From the NCBI GenBank assembly GCA_018266765.1, contig JAFDZU010000064.1:13037-77036 (forward strand): a DNA stretch of 64,000 nt, written 5' to 3'. The notes below the pieces were generated by a model. The model worked only from the letters and a program-made list of their open reading frames with translations, had not been told where the DNA came from and made no database searches. This DNA is from Bacteroidota bacterium. GTDB taxonomy: Bacteria > Bacteroidota > Ignavibacteria > Kapaibacteriales > UBA961. Positions 1-64,000 of this stretch are shown here, piece after piece. A program made the translations under genes and the position numbers. The first letter of the stretch is position 1. Each line of letters begins with the position of its first letter.

Positions 1-564
1 CCCGAAATTCTAAAAAAAATGCGCCGACGGTATAAGGCAGAAAATTATCATTCACTTATTCACACTATCAAGTCGAAAATTCCTGAATGTTGTATTGGGG
101 TAGATGTTATCGTTGGTTTTCCGGGTGAAACAGACAGTCATTTCGAGGAAACATTTCAATTCCTGCATGAACTTCCTGTATCGTATTTACATGTGTTTAC
201 CTATTCAGAACGGGAAAATACTCCTGCTGCAATTTATCCTGAAAAAATTCCGCCTGTTGCCCGCAAACAGCGTACAAATCGCTTGCGAGCATTATCAGAG
301 AAGAAAAAACATGAGTTCTACCGTTCGCAAACGGATACAATTCATACGGTTATTCCTGAGTCGTATAATCACGAGACAAATCTGTGGATTGGTTGGACGG
401 AAAATTACGTTCGCACTGAATTTTCTGCTGTGCAGTCTCTTCTTCAAGTTCCTATGCCCATTCAGCTAAACGAAATCTCGGGTGAAACTATGCTCGGTAC
501 GCTTTTGGAACATCAGCAAGTACTTTCGGAAAAAATTCCCGAATATTATTCTATCTTATTCTAA
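1..564 (+). CDS. mtaB: MtaB-type tRNA methylthiotransferase, C-terminal part (5' end outside window)
   Basis: This is the 3' end of a radical-SAM methylthiotransferase, open from base 1; its start and its CxxxCxxC cluster motif lie upstream of the window. The visible part has the family block GVDVIVGFPGETD, followed by HVFTYSERENTPA and a C-terminal TRAM-like region. That pattern fits MtaB, which converts N6-threonylcarbamoyladenosine-37 of tRNAs to its 2-methylthio form, better than RimO or MiaB. The stop is 24 bases before the truA start, so the two tRNA-modifying enzymes are probably co-transcribed. The alternative is a related MiaB-family protein; the N-terminal half would settle it. Confidence 0.85.
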   Translation, partial: PEILKKMRRRYKAENYHSLIHTIKSKIPECCIGVDVIVGFPGETDSHFEETFQFLHELPVSYLHVFTYSERENTPAAIYPEKIPPVARKQRTNRLRALSEKKKHEFYRSQTDTIHTVIPESYNHETNLWIGWTENYVRTEFSAVQSLLQVPMPIQLNEISGETMLGTLLEHQQVLSEKIPEYYSILF

Positions 565-588
565 TTTCATTCTATTTAGTTGGCAGTT

Positions 589-1344
589 ATGACGTTGCTT
601 CTCCGTGTTGAATACGATGGCACAAACTATTCAGGTTGGCAAAACCAATTAAATGCTCCGACTATTCAGCATGAACTTGAGAAAGCATGGTATAAACTTA
701 CGGCAGTACGCTCCTCAGTTATTGGTTCGGGACGAACAGACGCAGGTGTTCACGGTCGCGGACAAATTGCTCATATTCTCTTGCATGATGGTTTCAAAAT
801 TCCTGAACACAAAATTGCCGTTGCTTTAAACTCACGTCTTCCAAAAGATATTCGCATAACGGGTGCTCAGATTACCGAACGCAATGTCCAAGCTCGTTTT
901 GATGCAATTTCACGCGAATATTCCTATTCTATTTCTACCGAACAATCTGTTTTTCATCGGAATTATTGCTGGCATATTCACTTTCCGTTTGATGTGCAAT
1001 TGCTTCATGAATCGGGAAAATTATTTATAGGAACATATGATTTTACAACGTTTTCCAAGCTAAATCATGATACTAAAAATTATGTTTGCAGTGTAAGTAT
1101 ATGCGAGTGGACAGAGTTTCAGCATAGCGTGCGTTTGCGAATAAAATCCGACCGTTTTGTTTATGGAATGGTGCGCTCGCTTGTGGGAGTAATGATGGAT
1201 ATTGCTCGAAACAGGCGGTCGCTCGAAGAAGTGAAGGATGCTTTGGCGCAAAAAGACAGAAGACTTATCAGTACACTTGCTCCTCCGCAAGGTTTGGTAT
1301 TGGAAAAAGTGTGCTATCCCGAAGAATTTAATTTGGTTATTTGA
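589..1344 (+). CDS. truA: tRNA pseudouridine(38-40) synthase TruA
   Basis: About 251 residues, normal for TruA. It converts uridines 38-40 in the tRNA anticodon arm to pseudouridine. The N-terminus has RVEYDGTNYSGWQ, and the catalytic aspartate sits in GSGRTDAGVHGRGQ near residue 50. The C-terminal half contains the family region FVYGMVRSLVGVMMDI. I chose the ATG at 589; a TTG at 580 would add three residues. It follows mtaB closely and ends 38 bases before the convergent TPR-LuxR gene. Confidence 0.95.
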   Translation: MTLLLRVEYDGTNYSGWQNQLNAPTIQHELEKAWYKLTAVRSSVIGSGRTDAGVHGRGQIAHILLHDGFKIPEHKIAVALNSRLPKDIRITGAQITERNVQARFDAISREYSYSISTEQSVFHRNYCWHIHFPFDVQLLHESGKLFIGTYDFTTFSKLNHDTKNYVCSVSICEWTEFQHSVRLRIKSDRFVYGMVRSLVGVMMDIARNRRSLEEVKDALAQKDRRLISTLAPPQGLVLEKVCYPEEFNLVI

Positions 1345-1382
1345 ATCTATGTGAACTATGTATCTATGTGGTTCGAAAAAAT

Positions 1383-3335
1383 TCACTCACTAAACATCTC
1401 ATTAAAAAGAAGGTTTAAATCGGTTTTTCTTGGAAGATTCATTTTTTTGCGGATATTATAACGGTGGAACTCTACCGTTCGCTTCGACAAAAATACTATG
1501 GATGTTATGTTTGATGAGGTAAGATTCATTTTCAGTAACGCTGATATTTTCAACTCTGTTGGCGTTAATTTAGGATATGCTTCGTGCAATTGCCGTATAA
1601 ATTTACCATGAACATCTTCCCATTGCTGTTTAATACTGCCGATATTCTCGAATGATTTGATGTTGCGGGTAATGCGGTCTAGAAGTTGCTCAATGATTTC
1701 ACGCCCATTCTGGCGGGTGAATGGCTCTACTCGCTCAAGATCGGTGCGTATTTGATGAAGAAAATTATTTTTTTTGACCAATTCTTCTACATTCGATTTT
1801 ACTTCTCGTGTTTTAGCTTCTATTTTTACTGTTTGTAATTCGATAGTCTGTTCTAATAATTTTTTATTAGCTTCAGTTTTAATCGCTTCGATTTCCTTTT
1901 CTTTCTCCATGTCGGCAATTTTGTGTTCCCACCCAAATTTATCTGCTTGCTTTTTTACTTCTTCATTTTGAACTTCGATGTAGAGTTCGTGGTATTTTTT
2001 GTAGTAGTAGAGGGCTTTTTCGGTTTCACCTTCTTGGTCGTAGAGATTAGTCAGAGACAGGTAATTATCATATAAATGTTGTTTCAAGCCCAGTTCTTCA
2101 TGCATTCCAATTGCTTTAAGCAAATATTTTTCTGCTTTTACAGGATCATAAAAGGGGCATTCTTTTGTGGAATACAAAGTTCCTATGTTGCCTAACGTAT
2201 TTATTTCCAAATCTTTACTACCGGATTCAATATGTAAATGAAGTCCTTTTTCTAAGTATTCTAAGGCAAGAGTATGCTCTCCGAGCAAATGATACAAACC
2301 TCCAATATTACTAACTCCAATAGCGTAGGCGGCTTTCATATTCAACTCATCAAACATCCTAACGGCTTGTAAATAATTTTCTAATGCTTTTGGATAATCG
2401 CCTATTCCTTGAAACGATACAGCTATATTTCCCATTGCCTTGGCTACATTACCTTTTGATTCTAACTCCTGATAGAGAGCGAGAGATTTATAATGGTATT
2501 CCAATGAGTTCCGAAAATCTGAAAGTTCCTTATAAAGTAACCCTATGGAATCTGTAATTTGAGCTATTGTTAATTTCTTACCCAATTTTTCCGCTACGGA
2601 GAGAGCTTTCAACATATAATCTAAGGCAAGCACATAGTCTGATAAATGAGTGTAAACTGTTCCAATATTTGCATAAACACTTGATTCTATGGATTTTGCA
2701 TTATTGTGTTTTTCGCATAATTTTAATGCCTTATTATAAGTTTCTAGAGCCGTAGGGTAATCTGCAAGATCTTTATAGACGAGCCCTAAATTATTCATTA
2801 CACGCGGAATGTTTTCGTAGTACTCTAACTCATTATACAAGCGAATAGATTCATTATAGTATTTCAAAGCAATTTTTGGCTCTGAAAGATTTCTATATAC
2901 CATTCCAATATTTCCGAACACTATAGCTACTTCGATTTTCATACCCAGCTCTTCATGGATGGTAAGAGCACGATTCAAATATTCCAAAGCACGTGTGTAA
3001 TCCGAAAGAATATTATATATAATCCCGATTGAACCTATTGATTTTGCTTCTTCTTCCCTGCAATTTGCATCCAATGCTGATGTAAGAGATTTCTCTGCAT
3101 AAACAAGTGCATCTTTTGCCAATCCTCTCCGCCAAAATGATTCAGAAAGCAGGCGATTAGCACGAGAAAGAAATACAAATCTACGTTCATCAGTGATATG
3201 CGAATGTTTTATCTGGTTTTCCAATAAAAGCATGTCTATCACTCCACGAGCAAAACTCTCTGCATCTTGATATTTATCTGCTTTCAATGCTGCCTCTGTT
3301 TGAGCCAGCATCTCCTCTATTTCTTCAATACTCAT
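1383..3335 (-). CDS. TPR-repeat regulator with C-terminal LuxR-type helix-turn-helix
   Basis: 650 residues with no signal peptide, so probably cytoplasmic. Residues about 60-460 are tandem TPR units spaced roughly 40 residues apart (recurring NIGxVYxxLSDYxxALEYxxKAL). A charged coiled-coil stretch follows at about 470-540. The last 65 residues form a LuxR/GerE-like helix-turn-helix with LTPTELKISALLKM and SKRTVEFHRYNIRKKMNL. The architecture fits a transcription factor whose TPR solenoid senses a protein or peptide; no phosphoreceiver domain is present. It is divergent from the secreted-protein genes at 3710 and 4234, and the shared upstream region has duplicated CCAGTATA motifs, so it may control them. 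That link is inference. Confidence 0.85.
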   Translation of the reverse strand: MSIEEIEEMLAQTEAALKADKYQDAESFARGVIDMLLLENQIKHSHITDERRFVFLSRANRLLSESFWRRGLAKDALVYAEKSLTSALDANCREEEAKSIGSIGIIYNILSDYTRALEYLNRALTIHEELGMKIEVAIVFGNIGMVYRNLSEPKIALKYYNESIRLYNELEYYENIPRVMNNLGLVYKDLADYPTALETYNKALKLCEKHNNAKSIESSVYANIGTVYTHLSDYVLALDYMLKALSVAEKLGKKLTIAQITDSIGLLYKELSDFRNSLEYHYKSLALYQELESKGNVAKAMGNIAVSFQGIGDYPKALENYLQAVRMFDELNMKAAYAIGVSNIGGLYHLLGEHTLALEYLEKGLHLHIESGSKDLEINTLGNIGTLYSTKECPFYDPVKAEKYLLKAIGMHEELGLKQHLYDNYLSLTNLYDQEGETEKALYYYKKYHELYIEVQNEEVKKQADKFGWEHKIADMEKEKEIEAIKTEANKKLLEQTIELQTVKIEAKTREVKSNVEELVKKNNFLHQIRTDLERVEPFTRQNGREIIEQLLDRITRNIKSFENIGSIKQQWEDVHGKFIRQLHEAYPKLTPTELKISALLKMNLTSSNITSIVFLSKRTVEFHRYNIRKKMNLPRKTDLNLLFNEMFSE

Positions 3336-3400
3336 AACGGTTTACAATATAAAAAACCAAAGAAATGAACCTTGTGAAATCTTTAACTGCAAAATACCAA

Positions 3401-3632
3401 AAAAAAATCATAAAAAACCAGTATACCCCAGTATAGTAATAGGGAAAATTATACGGTAAGTTCGCACTGAAGAAATTGATAATGTTTTGCTTGGTGAGAA
3501 TGTATTCGAGTTTATGCAAATACAGGATATTTTAACTCAGTGCATCATATCAAAAAATAAATCAGAAAAACCAGTATACCCCAGTATAGCAACAGGGAAA
3601 ATTATACTGTAAGTTCGCAACAAAGAAATTGT
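3401..3632. repeat. Two ~80-bp direct repeats with paired CCAGTATA motifs
   Basis: Copies at about 3401-3480 and 3553-3632 share a core that reads CCAGTATACCCCAGTATAG, then AGGGAAAATTATAC and GTAAGTTCGCA. Within each copy the octamer CCAGTATA occurs twice at a 10-bp step, one helical turn, which is what a cooperative operator would look like. The repeats fill the divergent intergenic region between the TPR-LuxR regulator and the first secreted protein. Regulator binding is inferred, not shown. Confidence 0.6.
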
Positions 3633-3641
3633 GAATAGTTC

Positions 3642-3717
3642 ACAAACAACAGGGAAGCCGAAAACTGAATAGAGTAGGCAAAAAATATTCTCATATAAGG
3701 AGAAAAAGTATGAAAAA
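3642..3717 (+). promoter_or_regulatory. Duplicated 5' leader, copy 1, with ribosome binding site
   Basis: The block starts ACAAACAACAGGGAAGCCG, continues through CTGAATAGAGTAGGC, and ends in AAGGAGAAAAAGT just before the ATG at 3710. A near-identical block precedes the next gene (4168-4241). The strong AAGGAG site fixes the start codon. Confidence 0.7.
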
Positions 3718-4162
3718 CAAGGCAATTTTACTCTGGGCGACTTTGCTGTTCGCTATTGTACTGTCGGTTGGTGAATCAAGGGCACAAGCACCGTCTTCAA
3801 CAATCGGGCCACTCGAAGCTCCTGTGAAGGCAGGAGATACTAAAATGCGAGCACCGTCTTCAAATTATACATGGACAACTCCCACCGCAGGTATGCCCAT
3901 GATACCGGTTTGGAAACAAGGACAAACCGTAAATCTAACTTGGACAGGTGGTCCTACCGGTCCGGTAAAACTCTATCTTATAAACTGGTGCACATGGACC
4001 GCTCAATTGGTGATAGCAGGTAGCACACCTAATACACACTCATACTCGTGGACAGTACCTGCTACTTTACCATGCGGTGTGTATGAATGCTATATTCAAA
4101 ACGCTACGGGCACTCCGGTTGCCTGGACGTACAGCTTGAATTTCGCGGTAACAAGACCGTAA
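3710..4162 (+). CDS. Small secreted protein with Ig-like (Kre9/Knh1-type) domain
   Basis: 150 residues. The N-terminus is a signal peptide (charged start, hydrophobic LLWATLLFAIVLSV, cleavage near SRAQA). The mature part has a short internal repeat (QAPSSTIGP and RAPSSNYTW). A beta-sandwich-like domain follows with VNLTWTGGPTGPVKLYL and HSYSWTVPATLPCGVYECYI, resembling the Ser/Thr-rich Kre9/Knh1 N-terminal family, which is an adhesin-like fold. It has no T9SS tail, so it is probably exported by Sec and then periplasmic or surface-exposed by an unknown route. It shares its leader with the next gene. The function is unknown; the fold assignment is from pattern only. Confidence 0.7.
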   Translation: MKNKAILLWATLLFAIVLSVGESRAQAPSSTIGPLEAPVKAGDTKMRAPSSNYTWTTPTAGMPMIPVWKQGQTVNLTWTGGPTGPVKLYLINWCTWTAQLVIAGSTPNTHSYSWTVPATLPCGVYECYIQNATGTPVAWTYSLNFAVTRP

Positions 4163-4167
4163 AACAT

Positions 4168-4241
4168 ACAAACAACAGGGAAGCCGAAAACTGAATAGAG
4201 TAGGCGAATTATTCTCTAATAAGGAGAAAAAGTATGAAAAA
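4168..4241 (+). promoter_or_regulatory. Duplicated 5' leader, copy 2, with ribosome binding site
   Basis: Second copy of the leader at 3642-3717, differing at a few bases around the AT-rich middle. It ends in TAAGGAGAAAAAGT before the ATG at 4234. The first gene's stop lies only five bases upstream, so the leader acts inside a transcript, as an extra promoter, or as a translation or stability element. Confidence 0.7.
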
Positions 4242-5115
4242 GTTTAACGTAAAGAATACAGCTCTTATGCTACTGGTGATGTTTGGGATAATGACTACTT
4301 CAATGACAATAAAGGCACAAAGTAGTTTACCGAAATGTTTTTGTTGTAGTGATAGTATTTATCAATTTCCAACTACCCCGCCACCTATTAACGGGCCAAG
4401 TCCAATTTGCCCATGTTCAACAACTGTATTTTCAACAACTCCCTGCCCGGGAGCAACGTTTGTATGGACAGTAAAGGATAATCTTGGTAATAATGTTCCA
4501 TTTACCGGACAGGGCACAAGCACTATAACTGTGGGACCGATAAACCCTGCTGCAACATCTATTACTATTTCATTAGTCATTAAATGTGGCAGATTAATAA
4601 AAGAGAATAAAATTGAAGTAAAAGTAAATCATCCACTAGCTTGTTTTGGATGGTCTATTACTGCAGATGGTTTGGGCGGATATACCGTTTCAGCTACCGC
4701 TAATCCGTCTGCTGCAGGATTTGGTGATGCTTGGCGATTTAATGAATGTGTTGGCGGGCAACAAAGCTGTATGACGACATGGTGTAATGGCCCTGCCGGT
4801 GGATCTACCGGTTGTCCTTCAGTTGGAGCAGGCAATGCAATAGCCGAAAATAATAATCCGAGTTTTAACTGGAATTCAGCAGGGACTTGCACACTTATTC
4901 CCGGCAAAACATATCGCTTAGTCCATTGGGTTGAAAAATGTCATGGTCCTACTTGGGTTGCAGATCCATGCAGAGCTTTGTGTTGGATATGTTTTACAAT
5001 TGATACTTCCGGGGAGCGTGGAATGGCAAAGCCAGCCAAAGGAACTAAAGTAAAATTGATTAATGTTTCAGAAGGAACTGAAATATTAAAACTTACGCCT
5101 GAAATGTTGAGATAA
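4234..5115 (+). CDS. Secreted cysteine-rich PKD/Ig-like protein
   Basis: 293 residues. A signal peptide is clear (MKKFNVKNTALMLLVMFGIM, cleavage near IKAQS). The mature N-terminus is rich in Cys and Pro (CFCCSD, then GPSPICPCSTTVFS). A PKD/Ig-like stretch follows (CPGATFVWTVKDNLGNNVPF and TSITISLVIKCG). The C-terminal half contains many more cysteines and tryptophans, so it is probably disulfide-bonded. It ends LTPEMLR without a recognisable T9SS domain. It shares its leader with the gene before it, and the two are probably co-regulated. The function is unknown. Confidence 0.7.
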   Translation: MKKFNVKNTALMLLVMFGIMTTSMTIKAQSSLPKCFCCSDSIYQFPTTPPPINGPSPICPCSTTVFSTTPCPGATFVWTVKDNLGNNVPFTGQGTSTITVGPINPAATSITISLVIKCGRLIKENKIEVKVNHPLACFGWSITADGLGGYTVSATANPSAAGFGDAWRFNECVGGQQSCMTTWCNGPAGGSTGCPSVGAGNAIAENNNPSFNWNSAGTCTLIPGKTYRLVHWVEKCHGPTWVADPCRALCWICFTIDTSGERGMAKPAKGTKVKLINVSEGTEILKLTPEMLR

Positions 5116-5170
5116 GTAATTAAATAAATTACTGAATAGGATTACAAAAAATTGTAGTAAAATCTAATTT

Positions 5171-5204
5171 GTTGCTCATCGGGCTTGAGTTCTCGATGAG
5201 CAAC
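5171..5204 (+). terminator. Strong hairpin after the secreted-protein pair
   Basis: An 11-bp perfect stem (GTTGCTCATCG / CGATGAGCAAC) with a 12-base loop lies 55 bases after the stop at 5115. The following bases are only moderately T-rich, so termination is likely but not certain. Confidence 0.6.
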
Positions 5205-5230
5205 ATTCATTCAACTTTCTTAATTGACCA

Positions 5231-6163
5231 ATGAAAAAATACATCCTTCTTATAGTCATTAACATATACATAGTTTCAAGCTTATCCGCCCAAACGGATT
5301 CAACTCAAGCTACTGTTGTGCCGCCGTCGGAAGAAAATGTGCCGTCTAAGTTTACCTATTCGATTGCTTCATCGTTCGGATTGACCTTCCAAAACATCAG
5401 CAAATCAGACAACGAAACGCTGACGGCACAATGGCTTGCAAGTTTGGATGCACGAATGAACTATGATGATTCTACGTTTGGACTGTCGGGTAGTTTGTAT
5501 TTGCAATACGGACAGCTTCACCGCGAAAGTTTTTTTCCTGAAAAAACTCAGGATAATCTCATCGTTTCCATTACTCCATCCCTGATGATTTTCCCTTCGT
5601 GGAATGTACGTTTATTTTTTGAAACAACGGGGGAAACACAAATGAAGGAAGGCAGAGTGGATAATGTCGAATCTCATTTTCTTGACCCGTTGTTTTTGTA
5701 TCAAACAGCGTTTATCGGTCAGAAGTTCGCTCATACCAGCACTGATGGAACTAGCTCGTTTAATTTAACCTATGGAATTGGCTACGCAATTCAGCAGACG
5801 ATTACTGATAAATTTGTTTTGGAGTCCAATCGAAGTTACGTTGTCGGCCCAAACAACCCACTTTCGGATGTTCAATCGCAGGTTACTCTCGAATCAGGTT
5901 TTAGTGGAATTTTCGATGTGTCGGTGAGGAAACAACTGAGCGAGAAGCTGAGTGGTAATGCCAGTATCAAGACCGTCCTTCTCGGTAAAGAAGAAACCTA
6001 TAAAGATCTTACAAAAGTTCGAGCAAGTTCGCTCATGCTTGCAGGAATTTCGTTTGGCATATTTTCATTGGATTATACAATGCGCTTACTCTATGACAGC
6101 AATTATTCGCTTCGCCGTCAACTTGAGCAATCGCTCGTTGTAGGAGTTCGGCTGACATTGTAA
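5231..6163 (+). CDS. Outer-membrane beta-barrel-like protein (DUF3078-type)
   Basis: 310 residues with an N-terminal signal sequence (MKKYILLIVINIYIVSSLSA). The mature part shows alternating strands rich in Phe, Tyr and Thr with short turns, and it ends in a typical barrel strand (LEQSLVVGVRLTL, last residue hydrophobic). The overall pattern resembles DUF3078-like Bacteroidota proteins; the family name is tentative. It stands alone between a hairpin and the repeat array, with its own start after a short AT-rich leader. The role is unknown. Confidence 0.65.
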   Translation: MKKYILLIVINIYIVSSLSAQTDSTQATVVPPSEENVPSKFTYSIASSFGLTFQNISKSDNETLTAQWLASLDARMNYDDSTFGLSGSLYLQYGQLHRESFFPEKTQDNLIVSITPSLMIFPSWNVRLFFETTGETQMKEGRVDNVESHFLDPLFLYQTAFIGQKFAHTSTDGTSSFNLTYGIGYAIQQTITDKFVLESNRSYVVGPNNPLSDVQSQVTLESGFSGIFDVSVRKQLSEKLSGNASIKTVLLGKEETYKDLTKVRASSLMLAGISFGIFSLDYTMRLLYDSNYSLRRQLEQSLVVGVRLTL

Positions 6164-6210
6164 GTTGGGTTTTTTAATTAAGCATCACAAAAAGTGGTAA
6201 AAAAATGCCT

Positions 6211-6601
6211 TGTCATGCTGAATTCATTTCAGCATCTCCGCAAGTACGATAAAAAGCACGACCAAATAGTCAAGGATATCCTGAATCAAGTTCAGGATGA
6301 CAGGAAATAATTGATGTTTAATTTGTCTTTGATGCTTATCATATTGACAAAAAAAATCTTGTCATGCTGAATTCATTTCAGCATCTCCGCACGTACGATA
6401 AAAAGCATGGCTGAATAGTCACGGAGATCCTGAATCAAGTTCAGGATGACAGAGAATAATTAATGTTAATTTTGTATTTAATGCTTATCATATTGACAAA
6501 AAAAATCTTGTCATGCTGAATTCATTTCAGCATCTCCGCAAGTACGATAAAAAAGCACGACCAAATAGTCACGGAGATCCTGAATCAAGTTCAGGATGAC
6601 A
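6211..6601. repeat. Three tandem copies of a hairpin-rich repeat (149-bp period)
   Basis: Copies begin at 6211, 6360 and 6509, an exact 149-bp step. Each ~92-bp core starts TGTCATGCTGAA and ends TTCAGGATGACA. The two ends are an imperfect inverted repeat of about 29 bp, and each end also folds on itself (TGCTGAA/TTCAGCA and TCCTGAA/TTCAGGA). The spacer after each core (about 56 bp, ending in CATATTGACAAAAAAAATCT) is repeated too. The array occupies most of the gap 6164-6694; no gene is seen there. A fourth core lies at 12918. Confidence 0.9.
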
Positions 6602-6694
6602 GGAAATAATTGATGTTTAATTTGCACAAAGTACTCATTTGTTTGTTTTAATTAGCTAACTAATTGATATTCTAAATTCTTTCAAAAACTTACA

Positions 6695-7312
6695 ATGAAA
6701 ATAATTGTTGTGCTGTTCTCTTTGCTTTTAGTACTTGTAAGCGGTTGTTTTCTCTTTCAAGGATCGCTCTATCGAAGCAATTTGAAAGTAGTTCTCATCA
6801 AAGATAATCCCGGCTTTGTCGGAAAAGATTCCGATGAAAAACCGAGTGGTTATCTTGGCACTCTGCCGTTGCGCATAGGTGATACGATTACTACAATAGG
6901 GCGATACAGCGGAGGATTTGAAGCCACTTATTATCTTATATTAGAACACCAAAAGGAAGTTTATATTTCCAGAGCAGATGTTCTCACACCCGACGACCAA
7001 CTCTACCAACGTCTCCGAAGTAGATTCACGCTCAGTTTTTCGGAAGATGAAGCCGCATGGGGACGTGCATCTGTTTATGTGAAGAATCATACCGTTATAC
7101 CGATAGGAATCGTTAGCGAAAACTTACTTAAAACCCAAAGTAACAATGACAGCACCGCAATCAACTATCTAATAACAAGAGTAGAACAGAGCAATAACGT
7201 TGAATATGAGATTGTTTGTAGGTCGCGCCGTCCTGATTTCAACCCGAATATGGAGGCAAAACAATTGGCTTTCTATATGATTACAGGTCGTAAATATACA
7301 ACTGACAACTAA
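6695..7312 (+). CDS. Putative lipoprotein of unknown function
   Basis: 205 residues. The N-terminus is a lipoprotein signal peptide with lipobox LVSGC, cysteine near residue 18, so the protein is probably anchored in the inner or outer membrane. The rest is a soluble domain without motifs I recognise. The segments YLGTLPLRIGDTITTIGRY and YYLILEHQKEVYISRADV suggest a beta-rich fold. It stands between the repeat array and a terminator-like hairpin and appears monocistronic. No function is assigned. Confidence 0.65.
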   Translation: MKIIVVLFSLLLVLVSGCFLFQGSLYRSNLKVVLIKDNPGFVGKDSDEKPSGYLGTLPLRIGDTITTIGRYSGGFEATYYLILEHQKEVYISRADVLTPDDQLYQRLRSRFTLSFSEDEAAWGRASVYVKNHTVIPIGIVSENLLKTQSNNDSTAINYLITRVEQSNNVEYEIVCRSRRPDFNPNMEAKQLAFYMITGRKYTTDN

Positions 7313-7490
7313 AGGACAGAAATCATCCTTTAACCGTATAGTTAAAGTAATTAGTTGTTTGACAACAAGTTATTGATTGAAAGAGAAAGTTATCACTTAC
7401 TGTTTCATACAAGCTCCAAATAGTAACTTCGATAAGTTTCAACAGAATTCTGCTGTGTGAATTTGCATGAGTCATTGAAATACTGTCGGG

Positions 7491-7522
7491 ACCTCTCTGC
7501 AAATCCATGTAGAGAGGTTTTT
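7491..7522 (+). terminator. Rho-independent terminator after the lipoprotein gene
   Basis: Perfect 8-bp stem ACCTCTCT/AGAGAGGT with a 12-base loop, followed by TTTTATTTG. It lies in the 279-base gap between the lipoprotein gene and the convergent Asp-box gene; nothing else is seen in the gap. Confidence 0.7.
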
Positions 7523-7591
7523 ATTTGAGTGGGAAATGTGTTAGCCACACTTATAAATGCTAAAAAATAAGTTACAATTTGCTTCATTATC

Positions 7592-10462
7592 TCACCGCAT
7601 CACAACCACCGGAATTGATGTTATTATTCCTGACCTCAATTCCGCACGGACAACATACACGCCGTCGGCGAGCATCGAAACATCAATTGAAACGCCATCT
7701 GCCCTTGGTTCGGATTCAGCAATCTGATTTCCCAAAAGTGTGAAAAGCGATACCTTTGCATCACGGTAATTATCCGAAAGTTGGATAAATAGGCGATTGT
7801 TTGCAGGATTAGGATAAACTGCAATATTCGTTCGCAATGTGGCGGCATCGTTCACACCGCTTACATTGCTGAAACCAATGTCGTCAATATACCAGCCGTC
7901 GTCTTGTTTGCTAAAATTCGATCGAAACCGAAAACGAATGATAGCGGTATCAATTTCTGTGAGTATAAATGTTTCAGGTTTCCAGTCTTGCGCTGAGAGT
8001 GTGCCGTCGCGCCAAAGGTCAAAATTCGTGTTGTTAAAAGCACCAAGGCGTTCCCACACCTCTCCGCCGTTGCGGGAAACTTCAACAAAACCACTATCGG
8101 TCGGGTCAATTATTGCCGCATGCCAGAAATTAAATTGAATTCTTGAATCCACGTTATTTCTAATAGGAAAAAGCATGAAAGTATCTTTTGAATTAGAGGA
8201 ATACTGTCCAATCGGCGATTCAGAAAGCGAACCGTTCGGGCTTCTGGCAAAAGAAGCGATTCCCCATTTTCCGCTATTGTAATAGTGTGGTAATTTGGGC
8301 GAGTCGAAATACTCCGAGTAGGTTGTTTCTACAACTCCGGTATAGCAAAGAATTGAATTGCTGACTTCACTTTGATTGGCAGGAGTTGCGTCATCTTTCA
8401 CGGCTACATAATACCGATACCAACCGCGCTCGGTTGGATTATCCGTTACAACAACTGCTTTTCCTGTATCACTTTGAGAAATAGTTGCATCACCTACAAA
8501 CACCGTGTCGCGGTAAATTGCCACCTTCGCTGCATTAACAAATGGAGTAACACTATCGGCACGTAAACGAGGAATGTGGACGGTTAATTGTACGCTGTTA
8601 TCGTCATTTCCCTTTGCCGAGAGTAATATTCCTGGGGCAGGTTGCCGCGCGCCTCCCGAATATCCCACTGCAAGCCGTTGAACACTTGTATCACTTGCCG
8701 CTACCACTCGAATACTATAGGTGTATTTCGTAAAAGCAGTCAAGCCGGAGTCTTTATAAGTGGTAATTGACGAAGCAAGTTTTTGAATCAACAACCCGTT
8801 TCGATAGAGTAAATATGAAAACTCTGAAGGAAGGATTGGCTGACCAAAAGCACGAGTCGTCGGCGCGCTCCACGAAAGATTAATTGCCGTTGGTTCTTGC
8901 GGAATTGTCCTCGCTGTAAATGGATTTACGGGATTAAGTGCCCGAATATTCACAAGTGCAGTGTAGGCATCGTTATCCGTTCCTGTAGTAGCATTACGCA
9001 TATCTACCCACGAAGGATAAATCAATCCGTTATGAAAACTGCAACCTGCATAATCACCTGCAAAAGCGTTCCCTGCAAAAGGATTACGGCGCAAATCGCT
9101 GCCTTCGTCAGCTACACGATGGTCATACCACGAGTCACCACCGTCAGAAGAATAACTGACATAACAATTTGATAGAATATTATTTTTATCGTCGCGGCTG
9201 TCAGCATACATGATTGCCAAATCACCATTTGTGCGGTCAATTGCAATCCACGACCAAAACTGGTCGTTTGTGGTATCGGAATGTACGATTTTAGGTGCAG
9301 ACCACGTTTCGCCTTTGTCCGTCGAACGGGAAAAATATACATTGGGAGTTTCGTCCGCTGCCCAACAGAGATACAGCCAATTCGGATGTTTACTGTCAAT
9401 ATCACACACTATCGAAGGGTAACTTTCTACTCGAACCACACCTTTGAGTGTATGGCGAATTCCTTCGGGAATTTTCTTTGCAACGCCAAGTGGCTTATAT
9501 GTTTGGATAATGCGAGGGGAAGTAAATGTAGTGCCGCCGTCGGATGATTTGGCAAACCCGATGCCGTGCTTCGGGCCATAATTCCAAATAGTATAGACTT
9601 CGCCGTCTTTGCCGGAAATTGTAAGCGGAAAACTCTGTCCAAACGTGGTATCTTCGGATGAACCCGAAAGCCGAGCGCTCACGTTGACTGGTTTAGACCA
9701 CGTAAGACCTTTGTCATCGGAATGAGTAAGGACAATTTGCGTAGCAGAATCTCTTGCCGTTACACGTTTCCAAGGGATATATAAGCGTTTGTAATATGGA
9801 GAAGTTGTTGAATTATCAACGACTACATAATATTTATCTTCAAAAGCCGAATCGGCAGTTTGATTCCCATAATGAGCAATTACGGGAATATGTTTGTTCC
9901 ATGTTTTGCCGCCGTCAAGTGTAATGGATACATACACTCCATTTGCCGGACTGCTTAACGAGCGATTCCCAAATCCACCATAACATAAATAACCCGTTCC
10001 GTCCGCCGCAAAAGCAACCGAAGGGTCGTTTCCGGCAGTCGTCATCGAATCCGGCTTGCCAAGATTTGTGTTTTTCCATGTTTTGCCACCGTCGTTCGAT
10101 ACATATACCCACGCTGAAGAACCACCGCGATAATCCACAGCAGAAGCTATAATATTCAAAGGGTTCGTAGGGTTTACCGCAATAGACGATTCATTCTGAA
10201 CAGGAAATTGGTCGGTTTCCGGCTCGATTAGATTTACATTCTCGAATGCAGAAATATTTTCCTCAATTGATAATATTGCGGGAATTTTATTTTTCACTAA
10301 TGGATATAACGGCGGCTCGGTATATCCTACAGGTGTCGGGTGAGCCGATTCCATCCATCGAAGATGCGTTTCGGCTGTGCGCTCGCGATTCCAATCATTT
10401 TGAGCAGAAACAATAGTGATTGATACGCAAAAGAGGACACTAATCGTAAGGAAGTTTTTCAT
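7592..10462 (-). CDS. Large secreted Asp-box/fibronectin-III protein with T9SS sorting domain
   Basis: About 956 residues from the ATG at 10462. An upstream in-frame ATG at 10507 would put 15 residues before the signal peptide (MKNFLTISVLFCVSITIVSA), so the later start is preferred. Residues about 90-520 hold repeated sialidase-type Asp-boxes (VSNDGGKTW, LDGGKTWNK, DDKGLTWSK, TDKGETWSA, SSDGGDSW), indicating a beta-propeller. A fibronectin-III-like region follows, then a jelly-roll-like region near 720-880. The last ~75 residues are a type A T9SS sorting domain (VYPNPANNRLFIQL, then DGVYVVRAEL). It is likely surface-attached or released. The sialidase catalytic residues were not identified, so no enzyme activity is claimed. 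Confidence 0.85.
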   Translation of the reverse strand: MKNFLTISVLFCVSITIVSAQNDWNRERTAETHLRWMESAHPTPVGYTEPPLYPLVKNKIPAILSIEENISAFENVNLIEPETDQFPVQNESSIAVNPTNPLNIIASAVDYRGGSSAWVYVSNDGGKTWKNTNLGKPDSMTTAGNDPSVAFAADGTGYLCYGGFGNRSLSSPANGVYVSITLDGGKTWNKHIPVIAHYGNQTADSAFEDKYYVVVDNSTTSPYYKRLYIPWKRVTARDSATQIVLTHSDDKGLTWSKPVNVSARLSGSSEDTTFGQSFPLTISGKDGEVYTIWNYGPKHGIGFAKSSDGGTTFTSPRIIQTYKPLGVAKKIPEGIRHTLKGVVRVESYPSIVCDIDSKHPNWLYLCWAADETPNVYFSRSTDKGETWSAPKIVHSDTTNDQFWSWIAIDRTNGDLAIMYADSRDDKNNILSNCYVSYSSDGGDSWYDHRVADEGSDLRRNPFAGNAFAGDYAGCSFHNGLIYPSWVDMRNATTGTDNDAYTALVNIRALNPVNPFTARTIPQEPTAINLSWSAPTTRAFGQPILPSEFSYLLYRNGLLIQKLASSITTYKDSGLTAFTKYTYSIRVVAASDTSVQRLAVGYSGGARQPAPGILLSAKGNDDNSVQLTVHIPRLRADSVTPFVNAAKVAIYRDTVFVGDATISQSDTGKAVVVTDNPTERGWYRYYVAVKDDATPANQSEVSNSILCYTGVVETTYSEYFDSPKLPHYYNSGKWGIASFARSPNGSLSESPIGQYSSNSKDTFMLFPIRNNVDSRIQFNFWHAAIIDPTDSGFVEVSRNGGEVWERLGAFNNTNFDLWRDGTLSAQDWKPETFILTEIDTAIIRFRFRSNFSKQDDGWYIDDIGFSNVSGVNDAATLRTNIAVYPNPANNRLFIQLSDNYRDAKVSLFTLLGNQIAESEPRADGVSIDVSMLADGVYVVRAELRSGIITSIPVVVMR

Positions 10463-10599
10463 GGTTTCTATTGAAGTAATTGAGTAATTAGGAATTAACA
10501 TAAGCAAGTGTAAGAAAGAAAAGTTGTTATTCTTTCATACAGTAAATTCCGTATTTACTGCAAATTACCAACTTCAAACCAATGATGCAAATAATCACC

Positions 10600-11853
10600 T
10601 TACTTCGTTACTTCGGTAAGAATTCTCGAGAGAGTCTTCGTTAACGATTTACGGTTATAGGCATCTTTTTCATGGGAAGTTGCACCCGAAAGTTCTCGCC
10701 GTAAAAATTGACCAAAGAGAAATTCTATAGCTCTCTCAATTTCAGTAACGGAATCAGGGTCGGTACAAACTCCATTTGCATTATAAATTATATCTCTCAT
10801 CGTTCCACTTGGCACACATCCGAGTATTTTTTTTCCGGTTCCTATATACTCGAAAATCTTGCCCGGCGTGCTTTGGTCATCGCGCATCATCACCCATAAA
10901 ACATCAGATTTCAGCAGAAACTTCACACATTCTTTATGGCTTAAATACCCATGTATTTGAACTCTGTCCGAGAGTCCGAGCCGCTCTATTATCTTAAGAT
11001 GTTCGGGACGAAACGCACCCAAAAAATGCGCTTCAATTTGTTCACGAAACATTGGCTTACGATCTAAAACATTACGCAACGCCTCCAAAAAATATTCAGG
11101 AGTTCGATTTTCGTAGAATAAACCAGAAAAGGTAAATCTCATGATGTTGTCATGCGACGGCTCGACCATCACTTTCATATCTTCTTCGTCAAATCCTTGC
11201 GGTATAAGTGTTACCTTATCTTCACTCAAGAAATCATACCGGTTCATCATGAGTGTGCGGATATTCGCCGACGCTGTAATTATTGCATCAGCAGACCGAA
11301 GTACATTCGTTTCTAGTTGTATATGGCGGCGTTTGTGAAACGACGTAGGGAATGTTTTGAAAGGGTAATCAACCCATGAATCGCGGTAATCAAGCACCAT
11401 CGGGGTTCCGTATTTTTTCTTTATTTCCGAAGCAATTAAAAATGCTGTTTGCGGTGGTGCAGAGGCAAATACAGCATCAAATTTTTCACGTTTCAGTAAT
11501 TGATCTGCAGAACGAAGAGCAGACTTTTTCCATCCGATTTTACTGTCGGGAATAAATATCAAATCACTGAACCGACTTAATATTTTTCGCATACTCTCTC
11601 GCGGAAGCGAAACAGTATCTTTACTTTTAAGGAGAGAATTTACGTCGTGCGAACTTGTGCGGATAACCTCGATTGAACTGTCTATCTCTTCAAGCAATGT
11701 TGAGTCTTTTGCATAATATCCCGTATCGCCAACGGTAAGAACGGTAGGTTGCCATCCGAATTCACGAAGGTATTTCACAAATTTAAGTGTGCGCTGTACT
11801 CCACTCAGTCCAAGCGGCGGGAAATAATAAGCGATAACAAGAACTTTTTTCAT
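10600..11853 (-). CDS. Glycosyltransferase, GT-B fold (GT4-like)
   Basis: 417 residues. The N-terminus has the acceptor-domain signature MKKVLVIAYYFPPLGLSGVQR followed by KYLREFGWQPTVLT. The C-terminal donor domain has FTFSGLFYENRTPEYFLEAL, then RVQIHGYLSHKECVKFL, and KIFEYIGTGKKILG where GT4 enzymes carry their nucleotide-sugar E(x7)E-like region. It probably transfers a sugar to a surface polysaccharide or lipid; donor and acceptor are unknown. It is transcribed in the same direction as the hydrolase at 11899 with a 45-base gap, so co-transcription is possible. Confidence 0.85.
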   Translation of the reverse strand: MKKVLVIAYYFPPLGLSGVQRTLKFVKYLREFGWQPTVLTVGDTGYYAKDSTLLEEIDSSIEVIRTSSHDVNSLLKSKDTVSLPRESMRKILSRFSDLIFIPDSKIGWKKSALRSADQLLKREKFDAVFASAPPQTAFLIASEIKKKYGTPMVLDYRDSWVDYPFKTFPTSFHKRRHIQLETNVLRSADAIITASANIRTLMMNRYDFLSEDKVTLIPQGFDEEDMKVMVEPSHDNIMRFTFSGLFYENRTPEYFLEALRNVLDRKPMFREQIEAHFLGAFRPEHLKIIERLGLSDRVQIHGYLSHKECVKFLLKSDVLWVMMRDDQSTPGKIFEYIGTGKKILGCVPSGTMRDIIYNANGVCTDPDSVTEIERAIEFLFGQFLRRELSGATSHEKDAYNRKSLTKTLSRILTEVTK

Positions 11854-11898
11854 ACCAAAATAAATACGGGTAATTACATTATAGCAGAGAAACTACGC

Positions 11899-12798
11899 TT
11901 ATGCACCATGCGCTCCCACTTTTGGAAGCGGTGCTCGATCTTTGACATACAAATCCACCCATTGTCGAATTTCAGCGTTGCTTTCTTCGCGTCTTCCGGC
12001 GAGAATATGGTCGGCATTTTCATACATGATAAGTTTATATGGATGAAGCGATTGCTGAAGTGCCATTCCAAGTTGAAATGCATGGTCGGGATCAATTCGC
12101 CTGTCGCCTGTACCATGCAAAACCAAAAGCGGAGTCGTCTTGCAGAGTTCATTTGCCCATGCCGCCGCCGAGCGTTTCAGAGCTTCTTCATCGGGATTTG
12201 CTCCAGCAGGAATATACTTTGCAAATGTCTTGTAAATATAACTGTTCTTCGGTGAATGATGCAAAGCAGTCGGCGCGCCGACCGTAACAGCCGCTTTGAA
12301 AATATCTGTTTTGGTGAGCATTTGCAGTGCCATCATTCCGCCGCGACTTCCGGCGATTATTCCTATTCTTTCGGTATCGGCATAAGGAAGCAGACGTAAT
12401 AATTCGACGGTATTCATTGCATCATCACTATCTGAACCGCCCCATTCTTCCCCCCCTTCGCTACCTGCCGTTCCACGATAATTACTGGCTACAACAACAT
12501 ATCCCCATGAGGCGTACAATCCCGCATAAGCAAAAGCTGACAAGGGAGTTAATGCACCGCGTTCGCCTGTCCCACCACGATTGAACACAAGGCACGGTAA
12601 TTTTGCTTCGTGTGTTGCCGGAAGAGCCAGATACCCTTTGATTTTCAGACCATTACTCATGTAGGTAATAGAATACATCTGCACCGACTCATACCGAGCA
12701 TAATCTTCGGCAGACATCGAACGCTTTGCTATCGAAAGCAAATTATGCGGATTCGGGAGTAATTGACTTTCTAAAAGAGTTCCGTTAGGAAGTATCAT
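11899..12798 (-). CDS. Alpha/beta hydrolase, S9 prolyl-oligopeptidase-like
   Basis: 299 residues without a signal peptide. The nucleophile elbow is GSRGGMMALQ, with the serine near residue 150. The oxyanion region LVFNRGGTGERG lies upstream. The acid and histidine are probably in LLVLHGTGDRRIDPDHA and YENADHIL. This is the order of the S9 (dipeptidyl peptidase/acylaminoacyl peptidase) catalytic domain, but without the N-terminal propeller, so it may be an esterase or a small peptidase. The substrate is unknown. Confidence 0.8.
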   Translation of the reverse strand: MILPNGTLLESQLLPNPHNLLSIAKRSMSAEDYARYESVQMYSITYMSNGLKIKGYLALPATHEAKLPCLVFNRGGTGERGALTPLSAFAYAGLYASWGYVVVASNYRGTAGSEGGEEWGGSDSDDAMNTVELLRLLPYADTERIGIIAGSRGGMMALQMLTKTDIFKAAVTVGAPTALHHSPKNSYIYKTFAKYIPAGANPDEEALKRSAAAWANELCKTTPLLVLHGTGDRRIDPDHAFQLGMALQQSLHPYKLIMYENADHILAGRREESNAEIRQWVDLYVKDRAPLPKVGAHGA

Positions 12799-12917
12799 TG
12801 TTGTAATATTGAATTATTTATCAAACTGCGAGGTAAATAAAAGTAAAGTCTAATTTTAAAATTAAGTGGGTGCTTACAAATAAACGTCAAAAAAGTAACA
12901 ATCAATTTTTAATACCA

Positions 12918-13010
12918 TGTCATGCTGAATTCATTTCAGCATCTCCGCAAGTACAAGAAAAAGCACAACTGAATTAGTCACGGAGATCCTGAATCAAGTT
13001 TAGGATGACA
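12918..13010. repeat. Isolated copy of the hairpin-rich repeat
   Basis: A ~93-bp core like those at 6211-6601, from TGTCATGCTGAA to TTTAGGATGACA, with the same internal hairpins and near-terminal inverted repeats. It has one mismatch in the right hairpin (TTTAGGA where other copies have TTCAGGA). It lies in the 264-base gap before the hydrolase gene, outside any gene. Confidence 0.85.
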
Positions 13011-13062
13011 GAAAATAATTGATGTTGAATATTTCAAGTAGTACTTGAAATATATAGCTAGT

Positions 13063-14214
13063 TTATCTATTTTTCATATCTATCACTTGTTTATGGAGGA
13101 ATTTCACGACTTCTTCTATTTTTATTCCTGCCGGAAGAGTAAATCTACATTCATCGGAAGTAATTGAAACTCCGAACGGCACATCTTTCCATTTGGTAAT
13201 ATCAAACAGTCGAATTGCATCTAATATATCCCAACTATTGCCATTCAAAACACTTATTTCTGCGATGGCTGGCGAAACCTCACGAATTGCAAATAACGGT
13301 AACCAAGAATCCGTATGCGCTGAAATTTTCGTGAAATTACCGTCGGGAGCAAACGCTGAACGAAATATTAACGGAATATTCGCTCGTTCGGATGGTTCAA
13401 TCATCGTTGAATAAATGAGCTTAAGTCCGCTTGCCGCCGCGTTTCGTGCTTGTTCGTAATTCATTTGGGGGATTGGCTGTGCCGTTGGTATAAGTTTCGG
13501 ATCTGCTGTGCAAATTCCTTCCACATCAGTCCAAATAATAACTTCATCCGCGCCGAGAAGTTCGGCAAGTAATGTTGCCGTTAAGTTTGAGCTTTCTTTA
13601 CCCATTGTCGTAATTTCACCAGTCGAACTTTTTGCTACGAAACCTTGTGTGAGTACGATGTTACTTCGCCCGAATGCCGGACGCAATACTCGTTCTACAT
13701 TCGATGCAGTTAGCGAACTATCGGGAGTTGCCATTCCGTGAACGGCGTTGGTAACAATTATAGTTGAGCAATCCACAAACGTAAGGTCAAAGCCCGACTC
13801 CTCCAAAAAATGCCGAACAATATGCAAAGCAAGCATTTCTCCAAAACTAAGAATAATATCTAATGTTCGCGGAGTGAGTTCGCGTGTGATTGCAATACCG
13901 CGCAATAATTGGTGAAGGCGAGTTTGGCATTCATCCAAGAAAAAACTGAGTGCATCTTTGGTTGGTTTATTTGCAAGCAATTCGTCCGAAAAATTTCGGT
14001 GTTCTCGAATAAGTTCGTCGCAAAGAGCAAAAGCAAGTTCTTGTGCACCGCTTTCTGCTGTGCGTGCTGACCGTTCCAAATCCCGCGTGGAAGAAGCAAA
14101 AGCAGAGATAATTACAAGAAGCGGAACGCCACTTTGCGAGCGGAGAATTTCCACCATTTGTGTGAATCCTTGGCGGCTTCGGAGTACCGCTCCACCGAAT
14201 TTCATAACCTTCAT
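13063..14214 (-). CDS. lysC: Aspartate kinase (monofunctional, variant catalytic motif)
   Basis: About 383 residues from the ATG at 14214. The longer frame to 14256 overlaps a promoter-like -7 motif, so the internal start is preferred. The N-terminal KFGG motif (MKVMKFGGAVL) and the WTDVEGICTADPKLIP block mark an amino-acid kinase of the aspartokinase family, which phosphorylates aspartate at the entry to Lys/Thr/Met synthesis. The region that normally reads G-R-G/N-G-S-D-x-T/S-A is GKESSNLTA here, so the usual Asp is Asn. The C-terminal regulatory part is short, with at most one or two degenerate ACT domains. It could be a secondary or specialised isozyme. Confidence 0.8.
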   Translation of the reverse strand: MKVMKFGGAVLRSRQGFTQMVEILRSQSGVPLLVIISAFASSTRDLERSARTAESGAQELAFALCDELIREHRNFSDELLANKPTKDALSFFLDECQTRLHQLLRGIAITRELTPRTLDIILSFGEMLALHIVRHFLEESGFDLTFVDCSTIIVTNAVHGMATPDSSLTASNVERVLRPAFGRSNIVLTQGFVAKSSTGEITTMGKESSNLTATLLAELLGADEVIIWTDVEGICTADPKLIPTAQPIPQMNYEQARNAAASGLKLIYSTMIEPSERANIPLIFRSAFAPDGNFTKISAHTDSWLPLFAIREVSPAIAEISVLNGNSWDILDAIRLFDITKWKDVPFGVSITSDECRFTLPAGIKIEEVVKFLHKQVIDMKNR

Positions 14215-14252
14215 AAATTGCTCAAATAATAAAATTTCATCTCTTTTTACTC

Positions 14253-14261
14253 GCAAAAGTA
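14253..14261 (-). promoter_or_regulatory. Bacteroidota -7 promoter element for the aspartate kinase
   Basis: On the minus strand the bases read TACTTTTGC, matching TAnnTTTG, about 40 bases upstream of the ATG at 14214. No clear -33 TTG is seen. Its position argues against a start at 14256. Confidence 0.45.
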
Positions 14262-14396
14262 CGATTTTTTAAGGATACTCTTTGTATAGACCTTTTTATC
14301 TCTACTGCTTTGAGGTATTCTTCTCTGTTTTACCAGAAATGCCACAGAATTTCAGTAAATTGCATCTAAAAACTTCACGTACTACTCCCCCAAACT

Positions 14397-16649
14397 ATGA
14401 AATTACAACTCGTAAAACAAACGCAAGCAGAACTTCCCGATTTCCTTAAAGACCTTAATTCTGAACAACAAAAAGCAGCCGCAACCACCGAAGGTCCGCT
14501 TCTTATTATTGCCGGTGCCGGGAGCGGAAAAACACGTGTTGTTACGTTTCGCATCGCCTATTTATTACAAAAAGGAATCCCTCCTCATAATATTCTCGCG
14601 CTGACATTTACCAATAAAGCGGCACACGAAATGAAAGAAAGAATTGCTACAATGGTTGGTAATTCCACAAGTTCAAAAGTATGGGCAGGAACATTTCACT
14701 CGATTTTCGCACGTATCCTTCGTAGTGAAGCAGAGAATCTTGGTTATACTTCCTCATTTTCAATTTACGATTCGGATGATTCGCTTAGCGTTGTTCGAGC
14801 AGTAATGAATACACTCGGTATTTCCCAACAGCAAGTTCCGCCGCAAGGTGTTCGCTCGCGTATTTCATCTGCAAAGAACCAAATGATTGGCGCACAACGA
14901 TATGCCAATGAAGCAGGGAATATTCTCGAAAAACAAACAGGACAAATCTATCAAGAATATGAAAAACGACTCCGATTGAATAATGCAATGGATTTTGATG
15001 ATTTGCTGATTAATATGATCAATCTTTTCAATAATTTTCCTGAAATTCTCAAAAAATATCAAGAGCGATTTCGGTATATTCATGTGGACGAATACCAAGA
15101 TACCAATCGCGCTCAATATATTGCTATTAAAATGCTTGCCGCAGGAATACACCGTAATCTTTGCGTGGTGGGTGATGATGCCCAAAGTATTTATAAATGG
15201 CGCGGTGCGGATATTCGCAATATTCTTGACTTTCAGAATGATTATGACGATGCAGCTGTTGTTCGATTAGAGCAAAACTACCGTTCGACCAAAACGATAC
15301 TTCAGGCGGCTGATAATGTTATTGGTAATAATCGAAAGCAACTTGCTAAAAAACTTTGGACAGATAATCCTGAAGGTGCAAAAATCAGTGTTCTTCCTGC
15401 CCGAGACGACCGTGAAGAAGCCGATATGATTCTCAAAGCACTCCGAACGGAAATGAATGAGAATTTCCTTGCTCCGAAAGATTTTGCACTGCTGTACCGT
15501 ACCAATGCACAATCACAAGCACTCGAAGATGCGTTGCGACGTGCGGCAATACCTTATACAATCGTTGGCGGGTTGTCTTTCTATAAACGTAAGGAAGTGA
15601 AAGATACCGTTGCATATTTGCGATTGCTTGTAAATCCAAATGACAGCGAAAGCGTTCTTCGAGTGATTAACGAACCGCCGCGCGGCATTGGTGCTACTTC
15701 ACTTCAGCACATCCGAACGTATGCCGACGAACATAATATTTCGCTATTCGAAGCATTCACAACTGCCAATCAAATTACGACTATTCAGAAACGTGCCGCA
15801 GGTTCTGCACAAACTTTTGCATCTATGGTTCAGCGATTTATTGACCTCAAGCCCGACATTCCTCCAACTGAACTTGCTGTTAGTTTTATCGAAGCAACGG
15901 GTTTATTGCGAATGCTCAAAGATGAAAACACCGAAGAATCGCTCGACCGTTGGAATAATGTTCAGCGACTCCTTTCAAATATTGCTGAGATGTCAGCCCG
16001 TGAGGAAAATCCATCGCTCGAAGCATTTTTACAACAAATTGCACTTGTTTCGGATACCGACGAAGCCGATACAACCAAAAATCGAGTGGCACTTATGACC
16101 ATGCACGCCGCAAAAGGTCTTGAATTTCCGGTTGTGTTTATTGCAGGAATGGAACAAGGTTTATTCCCAATGGGACGTGCCGAAAACAATGCCGAAGAAG
16201 CTGAGGAAGAACGCAGATTATTTTATGTGGGAATTACTCGTGCTCGACAAAAACTCTATTTAAGTTATGCAGAGCGCCGTTTCCGGTTTGGTGAGTTGAT
16301 ATTTGCGCAACCGTCAAGATTTATTGGTGAAATCAGCGAAGAATTATTGGAATTAAAAGTCGGTAATATGAATTACCAACAGTCAACTCCCCGAAAAAAA
16401 CCTATTGATGTTACTATAATTAGACAACCGTTCTTTGATGATATTCCCAAGGAAGATTTCTTCTCACAAGTACCGCCCACAAGTCCAAAACTTCGAGTAG
16501 GAATTAAAGTAAAACATGCTCAGTTCGGCGTTGGAACTGTTCAAGCCCTGTCTGGCGAAGGTTCAAAAGCGCAGGCATTGGTGTATTTCCCGACTGTAGG
16601 CAAAAAACATCTTATGCTCGAATATGCAAAGTTGCAAATAGTAGGGTAA
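14397..16649 (+). CDS. pcrA: UvrD/PcrA/Rep-type superfamily 1 DNA helicase
   Basis: 750 residues, normal for PcrA/UvrD. It is an ATP-driven 3'-5' helicase for repair and replication restart. Motifs appear in order: NSEQQKAAA (Q motif), Walker A GAGSGKT near 39-46, TFTNKAAHEMKER (Ia), VDEYQDTNRAQY (II, near 230), GDDAQSIYKWRGA (III), LEQNYRSTKTIL (IV), LMTMHAAKGLEFPVVF (V) and YVGITRARQKLYL (VI). The C-terminus has a Tudor-like segment (GIKVKHAQFGVGTVQ) as in PcrA. It is transcribed alone and converges with the AlbA_2 gene at 16671. Confidence 0.95.
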   Translation: MKLQLVKQTQAELPDFLKDLNSEQQKAAATTEGPLLIIAGAGSGKTRVVTFRIAYLLQKGIPPHNILALTFTNKAAHEMKERIATMVGNSTSSKVWAGTFHSIFARILRSEAENLGYTSSFSIYDSDDSLSVVRAVMNTLGISQQQVPPQGVRSRISSAKNQMIGAQRYANEAGNILEKQTGQIYQEYEKRLRLNNAMDFDDLLINMINLFNNFPEILKKYQERFRYIHVDEYQDTNRAQYIAIKMLAAGIHRNLCVVGDDAQSIYKWRGADIRNILDFQNDYDDAAVVRLEQNYRSTKTILQAADNVIGNNRKQLAKKLWTDNPEGAKISVLPARDDREEADMILKALRTEMNENFLAPKDFALLYRTNAQSQALEDALRRAAIPYTIVGGLSFYKRKEVKDTVAYLRLLVNPNDSESVLRVINEPPRGIGATSLQHIRTYADEHNISLFEAFTTANQITTIQKRAAGSAQTFASMVQRFIDLKPDIPPTELAVSFIEATGLLRMLKDENTEESLDRWNNVQRLLSNIAEMSAREENPSLEAFLQQIALVSDTDEADTTKNRVALMTMHAAKGLEFPVVFIAGMEQGLFPMGRAENNAEEAEEERRLFYVGITRARQKLYLSYAERRFRFGELIFAQPSRFIGEISEELLELKVGNMNYQQSTPRKKPIDVTIIRQPFFDDIPKEDFFSQVPPTSPKLRVGIKVKHAQFGVGTVQALSGEGSKAQALVYFPTVGKKHLMLEYAKLQIVG

Positions 16650-16670
16650 GTTTTTTAAGGAAATTATTAG

Positions 16671-17327
16671 TTAAATTCTCTCGACAATTGTATAATAATC
16701 GTTGGTGCTGTCGGTATGGATATTAAGAACTCCGGCTCGAACTAATCGCACCAAAAGTCGTGCCGCCCGACGTTCGGAAATATTCACAAGTGCCGCAAAA
16801 TCTTTTACGGTTGCACGTTTGTTTTTCTCCATAAATGCAAAAAGTCCACGCTCTTTATCACCAATACTCAGCGTAAGCGGTTTAGAGTCGGGATTACGAC
16901 TCTGAAGAATCCGCACCATCTCTCGGCTGGCGGTCACAGACTCCTCGCCTTGGCGAATATACACTTTCTTATCGTGTGGTTTTTCATCCGGCGAACCATT
17001 GATTCTGTGTGGCTTATATTCGCTTTCGGGAATGTGAACAACGATAACATCCTTAAATTCAATTTCGATAATTTCGATGTATGGCTCAATGATCGGCTCG
17101 ATAAAAAATGTACAAGCATGTTCAATTTGAGCAATCTCTTCTTTCTCACTTTTCACACCGTAAATCCGTTTATCATCATCTACGCCAATAAGTAACACTC
17201 CACCTTTTGTATTAGCAAATGCCGCAATTTCCTTGGCAATTTTCTCGGGAGAAGTAAATTTTCGCTTAAATTCGAGGGTTGTGGATTCACCATCGGCAAT
17301 GAGTTCTCGCAGTTCATTTCGGCGCAT
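16671..17327 (-). CDS. AlbA_2 (Schlafen-like) DNA-binding domain protein
   Basis: 218 residues. Residues 1-125 form an AlbA_2 domain: ESTTLEFKRKF, then EIAAFANTKGGVLLIGVDDD and HRINGSPDEKPHDKKVYIRQG. Residues about 150-215 look like a winged helix (RATVKDFAALVNISERRAAR). This family occurs in transcription regulators and in some phage or defence proteins. Here it is a stand-alone protein without a helicase or nuclease domain, so a transcriptional role is the simplest reading. The target is unknown. Confidence 0.85.
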   Translation of the reverse strand: MRRNELRELIADGESTTLEFKRKFTSPEKIAKEIAAFANTKGGVLLIGVDDDKRIYGVKSEKEEIAQIEHACTFFIEPIIEPYIEIIEIEFKDVIVVHIPESEYKPHRINGSPDEKPHDKKVYIRQGEESVTASREMVRILQSRNPDSKPLTLSIGDKERGLFAFMEKNKRATVKDFAALVNISERRAARLLVRLVRAGVLNIHTDSTNDYYTIVERI

Positions 17328-17395
17328 TTGGATAGTGCTTTCGGGATGTTTGAATGCAGTTATACTTCGTTGATTGGAACGCAGTGAACAGTACT

Positions 17396-17968
17396 TTATT
17401 GTTTAATCCTAAAACGTGAAGACTCGGGTTTTTCGAGCCATTCAGATAGCATTTGCGTTGTGCGGTCTTTTTCGGAAAGAATTGGATTACCAATTCCCCA
17501 CTTTATTCCGAGTTCGGGGTCATTCCAACGAATACCGGATTCAGTGGTAGGATTATAGATTGCTGTGCATTTATAATTCATTTCCATACCGTCGGTTCGC
17601 GCCAAAAAGCCATTGGCAAATCCGGCAGGAACCCATACTATTCGTCTGTTTTTGCTTGATAGTTCAATTGAAATCCATTGCCCAAGCGTCGGTGAATCAG
17701 GACGAATATCAACTTCCACAAGCAATGCCTCGCCATGGGTTACCCGAAGTAATTTTCCCATTGGGGCGTCCCATTGGAAATGTAGTCCGCGCAGTACTCC
17801 TTCTGCAGAACATGAATGATTCTCCTGTAAGAACTCTGTAGGCAAGCCAAGTTTGGCAAATCCGTCAGCGCGGAAAGATTCCATAAAAAAACCGCGCTCA
17901 TCGGTGTAAACATCCGGCACAATAACCTTAATTCCATTTAAATACTCTGCTTCTAATCTAAATCCCAT
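17396..17968 (-). CDS. rfbC: dTDP-4-dehydrorhamnose 3,5-epimerase
   Basis: 190 residues, typical for RfbC/RmlC, a cupin that epimerises dTDP-4-keto-6-deoxyglucose on the way to dTDP-rhamnose. Motifs are DERGFFMESFR near 22-33, LRGLHFQW with the catalytic His near residue 63, LLRVTHGEALLVEVDIR, and WVPAGFANGFLA. The C-terminal block IRWNDPELGIKW is diagnostic. No rfbA, rfbB or rfbD neighbours are present, so the rest of the pathway must lie elsewhere. Confidence 0.93.
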   Translation of the reverse strand: MGFRLEAEYLNGIKVIVPDVYTDERGFFMESFRADGFAKLGLPTEFLQENHSCSAEGVLRGLHFQWDAPMGKLLRVTHGEALLVEVDIRPDSPTLGQWISIELSSKNRRIVWVPAGFANGFLARTDGMEMNYKCTAIYNPTTESGIRWNDPELGIKWGIGNPILSEKDRTTQMLSEWLEKPESSRFRIKQ

Positions 17969-18046
17969 GTTACGCTTTGTGAAAATTATAGAACTGTTGT
18001 TGTTTTGAATGTTGTTGGCTCTTCAACGGAAATATATTAGGAAGTA

Positions 18047-18148
18047 TGTCATTTTGAACGTATCTTCGTGTGAAGAATCGCCACTTGAAATGACCGAATA
18101 ACACGACAAATTAGCACGTTTCGATTCTTCACTCCGTTCAGAATGACA
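18047..18148. repeat. 102-bp element with terminal inverted repeats
   Basis: Starts TGTCATTTTGAACG and continues to TGTGAAGAATC; ends GATTCTTCACTCCGTTCAGAATGACA-like, whose complement begins TGTCATTCTGAACG. The inverted ends are thus about 26-33 bp with mismatches. It has no coding capacity, so it is a MITE-like or REP-like element. It sits in the 387-base gap upstream of rfbC. Confidence 0.6.
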
Positions 18149-18219
18149 GAGCTTTATTGGTTGTCAGTTGGAATATTTAATCTATTCTGTATCACTACTC
18201 GTTTCGAGGTTGCCAAAGG

Positions 18220-18339
18220 TCAATTAAACGAACGAAATCGTCAATCAAACGAACGAAATCATCAATTAAACGAACGAAATCATCAATTAAACGAATGAAA
18301 TCGTCAATTAAACAAACCAAATCGTCAATTAAACGAACT
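18220..18339. repeat. 21-bp tandem repeat, 5.7 copies
   Basis: Units start at 18220, 18241, 18262, 18283, 18304 and 18325 and read TCAATTAAACGAACGAAATC plus one base. Copies differ at one to three positions, and there are no spacers. Read on the minus strand the array is open and encodes a heptad VRLIDDF. It ends 16 bases before the stop of the T9SS gene at 18356, in a different frame from that gene. It is more likely intergenic than translated. Confidence 0.9.
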
Positions 18340-18355
18340 TTTTGAGAGTTTCCTT

Positions 18356-19720
18356 TTACTCCACCAAAATTGCGCGATTTATAATTCTATGGGAAGTTGT
18401 AATCATACAATAATAGACACCTGTTCCAATATTTTCAGGAAGATTGTAACTCTGTATGCCCGTTCCAAAAGATGATGGAATTGCAGAAGTATAAACTCGT
18501 TTGCCCTGAAGAGTGAACATAGTTATTGATGTAATTGTTTCGTCTGAATTTACAACTAATTGCCTCCCACGAACATTCACAGTCGTAGCATCGGTTTGCG
18601 GTTCGGGCTCCGTAACGCCGGTCGTATTATCCCATACAAAGAATCCTGCATCAGTTGCCATATAGAGCTTTTCAGTTTCGGGAGTTTTGCCGATAAACTT
18701 CATCATCCAGACATTATGAAATGGAGTTTGGAACGGTTGCGGAGGAAGCCACGGGATACCGTTGTCAATCGCCGACCATGACAAACCGCCATCACGTGAA
18801 CGACTTACGATGCCCGGTCCGTAGATAGTTGTTTCGACACTATCGGAGAAATTATCAGAAAACCCACCGACATACACTTCATCCTTACCTTCAAATTGTC
18901 GAACAGCCACCGACCAAAAGCTTGTATCTTGAAATCCAATCGGGTTCCAAGTTTCGCCGCCATCAATGGTTTTAAATATTCCACCGTTTGGTCTGTTTTT
19001 ATAGTAAAAATATGCGGCAATCGTATAGCCGACCATCGGATTACTTCTGCTAAAAACAAAGCGAGGAATTTCAGTATCGAAAAATCCGCGTAATTGAGCA
19101 GTTTGTCGCCATGTGCGCCCCGAATCATTAGACTTAAGAATTAATCCCGAGGTCGCACCTGCAAGAAGTATGTTTGTGCTGTCCGGGCGAATTGCTATTG
19201 CGCAGAGTTGGCGGTTAGCAATATTTACTTTTGCAATAGTGTCCCATGTTATTCCGGCGTTATAGCTTTTAAAAATTCGATTAGAAATATTGTCGGCTGT
19301 GTAAATGATATTCGGTTGTGTGGGATCGCTAATCAATCCTTCGCCTGACATTTGAAAACGAGTTGGTTTGTCGGGGTCGAAAACGGTTTCCCATTGAGTA
19401 CCACCGTCTATGCTGCGAACAATACTCCCAAAAATTCCACCGGCAAGGACAACATTTGTGTCTTTTGCGTGAATAAGAACATTGGAAAGCTGTGAAGTTC
19501 CGCCACGAAATTCTATGGAATCAATCTTCCATGTACTTCCGGCATCTTCCGAACGGTAAAAAGTGCGTCCGAATCCACCGACGATAATCGTTTGTGGATT
19601 CTGTGGATTAGCGGCAAATCCATAGGTCGGTGCATCAATTAGTCTTCGCCAACCGTTTTGTGCTGTTGCTGCACTGATAACCGCGCACAATAAAACGATG
19701 AATAGTATGTGGAATCTCAT
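18356..19720 (-). CDS. Secreted Asp-box propeller protein with T9SS sorting domain
   Basis: 454 residues. A signal peptide is clear (MRFHILFIVLLCAVISAATA). At least six Asp-box units follow at roughly 45-55-residue spacing (YRSEDAGSTWK, RSIDGGTQWE, KSYNAGITWD, KSNDSGRTWR, KTIDGGETWN, RSRDGGLSWS), predicting a beta-propeller of the Vps10/sialidase type. The last ~75 residues are T9SS-like (VNVRGRQLVVNSDE to GTGVYYCMITT). It is exported, and its binding or enzymatic role is unknown. A 21-bp repeat array lies just after its stop. Confidence 0.83.
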   Translation of the reverse strand: MRFHILFIVLLCAVISAATAQNGWRRLIDAPTYGFAANPQNPQTIIVGGFGRTFYRSEDAGSTWKIDSIEFRGGTSQLSNVLIHAKDTNVVLAGGIFGSIVRSIDGGTQWETVFDPDKPTRFQMSGEGLISDPTQPNIIYTADNISNRIFKSYNAGITWDTIAKVNIANRQLCAIAIRPDSTNILLAGATSGLILKSNDSGRTWRQTAQLRGFFDTEIPRFVFSRSNPMVGYTIAAYFYYKNRPNGGIFKTIDGGETWNPIGFQDTSFWSVAVRQFEGKDEVYVGGFSDNFSDSVETTIYGPGIVSRSRDGGLSWSAIDNGIPWLPPQPFQTPFHNVWMMKFIGKTPETEKLYMATDAGFFVWDNTTGVTEPEPQTDATTVNVRGRQLVVNSDETITSITMFTLQGKRVYTSAIPSSFGTGIQSYNLPENIGTGVYYCMITTSHRIINRAILVE

Positions 19721-19743
19721 TGAATTTCTCCTTTTATGGTATG

Positions 19744-19790
19744 AAATAAAAAAGGGCGGTCACGCTATTTTGCAAGCGAAAACGCCCTAA
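19744..19790 (-). terminator. Rho-independent terminator for the 19817-21097 gene
   Basis: On the minus strand AGGGCG pairs with CGCCCT around an inner GCTTGC/GCG-rich arm and is followed by TTTTTTATT. It lies 27 bases after the stop at 19817 and separates this gene from the next T9SS gene. Confidence 0.8.
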
Positions 19791-19816
19791 AGGATTAAAC
19801 CGCTTGCTTTTGGGTG

Positions 19817-21097
19817 TTATTTTATAACAACCATCGAGCGTGTGAGCGATTGAGTGCCTGCTGTCAGCGTGTAATAATACATTCCGGCTGGAAGCGTAGT
19901 TGCATCAAAATCTGCTGAGTATGTGCCTGTTGTCATTGCACCATGAGCAAGTTCTTGTACTACCTGACCGAGCGAATTAACGACACGAAGAGAGATAGTA
20001 GCCGGTTCTTGTAATGAGAATTTAATCTTGGTAGCATTCTCAACCGGGTTAGGAGTTACCTGATCAAGCGAGAAGTTCTTTGCTTCGTCTGAAAGAGTTT
20101 CGACTCCGTCAGGAGTGTCGAGAACACCGCCAACAACAAAGAAATAATTTATTCTTAATCCATGATTTACCAACGATGGGTATGCTGCGGCAAAATCTGC
20201 ACCGGGATTGAAAAAGCCAATAGTTGCTTGCTTTAAAGCAAATTCATCATTAGCAGGTGTGCGACGTAACACATAACCAAGTGTTTGAGTACTATCTTTT
20301 AAGCCCCACATGTAATTTCCGAAAAGACGCATAGTATCTGCCGCACCTTGTGAATATAATAGAAAACCAAAGGATTCACCAGCATCAACTCTCCAATTTG
20401 GAACTTTAAGAATAGTAGTATGAATTGTAGCAGGAGTGGTAGAGAGATCCAAAGCATTATTAATCGTTTCTGCTGAAACTTCAACTTCATCACCAAGTTG
20501 TCTGAGTTCTGGTGCATTAAGGGAGAATTCTCCACCTTGACGAGTTTGAAGATTAGCTTTAATTCCGTAAGGGATTACCACAACGCTTTGTTTGACAGGC
20601 GTAATGTGTTGATTATTTCTTGAATACTGAAATAATTGAAATATTACAGTATCTATAGTAAACGTACCTTTTGTGCCGAAAGAAGGAAAAAATTGGCCAT
20701 AACCGAAAATTTTATTTGGAGTAATATTACCACTCGCATCAGAAAAATTTACAACTGTAGGTATGTCATATAGACCTGTTGTTACTCTATTTTGAGGATT
20801 TGTTTTACTTGTTAATGCAAAGGCACTGTCAGAACTATCACGCGGAGCTTCAAATACAGCATATCGGGTAGCCGCAACCATGTAGGTTGGCATTATTGGC
20901 GTACTTGTTTCACTTGAAAGTTGATTTATCAATGGAAGATTAGGGGAGAGGGAAAAAGCACTTGGGCTTGGGATACCGGCATCATATCCGCCATGAGGAA
21001 CCGGAAATGATGAAATATTCACTCTCTTTTGCGTTTGAGCCGAACCTACGGACACGACAGCAAAAAGAAGAACAAGAAGAACTGTAATTTTTTTCAT
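19817..21097 (-). CDS. Secreted T9SS-sorted protein of unknown function
   Basis: 426 residues with a signal peptide (MKKITVLLVLLFAVVSVGSA) and a preceding AGGAG site. The central ~320 residues show no motif I recognise; they are beta-rich, with segments such as TFTIDTVIFQLFQYSRN and WRVDAGESFGFLLYSQG. The C-terminal ~80 residues are a clear type A sorting domain (SLDQVTPNPVENATKIKFSL, ISLRVVNSLGQVV, PAGMYYYTLTAG). It has its own terminator and is probably monocistronic. Confidence 0.8.
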   Translation of the reverse strand: MKKITVLLVLLFAVVSVGSAQTQKRVNISSFPVPHGGYDAGIPSPSAFSLSPNLPLINQLSSETSTPIMPTYMVAATRYAVFEAPRDSSDSAFALTSKTNPQNRVTTGLYDIPTVVNFSDASGNITPNKIFGYGQFFPSFGTKGTFTIDTVIFQLFQYSRNNQHITPVKQSVVVIPYGIKANLQTRQGGEFSLNAPELRQLGDEVEVSAETINNALDLSTTPATIHTTILKVPNWRVDAGESFGFLLYSQGAADTMRLFGNYMWGLKDSTQTLGYVLRRTPANDEFALKQATIGFFNPGADFAAAYPSLVNHGLRINYFFVVGGVLDTPDGVETLSDEAKNFSLDQVTPNPVENATKIKFSLQEPATISLRVVNSLGQVVQELAHGAMTTGTYSADFDATTLPAGMYYYTLTAGTQSLTRSMVVIK

Positions 21098-21281
21098 TTT
21101 ATTACTCCTAAAGTAAAATAGTTAGATATTGAATTTTTAAATTGGAAAACAAAACTACGACTTAGGCGTGTTTTGGACAAAGGATTTTTGCTTCAACCAT
21201 CACAAAATAGCAAAAAGTGGCGAAGTTTTGGTAATTTCGCACCTTGAAAAGCATTATTTTAACAAAAAAGATGACCATACT

Positions 21282-22391
21282 ATGGAAACGATACAAGCGG
21301 AAAATTACGAACATCACATCAGAAATGCTATCAATACAATAGTAGATTCAGATTTTGACAAAACCCTCGGAGAACTGAATGCAATCCATTCCATTACTAT
21401 TGACGGTAATTCAGTAGAAGTATATTTGCAACTTGTGCCTCCTCTTCAATGGATAGCACCGACAATTGACCATGCTTGCTGTGAAGCAGTATTATCTGTT
21501 TCCCAAGAGCTTAAACCGACGGTATTTGTCCGTGAAAAAGAAGTGCATCGTACGGGCTCGAAAAGTGTGTTGCCTTCGGTGAAAAATTTAATTGCCATTG
21601 CTTCGGGCAAAGGTGGAGTGGGAAAATCTACTATTGCGGCAAATATAGCCGCCGCTCTCGCTATGAAAGGTGCAAGTGTCGGACTTTTGGATGCTGATAT
21701 TTACGGGCCAAGCGCACCGACGATGTTTGATTTGGCAGGAGCCCAATTAGAAGCCGAAAAACTCCCCGATGGACGAATTATAGGACAGCCAAACGAACGC
21801 TACGGTGTGAAAGTTGCTTCGATTGGATTTGTGATGCAGAGAGACCAAGCGGCAATTCTGCGTGGGCCGATGCTTGCGGGGTATTTTAATACATTAGTCG
21901 AGCAGATTAATTGGGGTAAATTAGATTTTTTGGTGTTTGATTTGCCGCCCGGAACAGGAGATATTCAGCTTACTCTCACTCAGCGAGTTCCGCTTACGGG
22001 AGCAGTTATCGTTACTACTCCGCAAGAAATATCTCTATCGGATGTCCGCCGAAGTATTTCGATGTTCGCCAGAGTAAATGTAGAAATTCTTGGAATTGTT
22101 GAAAATATGAGTTATTTCACTCCACCGGAATTACCAGACAAAAAATACTATATTTTTGGCAAAGGTGGCGGACAAGTAGTGGCAGATGAAAATAATGTGC
22201 CTCTCTTAGGCGAAGTTCCAATAACTCTCGGTACGCGTGAAGGTGGCGATGAAGGTTTGCCTGTGGTATTGAATCCCGAGGAATTTTCACAAGGCGAAAT
22301 TTTACGGAATATAACAGCGCGGTTAGCCAGTCAAATTCGACTCGCAAATTTTCGTTCAGGTGAACAACCGGTTATTCAAATTTCTCTCTAA
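21282..22391 (+). CDS. Mrp/ApbC-type iron-sulfur carrier ATPase
   Basis: About 369 residues from the ATG at 21282; the frame extends upstream to 21168 but that part is not family-like. Residues 1-90 are a MIP18/DUF59 domain. The P-loop is SGKGGVGKSTIAANIAAAL near residue 105, followed by LLDADIYGPSAPTMF and FDLPPGTGDIQLTLTQ. This is the Mrp/Nbp35 deviant-Walker family that loads and transfers Fe-S clusters. The usual CxxC near the C-terminus is not evident: where it would be expected the sequence has NMSYFTPPELPDKKYYIFGKG. It is followed after nine bases by a NifU-like gene, which fits an Fe-S assembly role. Confidence 0.93.
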   Translation: METIQAENYEHHIRNAINTIVDSDFDKTLGELNAIHSITIDGNSVEVYLQLVPPLQWIAPTIDHACCEAVLSVSQELKPTVFVREKEVHRTGSKSVLPSVKNLIAIASGKGGVGKSTIAANIAAALAMKGASVGLLDADIYGPSAPTMFDLAGAQLEAEKLPDGRIIGQPNERYGVKVASIGFVMQRDQAAILRGPMLAGYFNTLVEQINWGKLDFLVFDLPPGTGDIQLTLTQRVPLTGAVIVTTPQEISLSDVRRSISMFARVNVEILGIVENMSYFTPPELPDKKYYIFGKGGGQVVADENNVPLLGEVPITLGTREGGDEGLPVVLNPEEFSQGEILRNITARLASQIRLANFRSGEQPVIQISL

Positions 22392-22399
22392 ATAGTACA

Positions 22400-22660
22400 A
22401 TGGAAAATTCAGTATCAGAGTATTCATACTCAATAGAAGAGCGAATTATTGGAGCATTGCAGGATATTCGTAAATATTTACAAGAAGATGGCGGCGATGT
22501 AGAGTTTGTGCGATTTGAAGTAGAAACTCGCGTAGCAGAAATTAGATTATTGGGTGCCTGCAAAACCTGCCCGATGTATATGATGACCTTACGTGGTGGA
22601 ATTGAACGATATTTAATAGCCGCTGTAAAAGAAATTCGCCGAGTCGAACCGGTATCCTAA
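22400..22660 (+). CDS. NifU C-terminal-domain Fe-S scaffold protein (first copy)
   Basis: 86 residues. The CxxC motif is GACKTCPMYMMTLRGGIE, and the N-terminal helix precedes QEDGGDVEFVRFE, as in Nfu proteins. These hold a [4Fe-4S] or [2Fe-2S] cluster between two subunits and pass it to target enzymes. It is nine bases after the Mrp gene, so the pair is an operon. A second NifU-like protein is at 40056. Neither has the N-terminal IscU part. Confidence 0.92.
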   Translation: MENSVSEYSYSIEERIIGALQDIRKYLQEDGGDVEFVRFEVETRVAEIRLLGACKTCPMYMMTLRGGIERYLIAAVKEIRRVEPVS

Positions 22661-22690
22661 TCATTCCGTTTAATAATTTTCATATATTTT

Positions 22691-22722
22691 TTTGTTCATT
22701 CAAAAAAGAATCGTATTTTTGC
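22691..22722 (+). promoter_or_regulatory. Bacteroidota-type promoter of tRNA-Val
   Basis: TTTG at 22691-22694 and TATTTTTGC at 22714-22722, 19 bases apart, match the -33 TTTG and -7 TAnnTTTG consensus. The same -7 block, CGTATTTTTGC followed by TTCCC, precedes tRNA-Glu. Confidence 0.75.
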
Positions 22723-22740
22723 GTTCCCTTTTACGGAAAG

Positions 22741-22815
22741 GGGCGGTTAGCTCAGTTGGTTCAGAGCGCCTGCCTTACAAGCAGGATGTCGGGGGTTCGA
22801 GTCCCTCACCGCCCA
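22741..22815 (+). tRNA. tRNA-Val (anticodon TAC)
   Basis: 75 bases. The acceptor arm GGGCGGT pairs with ACCGCCC, with discriminator A. The D arm is TAGCTCAGTTGGTTCAGAG, the anticodon loop CTTACAA sits in a CCTGC/GCAGG stem, and the T arm is GGGGGTTCGAGTCCC-like. CCA is not encoded. Confidence 0.97.
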
Positions 22816-22816
22816 C

Positions 22817-22843
22817 AAAGCCCCTTTATCGGGGCTTTTTTTA
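22817..22843 (+). terminator. Terminator of tRNA-Val
   Basis: AAAGCCCC/GGGGCTTT stem with a six-base loop followed by a T run. It is nearly the same hairpin as that after tRNA-Met. The remaining bases to 23082 hold nothing I can identify. Confidence 0.9.
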
Positions 22844-23082
22844 TTTTATCGAATCACACCACAAACACCATCATAACAACTAATTACGTTAAATTTGAAG
22901 TAATGTAAGATACCATGAAGTAAAGTAAAATACAAACATCCTCCCTTTACCGTTCTCTCTCAGAAAACAATTTTTTTCGCTTTGTATTCTAAAGATGAAA
23001 TGTGAAATTCTCGTTTTTCTTGAAAGATGCTAAAAAAGAATCCTCCTTCTTTTTGATATAGGACCAAATAATTCCACACATA

Positions 23083-23111
23083 AAAAAAGCAAACCTTTCG
23101 GTTCGCTTTTT
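23083..23111 (-). terminator. Terminator downstream of pnp (bidirectional shape)
   Basis: AAAAAGC-AACC/GGTT-GCTTTTT with a single bulge and loop TTTC. It is T-rich on both strands and lies 25 bases after the pnp stop. Confidence 0.75.
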
Positions 23112-23135
23112 ACAAAAATATTCTTCAGCTAAGAA

Positions 23136-25367
23136 TTAACGTCTGTATCCGCCACGACGGTCATCACCACCACCGCGTCTATCATCACGTCTATCACCAC
23201 CGCCACGACGGTCATCATCACGTCTTGGCTCGCGTGGACGCTGTTCGCGCTCAACATATCCTTCGGGTTTTTCCAGAAGAGCTTTACGGCTTAATCTGAA
23301 TTTACCATCGGATTGAATTTCAATAAGTTTTACTTCGATTTGCTGTCCGTTTTTGAGAATATCACCAACATACTCAAATGGCTCATAACTTATTTGAGAA
23401 ATATGGAGAAGTCCTTTAGTTTTCGGCATAAATTCGCATATCGCACCGAGACCTTCGCGCACTTCTTTGACTGTAGCATTATAAACCATTCCCACTTCCG
23501 GTGGTCGAATAATTGACTCGATGCGTTGAACTGTTTTGAGTGCCGCTTCACCATCGGTTGCCGCAATAACGACCGTTCCGTCGTCTTGAATGTTGATTTC
23601 CACACCAAATTCTAAACACAAAGCACGAATAACCGAGCCGCCCGAACCAATAACAGCACCAATAGATTCCACAGGAATTTGGATTGTTGTTAATCTCGGA
23701 GCATACGGCGAAAGGTCTTGACGTGGTTCGCTGAGAGCTTCATTCATTTTAGAAAGAATATGCAATCTTCCGTCGCGGGCTTGGTGCAATGCTTTGCGGA
23801 GAATATCCATCGAAAGCCCTGCAATTTTAATGTCCATTTGGCAAGCTGTGATTCCATCGGCTGTTCCTGCAACCTTGAAATCCATGTCGCCGAGGAAATC
23901 TTCATCACCCAAAATATCAGAAAGAACTGCTACTTCGTCGCCTTCTTTAATTAATCCCATTGCAATTCCCGATACTGCTTTTTTAAGCGGAACACCGGCA
24001 TCCCAAAGTGCCAAACTACTTGCACATACTGTTGCCATAGAAGACGAACCATTTGATTCGAGAATATCAGAAACGATACGAATAACATACGGAAATTCTG
24101 TTTCGTTCGGAGACATTATTTTGACAGCGCGCTCTGCGAGATTACCATGTCCTGTTTCGCGGCGGCTTGTTCCGGTCATACGTCCTACTTCGCCTGTGCT
24201 ATACGGTGGGAAGTTATAATGAAGCATAAAACGGCGGAAATACGTTGGGAGCAGTCCGTCTATAATTTGCTCGTCATCTTTCGTGCCGAGTGTAACCGAA
24301 GTTAAACTTTGCGTTTCGCCACGAGTGAAGAGAGCCGAACCGTGAGTACGTGGCAGAATACCAACTTCCGATGTAATTGGACGAATATCGGTTGTCGTTC
24401 TTCCGTCAAGACGTCGATTTTCGTCGAGAATCATTCGGCGCATTTCAGCTTTTTCGATTTTCCCGATAATTTTATTGATAGTTTTATTGCGTGTTGCAAT
24501 TTCACTTTCGGATTCGAGAGGAATGTTTGTGTTAATTGCCTCAAGAACTTTAGTGCTGAGTTCTTTGCGGAATGCCGAGCGTATTTCTTTTGAGGAATTT
24601 GTTCGGATTTGAGCATGAATTTCAGGAGTAGCAATTGCTTTTACTGCTTCTACTAATGTTTCATCAACTTCAGGTTCTGTATGCTCTACTTGTGAAGCTC
24701 CCACTAAAGCCATTAATTCACGTTGAAGAGCTGTGAATAATTTGATATGACCTTGTGCAAATTCAATTGCGGCGATAAAATCTTCTTCGGAAATTTCTTT
24801 GGAAGAACCTTCAACCATCAAAATTTCGTCGTCTGTACCGGCTACAATCATTTCAAGATCAGATTCTTCTAAGTCTTTAAATGAAGGATTAAGGATGAAT
24901 TCACCATTAACACGCCCGATACTGACTTCGGCAAACGGCCCTTTGAACGGAAGTCCCGAAAGCATAATTGCCGCTGATGCGCCAACTGCCGCAAGTGTGT
25001 CCGAGTCGTGAAGTTGATCTGATGAGAAAACAGTTGCAACGATTTGTGTCTCGTGTCGCCATGTTTTTGGGAAAAGAGGTCGTACAGGACGGTCAATAAG
25101 ACGTGCCGATAGAACTTCTTTGTCGGAGGGTTTGCCCTCACGTTTGAAAAAGCCACCCGGAATTTTGCCGGATGCCGCTGTTTTTTCGCGGTACTCCACT
25201 GTAAGTGGAACAAAATCCAAGTCGCGTGATTCGCTCGAAGCGCAAACGGTAACAAGTACCATTGTGTCGGCATATCGAACCATTACTGCACCTTGTGCAA
25301 GTTTGGCAAATCTTCCCGTTTCAAGGGAATATTCTTTACCATTGAGTTGAAGAGAAACTGTGTGCAT
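23136..25367 (-). CDS. pnp: Polyribonucleotide nucleotidyltransferase (PNPase)
   Basis: 743 residues. PNPase degrades RNA phosphorolytically from the 3' end. Two RNase PH domains span about 10-230 and 310-540 (GGFFKREGKPSDKEVLSARL; GRTTTDIRPITSEVG and HGSALFTRGETQSLTSVTLG). A KH domain has IGAVIGSGGSVIRAL, and an S1 domain has GLGAICEFMPKTKGLLHISQ. The last ~30 residues are an Arg/Asp/Gly-rich tail with repeated DDRRGG-like units. The start at 25367 is set by GAAAGGTGGC at 25371-25380 on the minus strand; the ATG at 25382 lies upstream of that site. rpsO precedes it, the usual order. Confidence 0.97.
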   Translation of the reverse strand: MHTVSLQLNGKEYSLETGRFAKLAQGAVMVRYADTMVLVTVCASSESRDLDFVPLTVEYREKTAASGKIPGGFFKREGKPSDKEVLSARLIDRPVRPLFPKTWRHETQIVATVFSSDQLHDSDTLAAVGASAAIMLSGLPFKGPFAEVSIGRVNGEFILNPSFKDLEESDLEMIVAGTDDEILMVEGSSKEISEEDFIAAIEFAQGHIKLFTALQRELMALVGASQVEHTEPEVDETLVEAVKAIATPEIHAQIRTNSSKEIRSAFRKELSTKVLEAINTNIPLESESEIATRNKTINKIIGKIEKAEMRRMILDENRRLDGRTTTDIRPITSEVGILPRTHGSALFTRGETQSLTSVTLGTKDDEQIIDGLLPTYFRRFMLHYNFPPYSTGEVGRMTGTSRRETGHGNLAERAVKIMSPNETEFPYVIRIVSDILESNGSSSMATVCASSLALWDAGVPLKKAVSGIAMGLIKEGDEVAVLSDILGDEDFLGDMDFKVAGTADGITACQMDIKIAGLSMDILRKALHQARDGRLHILSKMNEALSEPRQDLSPYAPRLTTIQIPVESIGAVIGSGGSVIRALCLEFGVEINIQDDGTVVIAATDGEAALKTVQRIESIIRPPEVGMVYNATVKEVREGLGAICEFMPKTKGLLHISQISYEPFEYVGDILKNGQQIEVKLIEIQSDGKFRLSRKALLEKPEGYVEREQRPREPRRDDDRRGGGDRRDDRRGGGDDRRGGYRR

Positions 25368-25572
25368 AAAGCCACCTTTCAAAAAATAAAAAAAATAGAA
25401 AGATAGCGGCAGTTTTGGGTGCTTGCCGGAACGTGGTTAGTCATTCTGAGCGGAGGGTAAAACCGTGGTTCGGTTCTGTCCTTCACTCAGAGGACACATT
25501 ATGCGCCGATATACAAGCAAGATTCTGCCGCCAATAAAAAGGAATCTTTTAGGGAGATTCTGTAACAAAAAC

Positions 25573-25640
25573 GCGCAAGATGAAAGTTCCATCGGTGCGC
25601 GAATTACAAACAGAAACGGCGCGTATAACCGCGCCGTCTG
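25573..25640 (-). terminator. rpsO terminator and hairpin in the rpsO-pnp gap
   Basis: On the minus strand an 8-bp GC-rich stem (ACGGCGCG/CGCGCCGT, loop of six, 25616-25637) is followed by TTCTGTTTG, as in a terminator or attenuator. A second stem-loop (GCGC...GATG/CATC...GCGC) follows at 25573-25600. The gap 25368-25648 has no gene. In other bacteria this leader carries RNase III sites for pnp autoregulation; here only the hairpins are seen. Confidence 0.7.
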
Positions 25641-25648
25641 AAAAAACT

Positions 25649-25915
25649 TTATTTACGTATCGAGAGAGCCGCGATAATCGAACGATAACGCGAAATCTCG
25701 CGGTCATGGAGATAATCCAATAGCTTGCGGCGTTTGCTCACAAGTTTCATCAAGCCCCTACGGGTATGATGGTCTTTTTTATGGACTTCGAGATGACCGG
25801 ATAAAGCCGAGATATTCTCGGTTAAAATTGCGATTTGCGCCTCCGACGACCCAGTATTGGTAACGTCGCCACCGAATTTGGCTATAAGTTCTGCTTTGCG
25901 TTCTTTAGTAAGCAT
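25649..25915 (-). CDS. rpsO: 30S ribosomal protein S15
   Basis: 88 residues, the standard length. Family motifs include [14 protein letters not shown] near residue 22, [16 protein letters not shown] and [12 protein letters not shown]. It binds 16S rRNA and nucleates the central domain of the small subunit. A GGAG site precedes the start. It heads the conserved rpsO-pnp pair. Confidence 0.98.
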
Positions 25916-26063
25916 TAAAAAAACTCCGATTAAACAAAAATGAATCTACAAAAATAGGGAAAAATTTGTAAATATCAATCAATCAAAATGAGAAGTTAGG
26001 TTTTTTATTCATTTTATCGCCAAAATCTCACCTCTGAACCACAAACGGACGTGACAACAACAT

Positions 26064-26089
26064 AAAAAAAGCCCCTGTAAAGGGGCTTA
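26064..26089 (-). terminator. Terminator of tRNA-Met
   Basis: On the minus strand AAGCCCC/GGGGCTT with a six-base loop is followed by a run of seven T. It starts two bases after the tRNA. Confidence 0.9.
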
Positions 26090-26090
26090 G

Positions 26091-26164
<74 letters not shown>

Positions 26165-26170
26165 GTTATT

Positions 26171-26941
26171 CTAATTAAACAAACCAACAAAAACACCGAA
26201 TTGGAATGTAAGTCCGCTCGAATTTATTTTATCGGGAACTCCCGTTACGACCGTTTGGCGGTCGGCTTTCCAATCACCAACAAAACTCATCATATATCCA
26301 ACGTTCACACGGAACATCGAAAATTGAGTGAGTGCATATTCAATATTCAAATTTGGTTGTAAAACCGTAATCGAAGCATCTAACCGTTGAAAATAATTGT
26401 CTGTGCTCGGAAGAGGGTCAATAAAACTTCTTGTTGAAGTAGTTTGCGACCGTTCCACAGCAACTGTACCGAGACCAAACATAACACCCGGAATAACAGC
26501 AAAATGTTTAAATGGCTGGATTGCATAGTCAACCGTAAATCCTGTGAGTGAGGTCGAATATTCCATCGTTCGCTTCATAGGTGTTGTCGTATTGACTGTT
26601 GTATCTTTTTGGCTTGTCGCTTTACCTCCAACGCTTAACACCCCTAAACGAATATTAGGAATAACACCGATAGCAGTGAAACCTTGTGCACCTGTTAAAA
26701 ACACGGGAGACTTAAATTCACCGACACCAAATGTTGCAGCAGTTTTATTGAGTTCGTCGAAATTTGTAAAAAGAAACGTACCTAAAAATCCTCCACCGAC
26801 CGCAAAATACGGTGGCTTCTCATCTAAAAGCGGTGAATCTTCAAACGATAATTTATCTAATTTATCATCTTGCGCCTGAAGTGTTCCGCCGCTACAAAAA
26901 ATCATTGCGCCGAATACAAACAAGCTGAGTAAGAGTTTCAT
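26171..26941 (-). CDS. Outer-membrane beta-barrel protein (porin-family-like)
   Basis: 256 residues from the ATG at 26941. The longer frame to 27019 runs through the promoter, so it is rejected. A signal peptide is present (MKLLLSLFVFGAMIFC, cleavage near LQAQD). The mature part alternates strands and turns, for example YFAVGGGFLGTFLF, YSTSLTGFTVDYAIQP and FSMFRVNVGYMMSFVGDW, and it ends in a barrel-type strand (SGLTFQFGVFVGLFN). No specific family is recognised. It appears to share a transcript with tRNA-Met downstream. Confidence 0.7.
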   Translation of the reverse strand: MKLLLSLFVFGAMIFCSGGTLQAQDDKLDKLSFEDSPLLDEKPPYFAVGGGFLGTFLFTNFDELNKTAATFGVGEFKSPVFLTGAQGFTAIGVIPNIRLGVLSVGGKATSQKDTTVNTTTPMKRTMEYSTSLTGFTVDYAIQPFKHFAVIPGVMFGLGTVAVERSQTTSTRSFIDPLPSTDNYFQRLDASITVLQPNLNIEYALTQFSMFRVNVGYMMSFVGDWKADRQTVVTGVPDKINSSGLTFQFGVFVGLFN

Positions 26942-26975
26942 AGTATTTTCCTTTTGAATAATCCGAAAACGGAGT

Positions 26976-27009
26976 GCAAAAATACGACTGTAAAGTGAAT
27001 TTCGTGCAA
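26976..27009 (-). promoter_or_regulatory. Bacteroidota-type promoter of the outer-membrane protein gene
   Basis: On the minus strand TTG at 27009-27007 and TATTTTTGC at 26984-26976, 22 bases apart, fit the -33/-7 consensus. The -7 is 34 bases upstream of the ATG at 26941. Confidence 0.65.
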
Positions 27010-27043
27010 TTTTTTTCACGAAAAATCATTGAGTATCTATTGT

Positions 27044-28444
27044 CTATTCACCTTGTGCCTTGGAATACATAGGGGTTTCGCCTTCATTGTGGAGTTTTTC
27101 AATATGAACCCATGTATATTCTTTGGGGAAATTATTGAGAAAATCTAAAATATCATCATTCGAGAGAACTTCACTGCTTGTCCAGCGGCACCGGAAACAA
27201 TCCACCAATAAAATATCAGGTAGAATGCCCGGATAAATTTTAGTTCCACGATTAGAAATCATCGAAAGTTTTAATTTGCCGATTGATTGGGGTAGTTGGG
27301 GCATTCCATTCGACTGAATGAATATATCAATTCCAACGAGTGTCCATGGCTTATTGGCTTGTGTAAGCGGTTCAGGCGGGATAATAATTTTAGATGGGCC
27401 AACTGTATCAACTTCATTATAATCAGCTTTCGCAATTGATGTCGCACCAAGTTCGCTGATAATGGCATGAGTAAATTCACGAGTATTGGCATTTCCACCT
27501 AAATCTCGGGTTTTAATTCCTGATACAAGTGTAAGCCGCAGTGCTTGTTCGATTCTGTCGGCATAATAATTTAGTCCTAAATACCGAAGCATTTGCACAC
27601 CTGAAAGAAGCAATGCCATCGGATTGGCAAGTCCTTTGCCCGCTATATCAGGAGCCGAGCCGTGTACCGCTTCGAATACAGCCGCATCGCGCCCGATATT
27701 ACCGCCGGGAGCTACTCCTAAGCCACCAACAAGTCCTGCGCATAAATCACTTGCAATATCACCAAATAAATTCGGAAGTACAAGCACGTCAAACTGTTCG
27801 GGACGAGTAACTAATTGCATACAGAGATTATCAATCAAAATATCATTCGATTTCAAATCGGGATATGTCTCAGCAACTTCTTGAAACGAACGTAGAAACA
27901 AACCATCCGTCATTTTTTGGATATTCGCTTTGTGAACGCATGTAACCGTTTTTCGTTCTTCAACCCGCGCCATTTCAAACGCATAGCGAGAAGCATTTCG
28001 CGAACCCGAACGGGTAATCAAGCGTAGTGCTTGAGCGACTTCCGGTGTTTGCTGATGTTCGATTCCACCGTAAGTATCTTCGATATTCTCACGAACAATG
28101 ATTAAATCTACATTGTCAAAACGGGTTTTGATACCCGGTAATGATTTGGACGGACGCACATTTGCAAAAAGGTCAAGAGATTTACGAATTGTAACATTGA
28201 TACTTTTATGTCCGCCTCCTATTGGCGTTGTTGTGGGTGCTTTTAGTGCTACTTTATTGCGAGCAATTGAATCGAGTGTTTCCTGTGGAAGTCCGTTTCC
28301 GTAGCGTTCGATACAATAAAGACCTGCTTCGGCATCTTCCCATTCAATTGGCACATTCGCGGCTGAAAAAATTTCCTTGACTGCGGCGGATATTTCCGGC
28401 CCGATTCCGTCGCCTTTAATTAATGTTACTGTTTGTTTTGACAT
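27044..28444 (-). CDS. icd: Isocitrate dehydrogenase, Thermus/Rickettsia type, probably NAD-dependent
   Basis: 466 residues: an isopropylmalate/isocitrate dehydrogenase core (about 1-335) plus a ~130-residue C-terminal domain seen in Thermus-type IDH. The substrate loop SINVTIRK has the serine and asparagine expected for isocitrate, not the Leu region of isopropylmalate dehydrogenases. ENIEDTYGGIEHQQ and LPNLFGDIASDLCAG are family hallmarks. At the coenzyme site the sequence is HGSAPDIAGKG: the Asp-Ile replaces the Lys-Tyr pair of NADP enzymes, which predicts NAD use. It likely serves the TCA cycle. It is followed upstream by the thiolase gene on the same strand, 28 bases away, suggesting an operon. 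Confidence 0.88.
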   Translation of the reverse strand: MSKQTVTLIKGDGIGPEISAAVKEIFSAANVPIEWEDAEAGLYCIERYGNGLPQETLDSIARNKVALKAPTTTPIGGGHKSINVTIRKSLDLFANVRPSKSLPGIKTRFDNVDLIIVRENIEDTYGGIEHQQTPEVAQALRLITRSGSRNASRYAFEMARVEERKTVTCVHKANIQKMTDGLFLRSFQEVAETYPDLKSNDILIDNLCMQLVTRPEQFDVLVLPNLFGDIASDLCAGLVGGLGVAPGGNIGRDAAVFEAVHGSAPDIAGKGLANPMALLLSGVQMLRYLGLNYYADRIEQALRLTLVSGIKTRDLGGNANTREFTHAIISELGATSIAKADYNEVDTVGPSKIIIPPEPLTQANKPWTLVGIDIFIQSNGMPQLPQSIGKLKLSMISNRGTKIYPGILPDILLVDCFRCRWTSSEVLSNDDILDFLNNFPKEYTWVHIEKLHNEGETPMYSKAQGE

Positions 28445-28472
28445 TCAATGTTTCCTGAGTGAAAAATTTAAT

Positions 28473-29648
28473 TTACATATTCTCGATTATCATTGCACTG
28501 GCTTCACCGCCTCCGATACAAAGCGTTACCAAACCAAAGCGTTTGTTATGGCGTTTCAATGCATAAATTAACGTAGTAAGAAGTCGCGCTCCCGATGCTC
28601 CAATCGGATGACCGAGGGCAATCGCTCCACCATGAACATTTAGTTTTTCGAGTGGAATTCCAAGTTCATTTTTTGCGGCAAGTGCTACCACCGAAAACGC
28701 TTCATTCACTTCAAAAATATCAATATCATCTATCGTTAAATTGGCTTTTCCGAGTGCCGCTTTAATTCCGTTAATCGGTGCGGTTGTGAACCATTCAGGT
28801 TTGTGTGCAAATGATGCATGAGCTACAATCCGAGCGAGCGGATGTTTACCAAGTTCGGCGGCTTTGGATTCGGAACAAACGACTACTGCCGCCGCACCGT
28901 CGTCCAATGTACTTGCATTTGCTGCGGTTACTGTTCCATCTTTTTTAAAAACAGGACGAAGTTCGGGAATCTTTTCAAATTTTACTTTCGAGGGCTCTTC
29001 ATCGGTATCAACGATGATATTTCCTTTTTTATTTTCAATAACCACAGGAACAATTTCATCAGTAAACCAACCGTTTTTCTGTGCTTCTTGAGCACGTTTA
29101 TAGGACATGACGGTATATTCATCCTGCGACTCGCGACTAATCGAACATTCACTTGCACATAGCTCGGCGGCAAGTCCCATGTGGAAATTATTATATACGT
29201 CCCACAAGCCGTCGTGTATCATCGAATCTACCAGCTCGCCATTGCCCATGCGATAGCCTGCTCGTGCTTTTGGAAGCAAATATGGAGCATTCGACATAGA
29301 TTCCTGACCACCGGCAACTACGATTTGAGCATCGCCACAGCGAATTGCTTGGTCAGCGAGCATCACGGCTTTCAATCCACTACCACATACTTTATTAATA
29401 GTCATACAAGGAACGGATTCGCCAAGTCCGGCATAAATTGCCGCCTGACGTGCAGGTGCTTGACCTACTCCGGCAGTAAGTACGTTGCCCATAATTATTT
29501 CCGAAACATCAGAACCCAAAAGTCCTGCTCTGTTAAGAGCTTCTTTGATTACGATAGAGCCAAGACGTGGGGCTGAAAGTTCGGATAATGTGCCCATAAA
29601 TGCACCTATCGGGGTGCGAGCGGCTGAGAGAATAACAGATGATTGCAT
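28473..29648 (-). CDS. Acetyl-CoA C-acetyltransferase (thiolase)
   Basis: 391 residues, standard for a biosynthetic-type thiolase. The nucleophile cysteine is in INKVCGSGLKAVMLA near residue 88. The C-terminal catalytic His and Cys are in GGAIALGHPIGASGAR and LCIGGGEASAM. It condenses or cleaves acetoacetyl-CoA in the cytoplasm, linking acetyl-CoA to butanoate, ketone-body or mevalonate routes. It precedes icd by 28 bases. A -7 motif TATTTTTG on the minus strand at 29702-29695 lies about 47 bases upstream. Confidence 0.95.
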   Translation of the reverse strand: MQSSVILSAARTPIGAFMGTLSELSAPRLGSIVIKEALNRAGLLGSDVSEIIMGNVLTAGVGQAPARQAAIYAGLGESVPCMTINKVCGSGLKAVMLADQAIRCGDAQIVVAGGQESMSNAPYLLPKARAGYRMGNGELVDSMIHDGLWDVYNNFHMGLAAELCASECSISRESQDEYTVMSYKRAQEAQKNGWFTDEIVPVVIENKKGNIIVDTDEEPSKVKFEKIPELRPVFKKDGTVTAANASTLDDGAAAVVVCSESKAAELGKHPLARIVAHASFAHKPEWFTTAPINGIKAALGKANLTIDDIDIFEVNEAFSVVALAAKNELGIPLEKLNVHGGAIALGHPIGASGARLLTTLIYALKRHNKRFGLVTLCIGGGEASAMIIENM

Positions 29649-29694
29649 AGTTGATATTAAATGGAAATGGATAGTTCAATTGATAATTACAATA

Positions 29695-29702
29695 CAAAAA
29701 TA
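29695..29702 (-). promoter_or_regulatory. Candidate -7 element upstream of thiolase
   Basis: Minus-strand TATTTTTG, matching TAnnTTTG. A properly spaced -33 TTG is not clear. Confidence 0.35.
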
Positions 29703-29928
29703 CAAAAGCGCGACCGACTATGAAAATTACCACAAAGGAAACTTTGGATAGTAAGTATGATTTTAAAGACTACAGTATTCTAAAAATGAATGGAGTTATG
29801 TTGTTTTTTTAGTTTGGAATCTCATTTGTTTTGTATCTATTACTTAACATTACACGGAAGTAAATAGCCGACAAGACTAAAAAATCTCGAAATACTGCTA
29901 GCTTCAATCTATGTGACCTATGTACCTA

Positions 29929-30072
29929 ATGTGGTTAAAACTAACAATCATTGTCTTGGTAACTGCACTCGTGATAGTGGGAATGTTCACAAAATACAGT
30001 CCATTCACAAGATTGGGAACTTCTATTGTTCGAATTCCCTATACTTCTCTCCGATTGTGTCTAAACGTATAA
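29929..30072 (+). CDS. Possible 47-residue membrane peptide in the thiolase-typA gap
   Basis: A short frame whose product begins MWLKLTIIVLVTALVIVG, one predicted membrane helix, followed by a polar tail with Arg and Tyr. No ribosome binding site is visible and no relative is recognised. The rest of the 566-base gap (29649-30214) holds only promoter-like motifs. It may be chance. Confidence 0.2.
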   Translation: MWLKLTIIVLVTALVIVGMFTKYSPFTRLGTSIVRIPYTSLRLCLNV

Positions 30073-30166
30073 TTAACCAAAAGAAAACAGGTGTATCTTT
30101 TCGGTTTTACAGCCACTTGAAGTTTCTTTACTAAAGTTTGATACCATACCTTAGCTAAGTTTTTCG

Positions 30167-30174
30167 TATTTTTG
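30167..30174 (+). promoter_or_regulatory. Candidate -7 promoter element of typA
   Basis: TATTTTTG about 40 bases before the typA ATG, preceded by CG as in the tRNA promoters. No well-spaced -33 motif was found. Confidence 0.45.
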
Positions 30175-30214
30175 TATTTATGTTCAGTTATTTATTATTA
30201 TTTTCTAAGGATTT

Positions 30215-32056
30215 ATGAGTAGTAAAACTCGCCCCGATATTCGGAATATCGCTATTATTGCCCACGTAGATCACGGCAAAACCACCCTAGTTGACCATCT
30301 CTTACGCCAATCCGGTACGTTCCGTGAAAACCAAGTGGTTGCCGAACGGATTATGGATTCGAATGACCTCGAACGCGAAAAAGGCATAACCATTATGGCA
30401 AAAAATGCCTCCGTTCATTGGAAAGGCACTAAAATTAACATCGTTGATACTCCCGGTCACTCAGACTTTGGTGGAGAAGTAGAGCGTATATTAAGCATGG
30501 TAAGCGGAGTGTTGTTGCTTGTGGATGCCGCCGAAGGCCCGCTTCCTCAAACTCGTTTTGTATTGAAAAAAGCGTTGGAATTACATCTTATTCCTATTGT
30601 AGTTATTAATAAAATTGACCGCTCGGATGCTCGTGCCGATGAAGTGTTAGATGAAATTCTTGATTTATTCATTGCTTTGGGTGCAGACTACGACCAATTA
30701 CATTTTCCGGTTATTTATGCAATTGCAAAGCAGGGAATTGCAAAGCGTTCGTTAGTGGATGATTCTACAACGCTTGCTCCGCTGTTTGAAACAATTATTG
30801 ATACAATCCCCGGCCCGAAATACGATCCTGAAAGTCCGTTTCAAATGATTATTACTGCCCTCGGTTGGAGTGATTATGTCGGTCGTATCGCCATCGGACG
30901 TATTCACTCAGGGAAAGTCCAAGTGGGTGATTCGGTGGCTTTGATTCACCTCGACGGAACAAAAGAACAACAAAAGATTACTAAAATGTATGCCTATGAA
31001 GGTGTCAACCAAACTCCGATAGAAAGTGCTGAATCCGGTGAAATTATTGCGCTTTCGGGTTTTGAAAATGTCTATATCAGCGAAACAATTTGCGATTCGG
31101 CTAATCCTGTTGCTTTGCCGTATGTGAATATAGAAGAACCAACAATTGCAATGTATTTCTGTGTGAATACTTCGCCGTTTGCCGGACGTGAAGGTAAGCA
31201 TGTTACTACACCGAAGCTCCGCGACCGCCTTTACCGTGAACTCCGTATGAACGTTGCATTACGGGTGGAAGATACCGATCAAGCAGACGTGTTTAAAGTG
31301 TCGGGACGTGGCGAACTTCAGCTTGCTATTTTAATCGAAACAATGCGCCGAGAAGGATATGAATTTGCGGTTTCAAAGCCCGAAGTTCTGATGAAACGCG
31401 ATGAAAACGGAACGCTTTTAGAGCCAATTGAGCATGTGCTTGTGGATGTTCCCGATAAGCACGTCGGTACAGTTATCGAAATTCTCGGGAGACGCAAAGG
31501 TGAAATGGTCAATATGACTCCGCAAGGTGATATTATTCGTGCTGAATTTTATGTTCCAGCCCGTGGATTGATTGGATTCCGTACTGAATTTTTGACCTGT
31601 ACTCGGGGTGAAGGAATTATCCATCATACATTTCATGATTTCTCACCTTATAAAGGATTAATCAGCGGACGTACAAAAGGTTCGATGGTTTCGATGGAAA
31701 ACGGTTCGGCTACAGGGTATTCACTTGAAAGTGTGCAAGAACGCGGAGTGTTATTTATAGAGCCGGGTACGGAAATTTATGAAGGAATGGTCGTCGGCGA
31801 AAATGCACGTGAGGAAGACATTCAAGTAAATCCTTGCCGTGCAAAACACCTTACGAATATGCGCGCTTCGGGTTCGGACGGTATTATTAAATTGGAAACG
31901 CCTCGTAAAATGAGTTTGGAGCAATTTATAGAATTTATCGAAGATGATGAATTATTGGAAGTTTCTCCGGTTTCAATTCGTATTCGCAAGAAAATCCTTG
32001 ATACGAATCTCCGTCTTCGCGCTCAAAAGAAGCAAAAAGCACTTGATGTAGTTTGA
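30215..32056 (+). CDS. typA: Ribosome-associated GTPase TypA/BipA
   Basis: 613 residues, normal for TypA. It is a translational GTPase of the EF-G/LepA group that acts on the 50S subunit under stress and low temperature. The G motifs are [10 protein letters not shown] near residue 16 (G1), [14 protein letters not shown] (G3) and [16 protein letters not shown] (G4). The diagnostic EREKGITI switch and the C-terminal [11 protein letters not shown] and [19 protein letters not shown] blocks are present. It reads in isolation. A degenerate copy of its 3' end is found 2.6 kb downstream. Confidence 0.97.
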
Positions 32057-32125
32057 TAGGTTTTTGAAAGAGATGTATAGAATAAATGGACGATAACACG
32101 AAGTTGTTACTGTCCATTTTTTTTT
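32028..32125 (+). repeat. typA 3' end and terminator, copy 1 of a flanking direct repeat
   Basis: It runs from AGAAGCAAAAAGC in the last typA codons through TGATAGGTTTTTGA to a hairpin (AAATGGAC...TAACA / TGTTA...GTCCATTT, 32084-32119) followed by T8. The copy at 34681-34767 matches it along its length with small indels. It is the typA terminator. The 330 bases that follow to 32453 are very AT-rich with no gene seen. Confidence 0.75.
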
Positions 32126-32453
32126 GCTTTGAGTTTGTTTAGATTGATTGTTTTACCTGTTTTTTTAATAAACTATTATAGTTTTTGCCTCTTACTTTTT
32201 GTTTAAAATTATCCTATTAAGTATATAGAAAAATTGAAGACTATAGTAATATACAACGTAAAAATACACTGAATCTACAGTGTTTGAATACAGCTAAATT
32301 TATTACTGAAAAACACTAAAAAAGATATTAATACTTTAATAAATTTATTACCAATAATAAATTGTAATATTCATAATTTTTGTATAGAAAATTGGTAAAC
32401 AACATATGTGTCTTTTTATTGAACATTATCATACCAACTAATACTCTGTCAAC

Positions 32454-33686
32454 ATGAAAAAATTAGTAATACTAGGTGCCGGAACGGCAGGAACAATGAT
32501 GGCTAACCACCTTCAACATAAATTGGATAGTTCTTCTTGGGAAATAAATATAATAGACCATCGCCAAGAACATTATTATCAACCAGGATTCTTATTTCTT
32601 CCTTTTCGCATTTACGAGCCGGAAGATATTATCAAAACAATTAGAGAATTTATTCCTGAAGGTGTCAATCTAATAAATGATAAGGCAGATAAAATTGATA
32701 CTGAAGGAAAAAAGGTTCTGATGCAGAACGGTGATGTGATTCATTATGACATACTTATTATTGCAACCGGCTGTAATATAGCACCTGAAGAAGTTGATGG
32801 TATGAACGGAAAAGAATGGGGAAAGAGCGTATTTGATTTTTATACTTTCTCCGGAGCACTTTCATTGAGGAATAAACTTGATGAATGGGAAGGCGGAAAA
32901 TTAGTAATACACATTACTGAGATGCCAATCAAATGTCCGGTAGCTCCGCTTGAATTTGCTTTCCTTGCAGATTCATATTTCAAGCATAAAAATATGCGCG
33001 ACAAAGTGGAGATTACCTATGTAACTCCGCTCAGTGGTGCTTTCACAAAACCAAGAGCTACTGCAACACTCGGGAATTTACTGGAAGAAAAAAATATAAG
33101 TCAAATCAATGATTTTGGTATAAAAAAAGTTGATAATGAATCAAAAAAAATCATTGATTATGAAGGAAGAGAAGTTTCATTTGATTTGCTTGTCACGATA
33201 CCAACGAATAAAGGTGATGCATTAATTGAGAGATCAGGACTCGGTGATGAATTAAATTATGTACCCACAAACAAAACAACCTTACAATCGCTCAATAATC
33301 CGGATATTTTCGTTCTGGGTGATGCAACCAATATCCCTGCTTCCAAGGCAGGATCGGTTACGCATTTTGAAGCAGAAATACTCACAGAAAACATAGTACG
33401 TTTTATAAATAATGAGCCGTTGAAAGAAGAATTTGACGGACATGCCAATTGCTTTATCGAAACAGGCGACGGTAAAGCATTGTTGATTGATTTTAACTAT
33501 ACACACGAGCCGGTTGAGGGAGCTTTTCCATTCCCGGGTGTCGGTCCGTTACGATTGATGAAAGAAAGCCGAATAAATCACATGGGAAAGTTAGCGTTCA
33601 GATGGATATATTGGAATATGTTGCTAAAAGGTAATCATATTCCTTTTGTTTCTACTGCTATGCAAACAGAAGGCAAACATTTTTAA
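32454..33686 (+). CDS. Sulfide:quinone oxidoreductase-family flavoprotein
   Basis: 410 residues. The FAD Rossmann motif is LVILGAGTAGTMMANHL near residues 4-20, and a second FAD motif is FVLGDATNIPASKAG near 286-300. Cysteines occur at 107 (IIATGCNIA), 161 (PIKCPVAPLEF) and 333 (HANCFIETG); 161 and 333 align by context with the SQR redox cysteines. SQR oxidises sulfide to sulfur or polysulfide and reduces membrane quinone. The C-terminal amphipathic region (FRWIYWNMLLKG) fits membrane attachment. It is followed by TusE-like and DsrE2-like genes, which would take the sulfane sulfur. A related flavocytochrome-like flavoprotein is the alternative. Confidence 0.85.
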   Translation: MKKLVILGAGTAGTMMANHLQHKLDSSSWEINIIDHRQEHYYQPGFLFLPFRIYEPEDIIKTIREFIPEGVNLINDKADKIDTEGKKVLMQNGDVIHYDILIIATGCNIAPEEVDGMNGKEWGKSVFDFYTFSGALSLRNKLDEWEGGKLVIHITEMPIKCPVAPLEFAFLADSYFKHKNMRDKVEITYVTPLSGAFTKPRATATLGNLLEEKNISQINDFGIKKVDNESKKIIDYEGREVSFDLLVTIPTNKGDALIERSGLGDELNYVPTNKTTLQSLNNPDIFVLGDATNIPASKAGSVTHFEAEILTENIVRFINNEPLKEEFDGHANCFIETGDGKALLIDFNYTHEPVEGAFPFPGVGPLRLMKESRINHMGKLAFRWIYWNMLLKGNHIPFVSTAMQTEGKHF

Positions 33687-33709
33687 AACATTTAATTAAA
33701 AGGAACAGT

Positions 33710-34021
33710 ATGCAAAAAGTAATTTCGGGTAAAACGATTAATGTCAATGATGAGGGCTACCTGACCGATTTAACTCAATGGGATAAATCACTTGCACAAG
33801 CCATCGCACAAGAAGAAGGTATTGGAGAACTTACACCCAAACATTGGGATATTATTCACTATCTTCAAGAGCAGTTCAAACAAGAAATTCCTCTCAGTAT
33901 CCGCAAAATAAGTAAAAGTGGAGTAGTAAATATTGAAGAATTCTATGCTCTATTTCCACAAGGACCTCTGAAAAAAGCATCGAAGATTGCAGGGATTCCA
34001 AAACCTGTCAGTTGTATCTAA
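33710..34021 (+). CDS. TusE/DsrC-family sulfur relay protein with a single C-terminal cysteine
   Basis: 103 residues. The family pattern includes DEGYLTDLTQWDKSLAQ, ELTPKHWDIIHYL and the C-terminal arm GIPKPVSCI. DsrC proteins of dissimilatory sulfur metabolism carry two cysteines, the penultimate one and another 11 residues earlier. Here the penultimate Cys is present, but position -11 is serine (KKASKIAG). It therefore resembles TusE-type carriers of a persulfide. It is 23 bases after the SQR gene and 105 before the DsrE2-like gene. No dsrAB is seen. A role in accepting sulfur from SQR is inference. Confidence 0.85.
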   Translation: MQKVISGKTINVNDEGYLTDLTQWDKSLAQAIAQEEGIGELTPKHWDIIHYLQEQFKQEIPLSIRKISKSGVVNIEEFYALFPQGPLKKASKIAGIPKPVSCI

Positions 34022-34126
34022 TTTTAATGTACTTTAGTTGATTTGGTTGAATATCAAAATTCTGTTTGATATTTATCACTTAAAATTTACGAAGGACTAT
34101 TTTAACACTATCAATAAATAAATACT

Positions 34127-34609
34127 ATGAGCGAATACACTGGTGAAGTACGAAAGATGATGATTATTCTTTCAAAAGCTACGATGGAAAATGTATATGC
34201 GGCTTTTATTCTGGCAAATGGTGCACGAATGGAAGGAATTGAAGCGGAAATTTTCTTTACCTTCTTTGGTTTGGAGGCAATAAACAAGAACAAACTCGGA
34301 CATTTACACACTGCGACAGTTGGAAATCCAGCAATGCACATTCCTACATTATTAGGAGGATTGCCCGGAATGGAGGCAATTGCTACCAGCATGATGAAAA
34401 AAGAAATGGAAAAACTTGATATGCCCGATGTCTTGGAATTTCTGGATATTTTGAAGGCATCCGGTGTGAAACTTTGGGCATGCAGACTTGCTATGGAAAT
34501 GTTCCATATACAAAAAGAAGAATTGTATAATGGTATTAACGGAGTCATTTCTGTCGGTGAATTTTATAATAAAGGCACAGGCCTCGGTACGCACATGCTC
34601 TTTGTATAA
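34127..34609 (+). CDS. DsrE2-like sulfur-carrier protein
   Basis: 160 residues. The N-terminus reads KMMIILSKATMENVYAAFIL, then AEIFFTFFGLEAINKNKLG, as in the DsrE2/peroxiredoxin-like DsrE family. A cysteine in SGVKLWACRLAMEMF near residue 124 is the likely persulfide carrier. In sulfur-oxidising bacteria DsrE2 often accompanies TusA, rhodanese or SQR. It is the third gene of this sulfur module and ends just before the second copy of the typA terminator. Confidence 0.8.
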   Translation: MSEYTGEVRKMMIILSKATMENVYAAFILANGARMEGIEAEIFFTFFGLEAINKNKLGHLHTATVGNPAMHIPTLLGGLPGMEAIATSMMKKEMEKLDMPDVLEFLDILKASGVKLWACRLAMEMFHIQKEELYNGINGVISVGEFYNKGTGLGTHMLFV

Positions 34610-34680
34610 TAGTGGTAACTATTTATTTACACTGAACTTTATTCGAAGTATTTATTTATATAGGGATAAAAATTCAGTAC

Positions 34681-34767
34681 AGAAGCAAAAAAACTCGATC
34701 TCGATGTAAAATGATAGGTTTTTGAGAGAATAAATGGACAGTAACATGAAGTTGTTACTGTCCATTT
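34681..34767 (+). repeat. Degenerate typA 3' end plus perfect terminator hairpin, copy 2
   Basis: Starts AGAAGCAAAAAAACTCG, passes GATGTAAAATGATAGGTTTTTGA and ends in the hairpin AAATGGACAGTAACA / TGTTACTGTCCATTT (15 bp, loop TGAAGT, 34732-34767). It matches the end of typA and its terminator at 32028-32125 apart from small indels. It serves as the terminator of the sulfur module. Confidence 0.75.
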
Positions 34768-34826
34768 ATTTTGTGTAGTTTTGTGGATGCTAATTCTAAG
34801 AATTATAAAATTATATCTATATATCT

Positions 34827-35060
34827 ATGGATTCTAAATCAGAAAATAGTACTGAGATTTTAACGGTTGATTTTTATGAAGTTGACGCAGGATGGTTATT
34901 TTTTACACTGAGAGTTGGACAGCAAACTTTTGAAGGGAGATTCTCGGATATTTATGACCCAATCTTAGATTTAAGAGTTTGGTTAGAGGCAATTTCAGAA
35001 GGAGTTCAACAAACCTCATTTATTTACAATCTTGGCTGGCAAGTTTTGTTGTACTTTTAA
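34827..35060 (+). CDS. Small hypothetical protein, possibly truncated
   Basis: 77 residues, starting MDSKSENSTEILTVDFYEVD and ending LGWQVLLYF. The body (FEGRFSDIYDPILDLRVWLEAI) resembles short uncharacterised bacterial proteins that I cannot name with certainty. It seems to stop early relative to such proteins. It ends 25 bases before the convergent pta stop. It lies just outside the islet's right repeat, so it may be a gene cut short by the insertion; that is inference. Confidence 0.4.
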   Translation: MDSKSENSTEILTVDFYEVDAGWLFFTLRVGQQTFEGRFSDIYDPILDLRVWLEAISEGVQQTSFIYNLGWQVLLYF

Positions 35061-35085
35061 TAATAACTTTACAGTTTGCTAAAAT

Positions 35086-36063
35086 TTACTCAGCCATCAG
35101 CGAACATATAGCCGCTATATTCACAATATCATCCACACTACATCCGCGTGACAAATCACAATACGGTCGGCGCAATCCTTGTACAATCGGGCCTAATGCG
35201 TGCGCTCCGGCTAATCGTTCGGTAAGTTTATAGCTAATATTTCCTGAATTCAAATCGGGAAACACCAAAACATTCGCTTTCCCTTGAACAGTAGAATTAG
35301 GAGCTTTTCTCGCTGCAATTTCAGGCACAAGTGCTGAATCTGCTTGAAGTTCACCATCAGAAATTATATCGGGTGCTTGGTCGAGGAACAATTGAGCCGC
35401 ACTGCGAACTTTTTCGGTAGCCGGATGAATGGCGCTTCCTTTTGTTGAAAACGAAAGAAAGGCAACTCGCGGCTGTTCGCCTGTTACTTTTTGAAAATTT
35501 CGTGCGGCACTTACAGCAATATCAGAGAGCTGTTCAGCAGTCGGCTCGGGCACAACACCACAATCAGTAAAGCAAAGTATTGAATCAAGAAAAACCATCA
35601 AAAAATAACTGCTTACTACCGAAATTCCTTCTTTTATTCCTACTGTTTGAATTCCTGCACGAATGACATCTCCTGTGGTCGAAAGTGACCCCGCGACACA
35701 ACCGTCAACAATGCCATTGTTCACCATCATTCCTGCATAATACAATGGATTCGCAATTGTTTCGCGCGCTTGTTCGCAGGTTATCCCTTTCGCCGAACGC
35801 TTTTGGGCAAATTGCAGAGCGTATTCTTCAAATTCTGTAGAAGAAATTGGATCAACTATTGGAATTTGCTCTATTGAGAGTCCCGCAGTTGCGGCGATGT
35901 GCTTAATTTTGCTCTGTGAACCAACGAGAATTGGCGAGCAAATTTCGTGTTGATGAAGAATTATAGCTGCGTGAAGAGTGCGCAAATCAGTAGCATCGGG
36001 AAAAGCAATACGTTTATTCAGCGAAGCGGATTGTTCTCGAATTTTTTTAATAAAAGATGCCAT
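35086..36063 (-). CDS. pta: Phosphate acetyltransferase
   Basis: 325 residues, the length of the short Pta class. It interconverts acetyl-CoA and acetyl phosphate in acetate metabolism. Motifs are [16 protein letters not shown] at the N-terminus, [35 protein letters not shown], and at the end [23 protein letters not shown] and [13 protein letters not shown]. No ackA neighbour is present. It is transcribed alone; the 286-base gap before it has no other gene. Confidence 0.95.
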
Positions 36064-36294
36064 AATAGATTAGTTTCTTTATAAATTAATTACAAACTTG
36101 TTCTTGTGAGAATGAGCTTTTCGATTCCGTTCAATGCACCCCGTTGTGAATTGTTTTGCATTTTTTTTGACTTTTTTATTTAGTAGTTTTTCATTCAAGG
36201 TCATTGAGCGGGGGCGAAATGACCGGTAACGGTACCCAATATTTCAATAATCACTACCAACTTACCAAATTCTATCATTCTGTACAAAAACAAC

Positions 36295-36328
36295 AAACCC
36301 TACTTAATTTTATAAAAGCAGGGTTTAC
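36295..36328 (-). terminator. Terminator-like hairpin after the DUF1501 gene
   Basis: On the minus strand AAACCCT/AGGGTTT flanks an AT-rich inner stem and is followed by GTTGTTTTTG. It lies 22 bases after the stop at 36350. Confidence 0.6.
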
Positions 36329-36349
36329 TGTTATTATTGAGATTTACCG

Positions 36350-37891
36350 TTAGTGTTCAATCACCATAGATTTTGAGCGACGAGATTTTCCTGCTTTCAG
36401 AGAGTAAATATACGTTCCGCTAGGAAGTGAGCGAGTATCGAGAGTAACCGTTTTCTGTCCGGGCAAAATTGTTTGTGATACTATTTCTCTACCATCAACC
36501 GAACTAAGAGTAAATTGAGCATTCATTCCACTAAGTATTCCTTCCATTGGGATTATCGTTTCTGTTTTGGCAGGATTAGGATAATTCTGTCCAAGAGAAA
36601 GAAGCGAAGTGTCTGTTTCAAATTCATCAACATTCGTAGTTGTTTGGAATATCGGTAATTGCTCGAAATGACGAGGTAGTGCATTCGGTGTGATTTCTGC
36701 TTCGGATGCACCATACCATTGCCCAAGAACTGATGCATATATTTGGCGGAAATCAACTTTCATTTTGAGATTGCCGGGGCCTTCCACATCAGTCAGAACA
36801 GGATCAGAACCAAAAATTCCACCCTTTACACCTGTTCCAAACACAAACATTGGAGCTGCCGAACCATGGTCAGTTCCGGTTCCGTTAGAAACAATGCGTC
36901 GCCCGAACTCACTTATCGTCATCAAGCAGACTTTCTTATCCGTTCCAAATGCTTCGAGGTCACGTTGGAATGCAAGTACAGCATCAGCCAATTGCTTATG
37001 GAGATTCTGCTGACTATTAAGCTGGTCGGAGTGAGTATCGTAGCCGCCAATATTAATAATATACATTTGGGTAGTCAATCCAGCGGCAATAATCCGAGAA
37101 ATAGATTGCAAACTACTTGCAAGTTGATTACCGGTAGGATATGTTACCTTATTTGTAGTCTGCTTAACAAGTGCCGCAACTATAGAATTAATAAAAATAT
37201 TAGACTGCTTCATTATTTGACGAACATACGATTCCTCTTCGCCTGCATGCGTATCAGCTGTCGGGTCGGTATTCGGCAATCCGGGAATAAAGTCCGAAGC
37301 ACCAACAGCAACACCCATATTATTGTTTTTTCCAATAAGTGTGGTGCTCAGATACGTTCCAAGTTCGATTGCAAACGGGTCAGACGGGAGAGTTGCGGGA
37401 TAATCGGGATATTGCTGTTCTAAGTATTTAGCAAACCAACCGGAATTGCTATACACATCGGCATCTGAACCGGAAAGCCAAATATCCGTTGAACGGAAAT
37501 GTGAAAGATTTTGATTAGAATAGCCCACATTTTGGACGATTGCCATCTTCTTTTCTTTATATAATTCCAAAAGTGGGGCAAGCGAAGGATGCAATCCTAA
37601 CGTAGAAGAATCAGGTAACTTGACAACCTGACTTGCAGGAATTGCAATATTACCCTCAGCGCGAGCAGTGTAATAATCAGGGTTTGTATATGGTATAACC
37701 GTATTTAAGCCGTCGTTTCCACCGGCAAGTCGAAGTATAATAAATATATGGTCTTTATTTGCTGCGGCTATTCGAGCAAAGGGAGAACCTTCAGGTGCTT
37801 TAGCAAAAGCTCGAACTCTCGGAAAACCCAAAGTCAATGGAAGAACAATACCTGTAGCTGCTACTTTTTGTAAAAATGATCTGCGTTTCAT
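36350..37891 (-). CDS. DUF1501 secreted protein with T9SS sorting domain
   Basis: 513 residues. The N-terminus KRRSFLQKVAATGIVLPL resembles a twin-arginine signal. The body fits DUF1501, a sulfatase/alkaline-phosphatase-like fold: IFIILRLAGGNDGLNTVIPY, NQNLSHFRSTDIWLSG, YIINIGGYDTHSDQLN, TISEFGRRIVSNGTGTDHG. A sorting domain follows at the end (SLGQNYPNPAKTETIIPM, then LPSGTYIYSLKAG). It lies 49 bases from the DUF1800 gene. The DUF1501-DUF1800 pair is common and its biochemical role is unsettled. The T9SS tail predicts surface location. Confidence 0.9.
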   Translation of the reverse strand: MKRRSFLQKVAATGIVLPLTLGFPRVRAFAKAPEGSPFARIAAANKDHIFIILRLAGGNDGLNTVIPYTNPDYYTARAEGNIAIPASQVVKLPDSSTLGLHPSLAPLLELYKEKKMAIVQNVGYSNQNLSHFRSTDIWLSGSDADVYSNSGWFAKYLEQQYPDYPATLPSDPFAIELGTYLSTTLIGKNNNMGVAVGASDFIPGLPNTDPTADTHAGEEESYVRQIMKQSNIFINSIVAALVKQTTNKVTYPTGNQLASSLQSISRIIAAGLTTQMYIINIGGYDTHSDQLNSQQNLHKQLADAVLAFQRDLEAFGTDKKVCLMTISEFGRRIVSNGTGTDHGSAAPMFVFGTGVKGGIFGSDPVLTDVEGPGNLKMKVDFRQIYASVLGQWYGASEAEITPNALPRHFEQLPIFQTTTNVDEFETDTSLLSLGQNYPNPAKTETIIPMEGILSGMNAQFTLSSVDGREIVSQTILPGQKTVTLDTRSLPSGTYIYSLKAGKSRRSKSMVIEH

Positions 37892-37940
37892 AACGAAATC
37901 CTTGAATAAAATTATTGAGTTTGTAGTTTAAAGTATGAAA

Positions 37941-39590
37941 TTAAAACAGTTCGTGCTTTGCAAGACGAACAATTGCTTTAAGGAGATTACGGATATGATT
38001 TCCCGCTTGAAAAGTAGGGTCATCAATTTTCCATTCATAAGTTTTTGCTCCTTGTAATAATGCTTCAAGTAAGGCATCAGATTCTTGCTGAGACGGCGGA
38101 ACATTGAGCAGTGCTTGCGCAATTTCTTGTGTTAATTTTGTAGCATCATTATACGAAGGAAAGGTTTTTGCAAATGCTATTGCATCTAATTTATAATACG
38201 TTACTTTTTGAATTACTACTTTCTCATCGGCAACATCAAGCATAAATTTCTGCCGTAAAGGCAAAGTAGAGGTACTTACCCATGTCCGCCCACCCGGCCA
38301 TCCTTTTACATTCGGCGGATAGCAAGGTACTTGACCGATGGACTGCATTCTATTGAGTAAGTCTTGACTGTTTCTACCTGTTTTTGTCAAGTCAAAATCT
38401 GGTACATTCGTAAGACCGAGTGTGCGGATTGCTCCCACCATATAATCAATAGGACTTTTGTCTTTTGCTCCGATGTTTGTGCCATCAAAGAAATGTTCGC
38501 TCCGAATGAGTTGTTCGATAACGGGCTTGAGTTCCCAATTATTCGACTTGAATGTATTTGCCATTTGTTCAATAATTACACGGTCAGGCACATCATATAC
38601 CAATTCTCGATAGATTTTAGTACAAATAAACTTGGCTACTTGATCAGCACGTTCCGAGAAAATTATATCAACAACATCATCTGCTTTCCATGCACCGGTT
38701 TTGCCCATAAAAGTCTTATTACCTGAATCCCAACGAGTTGGAATAAATATACTTGTAAGTCCGAGAAAATAATTAGGATCTTTGGTAGTGCTTGGCATAA
38801 TAGTCCAGCCACTGAGTGCTCTTGCGGCTTCAGAAACATCCGATTGGGTATAGTTAGGGTTATTATCCCAGTCGGAAACTCCGCAAGTGAAAAGTTCTTG
38901 AAGCTCGCGGGCATAATTTTCGTTGATTTGATTTTTATTGCCTGATTTAAAATTTTTAGTACCGTCGAGATAAATAAGCATCGAAACATCTTTGGTAATA
39001 TCTTTGACAAATTGCTTAAAATTCCCAAGCATATATTTGCGAAGCAGTTGGTTCTGTACAAGCATAAAATCAGCAAAATTTACTGTATTTATTTCGTTTG
39101 CAAAATGATTATGCCACATCATAACCAAGCGTTCTTGGATAGAAACAGGAGAAGTTGCAATCGTTTTTACCCACCATTTTACAAGCTGTTCGCGGCGATT
39201 AAATTGTGCAGTTTGCCATGCTTGAAATTCAGGGCTTTGCATGTTGTTATTTGGCGGACGAACTTCGACTTCAGATCCTGCCCATGCTTTGATTTCATCA
39301 ATTGAGGGAGAATAAGGAGTAAGAAGAAGTTTAATAGTAGCATCAAGCCCGTCGGTTACGGCTTTTCGGATCTCGCTGTCTTTTGGGCCAACCATACATC
39401 GGCGTAAAAGATGAGCTGCTTTGGAATAATCCCAAGGATTAGCTCCTGTGGGTGTGTATGGTTCGAGTCCTGCGGTTGTGCGTGTCGCAAATTCAGGAAG
39501 TGTTTGAAGTGCGACTGAGGATACCTGCGCATTATTATCTATCAACGTATCTGTCTGCGAGCCCAAAGAAAGGAAGTTTCTGCGTTTCAT
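37941..39590 (-). CDS. DUF1800 domain protein
   Basis: 549 residues. The DUF1800 hallmarks are KAAHLLRRCMVGPKDSEI, VSIQERLVMMWHNHFANE, ENYARELQELFTCGV, EAARALSGWTI and CYPPNVKGWPGGRTW. The N-terminus (MKRRNFLSLGSQTDT) has a twin-arginine-like start but little hydrophobic core, so the export route is unclear. It is the first gene of the pair and probably co-transcribed with DUF1501. The function is unknown. The 244 bases upstream hold nothing but the tRNA-Glu promoter on the other strand. Confidence 0.92.
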   Translation of the reverse strand: MKRRNFLSLGSQTDTLIDNNAQVSSVALQTLPEFATRTTAGLEPYTPTGANPWDYSKAAHLLRRCMVGPKDSEIRKAVTDGLDATIKLLLTPYSPSIDEIKAWAGSEVEVRPPNNNMQSPEFQAWQTAQFNRREQLVKWWVKTIATSPVSIQERLVMMWHNHFANEINTVNFADFMLVQNQLLRKYMLGNFKQFVKDITKDVSMLIYLDGTKNFKSGNKNQINENYARELQELFTCGVSDWDNNPNYTQSDVSEAARALSGWTIMPSTTKDPNYFLGLTSIFIPTRWDSGNKTFMGKTGAWKADDVVDIIFSERADQVAKFICTKIYRELVYDVPDRVIIEQMANTFKSNNWELKPVIEQLIRSEHFFDGTNIGAKDKSPIDYMVGAIRTLGLTNVPDFDLTKTGRNSQDLLNRMQSIGQVPCYPPNVKGWPGGRTWVSTSTLPLRQKFMLDVADEKVVIQKVTYYKLDAIAFAKTFPSYNDATKLTQEIAQALLNVPPSQQESDALLEALLQGAKTYEWKIDDPTFQAGNHIRNLLKAIVRLAKHELF

Positions 39591-39834
39591 TTGGCATCTC
39601 CTATAATAAGTAAGTAAATAAATTAAATATATTTTTATTAAAAATTAGACAACATTAAAATTTATCGGCTTTGAACTTTCCAAATTTGAATTTGGTTTAA
39701 CAAATGATCAGAATAATATTCTTGACTGACCGAAGCCATAGCATTATTAACGTCTGAGAAGTATAATTGTAAACGTTACCTTAACAATTTTGTGAATAAA
39801 TACATCCCAAAATCATCCTATATAGGAATTTTCT

Positions 39835-39866
39835 TTTGGGATTTCGGAGAATCGTCGTATTTTTGC
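39835..39866 (+). promoter_or_regulatory. Bacteroidota-type promoter of tRNA-Glu
   Basis: TTTG at 39835-39838 and TATTTTTGC at 39858-39866, 19 bases apart, the same spacing and -7 block as before tRNA-Val. Confidence 0.75.
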
Positions 39867-39881
39867 ATTCCCTATTTTTGT

Positions 39882-39953
39882 GCAGCGTTCGTCTAGCGGT
39901 TAGGACACCGCCCTTTCACGGCGGCGGCACGGGTTCGATTCCCGTACGCTGTA
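39882..39953 (+). tRNA. tRNA-Glu (anticodon TTC)
   Basis: 72 bases. The acceptor GCAGCGT pairs with ACGCTGT (one G-T pair), discriminator A. The anticodon loop CTTTCAC sits in a CCGCC/GGCGG stem, and the T arm is CGGGTTCGATTCCCG. CCA is not encoded. Confidence 0.96.
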
Positions 39954-39960
39954 CTCATTT

Positions 39961-39990
39961 CAAAAGTCGCTCTTTGGGCGGCTTTTGTTG
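39961..39990 (+). terminator. Terminator of tRNA-Glu
   Basis: CAAAAGTCGC/GCGGCTTTTG, ten pairs with one T-G, loop of seven, followed by TTGTTT. Confidence 0.75.
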
Positions 39991-40055
39991 TTTAATAGAG
40001 ATTTCTCCGTTACACTAAAAACAATCTTACAGCGTGCCGTTCGTGATGTAATTCT

Positions 40056-40319
40056 ATGAACACTACTCCCAAAGATATTGTTACAGACTCATTACTTTTC
40101 GACGAAGTTAGCCGCGTTATCGAAGAGGAAGTACGCCCTTACGTAGAACGTGACGGCGGACGTATCACTCTAAAATCCGTTGATAATGGCATAGTCTCTG
40201 TAGAGCTATCAGGTGCCTGCAAAGGATGCAGTGCATCAGATTTTACACTCAGAGCAGGGGTAGAAAGAATTCTACGCCGAAAAATACCATCCGTAACATC
40301 TGCTAAACTATGGAAATAA
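40056..40319 (+). CDS. NifU C-terminal-domain Fe-S protein (second copy)
   Basis: 87 residues with VRPYVERDGGRITLKSV and the CxxC site GACKGCSASDFTLRAGVE. It is a Nfu-type cluster carrier and a paralogue of the protein at 22400. It leads a cluster of NifU-like, secreted protein and cysteine desulfurase genes. The desulfurase 0.7 kb downstream could provide sulfur for its cluster, although a full IscU scaffold is absent from the window. Confidence 0.92.
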   Translation: MNTTPKDIVTDSLLFDEVSRVIEEEVRPYVERDGGRITLKSVDNGIVSVELSGACKGCSASDFTLRAGVERILRRKIPSVTSAKLWK

Positions 40320-40370
40320 AAATTATGAATTATTCTTTTTTCTTGTTCAATTGTAAAGAAAGTTGATTTT

Positions 40371-41018
40371 ATGAAAATTCTTGCTGCTATCTTGATTGTA
40401 TGTTTCTCGCTTCAGGCAGAAAGCTACGCTCTCCAATCCTCGAAAAAAAAGAGAACAACAACTACTACACCTAAACAAGACTCTAAACCCAAAAAATATA
40501 CAATTAAATCGGGAATAGTTACGATGCAAGCAGATATGACGGGAATGAAATCTACGAGCGTCCTATATTTTGACGATTACGGACGTAAAGAAATGACCGA
40601 AACTTTCGGTGACTTCGGTGGTGTGAAACTCCACGAAAAAGTAATGATTGTCGGTGATTATGTTTATAATCTCGACCTCGAAAAAAACACAGGAACAAAA
40701 AAAAAACTCAACGGTGCACCTGCTCCCGGTACAATTGATTTCAGTACTATTTCCGAGAAAATGATGATCGACATGGGAATTTCTAAAGCCGGAACTGATT
40801 CCGTTCTCGAAAAAGAATGTCAAGTGTGGATAATGGATTTCAAAAAAATGAAAATTTCAGGTAAATATTGGGTGTGGAATAATATTCCCCTCAAAAGTAT
40901 TGCCGATGTTGAAGGAATCAAAGTCGAAATTGAAGCTGTACGCATCGACGAGAATCCGAAACTTCCTGCTTCTACGTTCGAGCCGCCTGCATCAATGGAA
41001 ATAGTAGAAAAACAATAA
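40371..41018 (+). CDS. Secreted protein of unknown function (DUF4412-like)
   Basis: 215 residues with a signal peptide (MKILAAILIVCFSLQAESYA) and a Lys/Thr-rich linker. The body reads KYTIKSGIVTMQADMTGMKS, TSVLYFDDYGRKEMTETFG and WIMDFKKMKISGKYWVWNNI, a layout of beta strands like outer-membrane-lipoprotein-sorting or DUF4412 proteins. The assignment is tentative. It lies between the NifU-like gene and the desulfurase, eight bases before the latter, so it is probably in that operon, but nothing shows an Fe-S role. Confidence 0.6.
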   Translation: MKILAAILIVCFSLQAESYALQSSKKKRTTTTTPKQDSKPKKYTIKSGIVTMQADMTGMKSTSVLYFDDYGRKEMTETFGDFGGVKLHEKVMIVGDYVYNLDLEKNTGTKKKLNGAPAPGTIDFSTISEKMMIDMGISKAGTDSVLEKECQVWIMDFKKMKISGKYWVWNNIPLKSIADVEGIKVEIEAVRIDENPKLPASTFEPPASMEIVEKQ

Positions 41019-41025
41019 CTACTCT

Positions 41026-42159
41026 ATGATTTATTTAGATAATAGTGCAACTACACATATTGATGAATCCATTATCGAAGCAATGTTGCCATGGTTTCGA
41101 GATAATTACGGTAATGCTTCTTCAATTTATCAATTAGGGCGACAAGCGCGAGTAGCTATTGAGTCTGCACGTGAAGAAATCGCCGCACTTATCGGTGCGC
41201 ATCCTGCCGAACTTATTTTTACAAGTGGTGGTACAGAATCCAATAATACCGTACTGAAAAGCTGTTGCCATGAATCTAATCTGACGGATGAAATACTGTA
41301 CAGCGCAATCGAACACCATGCAATACTTCATCCTGTTGCTGAATTAACTCACCAAAACAAACGAACATCCCTTCTTCAGGTGGATGCCTGTGGCATTCTT
41401 AATCTCGAACAATTTGAAGCAATTCAAACAACCAATAGGACACTCATCAGCGTTATGCACGCAAACAACGAAACTGGAGCTATCCAGCCGATTGAAAAAT
41501 TGCGCTCACTCGCACCCGATGCTTTAATTCATACGGATGCAGTGCAGAGTTTCGGAAAAATTCCGGTGAATATTCAAACGCTTGGTGTAGATTTCGCTTC
41601 GTTTTCTGCCCATAAAATTCATGGACCAAAAGGAATTGGCGCGCTCTTTATTCGCAAAGGAATTGATTTTAAATCGCACCAACACGGTGGCGGACAAGAA
41701 CGAAATCGGCGTGCAGGAACCGAATCTCCAGCTTTAATTGTTGGTTTTCAAGTAGCAGCTCGCCAAGCGGCTACTGAAATGACGGCTCGAACAGAAACTA
41801 TGAAATCGGCGATATCACTTCTTCGCACACTTCTTAATGATACTATGGATACAATTCGCCTCAATACTCCACTCGACCAATCACTCCCGAATATTCTCAA
41901 TATTTCTTTTCCGGATGCTGAGGTTCTCGATGGCGAAGCAATTCTTCAATCGCTTGATATTCATGGGATTGCCGCTTCTAATGGTTCAGCATGTGTTTCG
42001 GGAAGTTTACAGCCCTCGCATGTGTTAAGTGCTATGGGATTATCGCCGGCAGAAGCCAAAGCCGCGGTTCGCTTCTCGGTCAGCAAAGACACCACCGAAG
42101 AAGAAATACGACAAACAGCACATACACTCCGCGAAATCATCGCCGCTTTACGCGAATAA
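41026..42159 (+). CDS. Cysteine desulfurase (IscS/NifS family)
   Basis: 377 residues, the normal size. A PLP enzyme that removes sulfur from cysteine as a persulfide for Fe-S clusters and tRNA thiolation. The PLP lysine is in SFSAHKIHGPKGIGAL. The cofactor-phosphate region is TSGGTESNNTVL, and HANNETGAIQPIEKL and HTDAVQSFGKIPV are family blocks. The active cysteine is in NGSACVSGSLQPSHVL, a group I NifS/IscS-type loop. It is the last gene of the NifU cluster; the 305 bases after it hold no gene before the copper island. Confidence 0.95.
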   Translation: MIYLDNSATTHIDESIIEAMLPWFRDNYGNASSIYQLGRQARVAIESAREEIAALIGAHPAELIFTSGGTESNNTVLKSCCHESNLTDEILYSAIEHHAILHPVAELTHQNKRTSLLQVDACGILNLEQFEAIQTTNRTLISVMHANNETGAIQPIEKLRSLAPDALIHTDAVQSFGKIPVNIQTLGVDFASFSAHKIHGPKGIGALFIRKGIDFKSHQHGGGQERNRRAGTESPALIVGFQVAARQAATEMTARTETMKSAISLLRTLLNDTMDTIRLNTPLDQSLPNILNISFPDAEVLDGEAILQSLDIHGIAASNGSACVSGSLQPSHVLSAMGLSPAEAKAAVRFSVSKDTTEEEIRQTAHTLREIIAALRE

Positions 42160-42464
42160 TCTTTCATCTACACAGTGTGTTGTATCTGCTTAATTTAAAG
42201 CAAAGATGAAGGTCGGATGTAACATCCAACCTGTCAAGAAATTTAATTTTGGCTTGATATAGAATTGTTTTTTGATACACATCCTAAAAATGACACAACA
42301 TTTATACTCAATTGTCATACAGATTCAGTATATAAAAATGTAGAATATTACTTTTAAATGTTATCGGTACTTCTTAATTTTGCTTCAAAGAGAAAAATAA
42401 TTTGCAAATAACTTGTAATACCTTTAAATTGTAATTGGTAATATGTTCTAATCCAAGAAAAACA

Positions 42465-42851
42465 ATGAAGAAGATTTTTTCCATCGTGTTATTATTACTT
42501 TTCCTGATTACAAACTCAGGAATGGCAGTCAATATGCATTGGTGTGGAGGAAAACTTTCGTCAATTCGTATTTCTGCTTCATCAAAACATACCTGTAAGT
42601 GTGGTAAAAAATCAATGAAGCGAAATTGTTGTAAAAATATATCAACAACATTTACTGCAAAAAATGACATAGCAAAAGTAAGACATTTTGATTTCAAAGT
42701 TCCAATTGAAAACTTTTCTATTGCTACCATTAACCAAAACGAGGTTCTGCCTTCGCAGAATTTCCAACTTTCAGCATCAAACTTCTACCATCCACCTCCA
42801 ACCAAACACAAAGTACCAATCTATCTGTTCGATAAAGTATTCCGTATTTGA
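42465..42851 (+). CDS. HYC_CC_PP-type small secreted protein
   Basis: About 128 residues from the ATG at 42465 (an upstream ATG at 42435 lacks a signal sequence). The signal peptide is MKKIFSIVLLLLFLITNSGM. Next come VNMHWCGGKLSSI, TCKCGKKSMKRNCCK and, near the end, FYHPPPTKHK. The H-x-C / C-x-C / C-C / P-P order is that of the Bacteroidota HYC_CC_PP family, found beside heavy-metal efflux genes. The cysteines and histidines suggest periplasmic metal binding. It opens the copper island, 138 bases before the thioredoxin-like gene. Confidence 0.75.
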   Translation: MKKIFSIVLLLLFLITNSGMAVNMHWCGGKLSSIRISASSKHTCKCGKKSMKRNCCKNISTTFTAKNDIAKVRHFDFKVPIENFSIATINQNEVLPSQNFQLSASNFYHPPPTKHKVPIYLFDKVFRI

Positions 42852-42867
42852 TTTAGTATTTTCATAA

Positions 42868-42892
42868 GCCGTTCAATCGGCTATTGTTGTTT
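42868..42892 (+). terminator. Weak terminator-like hairpin
   Basis: AGCCG/CGGCT with a six-base loop, followed by ATTGTTGTTTG, 17 bases after the HYC_CC_PP stop. The stem is short and the T run is broken. Confidence 0.35.
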
Positions 42893-42989
42893 GTGCCACT
42901 TGCGTAAACAACTTTTTGTGTTTATACTTTACATATCAAAATTGACATTTTAAATTTTTATTATTCTAAAATATTATTCATTACTCACA

Positions 42990-43772
42990 ATGAAAAAAGC
43001 TATTCTTCTTATAGTTGCTTTGATGTTCGTTTGCACGATTTCCAAAGCTCAAACTACTGCAATTCAAATTAACGGGTTAGATTGCAATGGTGTATCTCAT
43101 GATTTGTTTGCAGATTTAGATGCAGGCAAAGTGGCTATATTACATTTCTTTATGCCAAATTGTGGATCATGTCCGCCACCGGCTCAAAAAATTCAAACAA
43201 TGGCGAATCATATTTTAGCCACACATCCTGGAATGATAACCGGGTATGCTATGCCCTTCCAAAATTCAACTACATGTATCTATACTTCAGATTGGGTTTC
43301 TTCAAACGGACTGTTGCTGTATGCACCGTATGATAAAGGAGCTGCACAAGTGGCTTATTATGGTGGTTTTGGTATGCCAACTGTCGTCTTGCTCGGTGGA
43401 AAAGATCATAAAATATTATTCTCAACTCTAAGTTTTTCTACAAGTGATACAACTATTATGCGTGATAAAATATTAGAGATACTTGGAACTACTAAAGTAG
43501 AAGAATTGCCGAATTCGGTTAATTCTTTTAGTATTTCTCCAAATCCTGCAACTGACAATGCTACTATCAACATAGAATTGAAAGAAAAGTCACAGTTGAA
43601 ATTAGATATTACCGATATTTCCGGTAAACAAGTAGCAGTTATTATTGATGGAATTCTGTTTGGTATTATAACAAATCAATTTAACACTCAATCATTGCCA
43701 ACCGGTAATTATTTAGTTCGGTTACAAGTAAATGGAAAAACTTTCTCTAAAGAACTTAGTATCATACATTAA
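42990..43772 (+). CDS. Secreted thioredoxin-like protein with T9SS sorting domain
   Basis: 260 residues. The signal peptide is MKKAILLIVALMFVCTISKA. A thioredoxin fold follows with FFMPNCGSCPPPAQKIQ, the CGSC redox site being near residue 65, and a cis-Pro region YYGGFGMPTVVLLGG. The C-terminal ~75 residues are a T9SS domain (FSISPNPATDNATINIEL, then LPTGNYLVRLQVNG). Thioredoxin-like TlpA/Sco proteins often manage copper or disulfides outside the cytoplasm; here the protein should be surface-exposed. Its stop overlaps the next start (TAATGATG), so translation is coupled. Confidence 0.85.
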   Translation: MKKAILLIVALMFVCTISKAQTTAIQINGLDCNGVSHDLFADLDAGKVAILHFFMPNCGSCPPPAQKIQTMANHILATHPGMITGYAMPFQNSTTCIYTSDWVSSNGLLLYAPYDKGAAQVAYYGGFGMPTVVLLGGKDHKILFSTLSFSTSDTTIMRDKILEILGTTKVEELPNSVNSFSISPNPATDNATINIELKEKSQLKLDITDISGKQVAVIIDGILFGIITNQFNTQSLPTGNYLVRLQVNGKTFSKELSIIH

Positions 43773-44473
43773 TGATGAAAATCCTTAGCAAAATATTTGT
43801 AATAGCAATAGTCGTATTAAATGCGGCTGTTGCTGTTTCATTTGCCCAAAATTATACGATTAGTCCTAATGATACGGTTAAATTAGTCGGCATGATGGAA
43901 GATGTAGAAACACTTTCAATCCAACAAGTCAATATTTCGCAAAAAACTTTAACGTTGAAATGGAAAAAAATTAGCGAAAGTGTTCCTGAAAAATGGGAGG
44001 CATCAGTTTGTGATAATTCTTTTTGTAATACCTCATTGGTCGATAGTGGAATGATGAATCCTGTCTTCCCAACAGAATACGGGTTATTACTTTTACATAT
44101 TACACCACATGTGAATTATGGAACTGCAATAGTTAGATATGCCATTTGGGATGCCGCAATTCCTTCAAAAATAGATACATTAACCTATATTCTTTCGGCA
44201 ATTGAACCATCAGGTATCTATGAAAATCGAAATAGTAACACCGTAAGTCTCTTTCCTAATCCGGCAAACAGTAATATCAGCATCAAAACAGAATATGACA
44301 GAGGATTTACATTTTCCATTACAAATATATTAGGTGAGGTGATTGAATCCGGAATATCAAAAGAAAATTACCTGCAAGTCTTGGTAGGAAATTATCCTAA
44401 CGGTGAATATCATTTATGTATACATAACGGAAAAAATTTCTTACTCACCACTAAAATTATAGTCCAACATTAA
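43772..44473 (+). CDS. Secreted T9SS-sorted protein of unknown function
   Basis: 233 residues starting MMKILSKIFVIAIVVLNAAV, with cleavage near VSFAQ. The central part (KTLTLKWKKISESVPEKWEA, SVCDNSFCNTSLVDSG, YAIWDAAIPSKIDTL) looks like a single Ig-like domain with a Cys pair. The tail is a sorting domain (VSLFPNPANSNISIKTEY, then YPNGEYHLCIHNG). It overlaps the thioredoxin-like gene and is 12 bases from the multicopper oxidase, so it belongs to that operon. The CDNSFCN motif could bind metal; that is speculation. Confidence 0.8.
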   Translation: MMKILSKIFVIAIVVLNAAVAVSFAQNYTISPNDTVKLVGMMEDVETLSIQQVNISQKTLTLKWKKISESVPEKWEASVCDNSFCNTSLVDSGMMNPVFPTEYGLLLLHITPHVNYGTAIVRYAIWDAAIPSKIDTLTYILSAIEPSGIYENRNSNTVSLFPNPANSNISIKTEYDRGFTFSITNILGEVIESGISKENYLQVLVGNYPNGEYHLCIHNGKNFLLTTKIIVQH

Positions 44474-44485
44474 ATAGGAGGAACA

Positions 44486-46201
44486 ATGAAATATATCATT
44501 ATCATAATACTTGCGTGTTTTACAGTTGTGATAACAAGTGCACAAAATCCCCTTGTGGTTCCCCCGGCACTTACAGGAACAACATTCAACCTTAAAATAC
44601 AAAATGGAACAACCCAGTTTTATCCGGGTATAAATACCCCAACGTATGGAATCAATGGAGCTTTGCTTGCGCCGACACTAATTGTAAATAAGTGGGATTG
44701 GGTAACCATGAATGTTTCTAATACGTTAACAGGATTTGGGAATTCAACCACAATTCATTGGCATGGTTTGCATTTACCTGCCGCAGATGATGGGGGACCA
44801 CATCAAGTAATTGCACAAGAAGGAACATGGAGTCCACGATTTCAGATATTGAATAATGCAGGCACATTTTGGTATCATCCTCATGGTGATGGAAAGACTG
44901 ATTTACATGTCTCGAAGGGTTTGGCAGGAATGATAATAATAAAAGACTCTACTGAAGCTGCTTTGATGCTTCCACGAACGTATGGAGTTGATGATTTTCC
45001 AATTATTGTCCAGACAAAATCTTTTGATATTTTAAATCAAATTGCAATTGCAACAGAAGCAGACACAGCATTGTGTGTGAATGGAACTATGTCGCCTTAT
45101 CTTAATGCTCCTGCACAAATTATTCGACTTCGGTTATTGAACGGTTCTTCCATGAGAACATATAATTTTGGTTTTACCGGAAATAAAACATTTAAAATGA
45201 TTGCCGGAGATGCAGGACTGTTAGACAAACCAATAACTCTTACAAGAATACGATTAAGCCCCGGAGAAAGAGCTGAAATTTTATTGGATTTAACAGGTTT
45301 AAACGGACAAACAATCAACCTCTATAGTTTTAGTTCTGAATTACCAAATGGAATTTATGGAGCTAAAACTGTAAGAAGCATGATGGGAGGAACAATCCCA
45401 GAATACAGTGATAATCCTTTGAATGGAAAAGACTTCTCAGTTCTACAAATTAACGTAGTAGACCAAACTTCCAATCCGATAACAGATTTTCCAAATACTC
45501 TAACAGTAAATAATCCGTGGAAAAATTATTCTGTTTCAAGAAATTTTGTTCTCCAACCTGATTCTATGATGAGTGGATTAGGAATGGTAGCAGGACCATT
45601 TAATATTAATGGCGCTCATTTCGATATGAACAGAATTAATGTTACGACCTATCTCAATACAACTGAAAAGTGGAGAATTACCAATAATACAGGGATTGCT
45701 CATCCTTTTCACAAACATGACATACACTTTTATCTGCTCAATATTAATGGTGGAGCAGTACCCGATTATGAAAAAGGGAAAAAAGATGTTGTGTTGGTAA
45801 TGCCTATGCAATATGTTGAATTTATTACTAAATTCGAGGATTTTGCCGATGAGTCAATTCCGTATATGTACCACTGTCACTTGTTGCATCATGAAGATGA
45901 CGGAATGATGGGAAGTTTTAGAGTGATTGATACTACTTCTACAAGCGTTGAAGAGCAAAGCCAGAGTAACATTTCAATATTCCCTAATCCTGTATCACTT
46001 ACTTTGAATATTAAACTTCAAGGTGATGACATCGCGGGAGAAATCAAAGTGTTGAATTTACTTGGAACAATAATTCTTTCAAAGAATATCAATAACAACT
46101 CTTCTGCAACCGTTGATGTATCTGGCTTGAGTGGTGGTGTGTATGTGGCTCAGATTCAATCAGGTAATAAAACAATTACTAAAAAATTTATTAAACAATG
46201 A
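44486..46201 (+). CDS. Multicopper oxidase with T9SS sorting domain
   Basis: 571 residues with signal MKYIIIIILACFTVVITSAQ and an AGGAGG site upstream. The copper ligand clusters are intact: TIHWHGLHLPAADDGG (His 91 and 93), TFWYHPHGDG (His 131 and 133), GIAHPFHKHDIHF and MYHCHLLHHEDDGMMG, the last with the type 1 Cys and axial Met. These fit a CueO/SufI-like laccase-type enzyme that oxidises Cu(I) or phenolic substrates with O2. The last ~75 residues are a sorting domain (ISIFPNPVSLTLNIKLQG, then SGGVYVAQIQSG). A T9SS-exported oxidase would act at the cell surface, not in the periplasm like CueO. It overlaps the next gene by four bases. Confidence 0.92.
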   Translation: MKYIIIIILACFTVVITSAQNPLVVPPALTGTTFNLKIQNGTTQFYPGINTPTYGINGALLAPTLIVNKWDWVTMNVSNTLTGFGNSTTIHWHGLHLPAADDGGPHQVIAQEGTWSPRFQILNNAGTFWYHPHGDGKTDLHVSKGLAGMIIIKDSTEAALMLPRTYGVDDFPIIVQTKSFDILNQIAIATEADTALCVNGTMSPYLNAPAQIIRLRLLNGSSMRTYNFGFTGNKTFKMIAGDAGLLDKPITLTRIRLSPGERAEILLDLTGLNGQTINLYSFSSELPNGIYGAKTVRSMMGGTIPEYSDNPLNGKDFSVLQINVVDQTSNPITDFPNTLTVNNPWKNYSVSRNFVLQPDSMMSGLGMVAGPFNINGAHFDMNRINVTTYLNTTEKWRITNNTGIAHPFHKHDIHFYLLNINGGAVPDYEKGKKDVVLVMPMQYVEFITKFEDFADESIPYMYHCHLLHHEDDGMMGSFRVIDTTSTSVEEQSQSNISIFPNPVSLTLNIKLQGDDIAGEIKVLNLLGTIILSKNINNNSSATVDVSGLSGGVYVAQIQSGNKTITKKFIKQ

Positions 46202-47657
46202 GAAAATTAATTGTAATAATGTTATTAAGTGTAAGCGTTTCGGCATTTGCACAAGGTTCAATTTCTTGGGAAGCAGGAATGAATATCTCCAACAATTCCT
46301 TTAGCAATATGCACCCAAGAGTGAGCATAGATGGCTCCGGCAATCCGATGGTTATTTGGGGAAGAATGTCGGATCAATCCGTTTTCTTTTCTAAGTTGAA
46401 TGGCACTTCGTTTACCGCTCCAGTAAAGTTGAATCCGCCGTCGCTGACGGTGGCAACAGCAAGTTGGATGGGTCCCGATATTGCTTCCAAAGGTGATACA
46501 GTTTATGTGGTGGTAAAGCAAACACCGAAGCATCAGATACTTGTCATATTTATTTACTTCGTTCTTTCAATGGTGGTAATACATTTTCAAAACCTATTCG
46601 AGTAGATTTTATTGCTGATAGTATTTCACGATTCCCCACGGTTACAGTTGATGAATCGGGAAATCCAATTGTAGCTTTTATGAAATTTAATCCTTCATTT
46701 TTGCAATCGAGATGGGTTGTAGCGAAATCCACAGATTACGGAAATACATTTTCAGTTGATGTAAAGGCAAGCGGATATAGTGGAGCAAAAGCTGAAGTTT
46801 GCGATTGTTGTCCGGGTGCCATTGTTTCTTCGGGAAGTACATCAACAGTGCTCTACCGTGATAACTTGGCTAATATCCGTGATATATGGATTGGTGTTTC
46901 AAACGACAAAAGCAACTCCTTCAAAAATGGATATACAGTTGATAATAACAAATGGTTAATAAATTCTTGTCCCTCAAGCGGACCGGATGGTGTAATAGTT
47001 GGCGATACTCTTTATAGTGTATTTATGAGCAGCGGAAGCGGAAGTTATAGAACATATTTAAGTAAATTTTCCATGAGTTCCGGTATACTGAACAAGGTTT
47101 CAAACCTAACGGGAACAATAACCGGTTTAAGTCAGCAGAATTATCCTCGAGTCGCAAGCGAAGGCAAAGCAATGGCTATAGTTTGGAAGCAGAATGTGAA
47201 TGGAGTATCACAACTCCCAATACTTTTTACAAATAATATAGCAGATGGTTTTCCAACAACGTATGACATGGTTGACTTGAACGACATCACCAATGCAGAC
47301 GTTGCTATCTCTAAAGGGAAAGTGTTTGTTGTGTGGGAAGATGATAATTCAGGAACTATAAAATTCCGTTCGGGAACGTTCTCTACTGCTTCAAACTCGG
47401 TAAATGAAATTGAACAAAAAAGTTTTTCAATTTATCCAAGTCCGACTTCAGATTTTCTTACAATTCAGATTGATGAATCTGTAATGGCAAACTCAAAACT
47501 GAAAATTACCAACGAGTTAGGTGAAACTATTTTGACTTCAAATATCAGTAAGGGTATTCCTCTAAAATTAAATGTTGCAAGTTTTGATAAGGGTGTTTAT
47601 TTCATTCAAATACTATCAAATAATAAAAATTACAGTCATAAATTTATTAAACAATAA
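46198..47657 (+). pseudogene. Secreted Asp-box-like protein with T9SS tail, interrupted by a frameshift
   Basis: The 5' part (46198 to about 46530) encodes signal MRKLIVIMLLSVSVSAFAQG and a body ending TVYVVVKQTP. The reading then continues in another frame as ASDTCHIYLLRSFNGGNTFS, running smoothly into the downstream part (ATG at 46680 is internal) and to the stop at 47657. A single-base loss near 46520-46532 explains it. The body has SKSTDYGNTF-like units and a CDCCPGAIVS motif near the centre that could bind metal. The tail is T9SS-like (FSIYPSPTSDFLTIQI, then DKGVYFIQIL). It overlaps the oxidase stop. It is either a recent pseudogene or a sequence error. Confidence 0.75.
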
Positions 47658-47667
47658 CGGAGTTTTT

Positions 47668-48537
47668 ATGAAAACAATGATACTCATTGTGATAATTGCA
47701 GTAATGTCGCTTGGGGCGGCATCTCTGCAACAGGATATGCCCCATAAATTGCTAAGTTTCGGAGCACCTGTTTCAAGTACGGGAGCACCCGATGAACGAA
47801 CATGTGCAACAAGTGGTTGTCATGATACATACGCACCAAATATTGGTCGTGGTTCTATGAATATTTCAATTGATGGGGCTGAAAATGGGTTTGAAGCCGG
47901 AAAGACCTATGATATTACTATTCAAGTTGCAGATAAAGACACAAAGCGATTCGGATATCAACTTGTTGCTTTGAATGATGATGATAAAACCAATGCGGGT
48001 GAATTAAAAATTATTGACAATGACCGAACACAAATAGTAACAAACGATTTAAAATTCAAAGATCGCAAATATGCAACATATACACTGGCCGGTACCGAAC
48101 CATTTTCGGATGGCTTGGGCTATTGGAAGGTAAAATGGACGGCTCCGACTTCTCAAAAGAACATTACATTTTATGCTGCAACGGTTATTGCAAATAACGA
48201 CGACACAGATTATGGCGATTATGTTTTGACAAGCTCCCTACAACTTTCGCCTAAATCTCCTAGTATTATATCAGAACAACAGGTTCAGCCAGGGTGGATT
48301 TCATTGCCTGTCATTGTAGGTAATAGTTTGAATTGCAGAATTACTCTCAACAAACCTGACGAAATTTCTCTCGAACTTTATGATATATCAGGTAAAGTAG
48401 TTCCACTTGGCAAGCGGCATTATGGAGCGGGTTCTTCAGTAGGAGAATATAAGCTCTCCGGATTTACTGCAGGTGCTTATTTTGTTAGAGCATATTCTTC
48501 AGTTGGAGTTTTTTCACACACTGTATTTATTCAATAG
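47668..48537 (+). CDS. Secreted choice-of-anchor V-type protein with CX4CH motif (first paralogue)
   Basis: 289 residues from the ATG at 47668; the frame extends upstream but overlaps the previous gene's end. Signal: MKTMILIVIIAVMSLGAA. The mature N-terminus has SSTGAPDERTCATSGCHDT: TGAP-x-E-x-TCA-x-SGCH is the hallmark of the choice-of-anchor V/Reeler-like family, and C-x4-C-H could attach a c-type heme. Residues about 60-190 form the Reeler-like sandwich (GKTYDITIQVADKDTKRFGY). The C-terminus is a sorting-domain-like strand set. It is 10 bases before a paralogue. Confidence 0.8.
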   Translation: MKTMILIVIIAVMSLGAASLQQDMPHKLLSFGAPVSSTGAPDERTCATSGCHDTYAPNIGRGSMNISIDGAENGFEAGKTYDITIQVADKDTKRFGYQLVALNDDDKTNAGELKIIDNDRTQIVTNDLKFKDRKYATYTLAGTEPFSDGLGYWKVKWTAPTSQKNITFYAATVIANNDDTDYGDYVLTSSLQLSPKSPSIISEQQVQPGWISLPVIVGNSLNCRITLNKPDEISLELYDISGKVVPLGKRHYGAGSSVGEYKLSGFTAGAYFVRAYSSVGVFSHTVFIQ

Positions 48538-48546
48538 GAGCACAAA

Positions 48547-49425
48547 ATGTTACAAAAAACAATATTAATAGTCTTCGGATTGGCAATGGTTTTACTAATT
48601 ACTGCAGGTAAAAATAATGGTAATACAATCCTTAAGTCTTCCGGCTCTCACATCTCGAGCACTGGTGCGCCGGGTGAACAGACTTGTGCTAAATCAGGTT
48701 GCCATATTGATGCCCAAATAGACCAAGATGATAATAAAGTTGTTACAAAGCTTATATTAGGCGATAATGAAAAAATCTATACTCCTGCTCAAAAATATAC
48801 GATGAAGCTCCATGCCATTAAGGCAGGTGTAGGAAGATTTGGATTTCAAATAGTAGCACTTGACACTAATAACCGATCAAGCGGAGCTTTTTCAGTCCCG
48901 CAGAATTACAACCGTGTACAGTTACAAAACGGAACTATCAATGGTTCAAATAGAAATTATGTAACACACACGACTGCCGGTAACAAACCCGATGTAGTAG
49001 GTGAAGTTGAATGGAATTTTGTTTGGACTGCTCCGCAATCCTATAAAGGTAAGGTTACGTTTTATTATTGTGTGAATGCAACAAATATGGATAATACTAA
49101 TACCGGAGACCACTTATTTGTTGCTTCTGAGTCTTATACTACATCAGCAACAAAGGTTTCGGAAAATGAGGATTTTGCTTCTACATTTCGTGTATATCCA
49201 ACAGTAGCAAATGATTACTTAACCGTGGAGAATGAATCGGGATTTGCAAAAGATACGAAATATGAAATTGTTTCGAGTTCAGGATTGATTCTACAAAAAA
49301 ATCGTATTGAAAGCAGTGGTAATAGTGTAGTTATTCCCCTTGAACTATTGCCAAACGGTTATTATATAGTGCGTATAACCACAGCAGGAATCGCTATTGT
49401 TAAAAACTTTGTGGTATTACGATAA
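48547..49425 (+). CDS. Secreted choice-of-anchor V-type protein with CX4CH motif (second paralogue)
   Basis: 292 residues. Signal: MLQKTILIVFGLAMVLLITA. The same block appears as SSTGAPGEQTCAKSGCHID, then TPAQKYTMKLHAIKAGVGRFG and a sorting-like C-terminus (FRVYPTVANDYLTVENE, then LPNGYYIVRITTAG). It is a tandem paralogue of the gene before it. If the CX4CH binds heme, the pair could pass electrons at the cell surface, for instance with the nearby oxidase; that is inference. It ends 42 bases before the C-half of CusA. Confidence 0.8.
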   Translation: MLQKTILIVFGLAMVLLITAGKNNGNTILKSSGSHISSTGAPGEQTCAKSGCHIDAQIDQDDNKVVTKLILGDNEKIYTPAQKYTMKLHAIKAGVGRFGFQIVALDTNNRSSGAFSVPQNYNRVQLQNGTINGSNRNYVTHTTAGNKPDVVGEVEWNFVWTAPQSYKGKVTFYYCVNATNMDNTNTGDHLFVASESYTTSATKVSENEDFASTFRVYPTVANDYLTVENESGFAKDTKYEIVSSSGLILQKNRIESSGNSVVIPLELLPNGYYIVRITTAGIAIVKNFVVLR

Positions 49426-49466
49426 TAACGTACGAATTTATTGCGAAGTAGATAGTATTAATAGAG

Positions 49467-51383
49467 ATGAGTAAAAAAAAAACGATGAATAAAAAACAAC
49501 GAATAGAAATTATTGAAAAATCCTCTAAACAGGTAGGAGCAGGAGTGTTTTACTCGACTATTGTAGTAATCACTTCTTTCTTACCTGTATTTTTACTCAC
49601 CGGTATCGAAGGTAAACTCTTTCATCCTTTGGCTTGGACTAAGACCTTTATATTGATAATAGATGCGTTCTTTGCAATCTCACTGGCACCTGTTCTGATT
49701 TCGTTCCTGATGAAAGGAAAGTTGAAACCTGAAAGTGCAAATCCAATTACCCGTATCTTAGAAAAAATATATTCTCCTTTAATTACTTGGTGTATGAATT
49801 GGCGAAAAACAGTTCTTACTTTTAATCTAATTGCTCTCATCATTGGTGGTATAATGGTGGTTCGCATGGGGTCTGAGTTCATGCCGCCCTTAGATGAAGG
49901 TTCTATTCTTTTTATGCCCGTTACACTTCCTGATGTTTCTAATTCGGAAATTAAAAGAATCCTTCAAGTGCAAGATAAAATCATTAAGTCTGTTCCCGAA
50001 GTAATGAATGTATTAGGCAAAGCAGGAAGAGCAAATACTGCAACTGATAATTCACCGATAAGTATGATTGAAACTATTGTCTTATTAAAACCAAAAGCTG
50101 AGTGGCGTAGCGGTATGTCAAAAGATGATATTATAAATGAACTGAACAGTAAACTTCAAATCCCCGGTGTTGTAAACGGATTCACACAGCCAATTATTAA
50201 CCGGATAAATATGCTTTCAACCGGAATAAGAACAGATGTTGGATTGAAAATTTACGGTCAAAATCTTGATTCTATCTACTCACTCGCTGTACGAATGAAA
50301 AAAGAGCTTGAAGGCATCAGCGGCATTAAAGATTTATATGTAGAGCCAATAACAGGTGGAAGATATATTGATATAACAGTTAAAAAAGATGAAATTGGAA
50401 AATACGGTTTAAGTGTAGATGATGTAAACATGTACGTAGAAACAGCACTCGGAGGAATGAATCTTACCACAACAATCGAAGGAAGAGAACGCTTTACTGT
50501 CAATGCACGGTTTGCGCAAGATTATAGAAACAGTTTGGAAGCAATAAATCAAGTTCCTATTAAAACTATGAACTATGGAGTAATTCCTCTTTCCGTTGTA
50601 GCTGATGTTTCTGTTTCTGAAGGCCCTCCAATGATAAACTCTGAGAATGCAATGTTGCGTGGAACAGTTCTTTTTAATGTTCGAGACCGAGACCTTGGAA
50701 GCACTGTAAAAGAAGCACAAGACAAGTTAGATGCGATGTTCTCTAAACTACCGAAGGGCTATAACTTAGAGTGGAGCGGTCAGTGGGAGAATCAAATTAG
50801 AGCCAATAAAACGTTAAGTATTATTATGCCAATCGTGCTTTTAATAATTTTCATGGTTTTATATTTTACGTACAAATCGTTAAAAGAAGCATTACTCACC
50901 ATGATAACTGTTCCATTTGCTTTAATAGGAGGGGTTTATATGGTTTATTTCTATGGTGTTAATTTATCGGTCGCGGTAGCGGTAGGATTTATTGCACTCT
51001 TTGGGATTGCTATCGAAACAGCAATGTTAATGACTATATATCTGAACGAATATATGGAAAAATTAGTAGCAGATAAGGGCAATTCATCAGAAACTATAAC
51101 CAAAGCCGATTTACGTAAATATACGATTGATGGTGCAGTTCAACGTTTGAGACCCAAGTTAATGACGGTTTCTGTTTCACTTTTTGGATTAATTCCTATT
51201 CTTTGGGCAAGAGGAACAGGAAGCGATGTTATGTTACCAATTACTATTCCGTTAATCGGAGGAGTATTAACTTCTACAATTTACGTACTATTGGTAACAC
51301 CGATTGTCTATGAAATGGCGAAAGAAAGAGAACTGAAAAAACATGGTAAAATTACAATAGCGGGAAGTCATGAAGCACTGTAA
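49467..51383 (+). CDS. CusA/CzcA-type heavy-metal RND pump, C-terminal half
   Basis: 638 residues. It starts in the cytoplasmic segment between TM4 and TM5 of a complete CusA: NKKQRIEIIEKSSKQVGAG, followed by TM5 (FYSTIVVITSFLPVFLLTG), EGKLFHPLAWTKTF and TM6. TM7 (NLIALIIGGIMVV) and the second periplasmic porter domain follow (GSEFMPPLDEGSILFMPVTL, GIRTDVGLKIYGQNL), then TM8-TM12. The first TM segment and porter domain are absent here; they are encoded at 55290. With that half it totals 1060 residues, the usual full length. The next gene overlaps it by 14 bases. The ATG has only a weak ribosome site. Confidence 0.9.
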   Translation: MSKKKTMNKKQRIEIIEKSSKQVGAGVFYSTIVVITSFLPVFLLTGIEGKLFHPLAWTKTFILIIDAFFAISLAPVLISFLMKGKLKPESANPITRILEKIYSPLITWCMNWRKTVLTFNLIALIIGGIMVVRMGSEFMPPLDEGSILFMPVTLPDVSNSEIKRILQVQDKIIKSVPEVMNVLGKAGRANTATDNSPISMIETIVLLKPKAEWRSGMSKDDIINELNSKLQIPGVVNGFTQPIINRINMLSTGIRTDVGLKIYGQNLDSIYSLAVRMKKELEGISGIKDLYVEPITGGRYIDITVKKDEIGKYGLSVDDVNMYVETALGGMNLTTTIEGRERFTVNARFAQDYRNSLEAINQVPIKTMNYGVIPLSVVADVSVSEGPPMINSENAMLRGTVLFNVRDRDLGSTVKEAQDKLDAMFSKLPKGYNLEWSGQWENQIRANKTLSIIMPIVLLIIFMVLYFTYKSLKEALLTMITVPFALIGGVYMVYFYGVNLSVAVAVGFIALFGIAIETAMLMTIYLNEYMEKLVADKGNSSETITKADLRKYTIDGAVQRLRPKLMTVSVSLFGLIPILWARGTGSDVMLPITIPLIGGVLTSTIYVLLVTPIVYEMAKERELKKHGKITIAGSHEAL

Positions 51384-52596
51384 AACCATATTGTTGATAA
51401 TTTTCATTCTTTGCAGTAAGCAATTGTTTGCACAAGTGCTTACGTTGGATACAATTCTTAGTAGAATTGAACAAAACAATCCTATGCTTAAAATGTATGA
51501 TGAACAAATCACAGGAGTGCAAAATTACTCGCAAATGACAAAAAGCTGGATGCCACCGAAAATATCAGTCGGAAAATGGCAAACTCCTTATGAAAGTTTG
51601 AATGAAGGTATGTGGATGATTTCTGCCGAGCAAATGATTCCGAATCCTTCAAAACAGCAGGCAAATTATGATTATATGCAAGGAATGACCGACATCGAAT
51701 CTCAGAAAAAATTTGCAAAACGAAATGAGATGTTTGCAATCGCGAAACAAGTGTATTATAGTTGGATTGTACTTAAAAAGAAACATGAAGTACTTGTACA
51801 AACTGACTCTTTGTTGGATTATATTATTCAAGTTGCACAAATACGTTATACCTTCAATAAAGAAAAACTAACTACAATCTATAAAGCTCAAGCTGATTTA
51901 TTTGTCATTCGTAATATGGAAACGATGGTGCTTGGTGATATGAAAATGAAAAATATTGAGCTAAATACTCTGATGAATGCCGTAAGTTCTGCGGAGTTTG
52001 ATATTGATACTACAATTCAAATACACAATTATGAAGCTCAAGCCAATGATACAATGCTTATTTCTACTGTAAGAAGTGATATTAAGCAGTATGATGCGGG
52101 TATAAACACAGCAAAACTTCAACAAGAATTTGAAAGAACAAAACGTTTCCCTGAATTTGGTGTTTCGGTAACTCACATGCAATCAACAAGTTCTATGCCC
52201 AGTCAGTTTTCAGTTATGGGAATGATGAGTCTGCCTTTCGTTCCGTGGGCATCGAAAGATTACCAAGCAAATATTCAAGGATTGGATAATACTATTAATG
52301 CAATTAACTATCAAAAACAATCCGAAATTAATGAGATTGCCGGAGAAATTGCTTCGCTTCAAACACAGATTCGTTCAGTAAAACAGCAACTCAATGCGTA
52401 TAAAGAAAAGATTACACCTGCATTTTTCAACAGTTATCAGTCTTCATTGATAGGATATCAGCAAAATACCGAAGATTTATTTACTGTATTAGACGGTTTG
52501 AAGATGTATCGGATGGCGAAAACGGATGAACTGGATCAACTGCAAGCACTATTGTCATTGGAGGTTAGATATGAGAAAGAAATGGAAATACGGTAA
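51370..52596 (+). CDS. Outer-membrane factor, TolC/CusC family
   Basis: 408 residues. Signal: MKHCKTILLIIFILCSKQLF, cleavage near AQVLT. The helical barrel pattern of outer-membrane factors is clear: TLDTILSRIEQNNPMLKMYD at the start and a second helical repeat near 210-400 (YDAGINTAKLQQEFERTKR, LQTQIRSVKQQLNAYKEKI). It forms the exit duct of a tripartite metal pump with the CusA halves and the adaptors. It overlaps the pump gene upstream and the adaptor gene downstream, so all are translationally coupled. Confidence 0.88.
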   Translation: MKHCKTILLIIFILCSKQLFAQVLTLDTILSRIEQNNPMLKMYDEQITGVQNYSQMTKSWMPPKISVGKWQTPYESLNEGMWMISAEQMIPNPSKQQANYDYMQGMTDIESQKKFAKRNEMFAIAKQVYYSWIVLKKKHEVLVQTDSLLDYIIQVAQIRYTFNKEKLTTIYKAQADLFVIRNMETMVLGDMKMKNIELNTLMNAVSSAEFDIDTTIQIHNYEAQANDTMLISTVRSDIKQYDAGINTAKLQQEFERTKRFPEFGVSVTHMQSTSSMPSQFSVMGMMSLPFVPWASKDYQANIQGLDNTINAINYQKQSEINEIAGEIASLQTQIRSVKQQLNAYKEKITPAFFNSYQSSLIGYQQNTEDLFTVLDGLKMYRMAKTDELDQLQALLSLEVRYEKEMEIR

Positions 52597-53806
52597 TTTC
52601 ACTTTGCGGTCTATTATAAAGCAAATATTTTTGATTTGTTGTATTACTGTATTATTAGTTATACTTTCGTCATGCTCGGGAAGTGGAAAGAATACACAAT
52701 TTAACGCTTTAAAAAAAATAGATTTAGATGGTTTGGTGCAACCTACCAATCAAACTGTATTCAGTGCGGTAAGTACGATTACACCTACTCAACAATCAAT
52801 CACGCCGGTTATCAAAGCAACCGGAGAAATTGATTACGACCCTCGATTCCAAAATACAATGAGTGTGCGATTCAGCGGACGGATTGAAAAGCTCTATGTG
52901 AAGTATAATTTTGAAGATATATCCAAAGGTCAGCGCATCATGGATATTTATAGCCCTGAAATCGTAACTGAACAACAAAATTTACTGTTCTTATTGGCTA
53001 ATTCATCAGAAAACAGAGAGTTAGTTAATTCGACAAAACAAAAATTACGCCTTCTTGGACTGACTGATTCACAACTTGAGCAAATAGAATCTTCTCACAG
53101 TGCGATAAATCCATTACCTGTTTACAGCTCATTTACGGGGCATATTCATGATATTGGACTATCCGGTGGAGTTGCCTCGTCAGCAGCGATGAGAACCGGA
53201 ATGAATGCAGGAATGAATACTGCATCTGCATCAACCCAGAGTGAAAATTCAGCTTCTTCTCAATCTTCATCACTTTCTCTGAAAGAAGGAATGTATGTAA
53301 AAAGTGGTCAATCTCTTTTTGCAGTATATAGTATGAACCAAGTTTGGGCTGTTTTGAGTATCTCTCCGCAAGATGCTCGATTCGTAAAAATTGGGGATAA
53401 AGTTACTATCCAACCGGAAACAAACCTGATGAACACTATTGCTTCCACCGTTGGTTATATCGAACCTGTAATTGAAAAGAATTCTTTTAATGTCAAAGCA
53501 AGGGTTTATTTACAAAATGCCGAACACTTACATTTGAAAATAGGAACACTGTTGTCAGCAACAATAACTTCTAAAGAAATAAGCGGAATGTGGTTGCCAA
53601 GGAGTTCAGTTGTTACCATTGGACGCAATCAAATTGTTTTCCTTAAAACAGAAAATCATTTTAGTACCAAAACTATAAATACGGGATTTGAAACTGATTC
53701 TTTAATTCAAGTACTAAGCGGGTTGCAAGGAAATGAAATGATAGCCGGTAACGCACAATTTATGGTGGATAGTGAAAGTTTTATTCAAACAAATGAAAAT
53801 GAATAG
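52571..53806 (+). CDS. CusB-type membrane-fusion adaptor (first)
   Basis: 411 residues from the ATG at 52571, overlapping the TolC-like stop by 26 bases; an upstream ATG at 52526 reads through the previous gene. A lipobox (VILSSCSGSG) follows the hydrophobic stretch, so it is anchored by lipid. The adaptor body has IKATGEIDYDPRFQNTMSVR, SGRIEKLYVKYNFEDISKGQ and SMNQVWAVLSISPQDARFV. A Ser-, Gly- and Met-rich loop (MRTGMNAGMNTASAST) may bind copper. It lacks the heavy-metal-binding domain found in the next adaptor. It links the inner-membrane pump to the outer-membrane factor. Confidence 0.88.
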   Translation: MRKKWKYGNFTLRSIIKQIFLICCITVLLVILSSCSGSGKNTQFNALKKIDLDGLVQPTNQTVFSAVSTITPTQQSITPVIKATGEIDYDPRFQNTMSVRFSGRIEKLYVKYNFEDISKGQRIMDIYSPEIVTEQQNLLFLLANSSENRELVNSTKQKLRLLGLTDSQLEQIESSHSAINPLPVYSSFTGHIHDIGLSGGVASSAAMRTGMNAGMNTASASTQSENSASSQSSSLSLKEGMYVKSGQSLFAVYSMNQVWAVLSISPQDARFVKIGDKVTIQPETNLMNTIASTVGYIEPVIEKNSFNVKARVYLQNAEHLHLKIGTLLSATITSKEISGMWLPRSSVVTIGRNQIVFLKTENHFSTKTINTGFETDSLIQVLSGLQGNEMIAGNAQFMVDSESFIQTNENE

Positions 53807-55013
53807 AAATAGAACAAAACAAATACTTCTGATGCTGTGTGTAATTTTTTCAATTACATCTATCTCGTCGTGCGTTAGGGAAGAAACCAACCTGCCGGTA
53901 GTTGAACCCGAAGAGTATTATACTTGCTCTATGGATCCTCAAGTAATAGAAAGTAAACCCGGAAATTGCCCAATTTGTCACATGAAACTGATTAAAGTTA
54001 AAAAACACAATCTCATGCCCGGACAATTAAAACTCAGCGCACAGCAAATTAAGTTAGCTAATATTACATATGATACTCTGACTGTCGGCGAATTAGCGAA
54101 AGAAATTACTCTCAATGGAGTTGTTGCAGTTGACCAAACGCTAACAGAGGCGATTAGTGCAAAAGTTCAAGGAAGAATAGAAAAATTAGCTGTAAAGAAT
54201 GTTGGAGATTACATCACTAAAGGTCAATTACTCTACGAAATTTACAGTGAAGAATTAAACATCATCCAACAAGAGTATATCCTTTCATTGCAAAGGAATG
54301 CATCAATTGATGGTTTCCGTGAATCTGCAATAAACAAGATGCTGTTATATGGTATGAGCGAAGCTCAGATACTTCAAATTAAAACTTCAAAAGTGATACT
54401 TCAATCCGTTCCCGTTTATTCAACTGCCGAAGGTTTTGTGACCGAACTTTCAGTTTCGGAAGGCGGTTATGTAACCGAAGGTGCGACTCTGTTTCGTCTT
54501 GCTTCATTACAATCTCTTTGGATTGAATCTCAAATTTATCTATCGTATCTTAGATATATAAGCATTGGTTCATCGGCAACTATATCAATCGCAAGTGCAA
54601 GCGAAAAAACATTTTCGGGAAAGGTTGTGTTTATAAATCCCGAGATTCAATCACCTGAACGGTTTGTGCTTGCACGGTTTCAGATTCTCAATCCATCGGA
54701 AGTAATTAAACCAAGTATGTTAGCAAATATTACCATTAAAACTGAAAAGAAGAAAGGATTACTGCTGCCGGTAGAAGCTGTAATTCAGGACAGTAAAGGA
54801 GCAAGTGTTTGGGTGCGAAATAGCGATGGAATTTTTGAAAATAAAATGGTTACCGTCGGAATGCAGAATAGTCGTCAAGTCGAAATTATAGAAGGATTAG
54901 AGGAAGGTGATGTGGTAGTGGTTTCCGGAGTATATCTGTTAAATAGCGAATATATATTTAAAAAAGGTGCGAATCCTATGGAAGGGCACAATATGCCCGG
55001 AATGAAAATGTAA
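53793..55013 (+). CDS. CusB-type membrane-fusion adaptor (second) with N-terminal metal-binding domain
   Basis: About 406 residues; the start may be 53793 or 53799, both overlapping the previous stop. A lipobox is present (SISSC). Residues about 40-70 form a heavy-metal-binding domain: YYTCSMDPQVIESKPGNCPI, then CHMKLI. The adaptor core follows (ISAKVQGRIEKLAVKNVGDY, ASLQSLWIESQIYL). The C-terminus is Met/His-rich (MEGHNMPGMKM), typical of copper sites. Two different adaptors in one operon suggest a mixed hexamer or a role in loading metal to the pump. Confidence 0.88.
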   Translation: MKMNRNRTKQILLMLCVIFSITSISSCVREETNLPVVEPEEYYTCSMDPQVIESKPGNCPICHMKLIKVKKHNLMPGQLKLSAQQIKLANITYDTLTVGELAKEITLNGVVAVDQTLTEAISAKVQGRIEKLAVKNVGDYITKGQLLYEIYSEELNIIQQEYILSLQRNASIDGFRESAINKMLLYGMSEAQILQIKTSKVILQSVPVYSTAEGFVTELSVSEGGYVTEGATLFRLASLQSLWIESQIYLSYLRYISIGSSATISIASASEKTFSGKVVFINPEIQSPERFVLARFQILNPSEVIKPSMLANITIKTEKKKGLLLPVEAVIQDSKGASVWVRNSDGIFENKMVTVGMQNSRQVEIIEGLEEGDVVVVSGVYLLNSEYIFKKGANPMEGHNMPGMKM

Positions 55014-55043
55014 TATTGTTTTATTAATATTAATTGAATAACT

Positions 55044-55280
55044 ATGAAAAAAATAACAATCTTAGCAGTAGCAATGCTTCTGCTGTCTCTTGGTGCTTGC
55101 AATAAACCTGCACAAAATAAACAGGGAAATGAAGTCTCTCAAAATTTTAATCTTGATACAACATTATTGAAAAAAGGAGATACATTTTATCAATGTGAAA
55201 TGGATTTAGAAGTAATATCCGACAAACCGGGCAGTTGCCCAAAGTGTGAAATGGATTTAACTGAATTGAAAAAACATTAG
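55044..55280 (+). CDS. Small metal-binding lipoprotein (HMBD)
   Basis: 78 residues. Lipoprotein signal with LLLSLGAC, then a linker and a heavy-metal-binding domain: FYQCEMDLEVISDKPGSCPK, then CEMDLTELKKH. The domain carries the two Cys and Met ligands of the family. It probably passes copper to the adaptor or pump in the periplasm, much as CusF does although CusF has another fold. It lies between the second adaptor and the N-half of CusA with gaps of 30 and nine bases. Confidence 0.85.
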   Translation: MKKITILAVAMLLLSLGACNKPAQNKQGNEVSQNFNLDTTLLKKGDTFYQCEMDLEVISDKPGSCPKCEMDLTELKKH

Positions 55281-55289
55281 AATACTCAA

Positions 55290-56558
55290 ATGGTTGAACG
55301 ACTCATTTCATTTTCTCTGCGAAATCGCATTATTGTACTGCTCATCTCAGCATTTATGTTTGGGTGGGGAATCTACGAAGTTATGCATAATCCTGTGGAT
55401 GCAATTCCTGATCTTTCCGAAAATCAAGTAATTGTGTTTACTGAATGGATGGGAAGAAGTCCACAAATTATTGAAGACCAAATAACATATCCGCTTGTTT
55501 CTAATTTACAAGGAATTCCCAAAATTAAAAGTATTCGAGGTACTTCAATGTTTGGGATGAGTTTCGTATATATAATTTTTGAGGAGAATGTGGATATTTA
55601 TTGGGCCAGAACACGAGTAACCGAACGCCTTAGTTTTGCCCAGAAACTTCTTCCTGAAGGAATAATCCCAACGCTTGGCCCTGACGGAACAGGAGTCGGG
55701 CATATCTTTTGGTACACTCTCGATGCAAAAGGTTACGATCTTGGAGAGCAGCGTGCTTTGCAAGACTGGTATATCAAATTCGCATTGCAAACGGTAAAAG
55801 GCGTGAGTGAAGTTGCGTCTTTTGGAGGTTTTCAAAAGCAATATCAGATTGTAATTGACCCCATAAAATTAAATTATTACAACCTTTCGATGATGGACGT
55901 TCTCAAATCTGTTAAAGCAAATAATAATGATGTGGGTGGTCGTAAATTTGAAATGAGCGACAAATCGTATATTGTGCGTGGTTTGGGATATATAAAATCT
56001 ATTGAAGAGATTGAAAATATTTCACTGAGCACATCCAATAATGTACCGATACGAATAAAAGATGTAGGTGCTGTACAAATGGGTGGCGATATTCGTTACG
56101 GGATTTTCGATGAAAACGGTGAGGGTGAAAAAGTAGGTGGAATTGTGGTAATGCGATATAATGAAAACGCAGATGCTGTTATCAAAAGCGTAAAAGTAAA
56201 GATGGAAGAAGTAGAAAAAGGATTGCCCGAAGGTGTTAAATTTCATGTAGCGTACGACAGAAGCGAACTAATTGAAGAGGCAATCAGTTCAGTAAAAGGA
56301 ACATTGATCGAAGTGTTTATCAGTGTTTCAATTATCGTTTTGCTCTTTCTTTTTCATTGGAGAAGTGCGCTCATTATTCTTATCCAAATTCCGATTGCAG
56401 TTGCTTCAAGTTTTATCTTGCTTAATTTATTCGGTTTTTCATCCAATATCATGTCCTTAACGGGAATTGCGTTAGCAATTGGTGTTATTGTAGATGATGG
56501 AATTGTGATGGTAGAAAACTCCTACCGACATTTAAGTGAGTTTCAATCAGAGGAGTAA
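55290..56558 (+). CDS. CusA/CzcA-type heavy-metal RND pump, N-terminal half
   Basis: 422 residues. TM1 is RIIVLLISAFMFGWGIYEV. The first porter domain has NPVDAIPDLSENQVIVFTEW, YPLVSNLQGIPKIKSIRGTS and GTGVGHIFWYTL. TM2-TM3 follow (FHWRSALIILIQIPIAVASS), then TM4 with the acidic motif ALAIGVIVDDGIVMVENSYR, which carries the proton-relay Asp of this family. The frame then ends at HLSEFQSEE, exactly in the TM4-TM5 loop. The missing remainder is at 49467, upstream. A large unrelated gap separates it from the methyltransferase gene. It is a natural stop, not the window edge. Confidence 0.9.
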   Translation: MVERLISFSLRNRIIVLLISAFMFGWGIYEVMHNPVDAIPDLSENQVIVFTEWMGRSPQIIEDQITYPLVSNLQGIPKIKSIRGTSMFGMSFVYIIFEENVDIYWARTRVTERLSFAQKLLPEGIIPTLGPDGTGVGHIFWYTLDAKGYDLGEQRALQDWYIKFALQTVKGVSEVASFGGFQKQYQIVIDPIKLNYYNLSMMDVLKSVKANNNDVGGRKFEMSDKSYIVRGLGYIKSIEEIENISLSTSNNVPIRIKDVGAVQMGGDIRYGIFDENGEGEKVGGIVVMRYNENADAVIKSVKVKMEEVEKGLPEGVKFHVAYDRSELIEEAISSVKGTLIEVFISVSIIVLLFLFHWRSALIILIQIPIAVASSFILLNLFGFSSNIMSLTGIALAIGVIVDDGIVMVENSYRHLSEFQSEE

Positions 56559-56748
56559 GCTATTGAGACACACTTGAACAAATGCAAATCATAGTTGTTT
56601 CGGAAGAATTGATTAGAATTATTATCAGATTGTAAATTTATGGGTAATTTGCGGTGATTAATAACGGAATTCATCTTTATTTATAATAGTTAGTGGTATA
56701 AGGATGTAAGGACTGATTTTTATTACTTAAACTATTAAATATCATAAA

Positions 56749-57771
56749 ATGATCAATTTTACAGAAGCTGAAAATCAAATAATAACCTCTTTGGCATGGT
56801 TCAGAACAAGATATGCTTTATTTCTAGACTTAGATTTGCATAGAAAAGCTAATAAAAATAATATTGAAAAATTCGGAGAAGTTTGGATTGGAAACTTTAA
56901 GTGCAATTGGAAAGATTCTTTTGACACGCTTGTAAAAAAAGGCGTATTAATATTTTCTCAAGATGAATATGAATTTACCCCTAAAGGTGAATTAATTAAA
57001 AAGGAAATCGAATCGAAAATACCTTTTTTTAAGTACGAGTACGATCATTTTTTTGACACAGAAAAAAAGAGTTTAGCTCATTCTAAATTCTGTAAGCTTG
57101 TTTACGGAAAAAATTTGTCTCAACATGGATTAATAGACCTTCAAGAACTATCTATTTTAATTGAAAAACTAAATATTCAGCGACCTGAAAGTGTTGTTGA
57201 TATTGGCTGTGGTAATGGTAAAATCACAGAATTCATTGCCGGGAAAGTGAATGCAACATTTACTGGTATTGATATTTCTACAGTAGGTATTACATCAGCC
57301 AATAAACGAACAGAAGGGAATGCTCTTATTCAGTTCAAAGAAGGGAATTTGAATAATCTTGACTTTAGCAAAGAATATGATACAATTCTATTTCTGGACA
57401 CACTTTACTATGCAGCGGACTTAAAAAACACAATCCTTACCAGTGTGAACAACCTCGCTAAAAACGGACGTTTATTCGCCTACTATTCTCAATGGATTAT
57501 GGATGATTCATATTCAGAAAACCTTAAACCTAATAACACCCATTTAGCAAAAATTTTTAGAAATTTTGATTTAGACTTCTTGTATACTGATTTAACAAAC
57601 TCGGGAATCAACCACTGGAAAAAGAAACTAAAAGTACTCGAAGAAATGAAAAATGACTTTGTAAACGAGGGTAATATAGGATTATGGGAATATCGATATC
57701 GTGAAGCACTTAGATATGCAAATTGGGGGAATAATAAATATGCCCGATATTTATATGAAGTAAGAAAATAA
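56749..57771 (+). CDS. Class I SAM-dependent methyltransferase with N-terminal helical domain
   Basis: 340 residues. Motif I is VVDIGCGNGKITEFIAGK near residue 150, followed by GIDISTVGITSANKRT and the motif II region YDTILFLDTLYYAADLKN. The N-terminal ~110 residues look like a winged helix (VKKGVLIFSQDEYEFTPKGE). No signal is present, so it is cytoplasmic. The substrate is unknown. It is visibly more AT-rich than its neighbours and separates the CusA N-half from copA, which suggests an independent insertion. Nothing links it to copper. Confidence 0.8.
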   Translation: MINFTEAENQIITSLAWFRTRYALFLDLDLHRKANKNNIEKFGEVWIGNFKCNWKDSFDTLVKKGVLIFSQDEYEFTPKGELIKKEIESKIPFFKYEYDHFFDTEKKSLAHSKFCKLVYGKNLSQHGLIDLQELSILIEKLNIQRPESVVDIGCGNGKITEFIAGKVNATFTGIDISTVGITSANKRTEGNALIQFKEGNLNNLDFSKEYDTILFLDTLYYAADLKNTILTSVNNLAKNGRLFAYYSQWIMDDSYSENLKPNNTHLAKIFRNFDLDFLYTDLTNSGINHWKKKLKVLEEMKNDFVNEGNIGLWEYRYREALRYANWGNNKYARYLYEVRK

Positions 57772-57842
57772 TATTTGCTTATGTTAGATTCAATGAAATC
57801 AGCATCCGTTTTTAATAAATATCAACTTGAAGGAATAGAATA

Positions 57843-60350
57843 ATGAAACATACATATCAAGTAAACGGAATGTCGTGTATGGGCTGTAAAGCCAGTGTAG
57901 AAGAAGCATTAAGGAGATTAAGTGAAGTTCAAAATGTAACAGTAGATTTACAGAAATCGGAAGCTGTTATTGAAATGAATTCCCATATTCCTATTGCTAA
58001 ATTGCAGGAAACATTATTAAAAGCCGGATTGCATTATACTATCGAAATGCAAGGTGTTGCTAAAGAAATTCCACATCATAAACACCATCAAAAGCATAGT
58101 AAAAGCAAAAAAGAGAATGAATCGGGTATCTATTATTGTCCTATGCATTGTGAGGGTGAAAAAACATATAATAAACCCGGAGATTGTCCTGTTTGTGGTA
58201 TGGATTTAATAGAGCAACCCAAGCAACATAATGCTCAACAATATACTTGCCCAATGCACCCTGAAATTATTAAAAATCAAAGCGGTTCTTGTCCAATTTG
58301 CGGGATGGATTTGGTTCCTTTACAGCCAAGTATAAGTTCAGAGCAAAAAGTGTATAATGACTTGACAAAAAAGATGATTATTGCTACATCTTTTGCTGTT
58401 CCTGTATTTATTATTGCTATGAGCGATTTAATTCCCGGAAAGCCATTGGCTCATCTTCTGAGTCAACAGAGTTGGAATTGGATACAATTACTATTAACAA
58501 TTCCGATAGTTTTTTATGCTTGTTGGGTGTTCTTTGTTCGAGCATGGAAATCAATTATTACGTGGAATCTCAATATGTTTACCTTAATTGGAATAGGTAC
58601 AAGTGTTGCTTTTCTATTTAGTATTATTGCCTTGCTTTTTCCAAATATATTTCCCTCTGAATTTAAAACAGAATCAGGAACAGTTCACCTTTATTTTGAA
58701 GCAACAGCAGTCATTCTAACATTAGTTTTATTGGGGCAACTGTTGGAAGCAAAAGCCCACAGTCAAACAAGTGGAGCTATAAAAGAATTAATGAAATTAG
58801 CACCAACCGAAGCTATATTAGTCAAGAATGGAGAAGATACAGTTATTTCTATTCATGATATAGTAGTTGGTGATTTATTAAGGGTGAAACCGGGAGGTAA
58901 AATTCCTGTTGATGGAAAAATTGCTGAGGGTGAAGGAAGTGTAGATGAATCAATGATTTCCGGTGAGCCTATTCCTGTGGATAAAATAAAAGGAGATAAG
59001 GTAAGTTCGGGAACAATTAACGGAACAAAATCATTTGTTATGATTGCCGAAAAAGTTGGTTCGGATACGTTGCTTTCTCAGATTATTCAAATGGTGAATG
59101 ATGCAAGTCGTTCAAGAGCTCCAATTCAAAAAATCGCAGATAAAATTGCTAAATATTTTGTACCGATTGTCGTATCAGTTTCAATTATAACGTTCGTATT
59201 GTGGGCAACTGTTGGTCCTGAACCCGCTTTAGTGTATGCTTTTGTAAATTCTATTGCAGTTTTAATTATAGCTTGTCCTTGTGCTCTTGGTTTGGCTACT
59301 CCGATGTCGGTAATGGTTGGGGTAGGAAAAGGTGCGCAATCGGGAGTATTGATTAAAAATGCAGAAGCACTTGAAATCATGGCTAAAGTAGATGTATTAA
59401 TAACTGACAAAACAGGTACAATTACGGAAGGAAAACCATCTGTTGAAAAAGTTTTTGCTCTTGTAGATAAAGAAACCGATAATTTAGTGCAAATAATTGC
59501 TTCACTCAACCAATATAGCGAACATCCATTAGCCACTGCTGTCGTTAAGTATGCCAATGAAAAAGGTACTAAATTAATTGAGGTGAAAGATTTTGAAGCA
59601 GTTGCCGGCAAAGGTGTTGTAGGCGATTTTCAAGGGAAACAAGTAGCTTTGGGAAATCTCAAATTAATGGATAAATTCAACGTTGTAATTCCTGAAGATT
59701 TGACAAGTAAGATAATTGCAGAACAGAAATTGGGAAAGACAGTTTCATACATTTCTGTAGATTCAAAAGCTGTCGGGTTTGTGGCTATTTCAGACGCAAT
59801 AAAAGAGAGTTCAAAAAGGGCAATTGCTGAATTAATAGCGAGTGGAGTTGAAGTGATTATGTTGACGGGAGATAATGCCAATACAGCAAGTGCGGTGGCG
59901 GCTGAATTAAATCTAACCGACTTTAAAGCAGAATGTTTACCGGAAGACAAATTAAAAATGATTAAGGAATTGCAGGCAAAAGGTAAGATTGTGGCTATGG
60001 CTGGTGACGGGATTAATGACTCACCTGCTTTGGCACAAGCGAATGTTGGAATTGCTATGGGAACAGGAACTGATGTTGCAATTGAAAGTGCCGAAATAAC
60101 ATTGATCAAAGGAGATTTACAAGGAATTGTAAAGGCAAAAAAATTGAGTCATGCAGTAATGAAAAATATAAAACAAAACTTATTTTTTGCATTCATTTAT
60201 AATACACTTGGAGTTCCAATTGCCGCAGGGGTTTTATTCCCTTTCTTTGGAATATTATTGTCTCCAATGATTGCGGCGACTGCAATGAGCTTTAGCTCGG
60301 TTTCAGTTATTGTGAATTCTTTAAGACTAAGGAAAATTACTTTACATTGA
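57843..60350 (+). CDS. copA: Copper-exporting P1B-type ATPase with HMA and two HMBD modules
   Basis: 835 residues. Residues 1-70 form an HMA domain with MSCMGCKAS. Two heavy-metal-binding domains follow at about 95-125 (YYCPMHCEGEKTYNKPGDCP) and 135-160 (YTCPMHPEIIKNQSGSCPIC). A His-rich linker (HHKHHQKHSKSKK) lies between the HMA and them. The ATPase core has the phosphatase TGES-like site MISGEPIP, the CPC metal site IIACPCALGLATP, the phosphorylation site DKTGTITEGKP, the HP motif SEHPLATAV and GDGINDSPALAQANVGI. These features fit a Cu(I) exporter. It is the last gene of the island. No CsoR/CueR-type regulator is adjacent. Confidence 0.96.
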   Translation: MKHTYQVNGMSCMGCKASVEEALRRLSEVQNVTVDLQKSEAVIEMNSHIPIAKLQETLLKAGLHYTIEMQGVAKEIPHHKHHQKHSKSKKENESGIYYCPMHCEGEKTYNKPGDCPVCGMDLIEQPKQHNAQQYTCPMHPEIIKNQSGSCPICGMDLVPLQPSISSEQKVYNDLTKKMIIATSFAVPVFIIAMSDLIPGKPLAHLLSQQSWNWIQLLLTIPIVFYACWVFFVRAWKSIITWNLNMFTLIGIGTSVAFLFSIIALLFPNIFPSEFKTESGTVHLYFEATAVILTLVLLGQLLEAKAHSQTSGAIKELMKLAPTEAILVKNGEDTVISIHDIVVGDLLRVKPGGKIPVDGKIAEGEGSVDESMISGEPIPVDKIKGDKVSSGTINGTKSFVMIAEKVGSDTLLSQIIQMVNDASRSRAPIQKIADKIAKYFVPIVVSVSIITFVLWATVGPEPALVYAFVNSIAVLIIACPCALGLATPMSVMVGVGKGAQSGVLIKNAEALEIMAKVDVLITDKTGTITEGKPSVEKVFALVDKETDNLVQIIASLNQYSEHPLATAVVKYANEKGTKLIEVKDFEAVAGKGVVGDFQGKQVALGNLKLMDKFNVVIPEDLTSKIIAEQKLGKTVSYISVDSKAVGFVAISDAIKESSKRAIAELIASGVEVIMLTGDNANTASAVAAELNLTDFKAECLPEDKLKMIKELQAKGKIVAMAGDGINDSPALAQANVGIAMGTGTDVAIESAEITLIKGDLQGIVKAKKLSHAVMKNIKQNLFFAFIYNTLGVPIAAGVLFPFFGILLSPMIAATAMSFSSVSVIVNSLRLRKITLH

Positions 60351-60503
60351 TAGCTATTGAATAGTCAATAATAGTTATATTCGATAAAGTTTTAGAAGTA
60401 GTTGAAGTATTCTAACTCGCTCAGTAGTTCCTTACTGTGTGAACAGCATCAATCGCATTTCGGTGCAAGAAATGAGAGTGTAAACATATAGATTTTGATT
60501 CAG

Positions 60504-60539
60504 AATTTTTAAATTAGTGTCGCAAATTTTTAAATTAGT
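60504..60539. promoter_or_regulatory. Two direct 15-bp repeats before the DUF4160 gene
   Basis: AATTTTTAAATTAGT occurs at 60504-60518 and again at 60525-60539, 21 bp apart, two helical turns, each with a near-palindromic AATTT/AAATT core. They lie 15 bases before the ATG at 60554, where an autoregulatory operator of a two-gene module is expected. The rest of the 203-base gap shows nothing else. Confidence 0.45.
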
Positions 60540-60553
60540 TATCATAATAGTTG

Positions 60554-60859
60554 ATGCCGAAGATATTTGAATACTTGGGAATTCTAATTTTTTTCTACTC
60601 TAATGAGCACGAACCAATTCATGTTCATGCCAAGAAGGGTGAGTTTGAAAGTAAAGCAGAGTTTTATATCTCTAATGGAGAAATTTACGAGATAAAGATT
60701 TCCAACATCAAAGGAGCAAAACCTTTAAAAGGTAATGAACTTAAAGATTTTGAGGTTTTTCTTGAGAAATACGCGGATAAAATAGTAGCTAAGTGGATTA
60801 GCTATTTTATTTATCACAAAGATGTTAAGTTTGAGAAAATAACGAAACGATTATCATGA
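60554..60859 (+). CDS. DUF4160 family protein
   Basis: 101 residues from the ATG at 60554 (a TTG three bases earlier is less likely). The DUF4160 pattern is MPKIFEYLGILIFFYSNEHE followed by PIHVHAKKGEFESKA and LKDFEVFLEKYADKIV. Such proteins are usually encoded next to a DUF2442 protein and the pair has been suspected to be a toxin-antitoxin-like module. The next gene overlaps it by four bases. The biochemical function is unknown. Confidence 0.85.
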   Translation: MPKIFEYLGILIFFYSNEHEPIHVHAKKGEFESKAEFYISNGEIYEIKISNIKGAKPLKGNELKDFEVFLEKYADKIVAKWISYFIYHKDVKFEKITKRLS

Positions 60860-61146
60860 AAATATTAGTTGAATATAATGAGTGTGAATCAGGACTTGAC
60901 CGCCTAAAAATTGATTCAGCGGAATATTTATCCAATTATGCCTTAAGACTATTATTTAATGATGGAACTGAGAGACTTGTAGATTTTAAACCCTTTTTGT
61001 CCAAGTCGTTACATCCATCTATTAAAAAATATCTTGATGAGGATCAATTCACTAATTTTAGTCTTACTGACGGAAATTTAAATTGGAATGATTACGAACT
61101 GATTTTTCCAATTTGGAATTTATATAATGGGAAGATTGATACCTAA
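60856..61146 (+). CDS. DUF2442 family protein
   Basis: 96 residues. The family core is YALRLLFNDGTERLVDFKPF and the end NLNWNDYELIFPIWNLY. It starts with the ATGA overlap of the DUF4160 stop, so the two are translated together. As the usual partner of DUF4160 it may be its antitoxin or binding partner; this is an inference from gene order. Confidence 0.85.
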   Translation: MKILVEYNECESGLDRLKIDSAEYLSNYALRLLFNDGTERLVDFKPFLSKSLHPSIKKYLDEDQFTNFSLTDGNLNWNDYELIFPIWNLYNGKIDT

Positions 61147-61183
61147 GCCCTAAGCTCCAAACCATTACGACAAATTAAATAAC

Positions 61184-61252
61184 ATGAAAGCTTCGGATAT
61201 TAATTTATTCTCTTCTAATGGTCGAGCAGTGCACGACTATCCCACTGAATAA
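61184..61252 (+). CDS. Possible 22-residue peptide (weak)
   Basis: A frame coding MKASDINLFSSNGRAVHDYP plus two residues lies in the 156-base gap between DUF2442 and the aminotransferase. It has no clear ribosome site and could be the stub of a lost gene. Confidence 0.15.
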   Translation: MKASDINLFSSNGRAVHDYPTE

Positions 61253-61302
61253 GCTCTAATCAAATAACATATTCAAAATACCCAACTATCAAAAAAATAA
61301 GT

Positions 61303-62457
61303 ATGTCCATCAATTCAAATATTCGTTCGGAGTTTTATCTGGAAGAAGGAATCACATTCCTAAATCATGGTTCGTTTGGTGCTGTGCCGCGAGCAGTTCG
61401 AGTAGCACAGGAAGAATTTCGGCTTCAATTCGAGCGGCAACCGATTCGTTTTGCTTTGAGGGAATTGCCCGTTCTGTTGCGTTCATCGGCTACTGTTTTG
61501 GGGGAATTTATAGGCGCAAACGGCGAAGATATTGCTTTTGTAGAAAACGCTTCTACGGGAGTGAATGCAGTGGTTCGTTCGATGATTCCCCATCTCAAAA
61601 GCGGCGATGAAATCCTGACCACAAGTCATGTTTATGGTGCTGTTCGCCAAACCCTTTTGTATGCCGCTGAATGTTCGGGTGCAAAGCTCGTGGAAGTTCC
61701 TGTTCCATTTCCGATTGAAACAAATGACCAGATAATCTCAGCTTTTGAAGGTGCAATTACAAACTGTACAACATTTGCAGTAATCGACCACATTACATCT
61801 CCTACGGGAATTATCTTTCCGATTGAACAGCTTATTGCAGTGTGTAAAAGTCGTGGAATAGCAGTACTTGTGGACGGAGCACACGCTCCCGGAATGGTAG
61901 AATTAAACCTCGAAACTCTTGGCGCAGATTGGTACACCGGAAATTGTCATAAATGGCTGTTTGCTCCGAAAGGTTGTGCTTTTTTATGGACTCATCCCGA
62001 ACGCCAAGCAATGACGCACCCAACGGTTATCTCGCATAAATATCTCATGGGGTATACCGATGAGTTTGACTGGACAGGAACACAAGATTTCAGTGCTTTT
62101 TTAACAGTTCCTGCGGCTTTGGATTTTTACCAACATCACGGAGGAGCAGATTTACGTTCGGCAAATCATGCACTTGCTCTCGAAGCCCGCAACATTATTG
62201 CTACTGCATGGAATAAACCGCATCCTGCCCCTGATGATATGATCGGATTCATGGCAACAATCGAAGCTCCTGTAGAATCTATGGGAACTTTGCAAGAGTC
62301 TCTTGACCTCCATGATTGGCTTTGGGATAATCATAAAATCGAAGTGCCTGTCATGCCTTTTGACGGTAAATTATGGATTCGCATTTCGGCACAGATATAT
62401 AATACTCGTGATGAATATGAGATTCTCGCTCATGTATTTGATAAAAATGGTTTGTAA
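61303..62457 (+). CDS. Class V aminotransferase (isopenicillin-N-epimerase-like)
   Basis: 384 residues, a PLP-dependent fold-type I enzyme. The N-terminal EEGITFLNHGSFGAVPRAV is typical of the isopenicillin N epimerase-like branch. The PLP aspartate/histidine region is VLVDGAHAPGMVEL and the Schiff-base lysine is in YTGNCHKWLFAPKGCAFLW. It could be an epimerase, lyase or desulfurase. A kynureninase role is tempting because the next gene is 3-hydroxyanthranilate dioxygenase, 84 bases downstream, but kynureninase hallmarks are not seen. The substrate is unknown. Confidence 0.85.
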   Translation: MSINSNIRSEFYLEEGITFLNHGSFGAVPRAVRVAQEEFRLQFERQPIRFALRELPVLLRSSATVLGEFIGANGEDIAFVENASTGVNAVVRSMIPHLKSGDEILTTSHVYGAVRQTLLYAAECSGAKLVEVPVPFPIETNDQIISAFEGAITNCTTFAVIDHITSPTGIIFPIEQLIAVCKSRGIAVLVDGAHAPGMVELNLETLGADWYTGNCHKWLFAPKGCAFLWTHPERQAMTHPTVISHKYLMGYTDEFDWTGTQDFSAFLTVPAALDFYQHHGGADLRSANHALALEARNIIATAWNKPHPAPDDMIGFMATIEAPVESMGTLQESLDLHDWLWDNHKIEVPVMPFDGKLWIRISAQIYNTRDEYEILAHVFDKNGL

Positions 62458-62541
62458 GATGGTGCTGATTGTGTAATTTTGACTGCGAGTTACTACGAAA
62501 TTCTACAAGATTATTATTCATTTATTAAGACGAGGTTTCCA

Positions 62542-63072
62542 ATGGCAGTAATGCTTCCCTTTAATTTCAGAACATGGATAGACGAGCATCGTCATCTTTT
62601 AAAACCGCCTGTGGGCAATGCACAAGTCTATAAAGACACTGAGTTTATCGTGATGGTTGTCGGCGGCCCGAATTCCCGTAAAGATTATCATTTCAACGAA
62701 GGTGAAGAGTTCTTTTATCAGCTTGAAGGCGATATTGTCGTAAAAATAATTGATGACGGAGTCCAAAAAGATATTCATATCCGCGAGGGTGATATATTTT
62801 TATTGCCTCCTAAAGTACCTCATTCACCGCAACGAGGAGCAAATACCGTAGGGCTTGTAATAGAACGTCGCCGTGAGACAACCGAACTTGATGCTTTTAT
62901 GTGGTTCTGTGAGAATTGTAATGCAAAACTCTACGAAGAATTTGTGGAACTTACCGATATAGTTGCTCAATTACCTCCAATATTCAAACGCTACTACGGC
63001 TCGGACGAACATCGCAGATGCAAATCATGCGGTACGGTAATGCAACCGCCTCCGCCCGTGAAAACTGAATAA
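62542..63072 (+). CDS. 3-Hydroxyanthranilate 3,4-dioxygenase
   Basis: 176 residues from the ATG at 62542, with GAGG before it; the frame extends to a TTG at 62479 that adds non-family residues. The cupin motif DYHFNEGEEFFYQLEGD supplies the His and Glu iron ligands, and LPPKVPHSPQRGANT the other His. The C-terminal CENCN...CKSCG pair is the rubredoxin-like second iron site of the bacterial enzymes. It opens the ring of 3-hydroxyanthranilate in tryptophan/kynurenine breakdown or quinolinate synthesis. It follows the class V aminotransferase. Confidence 0.95.
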   Translation: MAVMLPFNFRTWIDEHRHLLKPPVGNAQVYKDTEFIVMVVGGPNSRKDYHFNEGEEFFYQLEGDIVVKIIDDGVQKDIHIREGDIFLLPPKVPHSPQRGANTVGLVIERRRETTELDAFMWFCENCNAKLYEEFVELTDIVAQLPPIFKRYYGSDEHRRCKSCGTVMQPPPPVKTE

Positions 63073-63346
63073 AATAGAATACTTGTATGTTTTCTATTAG
63101 CAATAACTTTCCGTTGAAAGTTGTATCTATTAAACGGGATGTTTTGTATTTTTTTTAATTATTATGTTAAATTGTATGGTTTCGTGGTGTTCATAAGTCT
63201 ATGTATTGAATCAAATCAAGAATAAATAATAACTGTAACTATTTTCACTTCATTTTACTATTGAGGTGCAATACAAACAGCACAAAATTTTTCCTTATGC
63301 GATGAAAGAAGTTTTTACTTTGTGAATTATATCCGCAACGAAACCA

Positions 63347-64000
63347 ATGAAAAAGCTATCAGTTCTGCTTATAGCATTTCTCCTAAAACTTAGCTATACA
63401 GCAACCGCTTATCCAGCATCAGGAGTATTACAGTCAAACTCCGGGCAACAAGATGGTTATATACTTTTTGCTCCGATGTCCAGCACATCCACGTATCTCA
63501 TTGATAAAAACGGACAACAAATCAAATCGTGGAACAGTAAATATACTCCCGGTAAATCTGCATACCTTCTGCCTGACGGTTCACTGCTTCGTACCGGAAA
63601 TTTCGGTAATATTTACTTTAGAATGCCGGGTAATGGCGGAATTATTGAAAAATATACTTGGGATGGGAAGTTGGTGTGGTCGTATAAACTTTCTGATTCA
63701 CTGCAATGCCAACATCATGATATTTTTCCAATGCCTAATGGTAATATTCTTGCTATCGTTTGCGAAGTAAAGACTGCCGAAGAAGCAATCGCCGCCGGAC
63801 GTGACCCAATGCGTATTGACAGAATACTATATTCCGAAAAAATTATCGAAATAAAACCCGAAGGAAAATCTTCGGGAACTATCGTTTGGGAATGGAAGGC
63901 ATGGGATCATTTAGTTCAAGAATTCGACCCGACAAAAGCAAATTATGCACCGGTGGCAAAACACCCCGAACTCATAGATATTAATTATATCTACTCCGAA
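63347..64000 (+). CDS. Arylsulfotransferase-family secreted protein, 5' part (runs past the window end)
   Basis: 218 codons are visible and the frame is open to base 64000. A signal peptide is present (MKKLSVLLIAFLLKLSYTATA). The repeats of the arylsulfotransferase (ASST) propeller family are clear: DGYILFAPMSSTSTYLIDKN, GKSAYLLPDGSLLRTGNF, KYTWDGKLVWSYKL, CQHHDIFPMPNGNILAIV and SGTIVWEWKAWDHLVQEFDP. The HHD and WDHL segments match sites around the catalytic histidines of these enzymes. Family members transfer sulfate between phenols, or are non-enzymatic propellers. The 274 bases before it show no other gene. The C-terminus and any T9SS tail are beyond the window. Confidence 0.8.
   Translation, partial: MKKLSVLLIAFLLKLSYTATAYPASGVLQSNSGQQDGYILFAPMSSTSTYLIDKNGQQIKSWNSKYTPGKSAYLLPDGSLLRTGNFGNIYFRMPGNGGIIEKYTWDGKLVWSYKLSDSLQCQHHDIFPMPNGNILAIVCEVKTAEEAIAAGRDPMRIDRILYSEKIIEIKPEGKSSGTIVWEWKAWDHLVQEFDPTKANYAPVAKHPELIDINYIYSE

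What the first reader, a model, noticed from the sequence alone, without database searches (positions are those of the whole stretch)
49467..56558. CusA-type RND pump split in the TM4-TM5 loop, with the halves in permuted order
The N-half (TM1-TM4, porter domain 1; 55290-56558) lies downstream of the C-half (TM5-TM12, porter domain 2; 49467-51383). Between them are the outer-membrane factor, two adaptors and a metal-binding lipoprotein. The N-half ends HLSEFQSEE and the C-half begins SKKKTMNKKQRIEIIEKSSK: joined in that order they form a continuous cytoplasmic loop with no evident missing or duplicated residues, 422 + 638 = 1060. Both have natural starts and stops, and the transporter motifs are intact. 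This looks like a circular permutation of a normal operon, perhaps through a circular or tandem-duplicated intermediate broken inside cusA. If functional, it would be a two-chain RND pump in which the TM4 proton relay and the second porter domain come from different genes.
Basis: partly seen in the sequence, partly recalled or inferred. Interest (0 to 1): 0.88.

Follow-up and report, generated by a model that had tools for sequence, protein, structure and literature searches.

The report
Conserved two-gene CusA-type copper pump
A copper-exporting membrane pump normally made as one protein chain is, in a widespread group of Bacteroidota, always encoded as two separate genes, and in this genome the two genes even sit at opposite ends of the operon, so the working pump must be put together from two chains.

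Summary
A CusA-type RND permease is encoded as a C-half (49467-51383, 638 aa) and an N-half (55290-56558, 422 aa) at the two ends of an OMF-adaptor-adaptor-lipoprotein operon. The break lies in the cytoplasmic TM4-TM5 loop. The split is neither an accident of this genome nor an assembly error. All 82 closest relatives examined are split at the same place and none is intact; intact pumps begin only at about 60% identity. In 23 further genomes the halves pair exactly 1:1 (28 N, 28 C). Both halves are under strong purifying selection (median dN/dS about 0.03). The Cu-binding methionines and the window's proton-relay residues are kept; the relay residues are divided between the two chains. In most relatives the halves are adjacent, N then C. 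The window's C...N order belongs to one nested clade. So the gene split first, in place; later the N gene, with its upstream lipoprotein gene, moved behind the adaptors. Best explanation: an ancient two-chain heavy-metal (Cu/Ag) RND pump, probably N3C3. RefSeq lists both halves as generic permease subunits; ten literature searches found no description of the split.

The parts
49467..51383 (+). C-half of the CusA-type RND permease (TM5-TM12, second porter domain), 638 aa; carries equivalents of M573 (M150), M623 (M200), M672 (M249), E939 (E517), K984 (K564)
51370..52596 (+). Outer-membrane factor (TolC/CusC-like, OEP), 408 aa; overlaps the C-half stop
52526..53806 (+). Periplasmic adaptor 1 (HlyD_D23, CusB/CzcB type); the true start may lie downstream of the listed one
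53772..55013 (+). Periplasmic adaptor 2 (CusB type with heavy-metal-binding domain)
55044..55280 (+). Small HMBD lipoprotein, 78 aa, 9 nt upstream of the N-half; the same L-N pair with about the same spacing occurs in the N-C relative L057
55290..56558 (+). N-half of the CusA-type RND permease (TM1-TM4, first porter domain), 422 aa; carries the D405 equivalent (D402)
44486..46201 (+). Multicopper oxidase (T9SS-tailed) upstream: copper context
57843..60350 (+). Cu-type P1B ATPase (CopA-like, HMA + 2 HMBD) downstream: copper context

Best explanation
The two genes encode the two chains of one heavy-metal (Cu(I)/Ag(I)) RND permease. An ancestral single-chain CusA-type gene of Bacteroidota was split once, in place, in the cytoplasmic loop between TM4 and TM5, giving adjacent genes N-C. 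Later, in one sub-lineage, the N gene (in the window with its upstream lipoprotein gene) moved behind the adaptor genes, giving C-OMF-B1-B2-L-N. Each chain starts and ends in the cytoplasm (4 and 8 TM helices). They are inferred to assemble in the membrane into a CusA-like protomer and then a trimer of heterodimers (N3C3), docking with the two adaptors and the OMF encoded between them. Protons pass through a relay made of D402 of the N chain and E517/K564 of the C chain. Cu(I) binds the three-methionine site of the C chain. Shown: the split, its conservation, selection on both halves, 1:1 pairing, single origin, later relocation, and conservation of key residues. Inferred: assembly, stoichiometry, transport activity and the metal.
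For: Every listed relative above about 60% N-half identity has an open frame of only about 425-475 aa, whereas relatives at or below 60% have frames over 1000 aa except a few split ones at 60% and frames cut by a contig end. Of 83 split loci including the window, 73 are N-C adjacent, 8 are C...N and 2 show only N on the contig; none is intact. 23 genomes give 28 C-halves for the 28 N-halves:1, as the nearest neighbours except for the permuted G140. dN/dS median 0.028 (N, 228 pairs) and 0.031 (C, 182 pairs), none above 0.06. N and C distances correlate at r=0.94 (75 loci; not corrected for shared ancestry). Rooted tree: split clade 100/100, permuted clade 100/100 and nested; the separate N and C trees agree. 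D405 equivalent 83/83, M573/M623/M672 in every sequence that covers them, E939 77/77, K984 70/76. Complete plasmids of Runella and Haliscomenobacter carry it as two genes. Roles of these residues: PMC8092243.
Against: There is no experimental evidence of expression or assembly. AlphaFold models of each half alone are poor (pLDDT 60 and 58) with shallow alignments, and complexes could not be modelled. Six split pumps carry V or F at the K984 position, so the relay is not uniform. Three of the six CusA transmembrane relay methionines are replaced in the window (M403->I, M486->L, M501->I, read).
Confidence: 0.86

Rival explanations
1. The halves are decaying fragments (a pseudogene pair) of a once intact pump.
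For: RND genes do break; annotation pipelines often treat half-length permeases as fragments.
Against: dN/dS about 0.03 on both halves, all metal-site residues kept, the same split in 83 loci and several families, strict 1:1 pairing.
Confidence: 0.02
2. The split arose by a circular permutation or tandem duplication that broke an intact cusA, and the adjacent N-C order is secondary.
For: The gene order is indeed a cyclic rotation of L-N-C-OMF-B1-B2.
Against: The permuted clade is nested within N-C lineages, and the deepest split branches (L167-L180) are all N-C. Seven of twelve intact relatives have cusA-OMF-adaptor order, which N-C-OMF-B keeps.
Confidence: 0.04
3. In N-C relatives the two genes are joined during translation (frameshift or readthrough) into one chain, so a two-chain pump exists only in the permuted clade, or is inactive there.
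For: Many N-C pairs overlap or lie close, e.g. a 4-base overlap in Runella.
Against: The spacing of the frames is not conserved (from overlap to more than 500 bp), so no fixed recoding signal fits. Joining is impossible in the permuted clade, which nevertheless keeps both halves conserved.
Confidence: 0.04
4. The halves are not one pump: each has its own role (for example, the C-half acts alone, or the N-half pairs with other RND proteins).
For: Each half has its own start and stop; the host genome has other RND permeases.
Against: 1:1 co-occurrence and proximity; each half lacks one porter domain and part of the relay; conserved residues are divided between chains.
Confidence: 0.04

Closest known systems
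CusA (E. coli) / CusA-CzcA HME-RND family (TIGR00914, 2.A.6.1)
   Same: Homology over the full length when the halves are read together; three-methionine Cu site; proton-relay Asp/Glu/Lys in the window; operon with OMF, CusB-type adaptor and metal-binding partners
   Different: Two genes instead of one, cut in the TM4-TM5 loop; in the window the halves are at opposite ends of the operon; neither half alone reaches the TIGR00914 cut-off (595.5 and 471.6 against 701.45 bits); some transmembrane relay methionines replaced
SecD/SecF (RND superfamily heterodimer, 2 x 6 TM; PMC8277102)
   Same: An RND fold made from two chains
   Different: SecD/SecF is cut between the two 6-TM repeats and serves protein export; here the cut gives 4 + 8 TM, inside the first repeat, and the system is a tripartite metal pump
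MdtBC (heterotrimeric RND; PMC8277102)
   Same: Mixed-subunit RND assembly
   Different: MdtB and MdtC are each full-length 12-TM chains; here the protomer itself is in two chains
'efflux RND transporter permease subunit' pairs in RefSeq, e.g. WP_013931264.1/WP_013931263.1 (Runella) and WP_013768959.1/WP_013768960.1 (Haliscomenobacter)
   Same: The same split system, already annotated as two genes
   Different: N-C adjacent, not permuted; annotated without any remark that the two are halves of one pump

Membership tests
CusA/CzcA HME-RND permease | Homology along the whole 12-TM RND profile | tested here: met
   N 1-427 and C 428-1043 of TIGR00914 (1051 positions); Pfam ACR_tran 2-416 + 414-1019, (jointly)
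CusA/CzcA HME-RND permease | Single full-length chain reaching the curated TIGR00914 cut-off (701.45 bits) | tested here: not met
   595.5 and 471.6 bits as separate chains; hence filed as a two-chain variant, not an ordinary member
CusA/CzcA HME-RND permease | Cu(I)-binding M573, M623, M672 (CusA numbering) | tested here: met
   Present in the window and in all split relatives covering the site
CusA/CzcA HME-RND permease | Proton relay D405, E939, K984 | tested here: met
   Window has D402 (N), E517 and K564 (C); K984 replaced by V/F in 6 of 76 relatives
CusA/CzcA HME-RND permease | Operon with OMF and CusB-type adaptor | tested here: met
CusA/CzcA HME-RND permease | Trimeric assembly and metal transport | not testable with these tools
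   needs biochemistry
SecD/SecF | Split between TM6 and TM7 into two 6-TM chains | tested here: not met
   Split falls in the TM4-TM5 loop (CusA about 423/428); split position of SecD/SecF from PMC8277102

The most novel reading that the evidence does not exclude
The split is functional in itself: the protomer is an obligate two-chain unit whose assembly is controlled or tuned (for example by gene position, translation order or exchange of N chains), so Bacteroidota use a structurally distinct, ancient N3C3 class of tripartite metal pump.
Probability: 0.15. Interest if true: 0.78.

Novelty: new variant of a known kind. Interest (0 to 1): 0.6.

Why it matters
Tripartite RND pumps are described as trimers of single 12-TM chains. 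Here a whole, old subfamily is obligately two-chain, with the proton relay and the substrate site supplied by different genes. The permuted operons are a natural control: N and C cannot be made as one chain there, yet both stay conserved. This gives a ready test system for in-trans assembly of RND transporters. It also shows that the TM4-TM5 loop is a permissive cut site, and it warns that annotation and resistance-gene catalogues which demand full-length CusA miss this group.

Tried and rejected
Misassembly or frameshift artefact: rejected, since independent assemblies and complete plasmids show the same split. Pseudogene: rejected by dN/dS. Break inside cusA by permutation: rejected by the rooted tree. 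Split intein or trans-splicing: no extra domain at either new end, both proteins are RND sequence from end to end. Shared repeat at the two junctions: none useful found; only a 6-base GAGTAA is common to both, not evidence. AlphaFold of each half: poor confidence; the Foldseek match of the C-half to CusA is driven by sequence and adds little. Ten literature searches gave no description of a split CusA; one Flavobacteriaceae copper paper (PMC11213822) lists RND subunits without mentioning a split. Only the best 80 of 408 genome-contig hits were examined one by one; one search widened the sample.

Full report
What is there. The window holds a + strand operon: C-half permease 49467-51383, OMF 51370-52596, adaptor 52526-53806, HMBD adaptor 53772-55013, HMBD lipoprotein 55044-55280, N-half permease 55290-56558. 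The two halves fill the TIGR00914 (CusA/CzcA) profile exactly once, 1-427 and 428-1043 of 1051. Against E. coli CusA the N-half ends near residue 423 and the C-half starts near 428. The cut is in the TM4-TM5 loop, which on the known RND topology is cytoplasmic; intact relatives vary in length and sequence there. Neighbours are a multicopper oxidase and a Cu-type P-ATPase, so copper is the likely substrate. The own genome has no intact pump of this subfamily; its other full-length CusA-like proteins are 36-40% identical to the N-half.

The split is conserved. A search of 149 related genomes found every N-half match above about 60% identity in an open frame of 425-436 aa (G002, G140, G077), and matches at 60% or below in frames over 1000 aa, apart from short frames that look like contig ends. 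A phylum-wide sample of 396 genomes gave the same sharp boundary: 22 genomes besides the window's own with 27 split copies in several families, and all other matches intact or cut by a contig end. Of the loci mapped one by one, 83 including the window are split (N tail ends about 10-25 residues after VEN[SA]Y; C starts shortly before the conserved ERL.IIE). Of these, 73 have N then C adjacent, 8 have C...N (window, L040, L049, L050, L051, L052, L054, L056), and 2 (L039, L053) have N on a contig without C; none is intact. In 23 genomes searched with the C-half, 28 C copies pair 1:1 with the 28 N copies; all are close neighbours except in the permuted G140. Complete plasmids of Runella slithyformis and Haliscomenobacter hydrossis carry the same system as two genes annotated 'efflux RND transporter permease subunit'.

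Both halves look functional. Pairwise dN/dS (Nei-Gojobori, pairs with 0.1<dS<1.2) has median 0.028 for N (228 pairs) and 0.031 for C (182 pairs), none above 0.06. Within the permuted clade dS is mostly saturated while dN stays below about 0.21, which agrees. The D405 equivalent is present in 83 of 83 N-halves. M573, M623, M672 and E939 are present in every C-half that covers them, and K984 in 70 of 76, with V or F in six (L041, L055, L057, L058, L065, L066). In CusA these residues form the Cu(I) site and the proton relay (PMC8092243). Here the relay Asp is on one chain and Glu/Lys on the other. Of the six CusA transmembrane methionines the window keeps M391, M410 and M1009 and replaces M403, M486 and M501 (read from the alignments).

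History. Separate trees of N and C and a careful tree of both together with intact pumps as outgroup give one split clade (100/100) and, inside it, one permuted clade (100/100). In the N tree, L039 and L053 were counted as permuted by inference. The deepest split branches (L167-L180) are all N-C. Intact relatives most often have cusA-OMF-adaptor order (7 of 12; several others have OMF-adaptor-cusA), which N-C-OMF-B-B keeps. So the gene split in place first. In the window the N-half is preceded, 9 nt upstream, by the HMBD lipoprotein gene, and the N-C relative L057 has the same lipoprotein at about the same spacing before N. In L051 a multicopper oxidase lies directly upstream of C, where Runella has oxidase-sialidase-N-C. 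The permuted order is thus a rotation of L-N past C-OMF-B1-B2. Tandem duplication followed by loss of opposite parts is the simplest route (inference; no intermediate seen). L040 and L056 lack the lipoprotein at that place, so whether L moved with N in the common ancestor is not settled.

Transfer. Most members of the window's own family in the sample lack the split pump, while other Bacteroidota records carry copies 85-88% identical to it in unrelated surroundings. Relatives sit on plasmids. Horizontal spread is the likely reason (inference; gene trees were not compared with a species tree).

Mechanism. Best reading: two chains of 4 and 8 TM helices, each starting and ending in the cytoplasm, assemble into one protomer and a trimer of heterodimers working with the encoded adaptors and OMF. 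Recoding cannot explain it: in the permuted clade the order forbids joining, and in N-C relatives the spacing of the frames varies from overlap to over 500 bp. Assembly, stoichiometry and transport were not tested; AlphaFold models of single halves were poor.

Comparison. The nearest known two-chain RND is SecD/SecF, 2 x 6 TM (PMC8277102), cut at a different place and with another function. MdtBC mixes full-length chains. Ten literature searches found no report of a split CusA; the library holds only open-licence papers, so absence there is weak evidence.

Noticed in passing
window 46198-47657: T9SS-tailed gene next to the multicopper oxidase, which weakly resembles the sialidase-family gene beside the Runella copy, reads as two ORFs in different frames (46198-46605 and 46680-47657), an apparent single frameshift; the Runella gene (RUNSL_RS28400) is one ORF. 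Real decay or a sequencing error.
   Followed up: partly
L041, L055, L057, L058, L065, L066 (C-half): The proton-relay lysine (CusA K984) is replaced by V or F in these split pumps although D405 and E939 are kept.
   Followed up: partly
L002 (own genome, G000:C32) and many relatives: A different CusA-like frame of 1440-1500 aa is common in Bacteroidota, suggesting a permease fused to an outer-membrane factor; the same family thus shows both fission and probable fusion.
   Followed up: no
window 42990-49425: A run of T9SS-tailed secreted proteins (two small ones, multicopper oxidase, sialidase-like, two similar Cys-containing proteins) lies directly upstream of the C-half on the same strand, possibly one copper-related secreted set.
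   Followed up: no
L048 / G002: The close relative's public title says Ignavibacteria while copies 85-88% identical sit in records titled Bacteroidetes or Chitinophaga, consistent with horizontal transfer or mislabelled MAGs.
   Followed up: no
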